Origin: Companilactobacillus pabuli
GTDB taxonomy: Bacteria > Bacillota > Bacilli > Lactobacillales > Lactobacillaceae
Length of the DNA: 64,000 bases
Direction of reading: 5' to 3'
NCBI RefSeq assembly: GCF_014058425.1
Contig: NZ_CP049366.1
Span: forward strand, 1,550,001-1,614,000
The first letter of the stretch is position 1. Every line of letters starts with the position of its first letter. Under the pieces are notes generated by a model, which was not told where the DNA came from, searched no databases, and was given only the letters and a program-made list of their open reading frames with translations. Shown piece after piece: positions 1 through 64,000 of the stretch. The translations under genes were made by a program, and so were the position numbers.

Positions 1-159
1 TGTTTTACCAGAACCTGTTTCTGATTGAACAATAATATCCTTCTTCTTGTTGATCAATGAAATTACTGCTTCTTGGACTGGAGTTGGTTCTTCAAAATGT
101 ATCTCTTTTAATGATTTGTTAATAGCATCATTAAAGTTGTATTGTGAAAATTTAGTCAT
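1..159 (-). CDS. DEAD-box RNA helicase, N-terminal part only (cut by window edge)
   Basis: The minus strand from 159 encodes an open frame running off the left edge. It begins MTKFSQYNFNDAI, then has a Q-motif-like PTPVQ and ends in the Walker A (motif I) segment QSETGSGKT, the usual first 50 residues of a DEAD-box ATP-dependent RNA helicase that unwinds RNA duplexes. The ATG follows directly after the nrnA stop codon, with an AAGGGTG ribosome site lying in the end of nrnA, so the two genes are translationally linked. DEAD motif II and the C-terminal RecA lobe lie outside the window, so the subfamily cannot be given. Confidence 0.8.
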   Translation of the reverse strand, partial: MTKFSQYNFNDAINKSLKEIHFEEPTPVQEAVISLINKKKDIIVQSETGSGKT

Positions 160-1116
160 CTATTCACCCTTCTGGTTATATTTAGCTACTAAGTCTTTTA
201 GTTCTTCAAACATTTGTTTTACTTCATCAAGATCTTTGGCAGTTGCTCCACTAGCAAGTGGGTGTCCGCCACCATTGTGATTTTTGGCTAGTTCATTAAT
301 GATTGGTCCTTGAGAACGCAAGTGCATTCTGAAAGTTCCGTCGTCCTTTTGAACAGCTTCCATCCATGAACAAACTTCCTTCAAACGACCTGGTGTAGAA
401 ACGACTGAATTAGCTTGTTCTTGATTGATACCAAGTTTCTTCATCATATCAAGGTCGATCACGGCGTAGGCTGCACCGGTAGAATCGATTTGTAAAATAT
501 CGAATAAGACTCCTTGAAGTTTGGCTTGTTTTAAAGTGATCTCGTTCATCTTGTTGTTAATTGCTGCTGTATCAACGCCCAAAGCGATAAATTTACCACC
601 GACACGCATTGTATGTTCTGTAGTTGCTGGATACAAGAATCTTCCTGTATCACCAACGATTCCAGCGTATAAGTAATAAGCGACTTCTTTAGTCAAAGTC
701 AATTCAGAACTGCTGTCGATCAAGTCAGCGATAATTTCTGAACTAGAACTAGCATCAGTATTAACAAAAAGTTGATCTCCATAAGCATCATCATTAGGAT
801 GGTGGTCGATTTTGATCAAGTAAGCTCCATCATCAAAACGTTGATCGTCAATTCTTGGTCGATTGGCAGTATCTGTAACGATTACCAAAGCACCCTTGTA
901 GTCTTCATTAGTTACTTCTTGAACTGTTGAAAGCCACTTCAAACCTTCAGTGTTGTTACCACCAATTAAAACATTTTTTTCTGGAAATGCTTGGCGAATG
1001 GCTGTGGCTAAACCAGCTTGAGATCCCAATGCATCAGGATCAGGATTTTGATGACGTAGAATGATAATTCTATCATATTTTTTGATTGTTGCAATTATTT
1101 GCGCAAAGCTATTCAT
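160..1116 (-). CDS. nrnA: NrnA-type DHH/DHHA1 phosphoesterase (oligoribonuclease / pAp phosphatase)
   Basis: This 318-residue protein belongs to the DHH phosphoesterase family. Visible motifs are RHQNPDPDA at 21-29 (metal-binding motif I), DTA at 82-84, DHH at 104-106 and the C-terminal DHHA1 GGGHPLASG near 283. Family members degrade 2-5-nt RNA and convert 3'-phosphoadenosine 5'-phosphate to AMP, replacing Orn in Firmicutes. The start has a strong AAGGAGG about 5 nt upstream and overlaps the end of dinB by 8 nt, so it is translationally coupled to dinB and followed immediately by a DEAD-box helicase gene, a sensible RNA-decay pairing. Length is normal for the family. Confidence 0.93.
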   Translation of the reverse strand: MNSFAQIIATIKKYDRIIILRHQNPDPDALGSQAGLATAIRQAFPEKNVLIGGNNTEGLKWLSTVQEVTNEDYKGALVIVTDTANRPRIDDQRFDDGAYLIKIDHHPNDDAYGDQLFVNTDASSSSEIIADLIDSSSELTLTKEVAYYLYAGIVGDTGRFLYPATTEHTMRVGGKFIALGVDTAAINNKMNEITLKQAKLQGVLFDILQIDSTGAAYAVIDLDMMKKLGINQEQANSVVSTPGRLKEVCSWMEAVQKDDGTFRMHLRSQGPIINELAKNHNGGGHPLASGATAKDLDEVKQMFEELKDLVAKYNQKGE

Positions 1117-2242
1117 ACTTGTCCTCCTTATAAGACAAATTCAAAGAGACTTCCTCATATGACAATGGGTCAAGATTAGTGACCGTAATCCCCAAGAGGC
1201 GAATCTTTTGATCAGTTACCTTTAATTTATCATAAATATCTTTGGCAACACGATAAATTTCTGATTTTGTTTGGACATAATCTTGAAAACTCATTCGTTT
1301 AGTGATCGTTTCAAAGTCAGAATTTCGTAATTTTAAAACGACTGTCTTACCGTGCTGACGTTTTTTTCTTAAATCTTGACTGACTAATTCAGCCAAAAAA
1401 TCCAATTCCTGATAAATTTGTTCTTCGGTAACTAAATTACGATTATAAGTCCGTTCTCGACCGATCGATTTGCGCAAACGATGTCCTTCAACTGGAGAAT
1501 CATCGATACCGTGGACACGTTTATAAATTACGTAACCCATCTTGCCAAATTTTTGTAAAAACGTATCTTGATCGAGATTTTGTAAATCCTCACCAGTATA
1601 AATATCCATCTCGTGAAGTTTTTCTTGCATAGCTTTGCCGATACCGTTAAATTTTTCGATTGGAATCGGCTTGAGGAATTCTTTAGCATACTTACCCAAT
1701 ATAATCGTTCGGCCAAAAGGTTTGCGATAATCAGAAGCCATCTTAGCTAAGAATTTGTTATAAGAAATACCGACAGAACAAGTTAAATTCGTTTCTTTGA
1801 CGATTCGTTGTTGAATGTAATTGGCAATCTTGATTGTGTTAGTTTCATTGAGTTTATTTTTGGTGACATCTAAGTAGGCTTCATCCAAAGCGACTGATTG
1901 ATAGTTGTCCGTCACGTCCGCAAAAATATCATGAATTTGATTGGAAACATTACGATACAATTCAAAATTCGGTGGCGTGATGACTAGTTTTTCTTTAGGA
2001 ATCAAATCAACTGCTTGTTGAGCTGGCATGGCTGAATGAGCACCGTATTTTCTAGCATTGTAATTAGCTGTGGTTACTACTCCGTGATGATGGTGTTTTC
2101 GTGGATCTTGAGCTACTATCAAACATTTCTTTTTGTATTCGGGATGTTCTCTTTCTTCCACAGAAGCGAAAAAAGCATCCATATCAACATGGATGACTTT
2201 TCTGTTTTCTTCAATTTTAATGGGTATTTTTAAGAAGATAAT
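1109..2242 (-). CDS. dinB: DNA polymerase IV (Y family), apparent non-AUG start
   Basis: This is the translesion polymerase DinB. The palm-domain SVALDEAYLDVT with the catalytic acidic pair, helix-hairpin-helix segments near FNGIGKAM and a little-finger domain are visible. The first ATG (2182) begins at MDAFFASVEE, which would remove the first beta strand and the first metal-binding aspartate of the invariant HVDMDAFFA motif. The frame stays open upstream to a TGA at 2255-2257 and encodes IKIEENRKVIHVD, so translation must start earlier, yet no ATG, GTG or TTG exists there. An AGAGG at 2252-2248 sits 5 nt before an ATT at 2242-2240, which I take as the start (377 aa). An ATC at 2239 or a sequencing error are alternatives. 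The gene overlaps the end of zwf by a few bases of untranslated leader. Confidence 0.85.
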   Translation of the reverse strand: MIFLKIPIKIEENRKVIHVDMDAFFASVEEREHPEYKKKCLIVAQDPRKHHHHGVVTTANYNARKYGAHSAMPAQQAVDLIPKEKLVITPPNFELYRNVSNQIHDIFADVTDNYQSVALDEAYLDVTKNKLNETNTIKIANYIQQRIVKETNLTCSVGISYNKFLAKMASDYRKPFGRTIILGKYAKEFLKPIPIEKFNGIGKAMQEKLHEMDIYTGEDLQNLDQDTFLQKFGKMGYVIYKRVHGIDDSPVEGHRLRKSIGRERTYNRNLVTEEQIYQELDFLAELVSQDLRKKRQHGKTVVLKLRNSDFETITKRMSFQDYVQTKSEIYRVAKDIYDKLKVTDQKIRLLGITVTNLDPLSYEEVSLNLSYKEDKYE

Positions 2243-2250
2243 TAATACCT

Positions 2251-3690
2251 CTAATCATCCCAAACCCAAGAATTACCATCACGTTCAAGTAACATTTCTG
2301 CAGCATCTGGTCCCATTGTGCCACTAATGTAATTTGGAAATTCTGGTGTTTGACTAGCCCAACGTTCTTCAATCGTATCGATGTACTTCCAAGTACTTCT
2401 TAGTTCATCCCAAAGTGTGAAGTGAACACGATCTCCAGAAAGAATATCGATGATCAAGCTTTCATAAGCTTCACGAGCATTATCGAAGTCTTTTTCTTCT
2501 GGGAATTTGATGAAATCTTGAGCTGACTCTTTGTAGTCAATTCCGTTGATCAAAATGCTGTGATCGTCTTTTCTTTCAATCAAGAGTGTCACGACTGTAT
2601 TAGGTTTAATGCCCAGTTCATCAACTTTTTCGTTGAAAACAATATCAATTCTTGAAGTTTTGTCTGGCATTCTCTTACCAGAACGAACATAAAATGGTAC
2701 ACCACTCCAACGATCTGAATCAAATTCAAGTTTACCAGCAGTGAAAGTTTCAATGTTAGAATCTGCTGCTACTTTGTCTTCTTGGCGATAAGCATTTTCT
2801 TCACCGAGTTTATCAGTGTCATATTGTCCACGAACAAAATCTTGATCAACTTGTTCTGGAGTCATTTCTTTCAAAGAAGCGAATAAGTCACACTTGTGTT
2901 TGTGAATAATTTTGGCATCAGTAGCTTCTGGTTCGTCCATGGCTGTGGCACCGATAATTTGCATGATGTGGTTTTGAACCATATCACGAAGGACTCCAGC
3001 AGTTTCATAGTATCCACCACGATCTTCAACACCGATTTTTTCAGCCAAAGTTACTTGAATATTTGAAACATACTTGTTATTCAAAGCTTTTTCAAATTTA
3101 GGGTTGTGAGCACGAAGGTCAGGAATAACTTGAACCATCTTTTTACCTAAATAGTGGTCGATACGGTAAATATCGTCTTCTGGGAAAGCTTTAGAAATAT
3201 TGCCATTCAATTCACAAGCTGAATCTAAATCACGGCCAAATGGTTTTTCGATAACTAAACGGTTGTAACCATCAGTCTTCAAACCTTCTGAATTAATGTG
3301 TTCAGCAACGGTTCCAAAGAATCTTGGAGCAATTGCCATGTAGTAAACGCGGTTGTGGCCAGCAGAAAATTGATCATCTAGTTTAGCAGCCAAATTCTTT
3401 AGAGCAATATAATGTTCTGAATCATTGACGTCATGTGATTGATAGAAGAAATGTTGTGCAAATTCTTTCATTACATTTTCACTATCATCAAAATAGTCCT
3501 TCAAAGAAGTGATAACAGTTTCACGGAAATAGTCATCACTCCAAGGACGACGGGCAGTACCGATAACGGCGAAGTGGTCTTTTAAAAATCCCGATTTATA
3601 CAAGCGGAACAAGGAAGGATACAGTTTTCGATGAGCTAAATCACCAGATCCCCCAAAAATAATAAAAATTGCTGATTTTTCTGTAACCAT
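2251..3690 (-). CDS. zwf: Glucose-6-phosphate 1-dehydrogenase
   Basis: A 479-residue G6PDH that oxidises glucose 6-phosphate to 6-phosphogluconolactone with NADP+, the first step of the oxidative pentose phosphate/phosphoketolase route in the cytosol. The Rossmann fingerprint GGSGDLAHRKLYPSLF lies at 13-28, the coenzyme-site lysine in VIEKPFGRDL near 148-157, and the active-site signature RIDHYLGK near 176-183. A good AAAGGAG lies about 7 nt before the ATG. The gene is followed by dinB with no room for a terminator, so dinB, nrnA and the helicase may be read through from it. The 3691-4127 gap upstream holds the promoter and repeat element A. Confidence 0.97.
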   Translation of the reverse strand: MVTEKSAIFIIFGGSGDLAHRKLYPSLFRLYKSGFLKDHFAVIGTARRPWSDDYFRETVITSLKDYFDDSENVMKEFAQHFFYQSHDVNDSEHYIALKNLAAKLDDQFSAGHNRVYYMAIAPRFFGTVAEHINSEGLKTDGYNRLVIEKPFGRDLDSACELNGNISKAFPEDDIYRIDHYLGKKMVQVIPDLRAHNPKFEKALNNKYVSNIQVTLAEKIGVEDRGGYYETAGVLRDMVQNHIMQIIGATAMDEPEATDAKIIHKHKCDLFASLKEMTPEQVDQDFVRGQYDTDKLGEENAYRQEDKVAADSNIETFTAGKLEFDSDRWSGVPFYVRSGKRMPDKTSRIDIVFNEKVDELGIKPNTVVTLLIERKDDHSILINGIDYKESAQDFIKFPEEKDFDNAREAYESLIIDILSGDRVHFTLWDELRSTWKYIDTIEERWASQTPEFPNYISGTMGPDAAEMLLERDGNSWVWDD

Positions 3691-3848
3691 TTTTAAACTC
3701 CTTTGAAAGCATCATGTAATTATATTTTACAACATGAATTATTAAACTTCTTCATTAAACGCTTATTATTTATATAAATATGTTGTTTACTTGGAAATGA
3801 TATACCCTCAAGTTGGGTTTAAGGCAAGAAAAAATACTTGCTAAGTAT

Positions 3849-4014
3849 GCCGTCGTCCGCAAAAGCCCTGTGATTGGCTGGAACGCTGCCGGCACTATTT
3901 TGAGCTTTTGCATGGCCCCAAAGACGCAAAATCTCAAAACTAGGCCTTTTTGTAAGTGCTAAAGCACTAACAAAAATCTGGCGGCTGAGCCATCACAGGG
4001 CTTTTGCTCCCGAC
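3849..4014 (+). repeat. Covarying multi-arm intergenic element, copy A
   Basis: One of five copies of an intergenic element that begins GCCGTCGTCCGC and ends near CCCGAC. Stem P1 pairs AAAAGCCCTGTGAT (3861-3874) with ATCACAGGGCTTTT (3992-4005), 14 of 14. Inside are conserved GGCTGGAAC, stem P2 (GCTGCC with GGCGGC), stem P3 (TTTTGAGCTTTTGCAT with a GACGCAAAATCTCAAAA arm) and hairpin P4 (TTTTTGTAAGTGCT with AGCACTAACAAAAA). It fills most of the 437-bp gap between zwf and yajC. The rest of that gap holds the zwf promoter side and the yajC terminator. The function is unknown. Confidence 0.8.
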
Positions 4015-4084
4015 TGAATTCTTCTTTTTTGCTTCTCTGTCTTAAAGATAAGGTCAAAAACAAAACATTAAAACCAAAACCTAC

Positions 4085-4121
4085 AAAAAAAGATTGGAGC
4101 GCTTGGCTTCAATCTTTTTTT
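4085..4121 (-). terminator. Intrinsic terminator after yajC
   Basis: A hairpin pairs AGATTG-AGCC type arms around a short loop, flanked by A7 on the left and T7 on the right, so on the minus strand it is a stem followed by a U run just after the yajC stop codon. The symmetric A/T flanks would let it work from both sides. Confidence 0.8.
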
Positions 4122-4127
4122 GATTAA

Positions 4128-4628
4128 TTATTTTGTTTCTTCTTTTGTATCTTCTGCATCTTTTGAGTCTTCAGCTTTTGGTTCTTCAACTTTTGAATCT
4201 TCGGCTGGTTTTTCGTCAGCAGTTTCTACTTTTTCAGTTTCAGCTTCTTTTGGTTCTTTAGCTGGAGCTTCTTTCTTTTCATTCTTTGCTTCTGCACTGT
4301 CTTCCTTAGCAGCTGTTACGCTGTTACCTGGTTCAGCACGACGAATGAAGTTTAGGTCAAATGTTAGATAAATTCCGTCACAATCTACGACAACTTCTTT
4401 GTTGTCACGATCGATTGATGCGATAACACCTTTGATACCACCAAGAGTAACAACTTTGTCACCTTTGTTCATGCCTTTAAGCATTTCTTGACGTTTTTGT
4501 TGTTGCTTCTTTTGGGGACGAATTGATAAAAAGTACATACCAACGAACATGATAACGACAAAAATCATGAGTCCCATTGATCCACCAGCACCTGCAGCGC
4601 CTAATGTAAGCATATTCAAATTTTCCAC
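4128..4628 (-). CDS. yajC: Preprotein translocase subunit YajC with long acidic tail
   Basis: This 166-residue protein has one N-terminal membrane helix (about residues 17-36, MGLMIFVVIMFVGMYFL) followed by the family signature SIRPQKKQQQKRQEMLKGMNKGDKVVTLGGIKGVI. YajC associates with SecDF at the Sec translocon. The conserved part ends near residue 100. The last 60 or so residues are an alternating Glu/Lys/Ala low-complexity tail that is absent from short YajC proteins such as that of E. coli. It is the last gene of the queA-tgt-yajC set and is closed by the terminator at 4085-4121. Confidence 0.93.
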   Translation of the reverse strand: MENLNMLTLGAAGAGGSMGLMIFVVIMFVGMYFLSIRPQKKQQQKRQEMLKGMNKGDKVVTLGGIKGVIASIDRDNKEVVVDCDGIYLTFDLNFIRRAEPGNSVTAAKEDSAEAKNEKKEAPAKEPKEAETEKVETADEKPAEDSKVEEPKAEDSKDAEDTKEETK

Positions 4629-4709
4629 CTCTTAATAATTTGCATAAGTATAGATTAACAAAAATTTTCCTGTCTTTCCACACTAGTAGGTTTTTCTTAT
4701 CAAAATCTT

Positions 4710-5861
<1,152 letters not shown>

Positions 5862-6896
5862 CTACTTAATGAACATTGCATCGCCAAAACTGAAGAAACG
5901 ATATTTTTCCTCAACAGCATGACGATAAGCGTTCAAGATATTTTCACGACCAGTAAATGCAGCAACTAACATAACCAAAGTTGATTTTGGCAAATGGAAG
6001 TTAGTGATAAATTCATCAACGACCTTCCATTCGTAGCCAGGTTTGATGAAAATGTCAGTCCAGCCACTGTCGGCTTTGATTTCGCCATTGAACTTGGTAC
6101 CGATAGTTTCTAGCGTTCTGATTGAAGTAGTTCCAGTCGCAACGATCTTGCCACCATTTTTCCTAACTTCATTCAAAGTCTTAGCTGAATCTTCATCCAA
6201 ACGATAAAATTCTGAATGCATTACGTGCTTATCAACGTCAGTTTCAGTTACGGGTCTAAATGTTCCTAAACCAACATGCAAAGTTACATAGACTAATTTA
6301 ACGCCCTTTTCTTCGACTTTCTTGAGGAGATCTTTTGTCCAGTGCAAACCAGCAGTTGGAGCAGCGGCTGAACCATTTTCTTTGGCATAAACAGTTTGAT
6401 AACGGTCAGGATCATCGAGTTTTTCTTTGATGTATGGAGGAAGTGGCATTTCACCTAATTGTTCCAAAATCTCCATAAAGATTCCTTGATAATGAAATTC
6501 GATGATTTTTCCACCGTGTTCAAGGTCTTCCAAAACTTCAGCTTCAAGTTGACCATCGCCAAATTGAACCTTTGTACCGACTTTGGCACGACGAGCTGGC
6601 TTCATCAAAACTTCCCACTTGTCGCCTTCGATGTTGTTCAACAACAACACTTCTTCATGGCCGTCAGTGTCTTCTTTAGTCCCGTACAAACGAGCTGGTA
6701 GAACACGAGAATTGTTCATAACTAAAGCATCCCCAGGGTTCAAATAATCCAAGATGTCATAAAAATGCTTGTCTTGATATTCACCTGTTTTGTGATCCAA
6801 AACGAGTAGTCTTGAGTGATCACGATCTTTGATAGGTGTTTGAGCAATTAGTTCTTCTGGTAAATCATAATCAAAATCTTCGGTTGATAGTGACAT
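5862..6896 (-). CDS. queA: S-adenosylmethionine:tRNA ribosyltransferase-isomerase
   Basis: A 344-residue QueA, which transfers the ribosyl moiety of SAM to preQ1 in tRNA to make epoxyqueuosine. The N-terminus [17 protein letters not shown] and the motifs [29 protein letters not shown] and [11 protein letters not shown]-type segment ([11 protein letters not shown]) are family hallmarks. AAGGAGAT lies about 6 nt before the ATG. It starts a three-gene transcript with tgt and yajC, separated from ruvB by a hairpin at 6944-6970. Confidence 0.97.
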
Positions 6897-6943
6897 TAAT
6901 GTAATCTCCTTTTATGTGGTTTAACAAAATTCTTTAGATACGC

Positions 6944-6970
6944 CAAAACGAGTAAATCGCTTTACTCGTT
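6944..6970 (-). terminator. Terminator-like hairpin overlapping the ruvB stop codon
   Basis: On the minus strand ACGAGTAAA, a GCGA loop and TTTACTCGT form a 9-bp stem followed by TTTT. The 5' arm contains the last codon and TAA of ruvB. The U run is short, so some read-through into queA is likely. Confidence 0.6.
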
Positions 6971-7990
6971 TTTTTCGGGATAAGGTATTCCCATGTGTTC
7001 ATAACCTTTTCTCGTCACGACACGACCCTTGGCAGTTCTCTTCAAGAATCCCATTTGCATAAGATATGGTTCATAAACTTCTTCAATTGTTTCTTGGTCT
7101 TCACCGATGTTGGCAGCGATGACTTTTAGACCAACGGGACCACCATTGTACAATTCAATGATCATCTCTAAAATTCGACGGTCCAAATGATCTAATCCAG
7201 CATCGTCAACTTGTAATTGGTTCAAAGCAGATTTTGCCATCTTGTAATCAATCGTATCTTGATTTGCTACTTGAGCAAAATCACGGACACGCTTGAGCAA
7301 TCGGTTGGCAATTCTAGGTGTCCCACGGGATCTTCTAGCAATCTCATGAGCTCCTTCTTCATCGACATTGATATTTAAAACTCGTGCAGAACGGAAAACA
7401 ATTTTAGACAATTCATCTATGGTATAGTACTCCATTCTTTCGACAATTCCAAACCGATCTCTTAGTGGTGCAGAAAGTTTTCCAGCAGCCGTTGTCGCAC
7501 CAATTAAAGTGTAAGGCACTAGTTGGTGATGCAATGATCGTGATTCACTACCTTGACCAACGATGATATCAATGTAGAAATCTTCCATTGCTGAATACAA
7601 AACTTCTTCAACCGCTCTAGGCATACGATGGATTTCATCAATAAACAAGACGTCACCTGGTTCTAGTTCATCCAAGACAGCTACTAAGTCGCCAGATTTT
7701 TCAATCGAAGGACCAGTTGTCGTATGGATGTTGACGCCCATTTCGTTAGCGATGATCATAGCCAAAGTTGTTTTACCTAACCCTGGAGGTCCGTATAGCA
7801 AAACGTGGTCTAGAGTTTGTTGGCGTTGTTTGGCAGCTTTGATATAAACATCTAATTCTTTTTTAGCTTTTTCTTGACCTAAATATTGGTCAAAACTTTG
7901 GGGACGGAGCGTTTGTTCAACGATATTTTCAATATTATCTAATGAATCGGCATCCGTTAAACGTTCATCATCATTTTCGATAATTGACAC
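6962..7990 (-). CDS. ruvB: Holliday junction DNA helicase RuvB
   Basis: The 342-residue AAA+ motor of the RuvAB branch migration complex. Walker [10 protein letters not shown] is at 67-75, Walker B FIDEIHR near 118, sensor [20 protein letters not shown] near 165-183 with its arginine finger, and a C-terminal winged helix (residues 260-335). It follows ruvA by 4 nt, giving a tight mutS-mutL-ruvA-ruvB repair and recombination operon. Confidence 0.98.
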
Positions 7991-7994
7991 CTCC

Positions 7995-8582
7995 CTAACT
8001 CAATAATTTTAAACCGGCACGTAAGTATTCGTCGGCAGATTTGAGATTTTCTTTTTCTAATTGTGACTTTACTTTACTGATTTCTTTAGCTGAATAACCT
8101 AGTGAATCTAAGGCTGCTAGTCCATCTTCTAGTTCTTGATTGCCGCTACTTAAGACGGCTGGAGTTTCACCTAGAGTCATCTGACCTTCAGCGGTAAATT
8201 TACCAGATAGATCCAAGATGATTTGTTGAGCAGTCTTCTTACCAATCTTAGGAAACTTAGTTAAGAATTTGACATCGTCATTTTCAATCGCATGGATCAA
8301 ACCTTGTAAGTCTTGCCCAGCTAAAATGGCTAAAGCACTCTTTGGCCCAATTCCTGAAACGCTGATTAAATGTAGGAAAATATTTTTCTCATTCAAATCA
8401 TAAAAACCATACAAGGACTGTTCATTATCACGGACGATTTGTTCAACATAAACTCTGGCTTCTTGATTTTCTTCGTAACGATAAGGATTAGCCACTTGGA
8501 CTTTGTAGCCGACACCTTGGACATCCACCACAATATATGAAGGAGTCACTGATGTTATTAAACCATTCAAATATTCAAACAT
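7995..8582 (-). CDS. ruvA: Holliday junction DNA helicase RuvA
   Basis: This 195-residue subunit binds four-way junctions and loads RuvB. The N-terminal OB fold is [28 protein letters not shown], followed by two helix-hairpin-helix motifs ([16 protein letters not shown] and [14 protein letters not shown]) and a C-terminal RuvB-binding domain ending LRAGLKLL. It starts 4 nt after the mutL stop codon. Confidence 0.97.
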
Positions 8583-8585
8583 AAT

Positions 8586-10520
8586 TTATTCACTCTCTCT
8601 AGTATCGTGTGGATCCTGGATTCTCTTGAACATTTTCTCGAGATCCTTGTTGCTGAATTGTACTAAAACTGGACGACCATGGGGACAATTGTAAGGATTC
8701 TCAGCTTTAGTCAAATTCTCCAATAACTTTCGTGCTTCATTGTCAGTTATGTGGTGATTAGCTTTGATAGCTCGCTTACAACTCATCATGATGGCGTTCT
8801 TCTCACGGAAGCTGGCCACACTAATTTTAGAATCATTTAGGACATAGTCAATCATTTCTTTGATAGTCGATTCCTCTTGTCCGGGTACAAACCACGTTGG
8901 ATGAGTGTTGACGACAAAACTGTTTTGACCAAAGTCATCTAAATATAAACCGATACTCTCCAAAACGGGCTTCTTTTCCTTGATCAAGATACTTTCAGCG
9001 TTGGGATAATCCAAGACGATTGGAACTAATAATTTTTGTTGGTCGTTAGAAACCTTGCCAATTTCTTTGCGATAGTATTCGTAGTTAACTCGTTCTTGAG
9101 CGGCATGTTGATCAATCAAATAAAAGCCATCTTCACTCTCAGCGACTAAATAAGTTCCATGGATTTGACCGATGTAGCGCAAATTTGGAAAACCAATCGT
9201 TTCTTCTTGTGATACTGGCTCTTGCTGAGTTGTTTGTTGCGAATCTACTACTCGAACCTTTTGATCAGTTTCTTGTTTGAGCCGTTGATCCCAAGCTTTG
9301 AGATGTTTTGGGTCTTTGAAAATCGGCATCCCGTCCATTGGTGTTTCTACTGGTGTTTCTGGTGACATTGGACGTTGATATTCTGGTCCGGGTTCAGCTG
9401 TAGCTGTCATTAGTGGTTCGTTGATTTTGTCGATAGTTGAAATGTCGTTTAAACTGATTTGTTCAGGTTTATACGTATCGACTTTAGGCGTGATCTCTTT
9501 TTTACCGAGATTTTTGACTGCATCCGGAATTAAGTTTTGATTTGACAAACGTTCCCGAATTCCATTACTTATCAAGTCGCCGATGTGACCTTCATTAGTC
9601 AAACGAACTTCTTGTTTCGTCGGATGGACATTGATATCGACTAGAGCTGGATCCATAGTAATATTGACTACCGCAATTGGAAATCTTGCCACCATCAACT
9701 TCGAGCCGTAGCCTCTGATAATAGCGTTAGTTAATTGGAAATTACGAATGTAGCGACCGTTCAAAATTATTGAAATATACGAACGATTGGAACGAGTCGT
9801 ATCTGGTTTTGAGAAGTAACCTTTGATTTGATAATCAGGGTCAGAATTTTCAAAATCGAGCATGTGACTAGCAATCGTACGACCATAAATTCCGGCAATC
9901 GTCTGTTGTAAATTGTTGTTGCCAGATGTCCAAACTAAGTCCTTACCTTCATGAATCAAGCGAAATGAGATCTCGGGATGACCCATAGCTAAGCGGTCAA
10001 CGATATCAACGATTTTATTCAATTCAGTGTGCAATGATTTAACGTATTTCAAGCGAGCGGGCGTATTGAAGAATAAGTCTTCAACTGTCATGGTCGTTCC
10101 TTTTGAGCGGGCAAAGGTTTCCTTTTTAATCAATTCATTACCAGAAAACTTAGCTCGTTGAGCTGATTTGCCGTCCACACTTGTCACAACCGTTAGTTTG
10201 GAAACAGAGGCGATACTAGCCAAAGCTTCACCACGAAATCCTAATGTTTTGACATTGAACAAGTCACGGTCAGTTGAGATCTTACTAGTCGTGTGGGGCA
10301 AAAAGGCCACTTCAACATCATCACTGGCGATTCCTTTACCATTGTCGTTAACTTCGATCGATTTCAATCCAGCTTGAGCGACAGTAATTAAAACTTGGGT
10401 AGCTTTGGCATCGATGGAATTTTCCACCAGCTCTTTGACGACTGATGCTGGGCGTTCAATAACTTCCCCAGCTGCGATCTGGTTGCTTAATTCAACTGGT
10501 AGTTCATGAATAATACCCAT
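8586..10520 (-). CDS. mutL: DNA mismatch repair protein MutL
   Basis: A 644-residue MutL. The GHKL ATPase domain occupies about 1-330 with NQIAAGEVIERP, DNGKGI (the motif with the Mg/ATP aspartate), TLGFRGEAL and the segment FFNTPARLK. A variable linker (about 340-440) precedes the C-terminal dimerisation domain. The C-terminal domain carries DQHAAQERVNYE and near its end CPHGRP, the metal-site motifs of MutL proteins with endonuclease activity. I infer a nicking MutL, as in Gram-positive bacteria without MutH. It lies 24 nt downstream of mutS. Confidence 0.97.
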   Translation of the reverse strand: MGIIHELPVELSNQIAAGEVIERPASVVKELVENSIDAKATQVLITVAQAGLKSIEVNDNGKGIASDDVEVAFLPHTTSKISTDRDLFNVKTLGFRGEALASIASVSKLTVVTSVDGKSAQRAKFSGNELIKKETFARSKGTTMTVEDLFFNTPARLKYVKSLHTELNKIVDIVDRLAMGHPEISFRLIHEGKDLVWTSGNNNLQQTIAGIYGRTIASHMLDFENSDPDYQIKGYFSKPDTTRSNRSYISIILNGRYIRNFQLTNAIIRGYGSKLMVARFPIAVVNITMDPALVDINVHPTKQEVRLTNEGHIGDLISNGIRERLSNQNLIPDAVKNLGKKEITPKVDTYKPEQISLNDISTIDKINEPLMTATAEPGPEYQRPMSPETPVETPMDGMPIFKDPKHLKAWDQRLKQETDQKVRVVDSQQTTQQEPVSQEETIGFPNLRYIGQIHGTYLVAESEDGFYLIDQHAAQERVNYEYYRKEIGKVSNDQQKLLVPIVLDYPNAESILIKEKKPVLESIGLYLDDFGQNSFVVNTHPTWFVPGQEESTIKEMIDYVLNDSKISVASFREKNAIMMSCKRAIKANHHITDNEARKLLENLTKAENPYNCPHGRPVLVQFSNKDLEKMFKRIQDPHDTRESE

Positions 10521-10544
10521 TTTTCCACCTTCTTTTATTTAAGT

Positions 10545-13181
10545 TTATTTGAGTTTCTTTTGCCATTTGTAAAGTAAGTTAATGGCTTCAATTGGGGTGA
10601 TACCCATTAAATCTTGTTCAGAAATTTCTTTTACCACTTGTGATTCTTTAGTGGATATTTTCTTAGTAGTTGGTTTTGGTTCTGGGAAAAGCGACAATTG
10701 TTGTTCGTCGTCATCTACTGTGTCAACTACCTCTGGTTGTTCTTTGACTTTTTCGACTGGTTTAGGAGCAGCTGGTTCATGGATACTTTCAGAAGTTGTC
10801 GTATGAACCGAAGTTTCTTCTAAACTACTCAAAATCTTGCTGGCACTGTTCAAAACTTCTTCCGGCAATCCAGCTAATTTAGCAACGTGGATTCCGTAAG
10901 ACTTATCTGCAGGTCCAGGCAAAACTTTGTGCAAGAAGACTAAGTCACCATTTTCTTCGGAAGCATCAACGTGAACATTTTTCAATCCTGGCAATTGACT
11001 TTCTAGTTCAGTCAATTCGTGATAGTGAGTTGAGAACATCGTCATCGCATGAACGTTTTTGTCGATGTATTCGATGATTGCTTGAGCTAGTGCCATTCCA
11101 TCATAAGTAGCCGTTCCACGACCAATTTCATCAAAAATGATCAAACTGTTTTCCGTAGCGTTCTTCAAAGCATCATTAGCTTCACGCATTTCGACCATGA
11201 AAGTACTGTCACCAGAAATCAAATCATCGGCAGCACCAATTCTCGTGAAGATGTGGTCAAAAATCGGCAACTTAGCACTCTCAGCAGGAACGAAACATCC
11301 GATTTGAGCCATGATGACGGTCAAAGCTAATTGCCGCATGTAAGTACTCTTACCGGACATATTGGGCCCAGTTATCAACAAAATATCAGTGTCTTTGTCA
11401 AAATTGACATCATTTGGAATGTAGCTGTTATTACTCAAGACTTTTTCCACAACTGGATGACGTCCGTTAGTAATTTTTAGCTCATGTTTATCCACAAATT
11501 CTGGAGCGATGTAGTGGTAATCTTCACTGACGACCGCAAAACTTTGGAGGACATCGAGTTGTGACAAAATATTAGCTAGCGCTTGAATACGTCTGATTTG
11601 GTCTTTGATTTTTTGACGAATGTGGTCAAATAAGTGATATTCCAAACCTTTCGACTTCTCTTCAGCTTCTAGGATCATGCTCTCTTTTTCTTTTAGTTCC
11701 GGTGTGATGTAGCGTTCAGCGTTGACCAAAGTTTGTTTTCTGGTATAGCGGTCTTCTGGAACTTTGTCGATATTGGCCCGACTGACTTCGATATAGTAAC
11801 CAAAGACTTTGTTGTAGCCAATCTTCAAATTGTTGATACCAGTCTCGTCTTGTTCCTTAGCTTTTAATGTAGCCAACCACTTCTTACCATTCTTTGAAGC
11901 ATCGAGATATTGGTCAAGTTGGTCGTTGTAACCTTCCTTGATCAAGCCCCCGCCGGTAACAGAAATTGGTGCTTCTTCAACGATAGCTTGGTCGATTAAA
12001 TCACGGATATCGGCTACTTCGTCGATTTTTTCCACAAAGGCTGTCAATTCGTCATCACCGATGTCTAATAAGATTGACTTAATTTCCGGTACTTGTTGCA
12101 AAGACGTCTTCAGTTGAATCAAATCACGACCGTTGACAGTCCCATAAGCTACTCGACCAGCCAAACGTTCAAGGTCATAAACTTTTGTTAAATAATCTTG
12201 GAATGATGATCTTTGGAAATAATTATCTAAGAATACTTGGACAAAATGTTGACGCTCTTTTAACTTATCGACTGAGATCAAAGGTCTGGCTAACCATTGT
12301 TTGAGTAGTCGACTTCCCATGGCAGTTTTAGTTTCATCTAATAGCCACAAGAGTGTTCCAGATTTTTTATTAGTTCGAATATTTTTGAACAGTTCCAAAT
12401 TGCTTTGAGCGGAATGGTCCATCAATAAATAAGCGGAAGTTTCATATGATTGAGCTGGCTTCAAATGGTCGAGTGAACGCATTTGAGTTTTAATCAAATA
12501 ACTGATCAATAGCTTAACAGTATCGACTTCTTGGTCACTTGAAATCTGTGAGAAATCAAAACTGTAATTGTCATCTAACTCATCTAATTTAGAAATTAAG
12601 ATACCGTATTTGCGCAATTGGTCGAGGTATTTTTGTGGGAAACTACCTGAGACAACTGTTTCTTTAGTATCGAGATTTTGCAATTCATTAGTTAAATCTA
12701 ACTGACTTTTGACTGAAGTAACTTTGACTTCACCAGTGGATAAGTCGGCATACGCCAATCCAAAGACATCTTTATGAGCTGTGATAGCTGTGATGTAGTT
12801 ATTTTCCTTAGCTTGGTTAGCTTTGTCCATAATAGTTCCAGGAGTAACTACTCGAGTTACACCACGTTTGACCATTTTACCTTGGGCATCAGCAGGATTT
12901 TCTAGTTGATCACAAACAGCAACTTTGTAACCTTTATCCACAAGGGTGTCGATATATCCTTCGATTGCGTGATGTGGCACTCCACACATTGGAATACCCT
13001 CATCAGCTTTTTTGTTGCGAGATGTCAAAGTTAGTTCGAGAATCTGTGAACCTTTGACAGCATCGTCGTAAAACATTTCATAAAAGTCACCAACTCGATA
13101 TAACAAAAAAGCATCTGGGTATTGTTTCTTATACTCCAGATATTGCTCCATCATTGGTGTTTCTTTAGTTTTTTGAGGCAT
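10545..13181 (-). CDS. mutS: DNA mismatch recognition ATPase MutS
   Basis: An 878-residue MutS that recognises mispairs and small loops. The mismatch-contacting motif FYEMF lies in [16 protein letters not shown] near residues 24-38, Walker [10 protein letters not shown] is near 603-611, and Walker B FDEIGRGT and STHYHEL follow. The region after about 790 is a low-complexity linker rich in Glu, Pro and Thr, leading to a C-terminal MutL/clamp region ending [10 protein letters not shown]. It is 17 nt downstream of ymdB. Confidence 0.98.
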
Positions 13182-13198
13182 GAATTCCCTCCGTTTAA

Positions 13199-14002
13199 TT
13201 AATTCAAGAAAGTTTGATTATTTGGTGTGATTACATAATTTTTGATACTACGTGCATTGTTCGTTTTGTCATTGACTTCAACAACACAGAAATTAATCTG
13301 CATGCGACCATCTTCATCAACATCGAAGCGGTTAGGTCTTTGGGTTAAGAAATTATTGATGATTGGTTCTTTTTTGTCACCTAGGATACCGTCATATGAA
13401 CCGGTCATCCCAACATCAGTCAAGAGTGCCGTTTGCTTGTTGATAACTTGTGCATCGTTAGTTTGAACGTGAGTGTGAGTTCCGACAACTGCTGAGACAC
13501 GACCAACCATATAATTGGCAAAAGCAATCTTTTCACTAGTTGTTTCAGCATGGAAGTCAACGAATTTGATAGCATCATCGTCCAAAGTCTTCAACAAATC
13601 ATCAGCGGCTAAAAATGGATTATCAAGTGCACGCATCATAGCTGTTCCCATCATGTTGATGACGTAGACTTTTTTAGAATTGACATTGATTTCGATGAAG
13701 CCACGACCAGGAACATTTTTACCAGGGAAATTGTATGGACGTAAAATATTTTTCTTAGGATCATCGATGAAGTCTAAAATTTCACGTTTATCCCAAGTAT
13801 GATTTCCTCCTGTGACCACGTCAGCTCCAGCACGAGTGATCTTTTGATAGTCAGGTTCTTTGGTTCCTTTACCACCAGCAGCATTTTCACCGTTAACGAT
13901 GGTTAGTTGTGGCTTAACCTTCTTTTTGATTTCAGGTAGATACGTTTCAATTGCCTTAATGCCGACAGAACCTACGACATCTCCTACAAAGAGTATTTTC
14001 AT
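13199..14002 (-). CDS. ymdB: YmdB-type metallophosphoesterase (2',3'-cyclic nucleotide phosphodiesterase)
   Basis: A 267-residue calcineurin-like phosphodiesterase of the TIGR00282 type, known in Bacillus subtilis as YmdB, which hydrolyses 2',3'-cyclic nucleotides and influences RNase Y-linked expression. Metal ligands are seen in [31 protein letters not shown] and [10 protein letters not shown]. In related genomes it often lies right after rny (RNase Y). Here that neighbour is missing from the window and the upstream side is the defence island, although a minus-strand terminator remains just upstream (14061-14086). Confidence 0.93.
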
Positions 14003-14055
14003 GTTATTTTATCCCCAATCTTTACCTATGATATTGTATCAATTTTAGTGGAAAT

Positions 14056-14086
14056 AAAAAAGACCAAGCGAACACTTGGTCGTATA
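14056..14086 (-). terminator. Orphan minus-strand intrinsic terminator at the island edge
   Basis: On the minus strand GACCAAG, a TGTTCG loop and CTTGGTC are followed by TTTTTTA, a clean intrinsic terminator. There is no minus-strand gene upstream of it inside the island: the next gene (14209) is on the plus strand. It probably belonged to a gene formerly next to ymdB, so it marks the junction where foreign DNA begins. Confidence 0.7.
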
Positions 14087-14208
14087 TTTTCCAATTATCA
14101 TTGTTCTTATAATTTATACTCTCAAAACAAATCACAGTGTATTGTTTGTTGAGAATATTCAATCTATACTTAAAATATATTAAATATTTAATATTAAGGA
14201 TGTGCATC

Positions 14209-16193
14209 ATGGACAACTTAACCATTTCTAAAATTCATATTAAAAATTTCAGATCGATTCAAGATAGTACAATAAATTTAAAAAAAGAATCGATATTAGT
14301 GGGTAAAAATAATATAGGAAAAACTAGTATTATCGATATCTTTTCTTCTATCAATAATATAAAAATAACAGATTTTAATATTAAATTACTTGAAAGAATC
14401 ATAGAAAACAAAAATTCCCCAGACAAACTCACGACAGATGATTCATTGGAGTTTGAAATCACTTATGAATGGAAAAACTTGTCAATCGATTATTGGGAAC
14501 TTTTAAGTAATATCTCCAATAATGGCAAAACAACAGTTTTGGTTAAATTTTCAATTCCAAAGGAAAATTACCAATTAATACAAAACATATCAGACGTAAA
14601 TGATTTACTCAATTTATTTACTAGAGATATCTATATTGGATCTGAGGATGATTTTAAAAACGAGAGGCAACAATATGTGACAGCTTCAAATAGTCTAATT
14701 CACAAATTAATACCCAATTTATATAACTTGGATACAATACAGCCTGGTAATATTTTACTGTATCCGATTAAAGCTTTTCGATATGTGGACAGCGGAAAGG
14801 AAAGCAATCAAGAAACAACTGCTAATCAATTTTCAGATGAGGTTACAAACTTAATACTATCTAATGAATCTGGTAAAAATGCCCTAAATGATATTCAAAA
14901 AAAAATAGATGAAGATGTTCAACCAACATTAGGAAGCCTTCAAAACGAATTAAAAAGATTTTCTTATCCTAAAAATCAAAAAAATCCTTTAAAAGCTATA
15001 TTAACAATTGATAAATGGATTGAAAGTCCAACGGTACGAATAGCTCAAGTATTCGATAAACTACAAGGATTCGAACTTCCATTGAATGCTCAAGGATTGG
15101 GATATCAAAACATATATAACATTATTGCAAGAATAAACAACTTATTTTCAAAGATGGCCAAAAACAACTTAAAAATCCAGTATTTTTAATAATAGAAGAA
15201 CCTGAAGCATTTACGCATCCCCAATTACAACATATATTCATTCAACAAATTAAAGATTATATTAAAACCTTAGCTGAAAAAATAAACATAAATTATCAAC
15301 TTTTGATTATTTCACATTCCCCAGAAGTTGCAGTTTCGGCTTTCGAAATGAATTTTCAAATTATAATAGGAAGAAGTCACGGTGGAATTACTAGATTTAT
15401 CACTTGGGATAATTTGGGAAGTAATAACCCATTATCTAAACAAAAATTGAAAAAATTAATTTTAAATTATAATGCTGAATTACTTTTTGCAGATAAACTT
15501 ATTGCAATTGAAGGTGATTCTGAACGGATCCTCTTAAATTCCATTATGAGAAAAATTAATCCGACTTTATTATCTGAAAAAATTGCAATTATCCCAGTTG
15601 GTACAAACTTTAAAGGATTTAAAGATTCTTTAGCTGATTTATTATTCGATAAGATTTTATTAATTACTGATATTGATTTTTCTGAAAAAGATACAGAAGA
15701 CAATAACATCTATTCTACTAACAAAAATATACAGTTACTATTTTCTTCCAATTTGGATACTACTATAAAGGACCATCCTTTGAACAAAACTTTGAAGCAA
15801 GAAAAATCTTTTCTAACCAAAGAATGGAATCTAATGCCCAATGGAAATTTAACTAATTCAGATAATGATAGTATCTCTTCAAATTTTAAAATTGTGACTG
15901 AAGGATACAGTAATGAATTTAAATTTTGGCCTAGAACACTTGAAAGTGCCATGGTAACAGCAAGTCACCAAAATTTTGATTTATATAAAAAAAATGAATT
16001 ACTAAGAAACGATGTTAAAGTTTCATTGGATAAGAACCCATACTTACTAAACGATATAGAGGGAAAATTACTCAGAAGTACAGTAAAAAAAGCTGACTTT
16101 GCGCTAAATACCCTAGATTTTATCAACAATAAAACTTTTAGAATACCTCAATACTTAAAGAAAGGATTAGAATGGTTTGGTAATAATGATTGA
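14209..16193 (+). pseudogene. Gabija GajA-like OLD-family ATPase/TOPRIM nuclease, split by a -1 frameshift
   Basis: The start ATG at 14209 has TAAGGATG upstream and begins MDNLTISKIHIKNFRSIQ, the N-terminus of OLD-family ABC ATPases. Walker A is VGKNNIGKTS. The first frame ends at 15189 (LKIQYF). The Walker B region PVFLIIEEPEAFTHPQL is in another frame from 15150, starting KDGQKQL, and continues through ISHSPEV (H-loop) into a TOPRIM nuclease domain with AIEGDSERIL and LLITDID (the Glu and DxD metal residues). Joining the frames gives about 660 residues. The phase change equals one missing base near 15144-15152 in TTTTCAAAG. A UvrD-like helicase overlaps its end, which is the GajA-GajB layout of the Gabija anti-phage system. 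Family identity is by motif only; another class 2 OLD system is possible. Confidence 0.8.
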
Positions 16194-17731
16194 TGACACT
16201 TATTTAACTAAAAAGAATGGTATCTATGAAGTTAGAGGTGCGGCCGGATCAGGTAAAACATATCAATTAACAAAAGATATAAGAAAATTATCTTTATCAA
16301 GTAATTCTATTTTCATAATAAGTTACTCTAATGCGGCAGTAGATGAATTAAAATCACGTCTAAATAATCCAGTTTTAAGTATTTCAACTATTCATTCCTT
16401 TTGTTGGAAAATTCTTTCAAATTTATCTTTAAAAATCATAAAATACAATAAAGATAATAATTTTTCCCCTGATGCATTCAAAGATATAAAATTCAATCCA
16501 CAAATTATAAAAAAGGTCACTTATGAAGAAGGAATCCCATTCTTCAACAATGAAACAGGAGAATTATTTTTATCGCACAATGACATAATAAATTTATTCA
16601 TATATTCTATTAAAGAGATACCAGAATTACGAATGTCTATTTCAAATACCATTGATTATTTATTAATTGATGAATATCAAGATACAAATGGAAAATTTTT
16701 ACAATCTATTTTTGAATATTTATCACCGAACTGTACTATCGGATTATATGGTGATCCATGTCAGTCAATTTATTTGAATGAAGATACTATTAACATTAGT
16801 AGTAGATATGATATTACCTCTGAGTCACTAAAGAACAACTATTAGATCAAGATCAACACTAGTAGAATTCTTCAATGAATTTCGAAATACTTTTGACAAA
16901 CTTGATCAAGTTCCCCAAAGGACTGAAACAACAAAGATACACGTTTTTGCTCGTAACGGCTCTTTAAACGACGAAACTGTAACAAGTATTGAGAATAAAA
17001 CCAATGTACACAATGAAACAATTTTATCATTAACAAATATCTTGCGTACTAAGATCGTCGGATTAGAGAGAATAGCAAAAAAATTAAAGAAAGACTTTCC
17101 CAAAAAGAATAAAGTTGCGTGGGAAAAAATAATGAATCCTAATTCTAATGAATATACCAATATCATGAACAGTTATGCATGTATATTTCAAGATAATAAT
17201 TACTTAGCAATCAAGTCACTTCTGAAGATATTTACAAAAGACTCTTTAGAAAAAGTTGGTCTAGATTCTGTTAAAAATTTAATTACGAAAAAAAAGAAAA
17301 AAAATGATCCAAGTATAAAAGAGTTTCTAGACTTAAATTTAGAAATGAATGCCGGTTTAGATTCATTTAAAGAGACAATCAATTTATTTAATCTTACGGA
17401 TCTAAATGAAATAGTAGAATTTTACAAAGTTTTTGACAGCACCACTACGAAGAACATTACCATTTTTAAGTCAAAGGGTCTTGAGTTTGAAAATGTATTA
17501 CTAAATATTGACTACGGGTTCTACAGGAAACGCAATTGGAACAATATTAATTTTAATCATAAAGAAAATGATAACAGAGATACTGATCAAGATATTATGT
17601 ACTATCTCTTCTATGTTGGCATAACACGTGCTAAAAACAATTTAAATATATACATAAATAGTAAACAAAACAAAGAATTTTTAAATAAATTTACTGTCAA
17701 ATTTCCTGATATTGAAATTCAATACATATAA
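16186..17731 (+). pseudogene. Gabija GajB-like UvrD/PcrA-type helicase, split by a +1 frameshift
   Basis: The ATG at 16186 overlaps the end of the OLD-family gene. Superfamily 1 helicase motifs appear in order: motif I RGAAGSGKT, Ia SYSNAAVDELKSRL, II LIDEYQDT, III GLYGDPCQSIY, then LKNNY where the frame stops (16843-16845). After one extra base in TATT at 16840-16844 the sequence continues RSRSTLVEFFNEF, restoring the conserved NYRS motif IV, then motif V SKGLEFENV and motif VI LFYVGITRAK. The joined product is about 515 residues, close to GajB size and much shorter than UvrD itself. Together with the upstream gene it appears to be an inactivated two-gene defence system, unless both frameshifts are sequence errors. 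Confidence 0.8.
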
Positions 17732-17900
17732 AATATTTGTTTATCTAAATCAACCGTATAATTGAATAACAAAGTTAATATTCATTCATTGTTAATTCAA
17801 AATAACAAATCAAACCCCTATACAAACTTGCTTTTAAAACCAGTAAGAAATTTTATTTTTTGCTATACTGGCGGTGCAAATACAATTAGAAGGAGTTTTT

Positions 17901-18470
17901 ATGAAAAAATACCACATTTTGAGTTTATTTTCTGTTCCTTTTCTTTTAGTACCTTGCACTAATTTGGTCGACGTATCAGCGAAAACTACCACGTATAATT
18001 TTTTCCCGACTGATAATGGACCAATCGATACTAGTTATTCGGGGACCGTCACTACTGTTGGCGATAGACCATTTTTAACACTGTATGCTTTTAATGACAA
18101 TCGATTCAGCTTGATTCGTAATCGAGCTCTGGCTCCTAAGACTGCTTGGTTTTATGATCAGACTGTTTCAAGAAATGGTGAGATCTATTATCGAGTTGCG
18201 ACTAATGAATGGATTAAATATGATGAAATTGAAGGTTTCAGCGGCCATCACAATCGCAAACACTTTGAGAAAAAGACAGTTACTTTGAGAGTTAGACCAG
18301 TCTTGCCTGCCCCTGTTTTCGATGGGAATTTCAATGATACTGGGAAGACTTTGGCTGTTGGTAGTGAGTGGATTGCTTTTGAGAAGCCCGTTTATTTTGG
18401 AGGTAATGCTTATTATCAGATTGGGAAAGATGAGTTTGTTGCTGGGGAGAGAGTTATTAATTTGCATTGA
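17901..18470 (+). CDS. Small secreted protein with two SLAP-type repeats
   Basis: The start chosen is the ATG at 17901, with AGAAGGAG 6 nt upstream, giving 189 residues. A signal peptide (MKKYHILSLFSVPFLLVPCT, cleavage probably near VSA-KT) precedes two similar modules. The first contains RNRALAPKTAWFYDQTVSRNG and EIYYRVATNEWIKYDEI. The second contains GKTLAVGSEWIAFEKPVYFGG and AYYQIGKDEFVAGERVINLH. This pattern matches the SLAP (surface layer protein A) cell-wall binding domain of lactobacilli, although with no other domain attached. The function is unknown. It is an unexpected neighbour inside a defence island and is followed by a terminator at 18491. Confidence 0.7.
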   Translation: MKKYHILSLFSVPFLLVPCTNLVDVSAKTTTYNFFPTDNGPIDTSYSGTVTTVGDRPFLTLYAFNDNRFSLIRNRALAPKTAWFYDQTVSRNGEIYYRVATNEWIKYDEIEGFSGHHNRKHFEKKTVTLRVRPVLPAPVFDGNFNDTGKTLAVGSEWIAFEKPVYFGGNAYYQIGKDEFVAGERVINLH

Positions 18471-18490
18471 TGGTTTGTTTTGAATTTTAA

Positions 18491-18517
18491 GGCTAGGCTT
18501 TGATGCCCGGTCTTTTT
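18491..18517 (+). terminator. Intrinsic terminator after the SLAP-domain gene
   Basis: GGCTAGGC, a TTTGAT loop and GCCCGGTC form an imperfect stem with G-U pairs, followed by TTTTTT. It lies 20 nt after the stop codon. The rest of the 18471-18726 gap is AT-rich with nothing I recognise. Confidence 0.6.
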
Positions 18518-18726
18518 TATTTTGGAGATTCTTTTACTTTTCTTCTTTTGATTCCTTGAAGTATTAAGTAAATCTAAAGTTACTGTTATTCAACAGTATC
18601 ATTCCTTATTTGCAAAATAATTCAAAATGGATTTTATTATTTTAAACATAATCATATTCATTATTATTAGGGATTTTATATGATAGAAATAATCAAATTA
18701 ATCAATTTTTATAACCATTTTTCGCA

Positions 18727-19913
18727 CTGAAATTTGGGAACAAGTTAAGTTGTCAGATTTGACGGAATTCCATAAGCAAGGGTTTTATACCACTGAATCA
18801 TACGATGAGTCAAAGAAGTATTATTTGTTACGTGGGACGGACTTAACTGGTAATAAACTAACAATACATGATGATACTCCTAAAATTAATGCTTCGGAAA
18901 AAGAATTCAATGACTTCAAAGTTGAAGTAGGAGATGTTTTATTAGTTCGTAGTGGCGGAGTTGGAACATATGGTATCGTTTATGATGAAGTTCAAGGTAT
19001 TTTTGGTTCATACTTAATTGATTTTCGTTTTGACCAAACTCAAATGTTGAATGAGTTTTTTGGATATTTTTATGAGTCAGATTTATTTAAACAACAGTTA
19101 CGAAGAATTAGTCAGCAATCTGCTAACTTAAATATTAATGCGGAGAATATAAAATCTATTTCAATCGACTTACCATCAATTGAGGAACAGAAAAAAATTG
19201 AGGGTATCTTAAAACAAATTGATAATCTAATTGCTCTACAACAACAGCAGTTAGACTTATATACCAAACTTAAAAAGGGATTATTGCAGAAATTATTCCC
19301 TAAAGATGGGGAAAAGATTCCTAGAGTAAGATTTGCTGATTTTCATGAAGATTGGGAACAGCGAAAACTAAAAGATTTAGCCAATGTTATTGGAGGCGGA
19401 ACTCCATCTACAAAAATAGGTGAGTATTGGAATGGAGATATAGATTGGTATTCTCCTGTTGAAATAGGTAAAAGTATTTTTGTAAATCATAGTCAAAAAA
19501 GAATAACCAAACTAGGACTTAATAAAAGTTCAGCAAAAATATTACCAATTAATACTTTACTATTCACATCTCGGGCGGGTATTGGAAATACTGCAATATT
19601 AAAAAAAGAAGGAACAACTAATCAAGGTTTTCAATCAATAGTACCCATTAAAGATAAACTGGATATATATTATTTATATTCAAATTCTGATAAATTGAAA
19701 AGATATGGAGAAAGAGTTGGTGGAGGTTCAACCTTTACAGAAGTATCAGGCAAACAAATGAAGGAAATGCCGATTACAATACCTACCATACATGAACAAA
19801 AGAATATTGGTCATATATTTCAATTGTTAGATTTCCAAATAATATTACAAGAAAATAATTTAAAAAAATTAAAGCAGTTAAAAAAATTTCTACTACAAAA
19901 ATTATTTATTTAA
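18727..19913 (+). pseudogene. Silent (5'-truncated) type I specificity gene hsdS'
   Basis: This is an HsdS sequence without its beginning. The frame opens after a TAA at 18699, has no ATG, and enters family sequence at EIWEQVKLSDLTEFHKQGF, equivalent to residue 15 or so of a full HsdS. The only early start would be a TTG at 18750 with no good ribosome site. It then contains one target-recognition domain, a central conserved region (QQQLDLYTKLKKGLLQKLFPKDG), a second recognition domain beginning GGGTPSTKIGEYW, and the distal repeat ending LKKFLLQKLFI. The central region is repeated in inverted orientation in the active hsdS (21556-21681). I read it as a reservoir of two recognition domains for inversion by the adjacent recombinase. 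Confidence 0.8.
19236..19362 (+). repeat. Inversion arm in hsdS' (central conserved region)
   Basis: This segment encodes QQQLDLYTKLKKGLLQKLFPKDG and continues to DWEQ. It is closely matched in inverted orientation by 21556-21681, with identical blocks such as GGATTATTGCA and TATTCCCTAAAGATGG. It ends with GATTGGGAACAGC, also present in inverted orientation at both recognition-domain starts of the active hsdS (about 21557-21569 and 22183-22195). These are candidate crossover sites for domain swapping. Confidence 0.7.
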
Positions 19914-20002
19914 CAAAATCGAATGCTAGAATTTTCAACTTCTGGATAATAAATACTGGTATCTAAATTTAATACCATATAAATTATTCGGAGGTTTTTT
20001 CT

Positions 20003-20929
20003 ATGCCCAGAACTAAATCATCACAATTATTTTATAAGTATTATGAAGAATGGATTGAATTGTACAAGGTTAACGCCATTAGATCAGTCACTTTGGACAA
20101 ATATTATATGAGTCTAAAATGGATTACTAAGTTGGCTCCAGAATTAAAGTTAAATGATTTAAATCGACGAACTTATCAGAAATTGATTAATGATTATGCT
20201 TTAGAACATGAGAAACAAACTACTCAAGATTTTCATCATCAAGTAAAAAGTGCCATTATGGATGCTGTAGATGAGGGATTGATCAAACAAAACCCTACTC
20301 GAAAGATTATTATTAAAGGGAAAAAGCCAGGCAATAAGAAGCCTAAGTTTTTGAATCAATATGAGTTACAACAATTAATCAGACAACTTGATTTAGGAAC
20401 AGAATTAAATTGGGATTGGTATATTTTACTAGTTGCTAAAACTGGATTGAGATTTGCAGAGGCTTTGGCAATTACTCCAAATGATTTTGATTTTGCTAAG
20501 CAATTATTGAGTGTCAATAAAACTTGGAATTATCGAGCAACGAAAGGCGGCTTTCAACCTACTAAAAACTTCTCATCAATCAGAAAAGTTCAACTTGATT
20601 GGCAGATTGCTATGCAGTTTTCTCAGATGGTAAAAGATTTACCTAAAAATGAGCCGATTTTTGTTAAACAGCGTGTTTTTAATTCAACTGTAAACAATCG
20701 TCTGACTGTTTTATGCAAACGTGCTGAAGTTCCCATCATTACTGTTCATGGACTTAGACATACTCATGCATCAATTCTCTTATTTGCTGGGGTTTCAATA
20801 GCCAGTGTTGCTAGAAGACTGGGACACTCTAATATGACCACCACTCAGGAAACTTATCTTCATATTATTCAGGAATTAGAAACGCAAGATGGCGAAAAAA
20901 TAATGCAACAAATGGCTCAATTAATGTAA
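20003..20929 (+). CDS. Tyrosine recombinase, likely hsdS invertase
   Basis: A 308-residue integrase-family recombinase. The N-terminal core-binding domain (about 10-95, YYEEWIELYKVNAIRSVTL) precedes a catalytic domain with arginine in TGLRFAEAL, the HGLRHTHAS box, the LGHSNMTTTQ histidine and the nucleophilic tyrosine in TYLHI. A strong CGGAGG lies about 9 nt upstream of the ATG. It sits exactly between two oppositely oriented hsdS genes, the position held by recombinases of phase-variable type I systems in streptococci and lactobacilli. I infer that it inverts hsdS segments. No other mobile-element genes are nearby. Confidence 0.88.
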   Translation: MPRTKSSQLFYKYYEEWIELYKVNAIRSVTLDKYYMSLKWITKLAPELKLNDLNRRTYQKLINDYALEHEKQTTQDFHHQVKSAIMDAVDEGLIKQNPTRKIIIKGKKPGNKKPKFLNQYELQQLIRQLDLGTELNWDWYILLVAKTGLRFAEALAITPNDFDFAKQLLSVNKTWNYRATKGGFQPTKNFSSIRKVQLDWQIAMQFSQMVKDLPKNEPIFVKQRVFNSTVNNRLTVLCKRAEVPIITVHGLRHTHASILLFAGVSIASVARRLGHSNMTTTQETYLHIIQELETQDGEKIMQQMAQLM

Positions 20930-20973
20930 AAAGACAAACATGACAATATTTAAATTGTTGTGTTTGTCTTTTT
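20928..20973. terminator. Bidirectional terminator between recombinase and hsdS
   Basis: AAAAAGACAAACA and TGTTTGTCTTTTT flank a further ACAAT/ATTGT stem, giving a long hairpin with an A run on one side and a T run on the other. It lies between the convergent stop codons of the recombinase and hsdS, and would end both transcripts. Confidence 0.8.
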
Positions 20974-20974
20974 G

Positions 20975-22243
20975 TTAAATGAATAGTTTTTGCAAGAGAT
21001 ATTTCTTTAAAGATTTTAATTCATCTAGTTGTTCATGTTGTAGAGCGATAGTTGAGTCTAATTTATTAAGAATCTTTCCCAAGACTTTTTGCTCATCTCT
21101 TTTTGGAACAATTACTGTCCATTTTTTTAATTCTGACATGGGAATAAGATTGACGATAGCCGATCCGGGATTAGATGATGTCAATCTTCTTTGCATAAAC
21201 TCACTTCTCATCCATTGTAAGAAGAATCTGCCATCCATAATAGAATTATTAATTCTAAATCTTATTAATGCTTGATTGAAAACCCCTTTTTTTATATCGT
21301 TAGGAACTTTAGCTATTTTACCAATGGTACCAGCGCCACTCATTATGAAATCGCCAGGGTTTAGTTCAAATTTTATTAGCTCTTGAAATTTTTCTTTTGT
21401 AATAAAATACCTTGTATGAAAATTATTGTATATTGCATTTTGTTGTTCATATACGACATAATCACTGTTTTTAACAAATAAATCTTTTTTTAATGAACTA
21501 CCGAATGGGCCCCTACGTATACCATTATTTTTATCTAAAATTTCTTGAAACTTATGCTGTTCCCAATCTCCATGAAAATCAGTAAATCTTACTTCAGGTA
21601 CTTTTTCTCCATCTTTAGGGAATAGTTTTTGCAATAATCCTTTTTTAAGCTTGATATAAAGGTCTAACTGCCGTTGTTGTAGGGTAATTGCTATATCAAC
21701 TTTTGATAAAAGAAGATTAATGACTTTCTGTTCTTTTAATGTAGGTAAGTTAATTGGTAATTTATTTATTATTTCAGCATTATAACTTTGTTGTTTAGTG
21801 CCTTGTGTATAACGAATACCATATTCATTTCCATATTTTCTATACCACTGAAAAAGAAATTTTGGTGACAATTTTTTTTCGTCTGTGAATAGGGCCATAC
21901 AAGATTGATTTAACGTAGTATCTATTCCTAACAGTGCACAGTTTCCTCTAGTTCCAACAGCCTCAAGTCCGGTTATTGCAATAACAAAGGTCCCTTTTGG
22001 AATAATTTTTAGATTAGCATTTTTTTGCCCATTGCTAGTTATTTTCTCATTGGTTCGTGTAACAATACTTCTATTTAGTTCTCCACTAGTAAGCCAATCA
22101 ATAGTTCCATTCCAAAATGATGATTTTGATCTACTAGGAGTTTGGCCATTGTATTGCTTTTTTAGAACATTTTTCATTTCATGCTGTTCCCAATCGTCAA
22201 TAAACCCCTTAAATCGAACCTCAGGTACCATTTTTTTATTCAT
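20975..22243 (-). CDS. hsdS: Type I restriction-modification specificity subunit
   Basis: A full-length 422-residue HsdS, which sets the bipartite DNA target of the HsdRMS complex. The order is: N-terminal conserved VPEVRFKGFIDDWEQ, first recognition domain (about 20-170), central repeat LDLYIKLKKGLLQKLFPKDG (about 192-215) with VRFTDFHGDWEQ, second recognition domain (about 230-385), and distal repeat ending LKKYLLQKLFI. The first codons overlap the end of hsdM by 8 nt. Internal repeats at the two DWEQ sites (ATGCTGTTCCCAATC on the plus strand at about 21555 and 22181) match hsdS' in inverted orientation, so this is one of several possible alleles. Confidence 0.93.
   Translation of the reverse strand: MNKKMVPEVRFKGFIDDWEQHEMKNVLKKQYNGQTPSRSKSSFWNGTIDWLTSGELNRSIVTRTNEKITSNGQKNANLKIIPKGTFVIAITGLEAVGTRGNCALLGIDTTLNQSCMALFTDEKKLSPKFLFQWYRKYGNEYGIRYTQGTKQQSYNAEIINKLPINLPTLKEQKVINLLLSKVDIAITLQQRQLDLYIKLKKGLLQKLFPKDGEKVPEVRFTDFHGDWEQHKFQEILDKNNGIRRGPFGSSLKKDLFVKNSDYVVYEQQNAIYNNFHTRYFITKEKFQELIKFELNPGDFIMSGAGTIGKIAKVPNDIKKGVFNQALIRFRINNSIMDGRFFLQWMRSEFMQRRLTSSNPGSAIVNLIPMSELKKWTVIVPKRDEQKVLGKILNKLDSTIALQHEQLDELKSLKKYLLQKLFI
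21556..21681 (-). repeat. Inversion arm in hsdS (central conserved region)
   Basis: The inverted partner of 19236-19362. On the minus strand it reads through GGATTATTGCAAAA and TATTCCCTAAAGATGG to GATTGGGAACAGC. Crossing over between the arms would invert about 2.2 kb carrying the recombinase gene and exchange the second recognition domains. Confidence 0.7.
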
Positions 22244-23843
22244 GATTATTCACCTCATCATTCAACATAGAGATAAAGTCATCAAGATCATTTTGAGTCT
22301 TCTCATCTGAAGAAGTGAGTTCTTTCATCATTGAAAGCAACTCATTTTTATTTTCCATAATTTTTTTGTTATTTTCTCGAATTTCTTTAGTAACTTCACC
22401 TAAATCAATTTCTGGTTCAGGTTCAAAAGTATCAACATAACGTGGAATATTTAAATTGTATTCATTCTCTTTAATCTCATCGATTGTCGCTACATGAGCG
22501 TACTTATCAACGTTCTTACGGTCTGCATAAGTTTGAACAATTTTATCGATATTTTCTTCAGTTAATTTATTCTGATTTTTACCTTTTTCAAATTCATTAC
22601 TTGCATCAATAAATAAGATATCATCATTAGTCTTATTCTTTTTGAGAATCATAATTAAGGTTGGAATACTTGTTGAATAGAAGATGTTAGCCGGAAGTCC
22701 AATAACAGCATCAATTTGATTTTTATTAATCAATTCTTTACGAATCGTCCCTTCAGCCGCACCTCGGAATAAGACACCATGTGGCAAGACAATTCCCATC
22801 GTACCAGTTGGTTTCAAATGATATAAGCCATGCAATAAAAAGGCATAGTCAGCTTTAGTTTTAGGTGCTAATTTTCCATAATCACGAAAACGTGGGTCAC
22901 TCAAACGACCTGCATTATTATCCCAATGGGCTGAATAAGGAGGATTCATTGCTACAGCATCGAATTGATAAGGTTCATCTGATGGCCAATCAACGTCCAA
23001 AGTGTCACCATTACGAGCATAAATATCTTCATAACTTACACCGTGCAACATCAAATTCATACGAGCTAAGTTGAAAGTTGTATTGTTCAATTCTTGTCCG
23101 TGATAACTGATTGGTTGATCTCCAGTCACTTGATCAGCAATCGTTAACAACAAAGAACCTGAACCCATAGCTGGATCATAGACACTACGAATTTGAGTAT
23201 CTCCTTCTTTATGACCAATCGAAACGATTCGAGCAATAATTTCACTAACAGATCTAGGAGTATAGAACTCTCCAGCCTTTTTACCAGCACTCAAGGCGAA
23301 CTCACTAATTAAATATTCATAGGCATCCCCTAAAACATCACGACCGTTATCAAAATTAATATCTTTTAAAGAAGTAATAACGTCGTTCATGGTTTGACTA
23401 GGATTTTTACCTAATTTATTTGAATCTAAATCAATATCAGAAAATAGTCCCTCAAAATCTTCTTCCGAACTGTGTCCTTTTACTGATTGTTCAACATTGA
23501 ATAATGCTTGCTTCAAATCACTAATTTGGAATTGATGATGTTGAATTCTAACAACCATCGAGTCAAATAAATCATTAGGTTCAATGATATATCCGTTGGC
23601 TCCATACAATTCACTCTTAATATCTTCTTGTTGCTCGTCCCAATACTTCTTATAAACTTCAATTGGATTACCATCTTCGCCGGTAGCTTCCATAACTGTT
23701 TTCAAAGTCATATCACTTAGGAATCGATAAAAAATCAACCCTAACAAATAATTTTTATATTCACTAGCATCCATCGTTCCTCTCAAGGCGTTAGCGGAAT
23801 TCCACAATGCTTGCTCTAATGTTTTTGATGTATCTTCACTCAT
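22236..23843 (-). CDS. hsdM: Type I restriction-modification methyltransferase subunit
   Basis: A 535-residue N6-adenine methyltransferase. The N-terminal helical domain begins LEQALWNSANALRG, followed by EFYTPRSVSEII, the SAM-binding motif I DPAMGSGSLLL and the catalytic motif IV NPPYSAHWD. A C-terminal helical part ends in a Glu/Asn-rich region. With two HsdM and one HsdS it forms the modification methylase and, with HsdR, the restriction enzyme. It is 3 nt after the hsdR stop codon and overlaps hsdS, in the order R-M-S. Confidence 0.97.
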   Translation of the reverse strand: MSEDTSKTLEQALWNSANALRGTMDASEYKNYLLGLIFYRFLSDMTLKTVMEATGEDGNPIEVYKKYWDEQQEDIKSELYGANGYIIEPNDLFDSMVVRIQHHQFQISDLKQALFNVEQSVKGHSSEEDFEGLFSDIDLDSNKLGKNPSQTMNDVITSLKDINFDNGRDVLGDAYEYLISEFALSAGKKAGEFYTPRSVSEIIARIVSIGHKEGDTQIRSVYDPAMGSGSLLLTIADQVTGDQPISYHGQELNNTTFNLARMNLMLHGVSYEDIYARNGDTLDVDWPSDEPYQFDAVAMNPPYSAHWDNNAGRLSDPRFRDYGKLAPKTKADYAFLLHGLYHLKPTGTMGIVLPHGVLFRGAAEGTIRKELINKNQIDAVIGLPANIFYSTSIPTLIMILKKNKTNDDILFIDASNEFEKGKNQNKLTEENIDKIVQTYADRKNVDKYAHVATIDEIKENEYNLNIPRYVDTFEPEPEIDLGEVTKEIRENNKKIMENKNELLSMMKELTSSDEKTQNDLDDFISMLNDEVNNHE

Positions 23844-23846
23844 TTT

Positions 23847-26822
23847 TTATTTCTCCCCTGCAATGTATGGTGCTAAGTCGTCCTTGATAAATTTTCTCCA
23901 AGCACGTTGAACTGAACCCTTAAAACTCAAGATATTACGATATTCATGACTGTTACTTTCGGCAACTTTAATATCAGCCGTTTGTTTCAAAGCTTGTTCA
24001 TGTCCAAATTCACCGGTCGCTTCATATTCAGTTACTAATCGGTTAAATAACTCTTCATCGAGTCCATATTCATTAATGAATTTAGTTATCTTTTGTTGTT
24101 TTTTTCTACTTTGATGGAGTGCATAACTAGCTCTGGCATCATAATTAGCAGGTATATCTCCACGTTTTCTTTCTTCTGTCACGAATTCTCGGATATTATC
24201 AGCTTCACGTTGATTTCCGGATTTTGCGAATTTATCGGCAGCTTGGTTAAATTCATCAGCTGCAAATAAGTTTTCTGTATCTAACAAATATTTAGTTGCT
24301 AATCCTAAGACATATTCTTTATCTATAACAAGTTCTGTAATTACCACATCATCAAAGTCATATTTCAATGAAATGGGATCTGAATCATCTCTGTCAGATT
24401 TATGATCCTTTAAATAATCCCTAATATTTTGAAAAGCACCTTGGAAATAACCAAATTCTTCTTTAGTTATTCCATACTCGTCAGCATGTTCTTCCCAATC
24501 AAAATCAGAATATGAAGAGATGTATTGTAATTCTTTAGATAAATTCCTAAATTTCTTTAAGAAATCTACTTGTTCTTTTTCAGTAGATTTAGTTAAATTG
24601 TTCGCCACTTCAGGAGTTGGAGTAAATTCTTTTAGTTCCTTAACAGCTTCTTTGAATGTATCTTCCATTTCATGAAATTCAGGTCGAAAGACTTTCTTGA
24701 ACGAACCTTCTCCAGCATACTTTTCAAACGCATTTTCAGTTCTCGCTCTCATCAGTTTAGGGCGTCTGAACATAACAACATTTCCTTGCGTTTTATTTTT
24801 GTCATAAACACGATTAGTTCTAGCGAAAGCTTGAATCAATCCTTGATACTGCATCAATTTATCTAAATACAAAGTATTCAATCTTGGTGCATCAAAGCCC
24901 GTCAATAAACGTGCAACTACGATTGTTAAATCAATTTCTTTATCCGGTGGTAAGTTCTTGTATTGTGCTTCGGTACGGGCCGTTCTTTTTGCAACGTCAT
25001 CGATATAGACATTCACATTATCGAGAGAAAATGCTGTTTCTGATCCAGCATAACGAATCGAGTAATCCTTCATAGCTTCTGCTAAACCTGAGCGTTGGTC
25101 TTTATTAGTATCGCCATTTTCATTAATGGAATAAGTCAATGCAACTTTAAGATTATGCTTTCCTTCTTGTTCCAATTTTTTGAATAATCGATAATATTTC
25201 AAGGCTTGATTAATATCCACAGTTGCAAAAATAGCATTGAATTTACCCTTTTCAGATTTTCTACGCCAGTTTTTAATAATCCATTTCACAACTTTTAAAC
25301 GATAATTTTGGGCAACTTCCTCATCACTGTTATATGCTTCGTCAGGTATTTGCTCTTCTTCAACTTCATCACCATTACGCTCATCAGTTACTTGCATCAA
25401 GCTGACATACTCAGAATTAAATGGCAAAATAGCCCCGTCACTTAGTGCGTTCCCAATGTTGTACCGATGGAGCTCAGGTCCAAACTGGCTCTCGGTAGTT
25501 TGATCTTGTGGCGTTTTATTGAAGTCAAAAATTGGAGTTCCGGTAAATCCATACCAATTTTGTTTAGGAAAAGCTTGGCGGATAACTTTTTGCATTTCTC
25601 CAAATTGCGATCTGTGAGCTTCATCAACAATAAATACCATGCGTTTCTTCATTACACTAGCTAAAGGTTCTCTATGACCAGTATTAATAGCTTCTTCATT
25701 TCTTTCAACGGCTATTTTCATTTTGTTAATAGTTGTTGTAATGACGCCCGGTTTGGAACTTCTAAGTCTTTTAATTAATTCTCCAGTATTATTAGTTTCA
25801 AAAATAGTATCGTCACTATTAGTTGAGAACTTGCTGAAATTCTTTCCTGATTGATTATCTAACTCTTTTCTATCTGACAAGAAAATCACTTGATTATTCG
25901 GATTTCTCTGCAATAAAGTTGCAATTTTGTAGGCCGTGAGCGTTTTCCCAGACCCTGTAGCATGCCAAACGTAACCATCTTCATGCTTAGAAAAAGCTTC
26001 ACGAACAGCATTTACGGCATGAATTTGATAAGGACGTAAAACTTTTAAAGCATCTCCATCAGCAACTGTGTAATTACTAATAAGATTGTGTGCCATAGGT
26101 ATTTTTAAAAAGTCTTCAGTAAATTGTTTCCAATTATGGACTGGTTGATTTTTCTTATCTAACCATTCAAAGAAGAATTTATTATTGAACAAGTCCGCAC
26201 TTTTCTCATTAGCAAAATAACGGGCTGTATCTTCTTTTAAGGCCACAAAAATTTGGACAGCTGAAAATAAACCATCATACTTATTTTCTGATTTGTATTT
26301 TACGATTTGATTTGATGCTTCTTTGATACTGACATCAACTTTTTTCTCTTCAATTTGAATCAAAGGTAATCCATTGAACAGCAACGTTACATCAAAACGA
26401 CGGTTAACATTATCAGGTGAATCTTCTTTGCCTGGACGAATAGCTTGACGAATAACCTCATAACGCATTTGTCCACCAGCAATTGCATCACGCCAGAACA
26501 ACTTCAAATCCATAGTCCCTAATTCTGGATTATCTCTTGTAATATTCAAAATTGATTCATAATTACCAGTTAAAAATTCGTTCATTTCAGTTGGAGTTTT
26601 TCCACCGATATTACGCATAATTTCACTCATTTCAGTATCAGTGATTTTTACTCCGTTCAGAACACTATGATTATTTTGATTGAGAATCTCACGGAAATGA
26701 TTTTCCAAATCCTTAGGCGTCGCATTATCTAGGGCTTTATTATACGTCCACCCATTTTGAGTCAAGGTTTCTACAAACTCCTTCTCAAAAGTAAGCTCCC
26801 CTTTCGTTTTGTACAATGCCAT
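23847..26822 (-). CDS. hsdR: Type I restriction endonuclease subunit
   Basis: A 991-residue HsdR. The N-terminal nuclease domain contains the PD-(D/E)xK-type signature region around NGLPLIQIEEKK (about 150-160). The SF2 translocase follows, with Walker A HATGSGKTLTAYK near 292, VDEAHRSQFGE, GFTGTP, and the RLLTGFDAPRLNTLYLDK and AFARTNRVY motifs. Length and order are normal. No frameshift is seen, so the type I system appears complete while its neighbours in the island are broken. The start has an AGTGGGGGAG-type ribosome site. Confidence 0.97.
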   Translation of the reverse strand: MALYKTKGELTFEKEFVETLTQNGWTYNKALDNATPKDLENHFREILNQNNHSVLNGVKITDTEMSEIMRNIGGKTPTEMNEFLTGNYESILNITRDNPELGTMDLKLFWRDAIAGGQMRYEVIRQAIRPGKEDSPDNVNRRFDVTLLFNGLPLIQIEEKKVDVSIKEASNQIVKYKSENKYDGLFSAVQIFVALKEDTARYFANEKSADLFNNKFFFEWLDKKNQPVHNWKQFTEDFLKIPMAHNLISNYTVADGDALKVLRPYQIHAVNAVREAFSKHEDGYVWHATGSGKTLTAYKIATLLQRNPNNQVIFLSDRKELDNQSGKNFSKFSTNSDDTIFETNNTGELIKRLRSSKPGVITTTINKMKIAVERNEEAINTGHREPLASVMKKRMVFIVDEAHRSQFGEMQKVIRQAFPKQNWYGFTGTPIFDFNKTPQDQTTESQFGPELHRYNIGNALSDGAILPFNSEYVSLMQVTDERNGDEVEEEQIPDEAYNSDEEVAQNYRLKVVKWIIKNWRRKSEKGKFNAIFATVDINQALKYYRLFKKLEQEGKHNLKVALTYSINENGDTNKDQRSGLAEAMKDYSIRYAGSETAFSLDNVNVYIDDVAKRTARTEAQYKNLPPDKEIDLTIVVARLLTGFDAPRLNTLYLDKLMQYQGLIQAFARTNRVYDKNKTQGNVVMFRRPKLMRARTENAFEKYAGEGSFKKVFRPEFHEMEDTFKEAVKELKEFTPTPEVANNLTKSTEKEQVDFLKKFRNLSKELQYISSYSDFDWEEHADEYGITKEEFGYFQGAFQNIRDYLKDHKSDRDDSDPISLKYDFDDVVITELVIDKEYVLGLATKYLLDTENLFAADEFNQAADKFAKSGNQREADNIREFVTEERKRGDIPANYDARASYALHQSRKKQQKITKFINEYGLDEELFNRLVTEYEATGEFGHEQALKQTADIKVAESNSHEYRNILSFKGSVQRAWRKFIKDDLAPYIAGEK

Positions 26823-26944
26823 TTTTCTCCCCCACTTTATCAGTTAAAAACCATATAAAATTACTATTATACTTAGTTTAACTGTATAACTTACGTTGTT
26901 AAAGAGTTTTAGTGTTTGAGTGTTCGCTTTTCCTTTATTACAAA

Positions 26945-26977
26945 ATAAAAAATGACTAGACAATTTGTCTAATCATT
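26945..26977 (-). terminator. Intrinsic terminator after mrr
   Basis: On the minus strand AATGATTAGACAAATTGTCTAGTCATT forms an almost perfect hairpin followed by TTTTTATTTT. It lies between the mrr stop codon and the hsdR promoter region, so hsdR is transcribed separately. Confidence 0.75.
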
Positions 26978-26985
26978 CATTAAAA

Positions 26986-27946
26986 TTAATCTTCAAAAAA
27001 ATCCTCATCAATTTCAAACAAATCCAAATGTTTCTTAACTTGAACACCAACTTGATATTGCAACATCAAATTAGTCAACTGAATCCCATCAATCAAAACA
27101 ATTGAGAAATTCTTAGCGGTAGAAATAGCACTACTAGAAAAATGAGAAGTAGTAATGAACACACCACGATCAGCGTGAACACGTGACAAGGCTCCAAAAA
27201 AGCCATCGATTGCTGGTCTTTGAACGACATTGTCATCTTTGTATCTTTTGGCTTGAATATAAACTGTACTTGTTCCCAATGGATCTTGGTTGATTATGCC
27301 ATCAATTCCCATCAATTCCACCGTCATTAGTTCTTTGAGTTATTTGTGAAGAACCATTTGGACCCTTATATCCCATCTTTATCAAAAGCTTAACTACTAG
27401 ATGTTCGAAGAATGTAGGTTTAGATTCTTGCAATATTCTCAAAAGATTGGTGGCTATTTCATTGTTATAACTAGTTGTTTTTTCCGACAATTCATCAATA
27501 ACACCATTTTTCTCTTTTGAGTAATCCCCTTTAGTTTCTAAATTAGCTCGTTTTTCTCGTTCAGCCAATTCTTTTCTATGAGCTTTATAAGCTGGTAAAG
27601 AATGGATTTTTTCAATAGTTATTTCACTATCATCCAAATCTAATAATTCTTTACCTAAATCAGATATTCTATAAACACCTCTAGCAGGACGTTCCAATGC
27701 TCCACCAATGAACAAATCACTCACAGCCCATCCCACTCTGCCTTCAATTAGGATATCGTCAGGATATTTATCAGAAGCTTTATTTCTCAATTCATCTGGT
27801 AATTCTAATAGATTTGCTACATCAAAATCTATTTTCTTTTTCAAAACTTCATCTTTATCACTCAAATATTTCAAAACAACTGGCATCAATGAATCCCATG
27901 TTGGCAATCCGTTCTTCTCACTTAATTTCAAATCCCTATAATTCAT
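26986..27946 (-). pseudogene. mrr: Mrr-type restriction endonuclease broken by a 10-bp tandem duplication
   Basis: Mrr is a type IV restriction enzyme acting on methylated DNA. The N-terminal part (27946 to 27302) has the winged-helix Mrr_N region (NGLPTWDSLMPVVLKYL, GRVGWAVSDL, RGVYRISDLG) and then the catalytic domain start TFFEHLVVKLLIKMGY. It goes out of frame directly after TNDGGIDG, the nuclease motif with the catalytic Asp. The downstream frame begins GIDGIINQDPLG and continues with the QAKRY motif and DRGVFITTSHFS to the normal end at 26986. The cause is visible: CATCAATTCC is present twice in tandem at 27300-27319. Removing one copy restores GGIDGIIN and a protein of about 317 residues. 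Confidence 0.88.
27300..27319. repeat. 10-bp tandem duplication inside mrr
   Basis: CATCAATTCC occurs twice with no gap. A 10-bp unit is not a multiple of three, so it shifts the mrr frame. Loss of one unit by slippage would restore the gene. Confidence 0.9.
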
Positions 27947-28006
27947 ATATACTCACCAACGTATCTTTTTGAATTTACATATTAATTATATTATATCTTT
28001 AAAAAA

Positions 28007-28038
28007 CAAAAAGACTCTCCCTTCACAGGAAAGCCTCC
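28007..28038 (-). terminator. Intrinsic terminator after the DUF554 gene
   Basis: On the minus strand an imperfect stem (AGGCTTTCC with GGGAGAGTCT, G-U pairs included) is followed by TTTTTGTTTTTT, just after the stop codon at 28046. Confidence 0.55.
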
Positions 28039-28045
28039 ATTATAT

Positions 28046-28741
28046 TTAAAACATCTGCAAAACCCCAACCACCACAATCGGCACAATCAAAGATGGTAAG
28101 AGGTTCAACACCTTAATTTTCTTAATATTCAACAAACCTAATCCAGAAGCCAAAATCAAGATTCCACCAACCACAGTTAATTCTGTGATCATGTCGGCAT
28201 TGATTGAATTTTGCAACAACATGGCAATCAAGTAAATACTGCCTTGCCAACAAAATACTGCCACTGCTGCGAAGGCCATTCCGAAGCCAAACGTTGACGC
28301 TAAAACTATCGAAGTGATTCCATCTAACATCCCATTGGTGAACAAGAATGTGTAGTCCTTGTTCAAAGCTGCCTGAATTGGTCCTAAAATCGACAATGAA
28401 CCGATACAATACAATAAGATTCCGGTTGCCAAGCCTTCTGCTAAATTACTTTTTCCATCAGCACTAGGTTTGGAAAATTTCCCAACTAAATTATCAAAAT
28501 GCTTCTCTAAATCGAGCCACTGTCCAATGACACCGCCAACTGCCAGACTGACGATGAACAATACGGGATAGTGGCTTTTTGGCATGTGTTGCACAACTGC
28601 ATTGATACCGACTGCCATTGCAACGAGTCCCAAAGCTTGTGTCAGAATCTCATTATACGCAGGTTTGATTCCTTTTTTGAAATAACTACCAGCAAAGCTA
28701 CCCACCAAAATCATGGCAACATTAAAAAACGTCCCTATCAT
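28046..28741 (-). CDS. DUF554 integral membrane protein (YdfK/YqgA-like)
   Basis: The start chosen is the ATG at 28741, preceded by GAGGGGGG 5 nt upstream, which gives MIGTFFNVAMILVGSFAGSYF (231 aa). An in-frame ATG at 28792 has no ribosome site. Six or seven hydrophobic helices are visible, with family segments such as LTQALGLVAMAVGI and GLATGILLYCIGSLSILGPIQAAL. Members are of unknown function and are probably transporters or membrane regulators. It starts 58 nt after the MerR-family gene ends on the same strand, so co-transcription with the regulator is likely. Confidence 0.85.
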   Translation of the reverse strand: MIGTFFNVAMILVGSFAGSYFKKGIKPAYNEILTQALGLVAMAVGINAVVQHMPKSHYPVLFIVSLAVGGVIGQWLDLEKHFDNLVGKFSKPSADGKSNLAEGLATGILLYCIGSLSILGPIQAALNKDYTFLFTNGMLDGITSIVLASTFGFGMAFAAVAVFCWQGSIYLIAMLLQNSINADMITELTVVGGILILASGLGLLNIKKIKVLNLLPSLIVPIVVVGVLQMF

Positions 28742-28799
28742 GAGATCCCCCCTCGTAAATTTATTAACAAAAATTATAAACTCTCTAGTCACTAGAGGG

Positions 28800-29615
28800 T
28801 CAATTGTCTTTGATAGGAATTTTGATCTCTGTCACATATTTGTCAAAATCATCCGTAATACCATAATCGATCAAAGCTGTCTCAATCGCTGGACCACTAA
28901 TTTCAAAATTATGTTTTTGACAATATTGCAACAATTTTTGGTACTGAATTACTGCTGTATCGTGAGTTCCATGAAATCTCAAGCGAACGTATTTACCAGC
29001 TTTTAAAATCCCAGTCGCATCCCCTGAGTCCCCTGGTTCTAAAATCAACAACAAGCCGTTATAACTATCAAAATGTTCTCGCAATAAATTTTCTTCTGAC
29101 ACGGTTAGAGCAATTTTTCCCAAGAAGATATTTTTATCCAACCCAAAACGCTTCCGCAAAGTTACTATTGGGAATTCAATATCATCGCTAGGTTGGTAAT
29201 CTTCATCCAAATAAACGACTGATATCGCTGGTAAATCAACTATTTCAATCTTGTCTAAAGTACTATTGACCGCATCTTCAACTTGATTGATTCGAGCATC
29301 GATTCGACGGTCAATATTTTCCAACGCTGTAATTTGTTTTCTAACTTGTAGCTTCTGCTCCTTCAACATAGCTTCCAATTTATTAGTATCTCGCGCATCA
29401 AAAAATTGTTTAATGGCATCAATCGACAAGTCCAAAGCTCGCAAATAAGTGATGACATTTAAACGCTCAAATTGTTGAGTAGAATAATAACGATAATGAG
29501 TTTTATTGTTGATTTTTGCTGGTTTCAATAAACCGACTTCATCATAATATCGAAGCGTTGGAACCTTGATATTAAAGAGTTTTGAGAGTTGCCCAATAGT
29601 AAAAAGTTGATCCAC
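28800..29615 (-). CDS. MerR-family transcriptional regulator with effector-binding domain
   Basis: A 271-residue regulator. The N-terminal winged helix is FTIGQLSKLFNIKVPTLRYYDEVGLLKP (5-32), then an RYY wing and a dimerisation coiled coil (about 75-125). The C-terminal half resembles the GyrI/BmrR-like effector domain (VYLDEDYQ, KYVRLRFHGTHD), which usually binds small hydrophobic cations or drugs. It probably controls itself and the downstream DUF554 gene. It is divergent from the first WxL gene, with a 166-nt shared intergenic region. Confidence 0.87.
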   Translation of the reverse strand: MDQLFTIGQLSKLFNIKVPTLRYYDEVGLLKPAKINNKTHYRYYSTQQFERLNVITYLRALDLSIDAIKQFFDARDTNKLEAMLKEQKLQVRKQITALENIDRRIDARINQVEDAVNSTLDKIEIVDLPAISVVYLDEDYQPSDDIEFPIVTLRKRFGLDKNIFLGKIALTVSEENLLREHFDSYNGLLLILEPGDSGDATGILKAGKYVRLRFHGTHDTAVIQYQKLLQYCQKHNFEISGPAIETALIDYGITDDFDKYVTEIKIPIKDN

Positions 29616-29781
29616 GTTTAGTCTCCTTTGAGTTAATTAAGTTGATTCAATTTATGAAAGAAAAAACATTAATAACTGAATCAAAAGGATATTTGTTTCA
29701 TTTTATAATACTTAATGTATAGATATATTCTAAACTAAGAAACTTTATATAAAAGTATTTCTACCATGGGGGAAAAACAAT

Positions 29782-32259
29782 ATGAGAGATTATAAGACGA
29801 TTCCCAAACTATTCTTGCTCTTTTTTACAGCTTTATTGATGGTTCTAACCTTTAATACCACGACCGTCAAAGCAATCAATCAAACAGATATTGAAAACGC
29901 CGAAAAAGTCATGCGTAAATACGATGGTATTGATAATTGGCAATTACAATCTTCAAAACCTTCAAACAAAATTGGGAAGATTCCAATTGGTGGTAATGTT
30001 TCTCTTGGTTACACTTTTGGTGCTGCACGTGATAAAAATGGGAATGTCACAGCAGGAGACAACACTATTACATTGGCTAGTTCCGCTTCATCTGCAAATG
30101 GAGTACCCACAATAACCAATTCTAAAATTAATGTCTTTATCGATAATAATGGCAAATACTACGGTATTTTACATCAAGGCGATAAATCATACATTGACAA
30201 AAATGATAATACAGTTCATCCAGAAAAAGCTTCTGATACATCAATTGATTATGCCCTTCTTACCGGTTCTGCAGCCAACAACGCAACTAGTGGCATGAAT
30301 TTATTGAATAAATTATACAAATTCGATACCTCAAATGGTGCTAGCAAACTCTTTTATACAGGTACGGATATTCACAATAAACCAGTTTATAAATTAGTTG
30401 GATATTACAGTCCCAGTAGAGTTTATATTGAAATTGTACTAAGACCCTCAATTACTGGTTCTCCAATAGTACAACGTGAACTATATGTTTATAATCCAGA
30501 TTCTTCAGGGAAGACTCAATTTCAAGTATTTTATGGCGAAGATACTGGGTTAAGTTCAAGTAATGATGAACAAGAAGAAGTAGATAATGTTCCAATATAT
30601 TCCATTGGCGATGGCTCTGGATTATATATAAAAAGTGGGCTTACAAACAATACTTCAGATTCAAAATTATTTGTTACAAATAAGGTTGATGGTGGATTCA
30701 AAGACTTCATGGGAAGAGTTTTAACAAATCCCGTTAATTGGGATACAAAAGGAAAAGCTAATAATATTGAAATTACAGATCCTAAACTACCTTGGACATC
30801 TAATCCAACTGCATCTGAAAATGGTGATACAAATACTGGTAAGGATGTTAATTTACTAAAATATACAAGAAACAATATAACGTACGATGTACTCGATTCT
30901 AATGGTAAACAAGATACGGCATACGTTTTAAGATGGCCGGAAACAAATCTTAACGGAGGAACTGTTGAAAAGTACGTTTCGACTATTGGGGCTACCGTTA
31001 AACCTTACGCTATTCCAACTGTAAAAAAGACTTACACGAATCTAACTTCAAAGGACGGAACCAATAATGTAGGTGACAAGTTACGCTTTACATTAACAGT
31101 TAGAAATGATGGATTAGGATCCAATTGGATAATCTCCAACATTAAAGATATTATGCCAATTGGTTTAACAATCGATCCAAATAGTATTTTTGCAAGTGGT
31201 AATGGAATTGATTATAATCCAAACACCGGTATTACCGATGGTGAGCAAGCAACCTATACTTTTGATGCTACAATTAATAATCAGGCTCCTTATAATTTGA
31301 CCAACGGAAAACTTACAAATACGGCTAGTTTCACTGGTTATAACAACGGTTTTAATGATTCAAGAACTTATGAAGCTAGTGTCGACATCCCTGTTGAAAC
31401 ACCAACCTTCAAATATCGTTTCACTAAACAAGTTAGAAATAACACCAATGATCCAAACGGTGCCTTTTCTAGTGAAACGACTGCCAAACAAGGCGACATC
31501 ATCGACTACGAACTCCAATTTATCAGTAATGGTACTTCTAATGTAACTGGTGGTAACTTCAAAGATGACTTACCCGCTGGACTAGAATTGGTTCCTGGTA
31601 GTGTGGCTTTAAATGGCGTTAAACAAAATGATTTGAATTTCTCACTCGGAACTTTATCCAACACTATAACTAACAAAATAACTTTCCAAGCCAAAGTCAC
31701 GGCTATCGATCAAACTACAGCTTCTAATACAGCCTATATGACTAATATAACGACTAATACCGGCCAGCAATACGACAGCATTCAAACTGAAGAACCGGCA
31801 ATCGTCAACATTGAAGCTGCACCACAGACAACTTCATTCGTGGAGGTTCCTACTAGCATCGACTTCGGTAGCGTCAATATGACTGATTCAGAACGGATTT
31901 TACCAAATGTCAAAACTACTGGTAATTTAATCATCAATCACACCGCCGATACACCGTTCCAAGTCAGTGTCAGTTACGACAACAACAACGCTCCTTTAAC
32001 TAATGGCAGTGATAAATTGATCAACGACAATGACGATGCCATGTTCTTCCACCAAGCTAGCAATGAATCCAACAACTGGAGAACCGTTTCGACATCCCCC
32101 GTTCCAATCAAATCAGAAGGATTTTCTGGTCAAATGTTGAATCAATCATTGAATGATTACATTGGCGCGAAGAAATGGAAGTTAAGAGTTCCTGCCAACA
32201 GTAAATCTGGTAAATATACGGGTCAAGTAACTTGGACGATTGCCGATACAATTAATTAA
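29782..32259 (+). CDS. WxL/DUF11 cell-surface protein, paralogue 1
   Basis: An 825-residue secreted protein. The signal peptide is MRDYKTIPKLFLLFFTALLMVLTF with probable cleavage after VKA. The first 400 or so residues form a large ectodomain shared with its neighbour (GGNVSLGYTFGAARD, YYGILHQGDKSYI). DUF11-like beta domains follow (GDKLRFTLTVRNDG; GDIIDYELQFISNG), typical of surface stalks. The C-terminal region (EVPTSIDFGSV, KWKLRVP, then YTGQVTWTIADT) is a WxL-type domain that binds peptidoglycan non-covalently. There is no LPxTG. Likely role: adhesion. GGGGG lies about 8 nt before the start. Confidence 0.85.
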   Translation: MRDYKTIPKLFLLFFTALLMVLTFNTTTVKAINQTDIENAEKVMRKYDGIDNWQLQSSKPSNKIGKIPIGGNVSLGYTFGAARDKNGNVTAGDNTITLASSASSANGVPTITNSKINVFIDNNGKYYGILHQGDKSYIDKNDNTVHPEKASDTSIDYALLTGSAANNATSGMNLLNKLYKFDTSNGASKLFYTGTDIHNKPVYKLVGYYSPSRVYIEIVLRPSITGSPIVQRELYVYNPDSSGKTQFQVFYGEDTGLSSSNDEQEEVDNVPIYSIGDGSGLYIKSGLTNNTSDSKLFVTNKVDGGFKDFMGRVLTNPVNWDTKGKANNIEITDPKLPWTSNPTASENGDTNTGKDVNLLKYTRNNITYDVLDSNGKQDTAYVLRWPETNLNGGTVEKYVSTIGATVKPYAIPTVKKTYTNLTSKDGTNNVGDKLRFTLTVRNDGLGSNWIISNIKDIMPIGLTIDPNSIFASGNGIDYNPNTGITDGEQATYTFDATINNQAPYNLTNGKLTNTASFTGYNNGFNDSRTYEASVDIPVETPTFKYRFTKQVRNNTNDPNGAFSSETTAKQGDIIDYELQFISNGTSNVTGGNFKDDLPAGLELVPGSVALNGVKQNDLNFSLGTLSNTITNKITFQAKVTAIDQTTASNTAYMTNITTNTGQQYDSIQTEEPAIVNIEAAPQTTSFVEVPTSIDFGSVNMTDSERILPNVKTTGNLIINHTADTPFQVSVSYDNNNAPLTNGSDKLINDNDDAMFFHQASNESNNWRTVSTSPVPIKSEGFSGQMLNQSLNDYIGAKKWKLRVPANSKSGKYTGQVTWTIADTIN

Positions 32260-32269
32260 TTCAAAAAAA

Positions 32270-32314
32270 TAAAGCTATTATTTCAAAGAAAATTTTTGGA
32301 ATAATAGCTTTTTT
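32270..32314 (+). terminator. Intrinsic terminator between the two WxL genes
   Basis: AAAGCTATTATTTCAAAG pairs with the GGAATAATAGCTTT arm and is followed by TTTTTT. With the second gene's own promoter-like upstream region, it indicates separate transcription of the two paralogues. Confidence 0.8.
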
Positions 32315-32443
32315 CATTTCATGAAAGAAAAAGACTGAATAACTGAATCATTTTGTTAATAAATTCACTATATAATATATGTTATAAAGATATATTCAAG
32401 AATGAGAGATTTTATATAAATATATTTCTACGGGGGAAATAAA

Positions 32444-34963
32444 ATGAAAGGTTATCAATCGATTCCCAAGATATTTTTATTAGTTTTCACAGTTTTGTTG
32501 ATGATTTTGACTTTTAATACTACTAATGCTGAAGCTATTACAAAAACTCAAGTACTAGAAGCAGAAAAAGTCATGCGCAATTATGACGGAATTAATGATT
32601 GGAAACTTGTAGATAACGTAGCCACTAATCAATATGGATTTATTCCCATTGGTGGTAACGTCTCATTAGGTTACGCTTTTGGTGCCGCCCGTGATGCAAA
32701 CGGAAATGTTAAAGCTGGTGATAAAACTATTACTTTGCAAAGTAAATACGATTTTAGTACCGGTATTCCACACATTACAAACTCAAAAATAAATATCTTT
32801 CTAATAGATAATGGAAAGTATTATGGCATTTTACATCAAGGTGATAAATCTTATGTTAATGGTAGCCCAGAGAATGCCTCCATATCATCAATTGATTTTG
32901 CGTTACTTGAAAATAGTAATACCTCAAATCCCTTTTACGACAGTATGAATCTTCTAACTAATGCAAGCCAGATAGACTCTTCTTATAAGACGTACAAATT
33001 ATTTTATACAGCTAATGATAAAAACGAAAGAAAAGTATTTAAACTAGTTGGATATTTTAACAAAAAAAATGTCTACTTTGAAATTGTATTGAGACCATCT
33101 CCAAGCGGTTCTCCCGTCGTCCAACGTGAATTATATGTTTACAACGCTGAAAATTCAGTAGCTAAGTTTCAAACATTTTATGGTGAAGATACTGGTTTGA
33201 ATCCCGATAACGATGACAATAGCTCAGTTGACAACGTTCCTATGTTTGCCATCGGTGGTGGTTTAGGTTTATACATTGAAAGTGGTTTAACAAATTCTGA
33301 ATCAAAACTATTCATCACTAACAACATAGATGGTGGATTTAAAGATTTCATGGGTAGAGTTCTAGCAAATCCAGATAACTGGAGCATTAAAGGGAAAGAT
33401 CCCAATAAATATGATATTTCTTCTCCAAAACTCCCCGTAGTAACAGATGATAATCATTCTTCCAGCTTAGACGGTGATACTAATGCTAAAGCTGATCAAA
33501 ATTTATTGATAGGAAAAAGCACTTCTGGTCAAGAATACAAAATTATTGATGGTAGTGGAAAACAGGATACTTCATACATTTTAAGATGGCCTTATACAAC
33601 TCTTGCACCAGGAAGCGTAGCGAAATTCGTCTCAAATATCGGTGCGACTGTTAAACCTTATGCCATTCCAACTGTTAAAAAAACCTACAAGAACTTAACT
33701 TCTAAAGATGGAACTAACAATGTAGGCGATAAATTACACTTTACTCTATCAGTAAGAAATGACGGTTACGGTTCTAATTGGATAATTTCTAAAATTAAAG
33801 ATGACTTGCCAACTGGATTAACTATCGATCCTAATAGCGCTCTAGTAAATGAAAGTGGAACTGGGATTGATTATAATCCCAATGCTGGTGTTACTGATGG
33901 TGCAACCGCAACTTATGAATTTGACGCAACTATTAATAACAAAGCCCCTGTTTATGCAACTAATGGAAAAATCACTAATACGGTTCAATTCACTGGTTAC
34001 AATAAAGGTTTTAGTGACACCAGAACCTATGAAGATAGTGTTGACATCCCGATTGAAACACCAGACTACGCCTACGATTTTACTCACCAAGTACGTAACG
34101 TTACTGCTGATCCTAACAGTGATTTCTCCGATAGTGTAGATGCTACTACTGGAGATCAGCTTGAAATCAAGTCTGTTTTCACAGCTAGTGTATGGACAGC
34201 CCAAAATGCTAAATATAAAAATAAAGCTCTCGATGACAATGGTGATTTTTTAAACAATGAAGAAGATAAACTATCATTAATCTCTAGTAGTGTTTACATG
34301 AATGGCGTACTCGCTCAAGATGCTATTCAAAGTGGTCTGTACACAGCAAATACACCTGCTGGCCAACCGAATACATTTGTTTATAGAATCCAAGTAAACA
34401 GTTCAACAGAAGAAACAATCCTTAACAGCAGTACTATGGAAGATGTAAAAGATGTCAATAATAAAACTTTAAGCATTGGTCCTTCAGACACCATCTCCAT
34501 TCATGTTCATCCCCCTGTTCCAACAACCTCCTTTATCGAGGTCCCTGAATTGATTGATTTCGGCAGCATCAACTCCACCGGCACTGAAAAGATGCTGACA
34601 AATAAGCAAACTAAAGGAAACCTCATCGTCAGTCACAGTGCTGAAACCCCATATCAAGTTTTGGTTAGCTACGATAACAATAGTGATCAAGCTTTAGCCA
34701 ATGGAGACGACAAATTGATTCAAGACGATGGTTTATCATTATTGCTCGATAACAATTCGATTGAAGAGCCTGATGATTGGGAACCACTATCCCCAACCGG
34801 AATTCCCATCAATAATCAAGAATTCGTCGGCTCAGATGAACCACTGGATCTGACTAAATATGTCGGTTTAGATAAATGGAAATTAAGAGTTCCTAGCACA
34901 GCAAAATCTGGTAAGTATACTGGTCAAGTAACCTGGACGATTGCTGATACACCAATTGAATAA
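32444..34963 (+). CDS. WxL/DUF11 cell-surface protein, paralogue 2
   Basis: An 839-residue protein that is colinear with the preceding gene. The signal peptide (MKGYQSIPKIFLLVFTVLL, cleavage after AEA), ectodomain, first DUF11 domain (TVKKTYKNLTSKDGTNNVGDK is almost the same in both) and WxL end (KWKLRVP, TGQVTWTIADTP) match closely. The middle (about 150-340) and the second repeat (about 540-690) diverge strongly. The 120 bp upstream are also similar to the region before paralogue 1 (AATAACTGAATCA, GATATATTC, TTTATATAAA, GGGGGAAA), so the duplication included the promoter. Confidence 0.85.
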   Translation: MKGYQSIPKIFLLVFTVLLMILTFNTTNAEAITKTQVLEAEKVMRNYDGINDWKLVDNVATNQYGFIPIGGNVSLGYAFGAARDANGNVKAGDKTITLQSKYDFSTGIPHITNSKINIFLIDNGKYYGILHQGDKSYVNGSPENASISSIDFALLENSNTSNPFYDSMNLLTNASQIDSSYKTYKLFYTANDKNERKVFKLVGYFNKKNVYFEIVLRPSPSGSPVVQRELYVYNAENSVAKFQTFYGEDTGLNPDNDDNSSVDNVPMFAIGGGLGLYIESGLTNSESKLFITNNIDGGFKDFMGRVLANPDNWSIKGKDPNKYDISSPKLPVVTDDNHSSSLDGDTNAKADQNLLIGKSTSGQEYKIIDGSGKQDTSYILRWPYTTLAPGSVAKFVSNIGATVKPYAIPTVKKTYKNLTSKDGTNNVGDKLHFTLSVRNDGYGSNWIISKIKDDLPTGLTIDPNSALVNESGTGIDYNPNAGVTDGATATYEFDATINNKAPVYATNGKITNTVQFTGYNKGFSDTRTYEDSVDIPIETPDYAYDFTHQVRNVTADPNSDFSDSVDATTGDQLEIKSVFTASVWTAQNAKYKNKALDDNGDFLNNEEDKLSLISSSVYMNGVLAQDAIQSGLYTANTPAGQPNTFVYRIQVNSSTEETILNSSTMEDVKDVNNKTLSIGPSDTISIHVHPPVPTTSFIEVPELIDFGSINSTGTEKMLTNKQTKGNLIVSHSAETPYQVLVSYDNNSDQALANGDDKLIQDDGLSLLLDNNSIEEPDDWEPLSPTGIPINNQEFVGSDEPLDLTKYVGLDKWKLRVPSTAKSGKYTGQVTWTIADTPIE

Positions 34964-34969
34964 GGTACA

Positions 34970-35005
34970 AAAAAAGCGTTAGTAGAGAAATCTACTAGCG
35001 CTTTT
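34970..35005. terminator. Bidirectional terminator between WxL gene 2 and groEL
   Basis: AAAAAAGCGTTAGTAGA, GAAA loop, TCTACTAGCGCTTTT: a strong stem with A and T runs on either side, lying between convergent genes. Confidence 0.85.
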
Positions 35006-35032
35006 ATAATTATTATTTATTAAGGGGATAAA

Positions 35033-36700
<1,668 letters not shown>

Positions 36701-36719
36701 TTATCTAAAAGTACTTTTA

Positions 36720-37004
36720 TTAGTCAACGATTGCCATGATATCTTTTTCATGAAGGATTAAATATTCATTGTCTTCGTACTTAACTGTTGAGCCTGCATA
36801 CTTGTCAAAAAGAACTTTGTCACCCTTCTTAACGTTCATAGGTACTGTCTTGCCATCATCAGTAACTAATCCAGCACCGACAGCAACAACTTCAGCAGTT
36901 TGTGGCTTTTCTTTAGCATTGTTAGCTAAAACAATACCACCGACTGTCTTTTCTTCTTCTTTATCGACTGTTACAATGACTCTATCTCCAAGTGGTTTTA
37001 ACAA
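36720..37004 (-). CDS. groES: 10-kDa co-chaperonin GroES (TTG start)
   Basis: The start is a TTG at 37004, 8 nt after GGAGG, giving [19 protein letters not shown] and 94 residues, the normal size. A longer frame from an upstream ATG would add 17 unrelated residues and place the ribosome site inside the gene. The mobile-loop region ([19 protein letters not shown]) and the end EKDIMAIV are conserved. It caps the GroEL ring and is first in the heat-shock operon. Confidence 0.96.
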
Positions 37005-37048
37005 TTTAAATACCTCCAATATAGTAATTCTACGTTTGTTTAACTTTT

Positions 37049-37075
37049 TTAGCACTCAAACATCTCTTGTGCTAA
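37049..37075 (-). promoter_or_regulatory. CIRCE operator (HrcA binding site), one half degenerate
   Basis: TTAGCACTC is followed by 9 nt and then TTGTGCTAA, where the perfect inverse would be GAGTGCTAA (7 of 9 match). It lies in the 5' leader of groES just downstream of the predicted promoter, the usual place for HrcA repression. Confidence 0.88.
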
Positions 37076-37086
37076 TCACAAGTTTT

Positions 37087-37114
37087 ATATTAACATTATA
37101 TTGTGAAGTTGCAA
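37087..37114 (-). promoter_or_regulatory. Predicted groES-groEL promoter
   Basis: On the minus strand TTGCAA (37114-37109), a 16-nt spacer and TAATAT (37092-37087) form a SigA-type promoter whose start site would fall just before the CIRCE element. Confidence 0.65.
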
Positions 37115-37145
37115 GTATTTACCTTTAAAAAATTCGGAGGGAATC

Positions 37146-37772
37146 ATGTCTTACCAAAAAAATCAGTTCTTCACGCTGTTGACCTACATTCTATTGTTAT
37201 CGTTAGGGACAGTCCTATCGATGCTCTCTATCACGGGCTCAGCGTATTTTCTCACTATTACACTAGGTTCACTTATTGCAACTGGTGTGATGATCTACTT
37301 AGTTAAATTAGGTGGTCCATTAGCTTTTGAAAAAAAATCTGACCTCAATCACGATTTACAGTGGATCATTTTAGGTACAATCGGTGCCATCGTTGTTCAA
37401 TTCGGTATCGGCTTTTTAGACCAACTAGTTTTCCATGCCAGCACTAATTCGCAAAATACGATTGGTTTGTTATTGATGGTCAAAGAATATCCTTACTATT
37501 TCCTTTATGTAATGATTGCTGCTCCAATCATGGAAGAAATCATCTTCAGAAGAGTGTTCTTTGCCAACTTGATCAAACCTACTAACGTCTATATTGCTGC
37601 AATTATTTCCGCTATTATCTTTGCTTTTATGCATCAAGATACGAGATTCTTAGTTTATGTCGCAATGGGATTGTGGTTTGCTTTTATTTATTACAAGTCA
37701 AAAAATATTTACGTCAGCGCTGGTAGTCATATCATTATGAATGCCATTGTTTTGACCATGAGTATTGCCTAA
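37146..37772 (+). CDS. CPBP-family intramembrane metalloprotease (YdiL-like)
   Basis: A 208-residue membrane protein with about six helices. The CPBP/CAAX motif 1 EEIIFRR lies near residue 130, a motif with FAFMHQ near 160 and a third His/Asn segment GSHIIMNAIV near 197. These are the metal-binding residues of the Abi/CAAX protease family. CGGAGGG lies about 7 nt before the ATG. It is divergent from groES. Bacillus subtilis has ydiL of the same family next to groES, so this is likely an ancient neighbour rather than a bacteriocin-immunity gene. Confidence 0.88.
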   Translation: MSYQKNQFFTLLTYILLLSLGTVLSMLSITGSAYFLTITLGSLIATGVMIYLVKLGGPLAFEKKSDLNHDLQWIILGTIGAIVVQFGIGFLDQLVFHASTNSQNTIGLLLMVKEYPYYFLYVMIAAPIMEEIIFRRVFFANLIKPTNVYIAAIISAIIFAFMHQDTRFLVYVAMGLWFAFIYYKSKNIYVSAGSHIIMNAIVLTMSIA

Positions 37773-37817
37773 AAAAATAGCCTATCGGTAATTATAAAAA
37801 TTATCGGTAGGCTATTT
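37771..37817. terminator. Bidirectional terminator between CPBP gene and symporter
   Basis: AAATAGCCTATCGGTAATT and AATTATCGGTAGGCTATTT form a 19-bp perfect stem around TATAA, with an A run on the left. It separates convergent genes. Confidence 0.85.
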
Positions 37818-37857
37818 ACGTGTGTTTAAATCGTTTGTTTCTTACTACATGGAAAAT

Positions 37858-39138
37858 CTAGTCTCCACGCTTGTAGGATGCGACATACTTCTCTCTCTTG
37901 TCCTCATCGAACTCATGCTCGCTCTTAGCAATGATAACAGTTGCTAGTGAATTACCAACAACGTTAACAGCAGTACGTCCCATATCTACGAGACGGTCAA
38001 TACCAGCGATGAAGGTCAAGCCTTGCATTGGGACACCGATTGTCGAAACTGTGGCTAGTAGCACGACAAATGATGCACCTGGTACTCCGGCCATCCCCTT
38101 AGATGTTAACATCAATACTACTACAAGGGTAATTTGTTGCCCAAGAGTTAAATTGATGTTGTAAGCTTGAGCCAAGAATAAAGCGGCCAATGATTGATAA
38201 ATGGCTGAACCATCAAGGTTAAAAGTATAACCAGTTGGAATAACGAACGAAACGATTCCTTTAGAAGAACCATAATCTTGCATTTTTTCCATCATCTTAG
38301 GTAGAGCAGCTTCCGAACTAGCAGTCGTGAAAGCTAAAGTAACTTCATTTTCAATAATTCTGAACATTTCATAAAATTTAACGTGGAACAAATGTCCCAC
38401 AGCTGCCATAACAACAAAGACGAAAAATGCCATTGTTGCATAAGCAATCACAATGAATAATAGTAGTGGTTTAAGGGAATTAAAGCCCATTTCACCAACT
38501 GTGACACCGATCAAAGCACAGACACCAATTGGAGCTAAACGCATAACCCAGTTGGTTACTTTGAACATAACGTTAGCTACAGCGTTTAAAACATCAACGA
38601 TAACTTTACCTTGTTTGCCAATTGAAGCTGTTCCTAATCCGAACAATACGGAGAAGAAGATAATTGGCAACATATCGCCTTTTCCAAGCGAGGCAAAGAT
38701 ATTGGTTGGAATGATACTCATCAAGATTGACCAAATACCCGAATGTTTGGCTGTTTTAGCCGTCGCAGTATATTGACTAATATCCGAACCTTTTAGACTA
38801 TGAATATCGATAAAGGTACCGGGATGAGTAACATTAGCGACGATAATACCAATAATAATCGCTATTGTTGTCATAATTTCGAAATAGATTAAAGTTTTTA
38901 ATCCGATTCGACCAAGTTTCTTAATATCACCCATATTGGCGATACCAACGGTCAAACAGGATATAACGATTGGTAAAACAATCATTTGAATCATGGAAAT
39001 AAACATCGTACCAATGTTTTGCATGACTTGAATGGCAGCCTTATTCTGATAGAATAACTGCCCCAAGATAATACCTAGGATCAAACCAATGATGATTTGC
39101 CAACCTAAGCTTATCCGGAAAAACTTTTGCTTTTGCAA
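37858..39138 (-). CDS. Dicarboxylate/amino acid:cation symporter (GltP/DctA family)
   Basis: A 426-residue SDF-family transporter. Re-entrant loop 1 carries ASSEAALPKM, the TM7 motif is NLDGSAIY, re-entrant loop 2 is GMAGVPGASFVVLLAT, and TM8 has DRLVDMGRTAVNVVGNS, whose Asp and Arg contact the substrate. Glutamate or aspartate with H+ or Na+ is the likely cargo. The exact substrate cannot be read from sequence. It is a single-gene unit ended by the shared terminator. Its upstream gap to manA (746 bp) is largely taken up by repeat elements B and C. Confidence 0.92.
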   Translation of the reverse strand: MQKQKFFRISLGWQIIIGLILGIILGQLFYQNKAAIQVMQNIGTMFISMIQMIVLPIVISCLTVGIANMGDIKKLGRIGLKTLIYFEIMTTIAIIIGIIVANVTHPGTFIDIHSLKGSDISQYTATAKTAKHSGIWSILMSIIPTNIFASLGKGDMLPIIFFSVLFGLGTASIGKQGKVIVDVLNAVANVMFKVTNWVMRLAPIGVCALIGVTVGEMGFNSLKPLLLFIVIAYATMAFFVFVVMAAVGHLFHVKFYEMFRIIENEVTLAFTTASSEAALPKMMEKMQDYGSSKGIVSFVIPTGYTFNLDGSAIYQSLAALFLAQAYNINLTLGQQITLVVVLMLTSKGMAGVPGASFVVLLATVSTIGVPMQGLTFIAGIDRLVDMGRTAVNVVGNSLATVIIAKSEHEFDEDKREKYVASYKRGD

Positions 39139-39346
39139 TTTTAAGTCCCCTTTAAGTAAGCTTATTTTTAATTATAGAAGACTTTTTATCAAAATGGAAA
39201 ATGTTAGCGATTCCAAATTAAAAGTTTTTTCATTTTGATTTTAAGGACGAACTATTTTATTTTAATAGTAGTTTAATGTTCTAGTTTTAGTTTAATTTTA
39301 GATTTTTTGAAGAAAAATATACGGATTTATTTTTTTAGTTAAGGAT

Positions 39347-39511
39347 GCCGTCGTCCGCAAAAATCCTGTGGCTGGCTGGAACATAGCCGACGCAATTTTG
39401 AGCTTTTGCATAAACCAAGTGCGCAAAATCTCAAAACTCGGCCTTATTCTAAGCAACAAGTTGCTTAGAATAATTTGGCTATTGAGCCGCCACAGGATTT
39501 TCGCTACCGAC
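39347..39511 (+). repeat. Covarying multi-arm intergenic element, copy B
   Basis: Starts GCCGTCGTCCGC and ends CTACCGAC. P1: AAAATCCTGTGGC (39360-39372) pairs with GCCACAGGATTTT (39489-39501). P2: ATAGCC with GGCTAT. P3: TTTTGAGCTTTTGCAT with GCGCAAAATCTCAAAA. P4: TTATTCTAAGCAA with TTGCTTAGAATAA. P1 and P2 differ from copies A, C and E yet stay paired. Confidence 0.82.
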
Positions 39512-39601
39512 TAGATTTCAATTTCTATTTAGATAGAATTAGACACATACTCCCTAAAGAACAGCTCTATTTCTTTATTCTTTACATAAATAAAACAAAA
39601 A

Positions 39602-39649
39602 AGGACATCATTAGAATACGGCAATATACAGTAATTCTAACAATATCCT
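39602..39649 (-). repeat. Companion hairpin of the composite element (between copies B and C)
   Basis: AGGACATCATTAGAAT and ATTCTAACAATATCCT are near-complementary arms. On the minus strand the stem is followed by TTTTTTGTTT, so it looks like an intrinsic terminator reading toward copy B. The same arrangement is found beside copies D and E with different arm sequences. Confidence 0.7.
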
Positions 39650-39694
39650 CTATTAATTTTCTGAAGCAATTTATATAAAGATAGAAACCATAAT

Positions 39695-39857
39695 CTAGTC
39701 GAGAGCGAGGTCCTGGAAAATGCTCAGCCGCCAAATTGTCCTTAGCGATTTATTGCTTAGGACAAGACCAATCTTGGAGACAATTCCCGATTTTGGAATT
39801 GGCTTCAAGTTGTGTCGGCAGCGTTCCAGCGTTTTCCAGGACCGAACGGACGACGGC
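39695..39857 (-). repeat. Covarying multi-arm intergenic element, copy C
   Basis: Read on the minus strand it begins GCCGTCGTCCG and ends CTCGACTAG. P1 is GGTCCTGGAAAA with TTTTCCAGGACC, P2 GCTGCC with GGCGGC, P3 has CTTGAAGCCAATTCC with GGGAATTGTCTCCAAG in place of the usual sequence, and P4 TTGTCCTAAGC with GCTAAGGACAA type arms. It is in inverted orientation to copy B, 184 bp away, so the pair forms a unit with inverted GCCGTCGTCCG ends (39347-39857). Confidence 0.8.
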
Positions 39858-39884
39858 AGCGTAACATCCCTCAAAATAGTTAGT

Positions 39885-40853
39885 TTAGTCTTCACCAGAT
39901 TCTGAAGCGATGATATCCAAATCACCAGACAAGGTCCATTCTTTAATTGTTGCAGGAACAATCAAGTGTGTACCTTTCTTCAAGTCATAGTCTTTACCAT
40001 CAGCAGTGATCTTACCTTCACCGTTTAGAACTGAGATCAATGTGTACTTACCAATTTGGTGGTGCAATTGAACCGGTTCTTTGATTTCCCAGTGATAAAC
40101 TGAGAAGAATGGTGAAATTGGTGGTTGAACGAAGGTTGTAAACTTGTTCTTGCCAACTTCTTTTGATTGAATGTCTAGTTTTGGATCTTTGTGAGGTACT
40201 GTGATTGTGTCTTCTGATTGTTTGATGTGAAGATCACGTTTCTTGCCAGTAGTCTTGTCAACACGGTCATAGTCATACAAACGGTAAGTTGTATCACTAC
40301 TTTGTTGTGTTTCTAAGACCATGATACCTTTGTTCAAAGCGTGAACTGTACCACTTGGTACGTAGTAGAATTCACCTTTCTTAACAGGAACTTTTCTTAA
40401 TAAGTGATCCCAGTCGCCTGATTCGATCATTTGGTCAAGTTCTGCCTTGTTCTTAGCATTGTGACCGTAAATCAAGTATGAACCTGGTTCAGCATCAATG
40501 ATGTACCAGCATTCTGTTTTACCTAGTTCGTGTTCGTGCTTTTCAGCATATTCATTGTCAGGATGAACTTGAACTGATAGGCTAGCATTTGCATCCAAAA
40601 TTTTAGTTAGAAGTGGAAATACTTTGCCCTTAGGATTACCGAATAATTCCTTGTGGTCATTCCATAGATCAGCAAAGATTTGACCAGCAAATTCACCATT
40701 TACGACTTGTTCTTTACCATGTGGATGTCCAGAAATTGCCCAGCATTCACCAATTGTTCCATCAGGAATGTTGTAACCAAATTCTGTTTCTAATTTTCTT
40801 CCACCCCAGAGTTTCTCATGAAAGACGGGTTTTAAAAATAATGGTTCACTCAT
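39885..40853 (-). CDS. manA: Mannose-6-phosphate isomerase, class I
   Basis: A 322-residue type I phosphomannose isomerase that interconverts mannose 6-phosphate and fructose 6-phosphate. Zinc and active-site motifs include SVQVHPDNEYA, GKTECWYI and the later PSGTVHAL. The length is that of the short Gram-positive form. The start MSEPLFLKPVFHEKLWGGRKL is typical. It is 20 nt after the rex stop codon and may share its transcript. Confidence 0.95.
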   Translation of the reverse strand: MSEPLFLKPVFHEKLWGGRKLETEFGYNIPDGTIGECWAISGHPHGKEQVVNGEFAGQIFADLWNDHKELFGNPKGKVFPLLTKILDANASLSVQVHPDNEYAEKHEHELGKTECWYIIDAEPGSYLIYGHNAKNKAELDQMIESGDWDHLLRKVPVKKGEFYYVPSGTVHALNKGIMVLETQQSSDTTYRLYDYDRVDKTTGKKRDLHIKQSEDTITVPHKDPKLDIQSKEVGKNKFTTFVQPPISPFFSVYHWEIKEPVQLHHQIGKYTLISVLNGEGKITADGKDYDLKKGTHLIVPATIKEWTLSGDLDIIASESGED

Positions 40854-40873
40854 AAAAAAATTCCCCCAAAAAT

Positions 40874-41524
40874 TTATTCTATTTCTTCAGTCGCTGACTT
40901 GTCACGGTCTAAGAAGAAGATCAACGTTTGCAATTCGTTTGCCAAATCAACATAGTGCACACGAATACTGCTTGGCACGTTGATGATGACCGGTGTAAAG
41001 TTCAAGATTCCACGAACTCCAGCATCAGCTAACAAGTCGGCTGTCGTTTGCGCAGCGTTTGAAGAAACTGTCAAAATGCAGACATCGATCTGTTGTAAGT
41101 GAAGTTGTTCTTTTAGTTCACTAATATCGTAAACTGGAACACCACTCTTAACTGTACCGACAATTTCTTTATTAATATCAAAAGCTGCCGCAATTCGAAC
41201 ATTATTTGTCCGAGAAAAGTTATAATTTAGTAAGGCGTTACCTAAATTACCGACTCCAACTAAAGCGACGTTGGTACGTTTGTCTTGATTCAATAACTTC
41301 TTAAAGAACGTTACTAAATCGTTTACATCGTAGCCATAACCACGCTTGCCAAGTGCACCTAGATATGAGAAGTCACGTCTAATTGTAGCACTATCAATCT
41401 TAACCCCTTCTGATAATTCACCAGAGGAGATTTTTTTTGTACCCTCATCTTTGAGAAATTGGAAGTAACGATAATAAATTGGTAAACGCTTTATTGTTGC
41501 GTTTGGAACTGTTGTTTTTGTCAT
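40874..41524 (-). CDS. rex: Redox-sensing transcriptional repressor Rex
   Basis: A 216-residue Rex. An N-terminal winged helix (about 1-80, with IKRLPIYYRYFQFL and SATIRRDFSYLG) is followed by a Rossmann domain with the NAD(H) fingerprint GVGNLGNALL near 95 and a C-terminal swapped helix. It represses fermentation genes until NADH rises. Placement next to the ABC-F gene copies the Bacillus subtilis order (ydiF-moaC-rex). I did not find a convincing Rex box in the promoter. Confidence 0.95.
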   Translation of the reverse strand: MTKTTVPNATIKRLPIYYRYFQFLKDEGTKKISSGELSEGVKIDSATIRRDFSYLGALGKRGYGYDVNDLVTFFKKLLNQDKRTNVALVGVGNLGNALLNYNFSRTNNVRIAAAFDINKEIVGTVKSGVPVYDISELKEQLHLQQIDVCILTVSSNAAQTTADLLADAGVRGILNFTPVIINVPSSIRVHYVDLANELQTLIFFLDRDKSATEEIE

Positions 41525-41662
41525 AATTTACCACCATATGTGTGTCATTTCACTAACATTTATACTAAATAAAAATCACAAAAAACGCAACACGTTAAAC
41601 CTATAAAGACATAAATTATTAATTAATGATAAAATTGTGAATATGATAAAGGAGCAATCAAC

Positions 41663-43576
41663 TTGATTTTATTACAAGCACAAAACATTACCAAAAATTT
41701 TGGAACTAAAAAACTTTTTTCAAATGTCAGTTTCGAAATTCAAGACAATAGTCGCATCGGCCTCGTTGGTCGCAATGGTGTAGGAAAATCTACCCTATTA
41801 AAAATCATCTCTGATCAGGAGAGCTATAACAGTGGCAATATTGCACTCAAAAAAGATACCAATATTGGCTACTTAGCTCAGGATTCAGGATTAAATAACG
41901 ACAATAAAATTTTCGATGAATTGGAGCACGTCTTTGATTACCTCAAAGCTCAGGAAAAAAAGATGCGCGCTTTGGAAGAAAAATTGGCCAATCCGAATGT
42001 CGACAACTATGACGATATTTTGAAACAATACGATCAACTCCAAAATACCTTCCGTCAAGAAAATGGCTATAGCTATCAATCAGAAATCAGAAGTGTCCTC
42101 AAAGGATTCGGCTTTGATGAAGATGTTTGGCAAGATGAGATTTCAACCCTATCTGGTGGGGAAAGATCTCGTTTGGCAATGGCTAAAATGCTTTTGGAAC
42201 ACCACGATATTTTACTATTGGATGAACCAACTAACCATTTGGATATCAACACTGTCGAATGGTTAGAAAACTATCTAAAAGGCTATAAGGGCGCTTTAGT
42301 AATCGTTTCTCATGATCAGTACTTCTTGGACAAAGTAGTTAATGAAATTGTTGAAATCAATCAACACTCTTCAACCCACTACTCTGGTAACTATACTTTC
42401 TACTTGCAAGAAAAGAAGAAAAATCAAGAAGTTGCTTGGAAACATTACGAAGAACAACAAGCCGAGATTAAACGGACCGAAGAATATATCCAAAAAAATA
42501 TTGTCCGTGCTTCAACTACTAAGATGGCTCAAAGTCGTCGTAAAAAACTCGAACACATGGATGTTTTGGATCGTCCTGGTAGTGATCAAGGTTCAGTTCA
42601 CTTCTCTTTTGAGATTGACAAAGAAAGTGGTAATGACGTACTTTTGGTCAAAGATGCTGCTATTGGCTACGATGACCACATTATGTCTGAACCAATCAAT
42701 TTGGACGTCAAAAAAGGTGAACGTGTTGGTATCATCGGACCTAACGGTATCGGTAAGTCAACTTTCTTGAAATCAATTCTCGGAAAAATTCCAATGATCA
42801 AAGGAACATCCCAATTTGGTGCCAATGTTCAAGTCGGCTACTATGACCAGAATCTAAAAGGACTCGATCCTAAAAAAGACGTCTTGCACGAAATCTGGGA
42901 CCTATACCCAAGACTTGATGAACAAATTATCCGTAAGAAATTAGGAGCTTTCTTGTTCAGTGGCGATGACGTTCTAAAGCCTATTGCTGGTTTATCCGGT
43001 GGTGAAAAAGCCCGTTTGACTTTGACCAAATTATCTATGGAACACGACAACTTCCTAATCATGGATGAGCCCACTAACCACTTGGACATCGACAGTAAAG
43101 AAGTTCTTGAAGACGCCTTGAAGGAATTCCCAGGAACAGTTCTCTTCGTATCCCACGACCGTTACCTTTTGAACACATTAGCTAACCGTATCGTCGATAT
43201 TGGTGAACATGGTAGTAAGATTTATCTTGGTGATTACGACTACTATGTTGAAAAAACTTCCGACAAGCCAGTTGTTGAAGAAACTAAAGCAACTCCTTCA
43301 GTTAGTGAAAAGAAGATGGAGTATCAACAATCTAAAGAACAACAAAAACAAGAGCGTAAATTACGTCGTCAAGTTGAAGATTTAGAAAATCAAATTGCTG
43401 AATTAGAAGAAAAGAATGCGGCCATTCAAAAAGAAATGACTAAAGATGAAAACTTAACTTCTTACAGTAAGTTGGCCGATTTACAAAAAGAACTCGATGA
43501 GAATAAAGCTAAACAAGATGAAATCGAGGAAGAATGGACCAAAAAGTCAATTGAATTGGAAGATTTTAATAGTTAG
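41663..43576 (+). CDS. ABC-F ATPase (YdiF/Uup-type), TTG start
   Basis: A 637-residue protein with two ABC domains and no membrane segments. Walker A is GRNGVGKST and GPNGIGKST, signature motifs LSGGERSRLAMAK and LSGGEKARLTLTK, and Walker B LLLDEPTNHLDI and LIMDEPTNHLDI. The linker has the ABC-F region between the domains, and a long Lys/Glu coiled coil occupies about 545-635. ABC-F proteins act on the ribosomal E site. With no known resistance determinant motif I favour a housekeeping role. The start is a TTG at 41663 after AAAGGAG. Confidence 0.93.
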   Translation: MILLQAQNITKNFGTKKLFSNVSFEIQDNSRIGLVGRNGVGKSTLLKIISDQESYNSGNIALKKDTNIGYLAQDSGLNNDNKIFDELEHVFDYLKAQEKKMRALEEKLANPNVDNYDDILKQYDQLQNTFRQENGYSYQSEIRSVLKGFGFDEDVWQDEISTLSGGERSRLAMAKMLLEHHDILLLDEPTNHLDINTVEWLENYLKGYKGALVIVSHDQYFLDKVVNEIVEINQHSSTHYSGNYTFYLQEKKKNQEVAWKHYEEQQAEIKRTEEYIQKNIVRASTTKMAQSRRKKLEHMDVLDRPGSDQGSVHFSFEIDKESGNDVLLVKDAAIGYDDHIMSEPINLDVKKGERVGIIGPNGIGKSTFLKSILGKIPMIKGTSQFGANVQVGYYDQNLKGLDPKKDVLHEIWDLYPRLDEQIIRKKLGAFLFSGDDVLKPIAGLSGGEKARLTLTKLSMEHDNFLIMDEPTNHLDIDSKEVLEDALKEFPGTVLFVSHDRYLLNTLANRIVDIGEHGSKIYLGDYDYYVEKTSDKPVVEETKATPSVSEKKMEYQQSKEQQKQERKLRRQVEDLENQIAELEEKNAAIQKEMTKDENLTSYSKLADLQKELDENKAKQDEIEEEWTKKSIELEDFNS

Positions 43577-43590
43577 TATGTTTTTTCTTT

Positions 43591-43965
43591 CCGTCGTCCG
43601 TTCGGTACTGGCTAGATAGTGATTTCTATCTTTATATAAACGACTTCAGAAAATTAATAGAAGATATTACTAGAATTGCAGTACACTGCTGTAGTTCTAA
43701 TAGTATCTTCTTTTTTTATTTATGTAGTACTACAAAGAAATAGAATAGCTATTCAAAATAGTATGTGTCTGATTCTATCTAAATAGAACGTGAAATTTAG
43801 GCGGTAGCAAGAATCCTGTGGCGGCTCAATGGCTAAATTTTCCTTAGCGATTTATCGCTTAGGTAAAGACCGAGTTTTGAGATTTTGCGTCTTTGGGGCC
43901 ATGCAAAAGCTCAAAATCGTGTCAGCCATGTTCCAGCCAGCCACAGGATTCTTGCGGACGACGGC
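43591..43965 (-). repeat. Composite element with inverted GCCGTCGTCCG ends, right half intact (copy D)
   Basis: Copy D proper is 43800-43965. On the minus strand P1 is CAAGAATCCTGTGGC with GCCACAGGATTCTTG, P2 ATGGCT with AGCCAT, P3 TTTTGAGCTTTTGCAT with GACGCAAAATCTCAAAA, and P4 CCTAAGCGAT with ATCGCTAAGG. The left part (43612-43799) is homologous to the B-C spacer, for example TTAATTTTCTGAAG and TTTATATAAAGATAGAAA. At the left end only CCGTCGTCCGTTCGGTACTGG remains of a second arm, so it looks like a deletion derivative of the 39347-39857 layout. It fills the 475-bp gap between the ABC-F and DUF368 genes. Confidence 0.8.
43659..43717 (+). terminator. Companion hairpin of copy D, also a likely ABC-F terminator
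   Basis: AGAAGATATTACTAGAA and TTCTAATAGTATCTTCT are long, nearly complementary arms followed by T7 on the plus strand. Its arms differ from the corresponding hairpins at 39602 and 62844 but are self-complementary in each. It lies about 85 nt after the ABC-F stop codon. Confidence 0.75.
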
Positions 43966-44051
43966 ATGTTTCATCCAACGATTTCTATTGCCTATTACCT
44001 AGAAATTTGATAACTTTGATTAAACGAAATTAAAAAACGAGGTATCTAACA

Positions 44052-44897
44052 ATAAAACGAGATAATTTTTTAATTAGATTTTTCAAAGGTGTCATTATTG
44101 CTTTGGGATTCATCTTGCCGGGGGTTTCTGGTGGCGTGCTGGCTGCTATCATGGGAATTTATGAAAGATTGCTTAGTTTCATGGCTCACGTTAGACAAAA
44201 CTTCAAGCGAGACTTCTTATACTTCTTGCCAATTGGTATCGGTGGTATTGTCGGAATTGGTGTTCTTTCTAAACCCTTAGAATACTTACTAGCTCATTAT
44301 CAAATGATCGTACTTTGGGGATTTGCTGGAACTATTATCGGGACGTTACCTACTTTGATCAAGGAGTCTACTTCCCGAACTAACCGTGACAAAATCGATA
44401 TTATTTGGTTCTTTTCAATGTTTATTGGTGGTGGACTGTTCTTGTTCTTCATGAGTGAAATTTTTGGAACTATCCCGGCTAACTTCTTTGGCTTCATTAT
44501 CGCTGGGGCTTTGATTGCTCTGGGTGTTTTGGTACCAGGATTGAGCCCTTCAAACTTATTGATAATCTTAGGTTTATACACGCCAATGCTACAAGGTTTC
44601 AAGAGTTTTGACCCACTAGTCTTCATTCCGATTGCTATTGGTGGAATCATCTCTATTTTGACCTTCTCAAAAGCTATGGAAAGTCTGATCAAACATCATC
44701 ATTCCCGAGTTTATCATTTTATTCTCGGTATCGTTTTAGCTAGTACTGTTTTGATTTTAATCCCTAGTCCTTACTCGACAGAAAGTATTTCTTACGTTGG
44801 CGCTACAGGTCTGGATTGGATCTTAAGTATCGGATTCTTTATCTTAGGCTGTCTATTAGCCTTGTGGATGAGCAGTTTGGAAGAAAAATACAAGTAA
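44052..44897 (+). CDS. DUF368 membrane protein, apparent AUA start
   Basis: A DUF368 family protein of about eight helices with the signature GFILPGVSGGVLAAIMG near the N-terminus and a second copy-like GVLVPGLSPSN in the middle, an inverted-repeat transporter style. The family N-terminus KRDNFLIRFFKGVIIAL is present in frame before the first TTG (44103), but its initiator codon is ATA at 44052, with GAGG 9 nt upstream. No ATG, GTG or TTG occurs between the preceding stop and the TTG. With ATA the protein has 281 residues. Either an AUA start is used or the ATG has mutated or been misread. Function is unknown; polyprenyl-phosphate transport has been reported for DUF368 members. Confidence 0.8.
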   Translation: MKRDNFLIRFFKGVIIALGFILPGVSGGVLAAIMGIYERLLSFMAHVRQNFKRDFLYFLPIGIGGIVGIGVLSKPLEYLLAHYQMIVLWGFAGTIIGTLPTLIKESTSRTNRDKIDIIWFFSMFIGGGLFLFFMSEIFGTIPANFFGFIIAGALIALGVLVPGLSPSNLLIILGLYTPMLQGFKSFDPLVFIPIAIGGIISILTFSKAMESLIKHHHSRVYHFILGIVLASTVLILIPSPYSTESISYVGATGLDWILSIGFFILGCLLALWMSSLEEKYK

Positions 44898-44899
44898 AA

Positions 44900-44936
44900 A
44901 AATAACGTTGAGATTAATTTCTCAGCGTTATTTTTG
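44900..44936. terminator. Bidirectional terminator
   Basis: AAAATAACGTTGAGA and TCTCAGCGTTATTTTT pair around TTAATT between convergent genes. Confidence 0.85.
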
Positions 44937-45635
44937 TAAATACTCTTTTTTAATGCGATAAGACGTGGTCATCCGGTCATCTTTAATTGTCTGAATCGAT
45001 TGTGAATATTGATGTTCAAAAGTCATGTTATTGCCTGCTTTTAAAGTTTCAATGCCTAACAAATCTTGATAATGCAAGACTTGTCTCATTGTGAACTTAT
45101 CGCCTGACATTAAACCAAGAATTGGAAAATCCAATGTTTCTTGTTCAACATAATGCATGACATTTGAAAAAGTGATCTCGGGGTTCAATTTGGGATTAGC
45201 CGCATAGCCGTTCTTCGCATAATTTTTAAATTGGTAGTCATTTGAATCAATTAGACCATTTCCAAAAGGCAAGGACCATTTCTGAGTCTTTTGATCTAAT
45301 TTCACACGATGCCACGATTCATCTCGACGGGATGAAAATTCATCGCGCATTGATTCAAATACTACGGCAACGTAATGGTAAATCTTAGTTTCATTTTCAT
45401 TGTAAACGGTCAAAAAAGGCACAAAAACGTGACTTGCTTCAATTTTGAAGTAAGGGAAATTTAAGCGTTGTGCTAAGTCATCGGCAATATCTGCCAAAGA
45501 GTCATTCGGGCTGTGATACTCGTACTCTGGTAGCCCAAAGCCTGGTGTTATTTTACTGCTGGAATTCATGTAAATACCATCAGTTTGATCGTCATACTTT
45601 AAAACCACGTATGAAACTTTAGTTTTAGTTTTCAT
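44928..45635 (-). CDS. Hypothetical protein, possibly Nudix-like N-terminus with winged helix
   Basis: The start chosen is the ATG at 45635, with GGGGAGG about 8 nt before it, giving 235 residues (MKTKTKVSYVVLKYDDQTDG). I do not recognise a characterised family. The beta-rich first 150 residues (YVVLKYDD, SLADIADDLAQRL, FVPFLTVYNE, HYVAVVFES) and a C-terminal FTMRQVLHYQDLLGIETL segment resemble the Nudix-plus-winged-helix layout of NrtR-like proteins, but no Nudix box is visible. If related, it would be a ligand-sensing protein without hydrolase activity. It stands alone between a DUF368 gene and the PFL gene. Confidence 0.6.
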   Translation of the reverse strand: MKTKTKVSYVVLKYDDQTDGIYMNSSSKITPGFGLPEYEYHSPNDSLADIADDLAQRLNFPYFKIEASHVFVPFLTVYNENETKIYHYVAVVFESMRDEFSSRRDESWHRVKLDQKTQKWSLPFGNGLIDSNDYQFKNYAKNGYAANPKLNPEITFSNVMHYVEQETLDFPILGLMSGDKFTMRQVLHYQDLLGIETLKAGNNMTFEHQYSQSIQTIKDDRMTTSYRIKKEYLQK

Positions 45636-45742
45636 TAATACACCTCCCCTATTTTGTACCATACTTAGTGATTTTTTTTAAGTGATTTGATTAAATAATT
45701 CTCTACAATTGCATTATAGTTCTAAAAAAATATCTATGGCAA

Positions 45743-45773
45743 TAAAAAAATACCGGTGACTAGACCGATATTT
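45743..45773 (-). terminator. Intrinsic terminator after the PFL-family gene
   Basis: On the minus strand AAATATCGGT, loop CTAGTC and ACCGGTATTT are followed by TTTTATTG just after the stop codon at 45780. Confidence 0.75.
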
Positions 45774-45779
45774 CTCAAC

Positions 45780-47123
45780 TTAATTTTTAAATGAATGAAT
45801 TGGTGCAGGAATTCGACCACCACGATGAATGAAATCAGCTGGTGAATTGGTATTAACTGCCATGACGGGAGCTTTTCCAAACAAGCCGCCAAATTCAACT
45901 TCGTCACCGACTCTTTTGCCAGTAGCTGGAATAATTCTTACCGCTGTTGTCTTATTGTTGATAACACCAATAGCAGCTTCGTCGGCAATCATACCACTGA
46001 TAGTTTCCGCAGTCGTGTCACCTGGGATAGCAATCATGTCCAAACCAACTGAACAAACAGCTGTCATTGCTTCGAGTTTTTCGATGTTCAAATGACCACC
46101 CGTTACGGCACGAATCATTTCAGCATCTTCAGAAACAGGGATGAAGGCACCAGACAAACCGCCAACGTGTTCGCAAGCCATGACGCCACCCTTTTTAACT
46201 GCATCATTTAACAAAGCCAAAGCGGCAGTTGTTCCCGGAGCTCCGACACTTTCCAAACCGATTTCTTCAAGAATCTCGGCTACAGAATCTCCTTCATTAG
46301 GCGTTGGAGCTAGAGACAAGTCTACGATACCGAAAGGTACTCCTAAAGCCTTAGAAGCTACATTACCGACGAATTGACCCATTCTAGTTACTTTGAAAGT
46401 CGTCTTCTTGATAGTTTCAGAAACAACATCGATCGGTTGACCCTTAACTTTTTCCAAAGCATTCTTCACAACGCCGGGACCACTGATACCAACATTGATT
46501 ACACAGTCAGCTTCACCAACACCGTGGAAAGCTCCTGCCATAAATGGATTATCTTCAACCGCATTGGCAAAAACAACTAAACTCATACAATTTACTGGAT
46601 CAACTTTGGCAAGGTCTTTGATGACTGTACCCATCTTTTGAACGGCATCCAAGTTGATTCCGGAACGAGTCGAACCAACATTGACAGAACCACAGACACG
46701 ACTAGTTTCAGTTAAAGCTTGTGGTAGTGAATTGATCAACTTGATATCACCAGATTGATAACCCTTTTGAACGAGTGCTGAGAAACCACCAATCAAGTCA
46801 ACACCTAAGTCTGTCGCTGCCTTATCCATAGTTTTGGCAAATTCAACGTAATCCTTATCATCAGAAGCCGCCGCAATCAAAGAAATTGGCGTTACAGAAA
46901 TACGTTTGTTGACGATGGGAATACCATATTCAGCTTCAATTTGGTTAGCTACTTTGACTAAATTCTTAGCTTTAGTAGTCAATTTGTTGTAGATTTTTTG
47001 ACGAGCCTTTTTACCATCGCTGTCGATACAGTCAAACAGAGAAATTCCCATGGTAATCGTTCTAATATCCAGCTTTTCTTCAGAGACCATCTGGATAGTT
47101 TCTAAAATCGAATTAGTTTCCAT
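45780..47123 (-). CDS. PFL-like UPF0210 (DUF711) family protein
   Basis: The start chosen is the second of two adjacent ATGs (47123), 6 nt after AGGAGG, giving [12 protein letters not shown] and 447 residues. The sequence has family segments [40 protein letters not shown] and [19 protein letters not shown], and a fold related to pyruvate formate-lyase has been described for the family. The biochemical role is not established. The preceding ACT-domain gene ends 10 nt earlier, an association conserved across Firmicutes, so this gene pair is one functional unit. Confidence 0.9.
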
Positions 47124-47133
47124 CATTGACCTC

Positions 47134-47400
47134 CTAAAGTTTTTGAATCGCATCGAAAATTTCTTGACGTTGAATGCGAATATCCAAACCAGTTTCTTGA
47201 CCAAGACTAGCTAACTCTTTTTGAACCGTGTCAAATTGAGTTGAGTTATCGAGTGTTACCATCATCATCATTGTAAAATTCTCGTGCATCAAAGTTTGCG
47301 AAATATCAATAATATTAACGTTCAATTCAGCCAACTTATTTGAAACTTTAGCCACGATACCAACGTGATCATGACCAATTACTGTCAAAATTGCCTTCAT
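47134..47400 (-). CDS. ACT-domain protein (UPF0237)
   Basis: An 88-residue single ACT domain. [30 protein letters not shown] shows the beta1-loop-alpha1 ligand-binding edge with the conserved Gly, followed by [16 protein letters not shown]. Members resemble the regulatory ACT domains of amino acid enzymes and probably bind an amino acid. It is encoded directly upstream of the UPF0210 gene and likely regulates or partners it. Confidence 0.9.
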
Positions 47401-47539
47401 AGTGATCCCTCTTCCTTGGAAAGTTTTGAGATAATCATAAACGAGAATATTAATTTGGGCAATAGGTATTTATGGTTAAAGTTAAGATTAATTAAAAAAT
47501 ATATAATATTATTAGATTTAATGATATTTTTTTCAAAAT

Positions 47540-47574
47540 AAAAAGACTAGATTCCACCTGATCTAGTCTTTTTT
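47540..47574. terminator. Terminator left of the insertion sequence (formerly CRISPR array terminator)
   Basis: AAAAAGACTAGAT and ATCTAGTCTTTTT pair around TCCACCTG. Removing the IS and one copy of its target duplication puts this hairpin directly behind the degenerate last CRISPR repeat on the minus strand, so it is likely the original array terminator. The remaining 47401-47535 is AT-rich with nothing recognised. Confidence 0.75.
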
Positions 47575-47578
47575 GATT
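47571..47578. repeat. Target-site duplication of the ISL3 element, left copy
   Basis: TTTTGATT precedes the left terminal repeat. The identical 8 bp follow the right end at 49034-49041. Confidence 0.9.
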
Positions 47579-49033
47579 GGTTCTAAACTTTCTGGTATTG
47601 ATGAACAATCAATACCAGTTTTTTTTATACTCTTTGAAATAAAAAAAGAACATCACTGTTCTCGTGTTAAGATTTAAGCGACCAAACCAAATCAAACAGG
47701 AGTGAACAATGGTGTCCCAAGACAATTCTATACTATGTGCGCTAGACATAAAAGACAATAATATAAAAAATGTTTCAGTAAAAGATTCCAAAATAAAAAA
47801 ACATGGTGTTATAAAACACATCAAAGTGGTGAATGCTGAACTATCTTATTCTTTACATAGGTGCCCTCAATGTGGAATGAATACACTAGTTAAAAATGGT
47901 AAAAGAACCACTAATGCAAGATTAGCTAGCTTTAATGGTATCGAGTACCACCTAGTACTAAGAAAGCAACGATTCCTGTGTAGGAACTGTGGAAGCACCT
48001 GCGGTGCCCACAGTGATCTATTGATAAAAAATCATACTATGACCAAACAGATTAAGAATAGAATCTTTTCCATGGCTAAAGAATCATTTACTCTGTCATC
48101 AATAGCTAAAGTCATCGGTATTTCAGCCAATACTGTAAGTAGGATTTTATATAGTAATACCAAAATTCCTAATAGATGTGCGCATTTGCCAGAAAATCTT
48201 TGTTTTGATGAGTTTAGATCCGTAAAAAATATTTTTACATTTATCGCCATCGATGCGGATACGCATCGGTTGGTCGAATTGATACATGACAGACTGTCTA
48301 AAACAATAACTGAACACTTTATAAATAATTACAGCTTATCGGAACGACAAGCCGTAAAAACCGTATCAATCGACTTAAATGCCAACTATCAATTAGTCGT
48401 TCATCGTATATTCCCCAATGCTCGCATTGTCGTAGATAGATTTCATATAGTTCAACTTTGTAGTAGAGCCTTGGATCAAGTACGTATCAATTCTTTAAAA
48501 AAATTGCCTGATAAAAAATCTCGTATATATAAAGCGATGAAATCTGATTGGCGTCTATATCATCTTCCAGAGGAAGATGTAGACGATACTCATATAAAAT
48601 TTATTGTCGGCATAAATGAATTTACGACTATTCAAAATGTCATCGATATAGCTACTGATGAAATACCAATTTTCAAGGAAGCTTATGGTACTTATCAGAG
48701 TATTCAAAGATCAATAAGATATCATGACATAAATCTACTTCAAGAAACTACTTCTGGATATAAAAGAAATGGGACTGCAATGGATACAGCCATTACAACG
48801 TTACGAAAAAACATAAATTATGTGAAAAATAGTTGCTTATTGCCATATTCCAATGGTCCTCTAGAGGGCACCATTGGAAAGATAAAGAAACTAAAAAGAA
48901 ATTCTTATGGCTTTAGAAATCTTGAACACTTTATTAAAAGAATAAGACTGATTTGTGCATAGAAAAAGAGCATCCTCGATGAGGATGCTCAATGAGCTCA
49001 AAATCATTCATCAATACGATTTGACAAAGAGCC
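47579..49033 (+). mobile_element. ISL3-family insertion sequence (1455 bp)
   Basis: The ends are imperfect inverted repeats: GGTTCTAAACTTTCTGGTAT...TGATGAA at left and GGCTCTTTGTCAAATCGTAT...TGATGAA read inward at right. Both are bounded by the 8-bp duplication TTTTGATT, as expected for ISL3 elements. It encodes one transposase and has a perfect GAGCATCCTC/GAGGATGCTC hairpin just after the stop codon. The perfect target duplication and intact transposase suggest a recent insertion. It landed at the distal end of the CRISPR array. Confidence 0.93.
47709..48962 (+). CDS. ISL3-family transposase
   Basis: A 417-residue transposase. An N-terminal zinc-finger region has CPQCGMNTLVKNG and CRNCGSTCG (about 53-100), then a helix-turn-helix segment (LSSIAKVIGISANTVSRIL, about 130-150). 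The DDE catalytic domain has DEFRSVK near 165, DLNANYQ and VVDRFHIVQL (about 240-262) and the terminal NGPLEGTIGKIKKLKRNSYGFRNL with the catalytic Glu. The start ATG (47709) has CAGGAGTG upstream. No frameshift is seen, so it is likely functional. Confidence 0.94.
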   Translation: MVSQDNSILCALDIKDNNIKNVSVKDSKIKKHGVIKHIKVVNAELSYSLHRCPQCGMNTLVKNGKRTTNARLASFNGIEYHLVLRKQRFLCRNCGSTCGAHSDLLIKNHTMTKQIKNRIFSMAKESFTLSSIAKVIGISANTVSRILYSNTKIPNRCAHLPENLCFDEFRSVKNIFTFIAIDADTHRLVELIHDRLSKTITEHFINNYSLSERQAVKTVSIDLNANYQLVVHRIFPNARIVVDRFHIVQLCSRALDQVRINSLKKLPDKKSRIYKAMKSDWRLYHLPEEDVDDTHIKFIVGINEFTTIQNVIDIATDEIPIFKEAYGTYQSIQRSIRYHDINLLQETTSGYKRNGTAMDTAITTLRKNINYVKNSCLLPYSNGPLEGTIGKIKKLKRNSYGFRNLEHFIKRIRLICA

Positions 49034-49041
49034 TTTTGATT
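49034..49041. repeat. Target-site duplication of the ISL3 element, right copy
   Basis: TTTTGATT, identical to 47571-47578. Its last three bases overlap the first bases of the degenerate terminal CRISPR repeat. Confidence 0.9.
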
Positions 49042-49756
49042 TTACTGTTTTTTAATTTTTTAAGGTACAAAAACGATCCTTTAAGGTACAAAAACTTATC
49101 TACCAACACTTCGCCAGTTTCCTTGGTTTTATTGTTTTTAAATTCTTTAAGGTACAAAAACACTGACTCAAAAATTTGAACGGGGTGCAAGGTTTTACAG
49201 TTTTTAAATTCTTTAAGGTACAAAAACGGTATGAGTCCGGTAAAATCAAAAACATGGGTTTTACTGTTTTTAAATTCTTTAAGGTACAAAAACGGTATGA
49301 GTCCGGTAAAATCAAAAACATGGGTTTTACTGTTTTTAAATTCTTTAAGGTACAAAAACCATACTTGATCGTATTCGGAATTGATACACGTTTTACTGTT
49401 TTTAAATTCTTTAAGGTACAAAAACAATTTTGCGTATCTTAAAACTAAACGTAGGGTTTTACTGTTTTTAAATTCTTTAAGGTACAAAAACTTTCAATGA
49501 GGCCATACTCACGCAATTTTTTGTTTTACTGTTTTTAAATTCTTTAAGGTACAAAAACTCGATACCTCTTAATTATTGGTGTGAAACTGTTTTACTGTTT
49601 TTAAATTCTTTAAGGTACAAAAACTGATTTCATAGCAATTCGCTTGTTTATTTAGTTTTACTGTTTTTAAATTCTTTAAGGTACAAAAACAATTAAATAT
49701 TTTACTATGATAGGATTGCCGTTTTACTGTTTTTAAATTCTTTAAGGTACAAAAAC
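49039..49756 (-). CRISPR. Type II-A CRISPR array, 10 full repeats plus two decayed distal ones
   Basis: The crRNA-sense (minus) repeat is 36 nt, beginning GTTTTTGTACCTTAAAG and ending AAACAGTAAAAC, like the S. thermophilus CRISPR1 repeat. Leader-proximal repeats are at 49721, 49655, 49589, 49523, 49456, 49390, 49324, 49258, 49192 (one mismatch) and 49126 (one mismatch), each 36 bp. Spacers are 30 bp, except one of 31 (49492-49522). Beyond 49126 is a tenth spacer (49096-49125), a half repeat (about 49075-49095) and, directly joined, a degenerate repeat 49039-49074. The spacers at 49228-49257 and 49294-49323 are identical. Translated, the array gives repetitive pseudo-proteins that are not genes. 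Confidence 0.98.
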
Positions 49757-49783
49757 CTCAAATTCAAAATTTTAATCCGTCAA
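49757..49783 (-). promoter_or_regulatory. CRISPR leader end with ATTTGAG anchoring sequence
   Basis: Only 27 bp separate the csn2 stop codon from the first repeat. On the minus strand they end GAATTTGAG directly before the repeat, containing ATTTGAG, the leader-anchoring sequence described for spacer integration in type II-A systems of streptococci. The rest of the leader and the array promoter must lie within the 3' part of csn2. Confidence 0.85.
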
Positions 49784-50806
49784 TTAATCTTCCAAAAATT
49801 TGGCTTCTGCATCTGTTAACGATTGAGTTCTTAAATCATATGACGTCTCATATCCTAAAATCTCATTCATTACCTTTAATAATACCAAATCTTGATTAGA
49901 TATAAAAACTTTTTCAGTACTTCCAATCAAAGAAAAAATTCTCTTTAAAGAATGTGCAATTTCATCTTTTGATAACTGCAAATCATTTGGATAATATAAC
50001 TGAATCGACTTTATTAGTTCGTCAATTGGTAACAACTGATGAAATTCATTGGTAGATATTACAACATTATCCATTTCACTAGCATCAAGCGGTACATTAT
50101 TCAAATCATTTCCCAAATAAATTAACTTTAGATCGTATTCTCTTACTAACTTTTTAACTTCAATTAAAAGTGACTCAATGTCTTTAGAACTAATAAAACT
50201 ATCTAGATTATAAAGTATCAACCAAACTGGCAGCCCCGTATTCTCCAATCGAAACTTCAAAAAGTTCAAAAACTCATCTAATAATAATTCTGTATCCATG
50301 AATTCCAATGGATAATCTAATCCGTTTTCTTTATAACCCATAAATAACTTGGCTTTAAGTAAATCCGCATAAGAAAAATTCAAAAATTCACTTTGAAGAT
50401 TATTAGAATAATTATCTAGATGTTGTTGTAACAAAATTTCTATCTTCAATAACTCATCATTTAGTTGCTCAATTGAACGATCAATCTCTAAATCATTTTC
50501 AAAACTATTCAAGAAATCAAAGAGTAGCGTGTCCTTCTTATAAAGCATTTGTTGATAAATACTTTCTCGATTATGAATAAAAAACGGCAAAGTATTCTTT
50601 ATTGAAACAGCTTCATCATCACAAGTAATCTCAATTTTATTCTCTCCATAAACATTAGTTGTCAGTTTTGGATTTTTGTTGAAATAATAATACAAACTAC
50701 GAAAAACTTGCCAAATTTTTTGACGATTTTCTCCAGTAATATAAATTTCATTTTCAAAATTCAATTCCAGGAACTTCTGATTTTCTAATTCAATATTTAA
50801 AATCAT
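49784..50806 (-). CDS. csn2: Csn2, long form (type II-A adaptation protein)
   Basis: A 340-residue Csn2-like protein at the expected last position of cas9-cas1-cas2-csn2. It is much longer than the 220-residue Csn2 of S. pyogenes and corresponds to the long Csn2 of S. thermophilus CRISPR1-type loci. It has a divergent ATPase-like N-terminus (FENEIYITGENRQKIWQVFRSL) and the segment GLPVWLILYNLDSFIS resembling a Walker B strand. Csn2 rings bind DNA ends during spacer capture. The start overlaps the cas2 stop codon by 4 nt (ATGA). Confidence 0.87.
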   Translation of the reverse strand: MILNIELENQKFLELNFENEIYITGENRQKIWQVFRSLYYYFNKNPKLTTNVYGENKIEITCDDEAVSIKNTLPFFIHNRESIYQQMLYKKDTLLFDFLNSFENDLEIDRSIEQLNDELLKIEILLQQHLDNYSNNLQSEFLNFSYADLLKAKLFMGYKENGLDYPLEFMDTELLLDEFLNFLKFRLENTGLPVWLILYNLDSFISSKDIESLLIEVKKLVREYDLKLIYLGNDLNNVPLDASEMDNVVISTNEFHQLLPIDELIKSIQLYYPNDLQLSKDEIAHSLKRIFSLIGSTEKVFISNQDLVLLKVMNEILGYETSYDLRTQSLTDAEAKFLED

Positions 50807-51126
50807 ATGATCACCAACTCTTTACTGCCGACTATGGTTTCCTGATTACTTCTAGAACCGACTAAGATCTGCATATCATTGAATTGCTTCTCACTGACCG
50901 AAACTAATCTCACTTCTCCATGTACGGGTAGAAAGCTTTTAATGGCCGTTTCATATCTTTTACCAGCAGCACGATTTTGAACCGCACGATAATAGACAGA
51001 ATATTGCAACATTGTGAAACCATTTCTCAATAGTTCTTTACGGAAAATACGATATTGACGACGTTCTTGCGGAGTATCAACAGGTAAATCAAACATACAT
51101 AACATTCTCATATTTTGATATTTCAA
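50803..51126 (-). CDS. cas2: CRISPR-associated endoribonuclease/adaptor Cas2
   Basis: A 107-residue ferredoxin-fold protein with MRMLCMFDLPVDTPQERRQYRIFRKEL and FTMLQYSVYYRAV, standard Cas2 motifs including the conserved Asp of FDLP. With Cas1 it forms the integrase. The likely start is TTG at 51126, overlapping the cas1 stop (TTGA) and preceded by GGAGAGG. An internal ATG at 51111 lacks a site. Confidence 0.95.
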   Translation of the reverse strand: MKYQNMRMLCMFDLPVDTPQERRQYRIFRKELLRNGFTMLQYSVYYRAVQNRAAGKRYETAIKSFLPVHGEVRLVSVSEKQFNDMQILVGSRSNQETIVGSKELVII

Positions 51127-52031
51127 CTTTCCTCTCCCACAAAATTATTTAGTCCAATCTTTATAACTAAACTAGGATCAGTTTCGTCAATAGCACTGAT
51201 GAAACTTTGAACGTACTCCTGCATCGAATTATTAATCGTCATCTTCTTATTATTGATTCTGATTTTTTGATTCATAAATTCAATAATTTTCAACCTCGAT
51301 TCGTAACTCAAGTATTCTTTATCATCTAGCACGTTTTCATTGACCCAATAATCCATCAACGGTCGATAAGGTTCCATTAAGTCATCAACTAAGTTAAAAC
51401 TATTAAACTCATTTCGATGAAAGATACCAAGCATCGTGACCAAACCATTGCCAACCACAATTCGAGCCATACAAGAACGGAGTATTGCATAACCAAAATT
51501 CATCGCTGCATTAATCAAACAATCGTCATTTCTAGTAAAGCTTTTGCCATATAATGAATCAAAATAAACTTTAGCTACATGTCCTTCACGATTAGTCGTA
51601 TCACCAACTTGCAAATCATCAATCAAATCCTCCATCAATTCTAAACGTTCGTTTTCGACACCACTGTATTGGGCAAAAGCTAATTGATTATGCATCTTTT
51701 GTCCTATAACTTCTTGCCAAATGATTCCTTTTTGTTCATCACTCCAAGAAGATTGCTTAATCACTCTTTTAGAGTAGTGATGGTACTGTCCATAAGGCAA
51801 ATAGATTCCTACTGGCAAATACTTATCATCACAAATTACCAAGCCAACATTACTCTGACTCATCCGTGACATTAATTTGGTCGTCAACATGGTTCGATTA
51901 CCTTCCAAAACTACCATCGTGATATCGGATAGCGGAATAAAGACTTTATTATCTCGCTTCAAAACTTCTAAATTATCTAAACGAAGTCTTAGAACATCCC
52001 CTTCCTTGATATGAACAATTCTCCAAGCCAT
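51123..52031 (-). CDS. cas1: CRISPR-associated integrase Cas1 (type II)
   Basis: A 302-residue type II Cas1 beginning MAWRIVHIKEGD. I chose the ATG at 52031 because GGAGG lies 8 nt upstream, whereas the ATG at 52037 is only about 2 nt from it. Active-site regions include GVENERLELMEDLID and the conserved NAAMNFGYAILRS and LGIFHRNEFNSFNLVDDLMEPYRP with catalytic Glu/His/Asp. It lies directly downstream of the tracrRNA gene. Confidence 0.96.
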   Translation of the reverse strand: MAWRIVHIKEGDVLRLRLDNLEVLKRDNKVFIPLSDITMVVLEGNRTMLTTKLMSRMSQSNVGLVICDDKYLPVGIYLPYGQYHHYSKRVIKQSSWSDEQKGIIWQEVIGQKMHNQLAFAQYSGVENERLELMEDLIDDLQVGDTTNREGHVAKVYFDSLYGKSFTRNDDCLINAAMNFGYAILRSCMARIVVGNGLVTMLGIFHRNEFNSFNLVDDLMEPYRPLMDYWVNENVLDDKEYLSYESRLKIIEFMNQKIRINNKKMTINNSMQEYVQSFISAIDETDPSLVIKIGLNNFVGEES

Positions 52032-52054
52032 AGACATTCCTCCAAATTTTTTAT

Positions 52055-52187
52055 AAAAAAAACCACCTATTACTTAAAATAGGTGGTAAATTCGGAATAA
52101 ATCCTTATTTTTGTAGATCTTAAAGAATTTAAAAACAGTAAAACTTTAACCGTATGTGCGCACATACGCATAAGGCGTCCCTTACAA
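52055..52187 (-). ncRNA. tracrRNA between cas9 and cas1 (S. thermophilus CRISPR1-like)
   Basis: On the minus strand an anti-repeat (52144-52108) is complementary to almost all of the CRISPR repeat, with a bulge at AGATCTA. It is followed by ACAAAAATAAGGATTTATTCC, matching the pattern ACAAAGATAAGGCTTCATGCC of the S. thermophilus CRISPR1 tracrRNA, then a terminal hairpin ACCACCTAT/ATAGGTGGT with a U8 tail (about 52062-52055). The 5' end is uncertain. A promoter at 52221-52194 would start near 52187, giving a 5' extension with a perfect 18-bp palindrome, CGTATGTGCGCACATACG (52151-52168). Confidence 0.92.
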
Positions 52188-52193
52188 GTAAAA

Positions 52194-52221
52194 ATAATAC
52201 CATACCATCATGATTAATCAA
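52194..52221 (-). promoter_or_regulatory. Predicted tracrRNA promoter overlapping the cas9 stop codon
   Basis: On the minus strand TTGATT (52221-52216), 16 nt, then TATTAT (52199-52194). The -35 hexamer includes the last codons and stop of cas9. Transcription would begin around 52187. Confidence 0.55.
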
Positions 52222-55200
52222 GAATTTTTTGTGGATAATTTGACTCTTTTTCAAGATAATATGTATCACCTAAAATACTTGTATTTACCTTCCAAATCTT
52301 ACAATTTTTTGGTATTAATCTTTTTATTAATCTTCCCCTTCCATAGATTGGTAAGACTTTATCATTATCTATTTGAGATATCGGTTTTAATTCGGCGTAC
52401 TTTTTATTAGAGAAATTCCTTGACCAGAATAACAATTCCACTGATTCATTTGTTTCCATATCTTGAACCTTAATTCTATCTTTTCGATACAGACTGAACA
52501 TAAATTCAGAATTTTCTGATACGCCTTCAATATTCTTGATTTTTAAATACTTATCTTTCTTAATCCCGTATCCCTCATTCTTATTGAATTTTAGATCAGA
52601 GTATTTGATTCCCATAATTTCATATTCACCAGTTTCATGATTCAAATAAACATCTGTTCTCCAAGGCTTTAATGACTGTAAAACAACATGTTTATTATTA
52701 GCATTTTTCGGTGTGATATCAATATGTGAGCCTAATTTCTTGTCAAGATACTTAAGTTGTTTAATAGCTGGCCCAGTTTTCTTTGAATACTTCCTAACCA
52801 TCCCATTATCTCTTCGGTACAGCTCAAACGGACTAATATCTACAGCCTTAATTTTGCCATTTGTCTGTACTTTTTCAATTTTGTCCGGATAGTCAATTAC
52901 AATCTTCTCTAATTCAGAAAAAGTCCTAGGATCATACTTGTACAACAAAAATTTAGTTTTATCTTTTTTGTAGACTTTTTTGAAATTTTCATATCCATCG
53001 ACGCTATAAATATCTTTCACTTTTGCCACAACATACTCGGCGTCTTTTTTATCCTTAGACAATTTACCAATTCGTGTGGAATAGATTGTTGCATCACTAA
53101 CTTTTCGATTCATCTTCTTATCAACTTGATGTGAGAATTTAATTCTATCATCAGCATTCATGATTTCGGAAATGAATCCACTATATGGTTCCTCATACAT
53201 CACTTTATCGAAATTCTTATCGTCTAAAATCTCGCCAGTTTCGATATCAATTGAGGTTTCATTGATCTTAGTTGGGAAAATCGTACTTCCCTTTTTCCAC
53301 ATTCTCAAGAATGGTGTAGCAGCAATAATTGAAGCATCAATAGCATGATGATGGAACGTATCACGAGTTTTATCAATATGCCAATGTTTACGCATATTAG
53401 ATGTGAACTTACCCCGAATAACTGTCACTTTAGTATCGTCAGATTTTTCATGGAAAAATTCTTGCAAACTATTAAGTACCACTCGAGAAGAATATCTTGT
53501 ATCGACTAAGTTACGTGATAAGAATCTTTTTCTAGTTTCAATGTTACTAACATTTTCTTCAAAAAGATAATTATCCCGTTTGGCTTTACTAAAGTTCTTA
53601 TTCTTACTAACAATGGCCTTAAATTTAGCATAACCTTGGCCATGACCTTCATTCAAAAATTCATATGGTGTTTTTTGTCCTTTAACTTGATTCATTGAGG
53701 CAAAACACAATGTCTTATTATTGATACCATCATCAAAAGAAATAGATTGTGGAATAATGTGATCAATTTCAAATTTATCGGGATTACTGATTAAATCATT
53801 TGCATTAATTTCTTCACCATTATAGGGGTCAATGCCTTGTTGTTGATGCCACAGACGAATTCCCATCTGAAGTTTACGATTTTTACTAAGAGCAATCTTT
53901 ACATTCTTTTTGCTGCCAACCGCTTTAACAAAAGCATTGAATGCTGCATCTTTAATCTTTTTATTTTTCTTTTGAAAATCTGCAATTTGCTTTCGTTCTT
54001 CATCCAAATTCTTATCACGTGGCATTTCAATAACTATGTATTCAATATGGCCGTACTTTTTCAATACTGCATTAACAATCTTCAAAGCCTCACGTACAGA
54101 TTTAGAAGCAACTGGATTAAAGATATCATTGGCAATTTCTTTATAAGGCAAATACTTATTACCTTCAAAACGCTTAGTATCCTTTTTAATTAAACCCATT
54201 TCCGTCAACAAAGTCATTTGTTCGACCGGACGCTCAATCATTGTTGGTATTAATTTATTCATAGTCTTCAATGAGAAACGATGCCACTTGTTATTAGTCT
54301 TGATATCGAAACTATCTTTATTATCAATAATCAACTGAACCAAGTCATCATTCAGGAAATCAAAATCAGGAACTAATCGTTTGTTAATTTGTTTTCTGAT
54401 TTCTCCATTCTCAGTATTCAACGTCAAAATAAAACTCAAACGATCAATAAAATCTATCGGCCAATCAGTGATATCAATACCAACTTTAAGAAAATCTTTA
54501 TGAGCTTTACGATATATAGGCATCGAACTTATTTCAGGCTTATCTTTTTCGTTAAGACGAAATCCTTTAATATCATCCTTTTGACAACCTGTAACCTTTT
54601 TAATAACGTTCAACATGTTTACTACTGTCGTATTATTTTTAATTTCCGCAATTATCTTTTCTTTATCAATTTGAGTTAATTTGCCATCTTCATAACTCAA
54701 AATTCTCAAATTATTCAAATCATTCAAAACGTTGAATAATTGTGCAGTATAAGATGCCGCCGAAGCTCTTAACTCATCTGGATAAATTTTATCGTGACCA
54801 ATTAATTCCTCAAATAAATTATCCAAGGTACGACCGTCGGTTTTATAAATCCCATAGTCAGTTCGAGACTTCTCATTACCAGGTCCAACAAAGTAATCTC
54901 TTTTTCTTGTCAAAATCTGACAGTACTCTTTTACAAACTCACCAGTCAAAATCTCTGGATAAAATTGTTGCTGAGTGGCAATGATTTGTCTTGCTTCTTT
55001 TTCATAAGCATTCGTTGGAAAAACATTCAGCAATACTTTTTGGTCATCAATATCGTCTCCAACAATCACTTTACCCCTAACCTTGCCGTAATCATTCAAA
55101 CGTTGTAATTGAATCTGGGCTGGAGTCTTTTCAATTAATTCTTGACTATTGATTTTTAAACTTGATGAATAATCAGTTCCATCTTCATTTGCATCAGCAT

Positions 55201-55591
55201 CTTTTAAAGCGTAGCTGATTCCTCGACGTTTAATAATTTGATACAAACTATCGGCTAATTCTTCCTTGTTTAATTGTTTAGTCAACCCTTTAACACGCAA
55301 TTCATAAGGATTCCAATTATTATTAAATGCTGTATGGAAGTTATCCCTATCAAAATTGTCTAATAAACCATATTCTTGGAATAATTTACTTACGTCTTTT
55401 CGACGTTGTTTATTCCGATTCAATAATCTTCTGGAACCGCGCATATCACGACGATCTTGGTTTCCAGCGGCAACGGTCGCATTAAACAACCTAGCTCCTA
55501 ATTCAATCACCTTTCCTTTATCAATATCTAATACACTAAATCCAACTGAGGCAACACCAATATCTAATCCTAAACTGATCCTGTCTGTCAT
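52214..55591 (-). CDS. cas9: Cas9 RNA-guided endonuclease, compact type II-A
   Basis: A 1125-residue Cas9, close in size to the S. thermophilus CRISPR1 enzyme (about 1120). RuvC-I SLGLDIGVASVGFSVLD has the catalytic Asp at 10, an Arg-rich bridge helix RRLLNRNKQRRKDV follows at about 55-70, RuvC-II EYIVIEMPRD near 520, HNH DHIIPQSISFDDGINNK near 608 and RuvC-III TFHHHAIDASIIAAT near 747. The C-terminal 250 residues hold the PAM-interacting part. All catalytic residues are present and no frameshift is seen. The start ATG has AAGGGTG upstream. The PAM cannot be read from the window. Confidence 0.97.
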   Translation of the reverse strand: MTDRISLGLDIGVASVGFSVLDIDKGKVIELGARLFNATVAAGNQDRRDMRGSRRLLNRNKQRRKDVSKLFQEYGLLDNFDRDNFHTAFNNNWNPYELRVKGLTKQLNKEELADSLYQIIKRRGISYALKDADANEDGTDYSSSLKINSQELIEKTPAQIQLQRLNDYGKVRGKVIVGDDIDDQKVLLNVFPTNAYEKEARQIIATQQQFYPEILTGEFVKEYCQILTRKRDYFVGPGNEKSRTDYGIYKTDGRTLDNLFEELIGHDKIYPDELRASAASYTAQLFNVLNDLNNLRILSYEDGKLTQIDKEKIIAEIKNNTTVVNMLNVIKKVTGCQKDDIKGFRLNEKDKPEISSMPIYRKAHKDFLKVGIDITDWPIDFIDRLSFILTLNTENGEIRKQINKRLVPDFDFLNDDLVQLIIDNKDSFDIKTNNKWHRFSLKTMNKLIPTMIERPVEQMTLLTEMGLIKKDTKRFEGNKYLPYKEIANDIFNPVASKSVREALKIVNAVLKKYGHIEYIVIEMPRDKNLDEERKQIADFQKKNKKIKDAAFNAFVKAVGSKKNVKIALSKNRKLQMGIRLWHQQQGIDPYNGEEINANDLISNPDKFEIDHIIPQSISFDDGINNKTLCFASMNQVKGQKTPYEFLNEGHGQGYAKFKAIVSKNKNFSKAKRDNYLFEENVSNIETRKRFLSRNLVDTRYSSRVVLNSLQEFFHEKSDDTKVTVIRGKFTSNMRKHWHIDKTRDTFHHHAIDASIIAATPFLRMWKKGSTIFPTKINETSIDIETGEILDDKNFDKVMYEEPYSGFISEIMNADDRIKFSHQVDKKMNRKVSDATIYSTRIGKLSKDKKDAEYVVAKVKDIYSVDGYENFKKVYKKDKTKFLLYKYDPRTFSELEKIVIDYPDKIEKVQTNGKIKAVDISPFELYRRDNGMVRKYSKKTGPAIKQLKYLDKKLGSHIDITPKNANNKHVVLQSLKPWRTDVYLNHETGEYEIMGIKYSDLKFNKNEGYGIKKDKYLKIKNIEGVSENSEFMFSLYRKDRIKVQDMETNESVELLFWSRNFSNKKYAELKPISQIDNDKVLPIYGRGRLIKRLIPKNCKIWKVNTSILGDTYYLEKESNYPQKILD

Positions 55592-55671
55592 TTTTACACC
55601 CTTCTGAGTCTTAATTAAAAAAATTGCTGATTAGAATATATCACAATATTTTCTTCAAAATTGGCGTAAAC

Positions 55672-55708
55672 AAAAAAAGATGCCATCGATAAAAACTTCG
55701 ATAGCATC
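55672..55708 (-). terminator. Intrinsic terminator after tsaD
   Basis: On the minus strand GATGCTATCGA, loop, TCGATGGCATC is followed by T7 just after the tsaD stop codon. It lies upstream of the cas9 promoter region. Confidence 0.85.
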
Positions 55709-55716
55709 CCTATAAA

Positions 55717-56739
55717 TTATTCCATATCAAAATCTAAACTAGGATCAGCGTTCAAATCCAATTCCGCAAAGTCGCCTTTATCAAATTGAATCTGAGCCAT
55801 AGCACCAATCATTGCGGCGTTATCACCACAAAGTCTCAATGGTGGAAAGACTAATTCCATATCCAAATTCTTGTCTTTGATATCTTTTGCCAAACGTTTT
55901 CTCAAACCTTGGTTAGCTGAAACTCCTCCACCAACAATCAATTGCTTAACTGGATGTTGCTTTAGAGCACGGAAAGTCTTGTTACTCAAGATATCCAAAA
56001 CGGCACCTTGAAAACTTGCAGCTAGGTCATCTTTGTTCAATTCTTCATGAATTTGGTCAGCGTGGTGAACGGTATTAATGAAGGCACTCTTCAAACCACT
56101 GAAACTGAAGTCCAAATTATCTTCTTGCACCATGGCACGTGGAAAATCAAAGGTATCTTTACCAACAGCGGCCATTTGGTCAACCTTTTTACCTGCTGGA
56201 TAGTTGATTCCTAGAACTCGACCAATTTTGTCATAAGCTTCTCCAACAGCATCGTCACGAGTATCACCAAGAGTCTTGAAAACTCCGGGAGCTGTAACTA
56301 ATACTAATTCAGTGTGTCCACCAGAAACCAACAAGGACATGAATGGATATTGCAACTCAGTCACGAAATTGGCTGAATAGATGTGTCCTGCCAAGTGGTT
56401 AACTTTGATCAATGGCAAATTATGGGCAAAGGCAACTGTCTTAGCAGCCATGATACCAATCAACAAAGCTCCGACTAAACCTGGTCCATAAGTAACAGCC
56501 ACAGCGTCCAAATCTTCATAGCTAACTTTTGCTTCATCTAAAGCCAAATTGATACACTTAGTGATTTCTTCAACGTGATGACGACTGGCAACTTCTGGTA
56601 CCACGCCTCCGAAACGTTGGTGACTCTTAATTTGGGTCGCAATTATATTTGATAATATTTCCTTACCATTTTTAATAACAGCGACACTAGTTTCATCACA
56701 GCTACTTTCAAATGACATTATTAATGTATCTTTTTTCAC
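55717..56739 (-). CDS. tsaD: tRNA N6-threonylcarbamoyladenosine synthase subunit TsaD
   Basis: A 340-residue ASKHA-fold enzyme that transfers threonylcarbamoyl to A37 of ANN-decoding tRNAs with TsaB. The N-terminus reads [17 protein letters not shown], the metal-binding motif HHVEEI, and [14 protein letters not shown] and [11 protein letters not shown] follow. NxxHxxxH is seen as [10 protein letters not shown]. It is last in the tsaB-rimI-tsaD set, and its conserved ABC-F/rex neighbours are now 12 kb away beyond the CRISPR region. Confidence 0.97.
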
Positions 56740-56750
56740 AGTAATCTCCC

Positions 56751-57293
56751 TTACAAATCAACCATCATTTCCAAAGCGTCGTGATGATTTCTAAAATAAT
56801 ACTTTTTATGAACGGTCTTAGTCTTGAAACCAAAAGCTTCATATAATGCCAAAGCTGGCTTATTAGTAACGTCAACTTCTAATGACATTTTTTCAAAATT
56901 ACGCTGGCGACAATAACTAAAGGCTTGATTCAACAACAAATGTCCAATACCCATATTTTGATAATCAACGTGAACTGCCAAATTAGTAATGTGCGATTCA
57001 CTCTTGTCACTCAAAGAAATACCAATAAATGCCACAACTTTTTCTCGATGAACAAGTGACAAATATAAGGCATTTTTGTTGTCGATCTCCATTTTTACAA
57101 TATCGATAGGCCATGGAACCGGAATGGGATAGATGGTCTCTTGAATTTGCATATATTGAATATCGTCAGTTTGAACTGCTTTTCTCAAAACAAACTTCTG
57201 ATCTTCAACCGTCACTACCTTCTCTTCAAAATCAAATTTCGGAGTTTTATTACTAGTAAAAAAACTCTTAAACTTCTTCAACATAGGAAACAT
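56751..57293 (-). CDS. rimI: Ribosomal protein N-acetyltransferase RimI (GNAT)
   Basis: A GNAT acetyltransferase that modifies the S18 N-terminus in model bacteria. The acetyl-CoA loop is [20 protein letters not shown], and the end [14 protein letters not shown] is standard. I prefer the ATG at 57293 ([12 protein letters not shown]) with AAGGACG upstream. A longer frame reaches 57320. A 40-residue N-terminal extension with basic residues precedes the domain. It overlaps the end of tsaB by 26 nt in another frame. Confidence 0.88.
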
Positions 57294-57990
57294 TGCCGTC
57301 GTCCTTATGTCCCTTAGCATACCAATCGTGTTCAGCTTGAGTTAAACGTAAGTAAGTTGGTACAAAATCGTCGATATTTTCAACAGGTTTTGTATTTTCA
57401 GCTAACTGAGCTAACTTGGATGCATCTGGCAATGAATTTTCACTCATAATAATTTTTGCTTTGGGAAATTGATTTTGAATTAATTCCTGTAATCTTGGCG
57501 TTGCGTTGATAAATTCAAGTTGATCTTGATTGTAATCTTGTAATGACTCAAACAACTTAGCCATTGAAGTATGGTGATCTTCAATAATATTTCTCAAATC
57601 ATCCCGATTAACTTGGTAAACTCCAGCAAAAGCATTGTCATTTCTAGCATCCATCAATGGCACTAGGATGTGTGCTTTATCCCCGTTAGCTGCCAATAAT
57701 TTCAAGCTGGAAACTCCAACTAATTTCTTATTCAAGGTATCAGCCAAAACTTTGGCTACTGTCACGGCAATTCTTACCCCTGTATATGAGCCTGGACCTT
57801 TAGCCACTGCAATCAAATCTAAATCTTGTGCAGTCAAACCAGCCTTTTTTAGACAAGCTTGGATATCTGGTAAAAGTGTTACACTGTGTGTCTTTTTTTC
57901 AGTGGATTCCATCTGTGCTAAAACCTTGCCATCACTAACTACAGCGACAGAAAGTGGTTTATTAGATGTATCAAATGCTAATATTTTCAT
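57268..57990 (-). CDS. tsaB: tRNA threonylcarbamoyladenosine biosynthesis protein TsaB
   Basis: A 240-residue ASKHA-fold partner of TsaD. The N-terminus MKILAFDTSNKPLSVAVV and the motif GPGSYTGVRIAVTVAKVLA are diagnostic. The C-terminal half is variable. It is the first gene in tsaB-rimI-tsaD. Confidence 0.95.
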   Translation of the reverse strand: MKILAFDTSNKPLSVAVVSDGKVLAQMESTEKKTHSVTLLPDIQACLKKAGLTAQDLDLIAVAKGPGSYTGVRIAVTVAKVLADTLNKKLVGVSSLKLLAANGDKAHILVPLMDARNDNAFAGVYQVNRDDLRNIIEDHHTSMAKLFESLQDYNQDQLEFINATPRLQELIQNQFPKAKIIMSENSLPDASKLAQLAENTKPVENIDDFVPTYLRLTQAEHDWYAKGHKDDGNVSYVEEV

Positions 57991-58040
57991 GTTAATCCCT
58001 CATTCTTAATAGAATTTATTTTAACACAGAATTTGGGATA

Positions 58041-58070
58041 AAAAAAAACCGACCGCTTATTGGCCGATTT
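58041..58070 (-). terminator. Intrinsic terminator at the folT stop codon
   Basis: On the minus strand AATCGGCC, loop AATAAGC and GGTCGGT (G-U pairs) are followed by T9. The 5' arm overlaps the last codons of folT. Confidence 0.65.
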
Positions 58071-58581
58071 TATTAAATTTCGAATTATCAATCCACTTAA
58101 GGACGATATACAAAAGCCCTGTCTGGTAAACCAAACTGAATGCTTCCTTTGGTAGTCTGGTAATCAACAATGCTGAATATGGAACGTTTGTCATCATGTG
58201 AATCCATATCGTGTTCAATCCAGTATTGACAACTACTGTAATCAAAAGCACTGTTACTAAACTTCTCCAAACTGTTACTTTATGGTTGTAAAGCATGTAA
58301 CCATAAATTGCGCCAGCGACTAAAGCTGAGAAAGTGAATCCTAGGAAGAATCCACCACTCGATGGCATTACAACGTTACTGATAACATCAGCTAAAACGT
58401 TTGCCATGGCAGCTTTCACTGGTCCAAAATAATAACCTAATAATCCTATTGCAATGAAACTAAAGCCGACTTTCAAGGTGTTGCTCCCGACGGAAAGCTT
58501 TGATAACACCATCTGCATTGCGATCAACAATGCCATCCAAGTGACTTCTTGCACGCTTATTACTGTACTTCTACTGTTCAT
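58057..58581 (-). CDS. folT: Folate-specific ECF transporter S component
   Basis: The start chosen is the ATG at 58581 because AGGAG abuts the earlier ATG (58590) but lies 9 nt from this one. The 174-residue product has about six membrane helices. The segment SKLSVGSNTLKVGFSFIAIGLLGYYFGPVKAA resembles FolT-type S components, and VTWMALLIAMQMVL is the N-terminal helix that docks on the shared EcfT/EcfA module, not encoded here. A THF riboswitch directly upstream supports folate as substrate. Confidence 0.9.
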   Translation of the reverse strand: MNSRSTVISVQEVTWMALLIAMQMVLSKLSVGSNTLKVGFSFIAIGLLGYYFGPVKAAMANVLADVISNVVMPSSGGFFLGFTFSALVAGAIYGYMLYNHKVTVWRSLVTVLLITVVVNTGLNTIWIHMMTNVPYSALLITRLPKEAFSLVYQTGLLYIVLKWIDNSKFNKIGQ

Positions 58582-58599
58582 AATCGACATCTCCTAGAC

Positions 58600-58728
58600 G
58601 GAGCTGCCACCAGATATAGGCTTAAGACGTATATAAAGTGGCGAATGCGGAAACAAGATCGCGAGATAACTCTTTGTCCGGTGTTCACATTCCGTTCCAC
58701 CAGCACTTAACGCCTTGAATCCTACTCC
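58600..58728 (-). promoter_or_regulatory. Tetrahydrofolate (THF) riboswitch controlling folT
   Basis: On the minus strand the RNA begins GGAGTAGGATTCAAGGCGTT followed by AAGTGCTGG, matching the class consensus (GGAGAGTA...GCGTTAAGTG), and closes with GGTGGCAGCTCC, which pairs with the initial GGAG. Between them are the expected stem arms. Just downstream, CTAGGAG is the folT ribosome site. The closing strand CTCC could alternatively pair with this GGAG, suggesting translational control. Confidence 0.9.
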
Positions 58729-58792
58729 AAATTTTTTAGTACTCGTCTATCATAGCACTATTTTTTCTGTAAACAAGTATTTTGTTTGCATT

Positions 58793-59536
58793 TTACTTAT
58801 TTCTCCATTCAAACTGAGCAATAACGTTCAGCACGTCACCGTTCTTTATCCAATGAATAGATTTATTGTTCGTATTATCTAGTTTAGCATATGCGACTGG
58901 TTGGCTTTCCGTATTGAGTTCTTTGTCGTACTTAATATCCATGCTAGTCAATTGATGACTACCGATAAAATCGATATCTAAGGTATCAACCATCCAATCA
59001 AAATAATATGAATTATTAACATGTTTATTAACATCGATATTGTAGTAACCGATATGTTGGGCTTGTTGGAAATCAAAGTCATCCGGTACTTTGACCCGAT
59101 TGAAACGTTTAAGTTTGGTAGTTTCAACTGCTCCAAACAAATCATCCAATCTATCAGCTGCACTGACAATCTTACGTTGTTTGATATCAATCAAGACAAA
59201 GGCACTCGTTGCACTGACCATGCGGTTGCCTTCTTCGTCATCGATCCAAAAATCACGATAGAAGAAATACTTATTGAAACTTGTTGCTTGAGTCGTGACT
59301 TTAATTTTTTGACCAAGTCTTGGCATCTTATCAATATCCATGTGATATTGAACCACGACCCAACCTAAGCCGTTATTCTTTACCATTTCACTACTATCGA
59401 TATCTGCTTGATGCAACTGCTTTTCTGACGTCAACAACATCACATCGACTAGAGCTGACAAACGCATGTCGCCGGTAAAGTTGACGAAATAATAAGGTAC
59501 TTCCATCTCGATTGAAAAGGTTCTTTTTTCAGTCAC
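58793..59536 (-). CDS. Acyl-ACP thioesterase (FatA/FatB-like)
   Basis: A 247-residue double hot-dog protein. The first hot dog spans about 1-140, with NGLGWVVVQYHMDIDKMP and SATSAFVLID. The second has HIGYYNIDVNKHVNNSYYFDWMVD (about 155-180), which carries the Asn and His of the plant-type thioesterase active site. It releases fatty acids from acyl carrier protein. The family is common in lactobacilli. It ends close to the riboswitch-folT unit and starts 3 nt after rsmI. Confidence 0.88.
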   Translation of the reverse strand: MTEKRTFSIEMEVPYYFVNFTGDMRLSALVDVMLLTSEKQLHQADIDSSEMVKNNGLGWVVVQYHMDIDKMPRLGQKIKVTTQATSFNKYFFYRDFWIDDEEGNRMVSATSAFVLIDIKQRKIVSAADRLDDLFGAVETTKLKRFNRVKVPDDFDFQQAQHIGYYNIDVNKHVNNSYYFDWMVDTLDIDFIGSHQLTSMDIKYDKELNTESQPVAYAKLDNTNNKSIHWIKNGDVLNVIAQFEWRNK

Positions 59537-59538
59537 GA

Positions 59539-60408
59539 TTATTCTTCTCCAATTCCATGATACAAATTATAAACTTCTTGTTTCTTTAAACCATTTTGTG
59601 AAGCCACTTCTTTGATAGCTTTGTTAGGTTTTAATCCCTGTGCTATCAATTTATCGACTGAGCTTACTAAATCGTCGTCAGACTCAACTTGAGCGACCTC
59701 TTCAGGCTTACCTGCAATAATCAAGACGTATTCGCCTTTAGGGTCATTTTCCTCATAATAAGCAGCTACTTGATCCAAACTGCCACGCAGAAAGGCTTCA
59801 TGAATCTTCGTTAATTCACGAGCTAAAGTGATTTGTCTGTCACCACCAAAATTGTCAATCAAATCTTGAATGGTTTTTTTTACTCGATAAGGTGACTCGT
59901 AAACAATCGTTGTCTCTTCACGATTAGCCAAATTATTTAAAGCTTGAGTTCTTTCTTTACCTTTTCGGGGTAAGAATCCGTAGAAATAAAATGGTTGTGG
60001 GTTGATTCCTGAAGCAATTAAAGCTGTAACTGAAGCAGTCGCTCCTGGCAATGGTACGACAGGAATCTCTTCTTTGATAGCAGCTTTAACTAATTCCTTA
60101 CCGGGATCACTAATTGATGGTGCCCCAGCATCACTTACTTGAGCTATTTTTAGTCCTTGATTCATTTTTTCTATTAATTCTGGAATACGTTGAGCAGTAT
60201 TATGTTCATGAAAACTTATTAATTCTGTTGGTATTTCAAAATGATTTAATAAATTTTTGGTATTACGCGTATCTTCAGCAGCAACTAAATCGACGTCTTT
60301 TAACGTGTTAACAGCTCGAAAAGTCATGTCTTCTAAATTACCAATTGGTGTTGGCACTAAAAAAAGGCAGCCCTTCGAATTATCAACAAAACTTCTTTGT
60401 TCCTTCAT
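59539..60408 (-). CDS. rsmI: 16S rRNA (cytidine1402-2'-O)-methyltransferase RsmI
   Basis: A 289-residue SAM-dependent methyltransferase of the tetrapyrrole methylase fold. The N-terminus has LVPTPIGNLEDMTFRAV, followed by AAEDTRNTKNLL, SDAGAPSISDPG and the FYGFLPRKGKER family motif. It methylates C1402 in the decoding centre. It lies 14 nt after yabA. Confidence 0.96.
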   Translation of the reverse strand: MKEQRSFVDNSKGCLFLVPTPIGNLEDMTFRAVNTLKDVDLVAAEDTRNTKNLLNHFEIPTELISFHEHNTAQRIPELIEKMNQGLKIAQVSDAGAPSISDPGKELVKAAIKEEIPVVPLPGATASVTALIASGINPQPFYFYGFLPRKGKERTQALNNLANREETTIVYESPYRVKKTIQDLIDNFGGDRQITLARELTKIHEAFLRGSLDQVAAYYEENDPKGEYVLIIAGKPEEVAQVESDDDLVSSVDKLIAQGLKPNKAIKEVASQNGLKKQEVYNLYHGIGEE

Positions 60409-60422
60409 TCAAATAGCTCCCC

Positions 60423-60788
60423 TTATCTGTTCTTAATTGCTTTTTTCTTACTCTTCTTATTACTTCCATAAAGGACATTAGTACAGAAGATACATTCTTC
60501 TTTGTCCTTACGATGAGTTCCATAAAATTGTTGGCAAACATGAAATCCTTTGCGATATAAACTTTCCAAATTTAATCGTGAATAGGATAATTTATTACCA
60601 TTAAAATCCTTATCTTCATAACCCATCTTTTCTAAATGCTTGCGAAGATTTTTGTTTTCAATCTTTAACTCTTCTTTTTCTTCTAGAGTCTTTGACAATT
60701 CTTCTTTAAGCAAAGAAACTTTTTTACTTATATCATTTAGTTGATCTGTGATTGTCTCAAATTCATCATATAAATCTTTCTCTGCCAT
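60423..60788 (-). CDS. yabA: Replication initiation control protein YabA
   Basis: A 121-residue protein with an N-terminal coiled coil (about 1-55) and a C-terminal zinc domain with HVCQQFYGTHR and CIFCTNVLYG (H-x-C...C-x-x-C). In Bacillus YabA links DnaA and DnaN to limit re-initiation. It lies between holB and rsmI, as in other Firmicutes. Confidence 0.93.
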   Translation of the reverse strand: MAEKDLYDEFETITDQLNDISKKVSLLKEELSKTLEEKEELKIENKNLRKHLEKMGYEDKDFNGNKLSYSRLNLESLYRKGFHVCQQFYGTHRKDKEECIFCTNVLYGSNKKSKKKAIKNR

Positions 60789-60799
60789 GATTTCACCTA

Positions 60800-61753
60800 C
60801 TAATCCACAAATTTTAATGACAAATCTTCTAAAATAGCTTGAAACGAAACATTACTTTTCCACATTTGTTGTGCTGTGAATAAATCATCTGACATTTGGA
60901 TAACTCGTTTAATACTCTTATTTGACAAGATATCCACAGATGTTAATGTCGATTTTTCTAAATTGTACCTTATTGATAATATATCACTAAAAATTTGATT
61001 CAACATGTCGAAAAACAAATGTTGTTGATCCTTATTCTCTACTAACGGCATAACGTCAGTCTGTATATCCACAAATGAATTTATTTTTTGTTTATTAATT
61101 TCTTTCAACCAACTCGTTATAACTGTGGTATATGCTTGAAATTTTTCACCGTCAATAGTCTCTAAGTATTTAATATCAGTGACTCTTAAAGCACGTTTGG
61201 CTTGTTCTTCTTTAAATCCTAAGTTAACTAACGCTGCAATTTCATCTTCATTACTTTGATTAGAAAGATGAAAAATTTGCACACGTGATTGAATCGTTGG
61301 CAACAACTGTTTAGCAGATTCAGCCAACAAAATAATCATCAAATTACCTTCTGGTTCTTCAATTGTTTTCAACAAGTTATTAGCAGCCTGGACGGTCATC
61401 TTCTCTGCTTCATCAATAATCAGGATTCGACGTTTCCCTTGAGTAGCGGCCATATTAGCTTCTTTTTTGAAAAACTTAACGTCATCAACACCGATACTTC
61501 TTTTATCAGTCTTGATTTCTAAAACGTCAGGATTATCGCCTAAAGCAATCGTCTGACATTTTTGACACGTTTGGTCAGGTGCTCCATCTACTAAGTTATC
61601 ACAAAATTGGCTTTGCGCTAACCAAATTGCCATTTGTTGTCTGACTTTTGATGAAGCACTATCGATCAAATACGCGTGCGACAACATATTGGAAGAAATA
61701 ATTTTTTGAAACTCATGAACTACGCGCGGTTGTTCTTTTACTAAACTTTCCAT
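60800..61753 (-). CDS. holB: DNA polymerase III subunit delta'
   Basis: A 317-residue clamp-loader subunit. The LSHAYLIDS start, a zinc cluster CDN...CQKC (C at about 51, 64 and 67), RRILIIDEAEKMT, and the sensor region LLKTIEEPEGNLMIILL and the LPTIQSRVQIF motif are seen. Walker A is degenerate (SASSKVRQQ), as is usual for the delta' subunit, which does not hydrolyse ATP. Confidence 0.94.
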   Translation of the reverse strand: MESLVKEQPRVVHEFQKIISSNMLSHAYLIDSASSKVRQQMAIWLAQSQFCDNLVDGAPDQTCQKCQTIALGDNPDVLEIKTDKRSIGVDDVKFFKKEANMAATQGKRRILIIDEAEKMTVQAANNLLKTIEEPEGNLMIILLAESAKQLLPTIQSRVQIFHLSNQSNEDEIAALVNLGFKEEQAKRALRVTDIKYLETIDGEKFQAYTTVITSWLKEINKQKINSFVDIQTDVMPLVENKDQQHLFFDMLNQIFSDILSIRYNLEKSTLTSVDILSNKSIKRVIQMSDDLFTAQQMWKSNVSFQAILEDLSLKFVD

Positions 61754-61755
61754 TA

Positions 61756-62082
61756 TTAAAATCTCACGAATTTATCCACCGGTAAAATGAAGCAAGTTGC
61801 ACCACCGACTTGAACTTCAACTGGATCAGCCATGCTTGAAGCAGCCTCTGGCATCAAGAATGTTGGTGTAACGTATTGTGAGCGAGTATGACTAGTTTTC
61901 TTGATAACAGCTAATACATCGTCAACTTTTTCCTCTTCAACACCGATTAAGAAGGTACAGTTTCCGGCTTTCAAAAAACCACCAGTTGATGGCAATTTAG
62001 TAGCACGAAAATTGTTTTTCACTAAGTTAGCTTCTAAGTGTTGGCTATCTTTATCTTGGACAATTGCAACAATTAATTTCAT
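61756..62082 (-). CDS. darA: Cyclic-di-AMP receptor DarA/PstA (YaaQ)
   Basis: A 108-residue PII-like protein. MKLIVAIVQDKD, NFRATKLPSTGGFLKAGNCTFLIGVEEE and VGGATCFILPVDKF cover the trimeric PII-like fold with its T- and B-loops that bind c-di-AMP. It is encoded between tmk and holB, the standard position in Firmicutes, and starts 3 nt after tmk. Confidence 0.95.
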   Translation of the reverse strand: MKLIVAIVQDKDSQHLEANLVKNNFRATKLPSTGGFLKAGNCTFLIGVEEEKVDDVLAVIKKTSHTRSQYVTPTFLMPEAASSMADPVEVQVGGATCFILPVDKFVRF

Positions 62083-62085
62083 AAT

Positions 62086-62736
62086 TTATTTTCCTCCATT
62101 AAAAACATCGGGAAATCTCTTGATTATAACATCTAAAGCATCAGCAACGACTTTTTCCACAGGTTGGGCAGCGTCGATAGTTTTGATTCGATCTGGATTA
62201 TTCTTAACGATCTCCATGTATGAATCATAAACACGTTGATGGAATGACAAAGCTTCCTTCTCCAAACGATCCATTGCACCTTCGTGGTCTTTTCTAATTC
62301 GACTAAGACCAACATCTGGCGTCACGTCAAAGTAAATTGTCAAATCAGGCAAATGGCCATCGATAGCAAAATCATTGATCTCAGTAACTTCTTTGGTACC
62401 AATTTGACGACCGCCACCTTGGTAAGCAATTGAACTATCAACGAAACGATCACTCAACATAACCTTGCCTTCGTCTAAAGCTGGCAAAACAGCATCAACT
62501 AAATGCTGACGTCTAGCCGCTGCGTACAATAGAGCTTCAGTTCTAGGGTCCATTTCTTCATCATGAATATCCAAAATAATTTTTCGGATTTTTTCAGCAA
62601 TGATACTGCCGCCGGGTTCTCGAGAAAGAACGACTTCTTTATCAGTTCTTTCCTTCAAAAGTGGCAATAGCTTCTCAAGTGCAGTCGTTTTGCCCGCTCC
62701 ATCTGGTCCTTCAAATGATATAAATATTCCTGACAT
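62086..62736 (-). CDS. tmk: Thymidylate kinase
   Basis: A 216-residue dTMP kinase. The P-loop EGPDGAGKTT is at about 9-18, the DRFVDSSIAYQGGGR signature near 95-109, and the LID region DHEGAMDRLE follows. It phosphorylates dTMP to dTDP. It begins an apparent tmk-darA-holB-yabA-rsmI transcript, with repeat E upstream. Confidence 0.97.
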   Translation of the reverse strand: MSGIFISFEGPDGAGKTTALEKLLPLLKERTDKEVVLSREPGGSIIAEKIRKIILDIHDEEMDPRTEALLYAAARRQHLVDAVLPALDEGKVMLSDRFVDSSIAYQGGGRQIGTKEVTEINDFAIDGHLPDLTIYFDVTPDVGLSRIRKDHEGAMDRLEKEALSFHQRVYDSYMEIVKNNPDRIKTIDAAQPVEKVVADALDVIIKRFPDVFNGGK

Positions 62737-62843
62737 TATATAACCCCTTTTAAATGATTACTACTATTTTACTTGAAAAACGAAATAAATGAAACTCATG
62801 GCAAGTTGTTATTTGGTTTTGATTAAAAATAAATCGAAGTCAA

Positions 62844-62912
62844 AAATAGCATTCATATATAGAATGTAGTTCTATTCAGAAGAACTACATTCTAATAATA
62901 TGAATGCTATTT
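62844..62912 (+). repeat. Companion hairpin of copy E
   Basis: AAATAGCATTCATA and TATGAATGCTATTT are outer arms, and TAGAATGTAGTTCT with AGAACTACATTCTA are inner arms: an almost perfect 30-bp hairpin. A TTATTTTTT tail follows on the plus strand. The arms have no sequence match to those at 39602 and 43659, but TTAGAA/TTCTAA cores recur. Confidence 0.75.
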
Positions 62913-62942
62913 ATTTTTTCTATTAAATTATAAAGCTACTAT

Positions 62943-63110
62943 CTAGTCCGGAATAGCAAAGAAAATTGGCTCAGTAGTGAAATTATTCTTAGCAACTTGT
63001 TGCTTAGAATAAGGCCGAGTTTTGAGATTTTGCGCACTTGATTTATGCAAAAGTTCAAAATCGTGCCCACTACGTTCCAGCCAAATTTTCTTTGCTATGG
63101 AGGACGGCAG
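62943..63110 (-). repeat. Covarying multi-arm intergenic element, copy E
   Basis: On the minus strand it begins GCCGTCCTCC and ends CCGGACTAG. P1 is ATAGCAAAGAAAATTTGGCT with AGCCAATTTTCTTTGCTAT (19 pairs with one bulge), entirely different from the other copies. P2 is GTAGTG with CACTAC, P3 the shared TTTTGAACTTTTGCAT with GCGCAAAATCTCAAAA, P4 TTATTCTAAGCAA with TTGCTAAGAATAA. It fills most of the gap between yaaL and tmk. Confidence 0.82.
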
Positions 63111-63122
63111 TTAAAAACACTA

Positions 63123-63410
63123 CTACCAGTGCTTTTCAGCTCGACTAGGTTGCTTCAAGAAAGTATCTTCTTCACCAAAAATAATATTGGTCGTAGCCTT
63201 AGCTTGGGCCTTTCTTCTTCTAGCTTCTAAATACAAAAATTGATACTTCAATTGATCTAATTTCAAATGAATTCTTGTCGTATCGTCTACATCCACTGAA
63301 TTATTAATCATTCTTTGGGTATTCCCGATTCGTCTTTGAATCTGGTGAATATTATCTAAGAGGCGATCGTCTTCCATTTTTTGGACAGACATTTTCTTTC
63401 TACCAAACAT
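63123..63410 (-). CDS. yaaL: YaaL-type DUF2508 protein
   Basis: A 95-residue protein with DDRLLDNIHQIQRRI and LKYQFLYLEARRRKAQ, the two helices typical of DUF2508. It follows recR by one or two nucleotides, as in Bacillus subtilis recR-yaaL. The function is unknown. Confidence 0.88.
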   Translation of the reverse strand: MFGRKKMSVQKMEDDRLLDNIHQIQRRIGNTQRMINNSVDVDDTTRIHLKLDQLKYQFLYLEARRRKAQAKATTNIIFGEEDTFLKQPSRAEKHW

Positions 63411-63411
63411 G

Positions 63412-64000
63412 TTAAATCTCCCTGCGACCTAGAACAGCACTCTTTAACGTCATTTCATCGGCATATTCAATGTCTGATCCGACTGCTAAACCATGTGCCA
63501 GTCTAGTTACTTTTATTCCAGCTGGCTTAACTAATTTGGCTAAATATTGAGCGGTTGCTTCCCCTTCTGGGGTTGCATTTGTAGCAATAATCAATTCTTT
63601 AACGCTTTGATTTTGCTTCAAACGATTAAGCAACATCTTAATATTCAAATCTTCTGGGCCAACTCCATCAACTGGCGATAAGACCCCTCCTAGGACGTGA
63701 TACAACCCGTTATAGCCGTTCATATCATCTAAGGACATGATGTCTTTAGCTTGTTCGACGACTAAAATAGTTGATTGATCACGACTCTTATCACTACAAA
63801 TTGGACAAATATCCTCAGTGGTAATATTTCCACAAATCTTACATTTCTTTAAATCTGTTTTAGCGGAAATTAAATTATCAGCAAATTCTTTAACTTGGTC
63901 TTTGTCCATACCAAGTGTGAAAAATGCCATTCGAGTAGCAGTCTTGCGACCAATACCCGGTAACATCATATAGCTATCGATTAATTTCGAAATTGGTTCT
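63412..64000 (-). CDS. recR: Recombination protein RecR (start beyond window edge)
   Basis: The frame runs to the right edge, where [26 protein letters not shown] is read. The first few residues are missing. A helix-hairpin-helix ([11 protein letters not shown]), a zinc finger [16 protein letters not shown], a TOPRIM domain ([23 protein letters not shown]) and the C-terminal [14 protein letters not shown] are all intact. RecR with RecFO loads RecA at gaps. An internal ATG at 63969 is not the true start. Confidence 0.97.

What the first reader, a model, noticed from the sequence alone, without database searches (positions are those of the whole stretch)
39347..39511. Five-copy structured element with compensatory stem changes: candidate novel RNA or ssDNA family
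Seen directly: copies at 3849-4014 (+), 39347-39511 (+), 39695-39857 (-), 43800-43965 (-) and 62943-63110 (-) share conserved blocks (GCCGTCGTCC, GGCTGGAAC, ACTCGGCC, TGAGCC) and four stems in the same order. P1 differs completely (AAAAGCCCTGTGAT, AAAATCCTGTGGC, GGTCCTGGAAAA, CAAGAATCCTGTGGC, ATAGCAAAGAAAATT) but the 3' strand changes in step every time. P2 does the same: GCTGCC/GGCGGC, ATAGCC/GGCTAT, ATGGCT/AGCCAT, GTAGTG/CACTAC. P4 varies likewise. Such covariation means the fold is selected or re-made, not the sequence. I recognise no named family. Inference: a structured ncRNA, or a mobile element moved as folded single-stranded DNA.
Basis: partly seen in the sequence, partly recalled or inferred. 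Interest (0 to 1): 0.88.

Follow-up and report, generated by a model that had tools for sequence, protein, structure and literature searches.

The report
Jumping DNA inserted in terminator hairpins
The five folded repeats are end-pieces of a small gene-less jumping element spread between genes in one genus of food bacteria; several copies sit inside hairpins that end transcription, and the folds are kept by matching DNA letters rather than in the way a folded RNA would keep them.

Summary
In detail: the five copies share one fold and both arms of the stems change together. This genome has 109 copies. The model matches 33 of 36 genomes of the genus (Companilactobacillus) and 0 of 24 outside it. 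Rfam has no match.

It does not look like a free-standing RNA gene. All 31 neighbouring pairs face each other across a spacer that usually holds a two-way terminator hairpin. In 13 of 78 clusters both terminal inverted repeats are recognisable; 7 of these 13 have a target duplication of 6-10 bp, four of them 7 bp. Related genomes show empty sites. In 7 of 13 rebuilt sites the unit sits in the loop of a strong hairpin. So it is a MITE-like mobile element that carries its own terminator.

The covariation is real but not RNA-like: G-U and A-C appositions are equally common (132:123, one fixed G-U pair left out), whereas RNase P RNA of the genus gives 190:6. The stems behave as DNA inverted repeats. 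Template switching, gene conversion or selection for folded DNA could cause this; I could not separate them. The transposase is not identified.

The parts
39335..39866 (.). C+B mobile unit (about 532 bp): module B (+), central spacer with two-way terminator hairpin, module C (-)
   Evidence: Nine separate places in G003, G012 and G023 match from window 39329-39345 to 39858-39866; spacer without it in G015 and G022
39347..39511 (+). Module B (copy c2 of the finding)
39512..39697 (.). Central spacer with long hairpin and T-tracts
39698..39857 (-). Module C (copy c3)
43591..43971 (.). Decayed C+B unit (approximate edges); the C partner is reduced to a remnant of about 20 bp at the left end
   Evidence: G012 and G023 carry a C module at the same site
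43800..43965 (-). Module B of that unit (copy c4)
3849..4014 (+). Single module B (copy c1), with a terminator-like hairpin on its 3' side, towards the yajC 3' end
62946..63108 (-). Single module A (copy c5) between the DUF2508 gene and tmk, with a terminator-like hairpin on its 3' side
   Evidence: the same insertion, partly deleted or broken off, in G003, G012 and G023

Best explanation
The five copies are end modules of a MITE-like mobile element found so far only in Companilactobacillus. A full unit reads: terminal inverted repeat, 160-bp imperfect-palindrome module, central intrinsic terminator that can work in both directions, second module in reverse, terminal inverted repeat. It overlaps no sizeable gene. 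SHOWN by sequence: the units move as blocks, duplicate their target (most often 7 bp), and in 7 of 13 delimited cases lie in the loop of a strong hairpin, mostly with T-runs like a host terminator. INFERRED: a transposase supplied in trans moves them; insertion splits the host terminator, but a transcript coming from either side still meets the unit's own central terminator, so insertion costs the host little. INFERRED: the two arms of each stem change together because they are copied from one another as DNA (template switching at hairpins, gene conversion between copies), possibly helped by selection for a folded DNA form; they are not kept as a G-U-tolerant RNA fold.
For: 109 copies in 78 clusters; 31 of 31 neighbouring pairs convergent, 30 of 33 in fetched loci of relatives. 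0 of 78 clusters overlap an ORF of 90 aa or more by over 60 nt. A hairpin of -12 kcal/mol or better with T-tract lies within 250 nt on the 3' side in 85 of 109, against 41 of 109 on the 5' side. 13 of 78 clusters keep both TIRs; TSD score 5.5 or more in 7 of 13, against 0.64% of 156 mismatched flank pairs. Empty sites for units 633004-633518 and 1127725-1128250, flanks overlapping by 7 and 9 bases. Insertion point in the loop of a hairpin of -12 or better in 7 of 13, against 4.5% of 1355 control points. GU:AC 132:123, RNase P 190:6 at variable pairs. Close copies (85% or more): single changes WC-GU 40 and WC-AC 69 (A3), 32 and 34 (A4), RNase P 42 and 2; transversions among double WC changes 30 of 91, 36 of 107, RNase P 4 of 35.
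Against: No transposase with these ends was found, and the resident ISL3 element shares only the first bases of the TIR. TSDs were seen only in units with A or A and D modules (five pairs, two single-A units), not in C+B units such as the window pair. 6 of 13 rebuilt sites are not in a strong hairpin loop. One G-U apposition is nearly invariant (106 of 109); with it GU:AC is 218:130 (A3) and 222:123 (A4). A fresh RNAalifold of A3 gives 401:109, of which three mostly-G-U pairs hold 287 and the rest is 114:106. Family-consensus counts are few and lean slightly to GU. At 70-85% identity the RNase P contrast is weaker (122:28). Internal-loop motifs (GGAAC, TGAG) are conserved, as in a recognised structure.
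Confidence: 0.8

Rival explanations
1. A family of functional structured RNAs: each module is transcribed, folds and acts as RNA (3' UTR stability element, regulator or sRNA), the copies having been spread by the mobile unit.
For: Deep covariation with conserved loop motifs; one nearly fixed G-U pair; modules point towards a terminator.
Against: Elsewhere G-U and A-C equally frequent, against 190:6 for RNase P; the antisense strand folds better in 76 of 95 copies; 26 of 46 scored single modules follow a gene on the same strand and 20 do not; copies are deleted or absent at orthologous sites.
Confidence: 0.12
2. A sub-reading of the best explanation: selection for a folded DNA form. The transposition machinery recognises extruded hairpin modules (ssDNA or cruciform), so both arms must match whatever their sequence.
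For: Almost only Watson-Crick pairing and conserved internal-loop motifs with freer stem sequence, modules at fixed places inside the TIRs, target preference for hairpin loops.
Against: Target duplications suit a double-strand DDE transposase, which needs no hairpin (recalled); a unit with one recognised module also has a clean TSD (655289-655692).
Confidence: 0.35
3. A sub-reading of the best explanation: pure mutation. The arms match only because replication template switching keeps perfecting palindromes and gene conversion swaps interiors; the fold has no function.
For: About one third of double changes between close copies are transversions that cannot pass through G-U; P1 or P4 swapped in both arms at orthologous sites (c4, c2; read); copies that lost the interior but kept both P1 arms; the mechanism is described for RNA genes in PMC8794818 (abstract and start of introduction seen).
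Against: Does not by itself explain the conserved internal-loop motifs and module order across the genus.
Confidence: 0.35
4. Two independent insertions of one module, one on each side of a palindromic host terminator, rather than one composite unit.
For: Convergent pairs flank a terminator; G003 keeps the middle hairpin almost without modules at the window pair.
Against: The middle is conserved between unlinked pairs of one type, matches run over the whole composite at other places, and empty sites lack modules and middle together.
Confidence: 0.04

Closest known systems
MITEs of bacteria (review PMC10969869; passages seen)
   Same: Short, no gene, multi-copy, intergenic, TIRs, direct repeats (7-9 bp in QMITE2), transcripts predicted to fold
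   Different: Two 160-bp covarying palindromic modules inside the TIRs, a central two-way terminator, insertion points often in hairpin loops
Pneumococcal BOX, RUP and SPRITE repeats (PMC3049150; passages seen)
   Same: 125, 110 and 30 copies in one genome, MITE features, folding; SPRITE resembles a terminator; over-represented between convergent genes
   Different: No sequence link was tested; SPRITE is one terminator-like hairpin, here terminator and folded modules are parts of one unit
REPIN / REP doublets (recalled)
   Same: Paired inverted palindromic repeats, intergenic, many copies
   Different: REP units are much shorter; the RAYT transposase was not looked for
Group IIC introns (recalled)
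   Same: Use intrinsic terminators as targets
   Different: Retroelements with a ribozyme; no Rfam intron match in the window; TSDs present
ISL3-family insertion sequences
   Same: GG(C/T)TCT start of the ends, as in the resident ISL3 copy, which also lies beside a terminator-like hairpin (read)
   Different: The ends differ beyond the first bases; the ISL3 copy in the window shows an 8-bp duplication, the unit most often 7

Membership tests
MITE | Short, no gene of its own, many intergenic copies | tested here: met
   Delimited units of 281-528 bp; 109 copies; 0 of 78 clusters overlap an ORF of 90 aa or more by over 60 nt
MITE | Terminal inverted repeats | tested here: met
   GGTTCTTTCTTAAGTTAGGTT at both ends in 13 of 78 clusters with up to 6 substitutions; in the pattern scan the reversed-pattern control is 0 in all 10 genomes
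MITE | Target site duplication and empty sites | tested here: met
   7 of 13 units against 0.64% of 156 controls; empty sites in G003, G012 and G023. No clear TSD for C+B units
MITE | Ends shared with an autonomous parent element | tested here: inconclusive
   No two listed inward-facing TIR hits 1-3 kb apart in 10 genomes, several of them drafts; ISL3 copies share only the first bases
Structured ncRNA family (Rfam-type) | Match to a described family | tested here: not met
   Nothing at or above gathering at the copies or in nine related loci
Structured ncRNA family (Rfam-type) | Pair changes that tolerate G-U on the RNA strand | tested here: not met
   132 GU to 123 AC without the fixed pair, 222:123 with it; RNase P 190:6; refold of A3 401:109 owing to three mostly-G-U pairs, rest 114:106
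Structured ncRNA family (Rfam-type) | A transcript | not testable with these tools
   No RNA data
IS200/IS605-like ssDNA element | No target duplication (recalled) | tested here: not met
   Duplications in 7 of 13 delimited units, two confirmed by empty sites
REPIN / RAYT | RAYT transposase in the genome | not tested
   Not searched
Group II intron | Ribozyme core | tested here: not met
   No Rfam group II intron match at gathering score in the window

The most novel reading that the evidence does not exclude
A class of mobile elements whose ends are self-perfecting palindromes: the stem sequence is free to drift because DNA replication or the transposition machinery restores arm identity through the folded DNA, and the element homes to hairpin loops of transcription terminators and carries a spare terminator. 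Such elements would score as overwhelming 'RNA covariation' in standard tests without being RNA genes.
Probability: 0.4. Interest if true: 0.8.

Novelty: new variant of a known kind. Interest (0 to 1): 0.62.

Why it matters
It offers a natural case where massive covariation, normally taken as proof of a functional RNA, seems to be kept at the DNA level; the G-U to A-C ratio exposes this quickly and could screen other candidate RNA families. It also shows a gene-less mobile element that often sits in hairpin loops of intrinsic terminators while bringing a new terminator, which would help to explain how about 100 copies are tolerated in a 2.5 Mb genome.

Tried and rejected
Rfam with a lax threshold on window 39200-44100 gave only weak, unrelated matches. 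Plasmid and phage collections had no match to c2. ISL3 as direct parent: ends agree only in the first bases. A first measure of hairpin loops (pairs enclosing the insertion point) was too loose: 11 of 13 against 40.5% of control points at 8 pairs or more; it was replaced by hairpin energy. TSDs for C+B units: no consistent one. DNA-parameter folds of cut-down modules are not used. An RNAalifold of A3 gave 401 GU to 109 AC, against my reading; one search shows that three mostly-G-U pairs hold 287 of the 401 and the rest is 114:106. Promoters were not tested. Paper searches, of which I saw the listings. None of the listed titles names this element; (Companilactobacillus with 'intergenic repeat') returned no paper. 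The library lacks most subscription papers.

Rows dropped: of 111 matches, two weak ones beside counted copies (1769041 and 2182062) were left out, giving 109; short decayed matches were kept. Alignment A3 holds 105 copies of this genome and 10 of relatives; those 10 are also in A4. The 132:123 count leaves out one fixed G-U pair. Three pairs that my labels call C+A look D-like by eye.

Full report
CHECK. The five copies are present at the stated places, and a covariance model built from them (R1) recovers them in the window. Copy c2 folds at -70.5 kcal/mol, z -8.7; its reverse strand at -80.8, z -8.8. No Rfam family reaches gathering score there.

NUMBER AND RANGE. In the whole genome (2,497,143 bases, window at C1:1550001-1614000) R1 gives 111 matches at E 0.1 or better (150 of 637 candidates scored); I kept 109, in 78 clusters. 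A pattern (CTGGAAC, gap of 85-115, TGAGC) gives 48 + 48 places against 1 + 0 for the reversed control. Of 60 genomes, 33 of the 36 in the genus (own included) match and 0 of 24 outside (stricter filters, weak matches may be missed). A scan of named contigs with one exact 23-base pattern gives Companilactobacillus futsaii, crustorum, musae, formosensis, kimchiensis and kimchii, and one MAG called Lactobacillus sp.; the genus name of the window's own genome is inferred from this.

ANATOMY. P1 falls into subfamilies; A is the commonest among the 47 singles (30, plus 3 A variants). 31 clusters are pairs, all convergent: by simple labels 14 C+B, 12 D+A, 3 C+A and 2 A+E. In fetched loci of relatives 30 of 33 neighbours within 1 kb are convergent. 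A hairpin of -12 kcal/mol or better with T-tract lies on the 3' side within 250 nt in 85 of 109 copies (both strands in 61), against 41 of 109 on the 5' side; at -7 the figures are 101 and 79. In pairs the 3' side is the shared spacer. No cluster overlaps an ORF of 90 aa or more by over 60 nt (0 of 78); neighbouring ORFs are tandem 44, convergent 23, divergent 10 of 77 scored.

MOBILITY. 13 of 78 clusters keep both terminal repeats GGTTCTTTCTTAAGTTAGGTT with at most 6 substitutions. Their flanks hold a direct repeat scoring 5.5 or more in 7 of 13 (lengths 10, 7, 7, 7, 7, 6, 6), against 0.64% of 156 comparisons between flanks of different units. Unit 633004-633518 (515 bp) is missing in G003, G012 and G023, whose flanks overlap by 7 bases within an unbroken inverted repeat; G015 lacks it too, with another short sequence there. 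Unit 1127725-1128250 is missing in G023 with a 9-base overlap; G003, G012 and G015 also lack it, with different spacers. The same blocks recur almost end to end at other places of the relatives. For the window pair, nine places in G003, G012 and G023 match from window 39329-39345 to 39858-39866, so the unit is about 39335-39866. G023 has the pair at the same site; G015 and G022 have only a short inverted repeat there, and G003 a remnant. No clear duplication surrounds the C+B units, so their boundaries rest on the recurring matches.

TARGET. Joining the flanks of the 13 units with one duplication removed, the insertion point lies in the loop of a hairpin of -12 kcal/mol or better in 7 of 13, against 4.5% of 1355 control points in the same flanks. 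Six of the seven are followed by visible T-runs, as in intrinsic terminators. The empty site of the window pair in G015 likewise reads as an inverted repeat between A- and T-runs (by eye). The other 6 of 13 do not show this.

WHY NOT AN RNA. On A3 46 of 62 pairs change on both sides, score 0.533 against 0.174 shuffled; on A4 60 of 62, 0.592 against 0.159. Yet on A4 G-U cells number 132 and A-C 123 when one fixed G-U pair is left out, 222:123 with it; 38 sequences have more G-U and 38 more A-C. On A3 the figures with the fixed pair are 218:130, and that pair alone gives 106. An A-C on one strand is a G-U on the other, so neither strand is favoured. A fresh RNAalifold of A3 gives 401:109, but three mostly-G-U pairs hold 287 of the 401 and the rest is 114:106; A4 refolded gives 86:91. 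RNase P RNA of 30 genus genomes gives 190:6 at variable pairs (280:6 over all). Between copies at least 85% alike, single changes are WC-GU 40 and WC-AC 69 (A3), 32 and 34 (A4), RNase P 42 and 2; at 70-85% they are 133 and 135, 73 and 91, RNase P 122 and 28. Double Watson-Crick changes that are transversions are 30 of 91, 36 of 107 and RNase P 4 of 35. Dead copies decaying neutrally add to the symmetry. Family consensus sequences hold few non-Watson-Crick pairs: in clusters of three or more at 90% identity on A3, 455 WC, 17 GU (at most 8 of them the fixed pair), 6 AC and 6 other. That small sample leans to GU, so the RNA rival is lowered, not excluded.

HOW ARMS CHANGE TOGETHER. Orthologous copies show whole swaps: at c4, G012 and G023 carry another P1 in both arms; at c2, G023 has the same P1 but another P4 in both arms (read). 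A few copies lost the interior but kept both P1 arms (for example 113721 and 108597). Template switching that creates and repairs stems is described in PMC8794818 (abstract and start of introduction). I could not separate it from gene conversion between copies or from selection for folded DNA.

CONCLUSION. A MITE-like mobile unit, found only in this genus so far, with palindromic end modules and a central two-way terminator, often placed in hairpin loops. Shown: copies, pairing rule, terminal repeats, duplications, empty sites, loop preference in 7 of 13, DNA-like covariation. Inferred: transposase in trans, spare-terminator benefit, template switching. Closest in kind are bacterial MITEs (PMC10969869, passages) and the pneumococcal BOX, RUP and SPRITE repeats (PMC3049150, passages).

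Noticed in passing
yaaL-tmk spacer of several relatives, e.g. L139, L144, L151-L153, L155: A second, different folded repeat (GAGAG... GAGCATTRCCTAGRATA ... CTCGTTT) sits at the same place. Its 17-base core (up to 2 mismatches) has 106 hits in G009, 53 in G016 and 0 in this genome; 11 of 13 genomes have at least one, many hits lie about 121 bp apart. No Rfam match at gathering in the four such loci tested.
   Followed up: partly
window 49035-55591: CRISPR-Cas locus: 11 repeats (49035-49759), Csn2 (St type), Cas1 and a 1125-aa Cas9; looks like type II-A.
   Followed up: no
window about 47570-49040: ISL3-family insertion sequence (transposase 47709-48962) beside the CRISPR array, with TTTTGATT on both sides and a terminator-like inverted repeat at its left edge (by eye); 8 chromosomal hits with 418-aa frames.
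   Followed up: partly
window 58637-58731, minus strand: THF riboswitch, 69.8 bits.
   Followed up: no
L120 1294-1656; L127 1500-2012; L123 141-1360: The three same-direction neighbours among 33 in relatives (54, 148 and 870 bp apart), exceptions to the convergent rule.
   Followed up: no
G000:C1 55927, 65520, 68503, 379584, 1966806 (variant at 630121): Copies of types B and C share a replaced P2 5' arm (GGAGAATGT...) that by eye no longer matches the 3' arm, as if a patch had spread between types.
   Followed up: no
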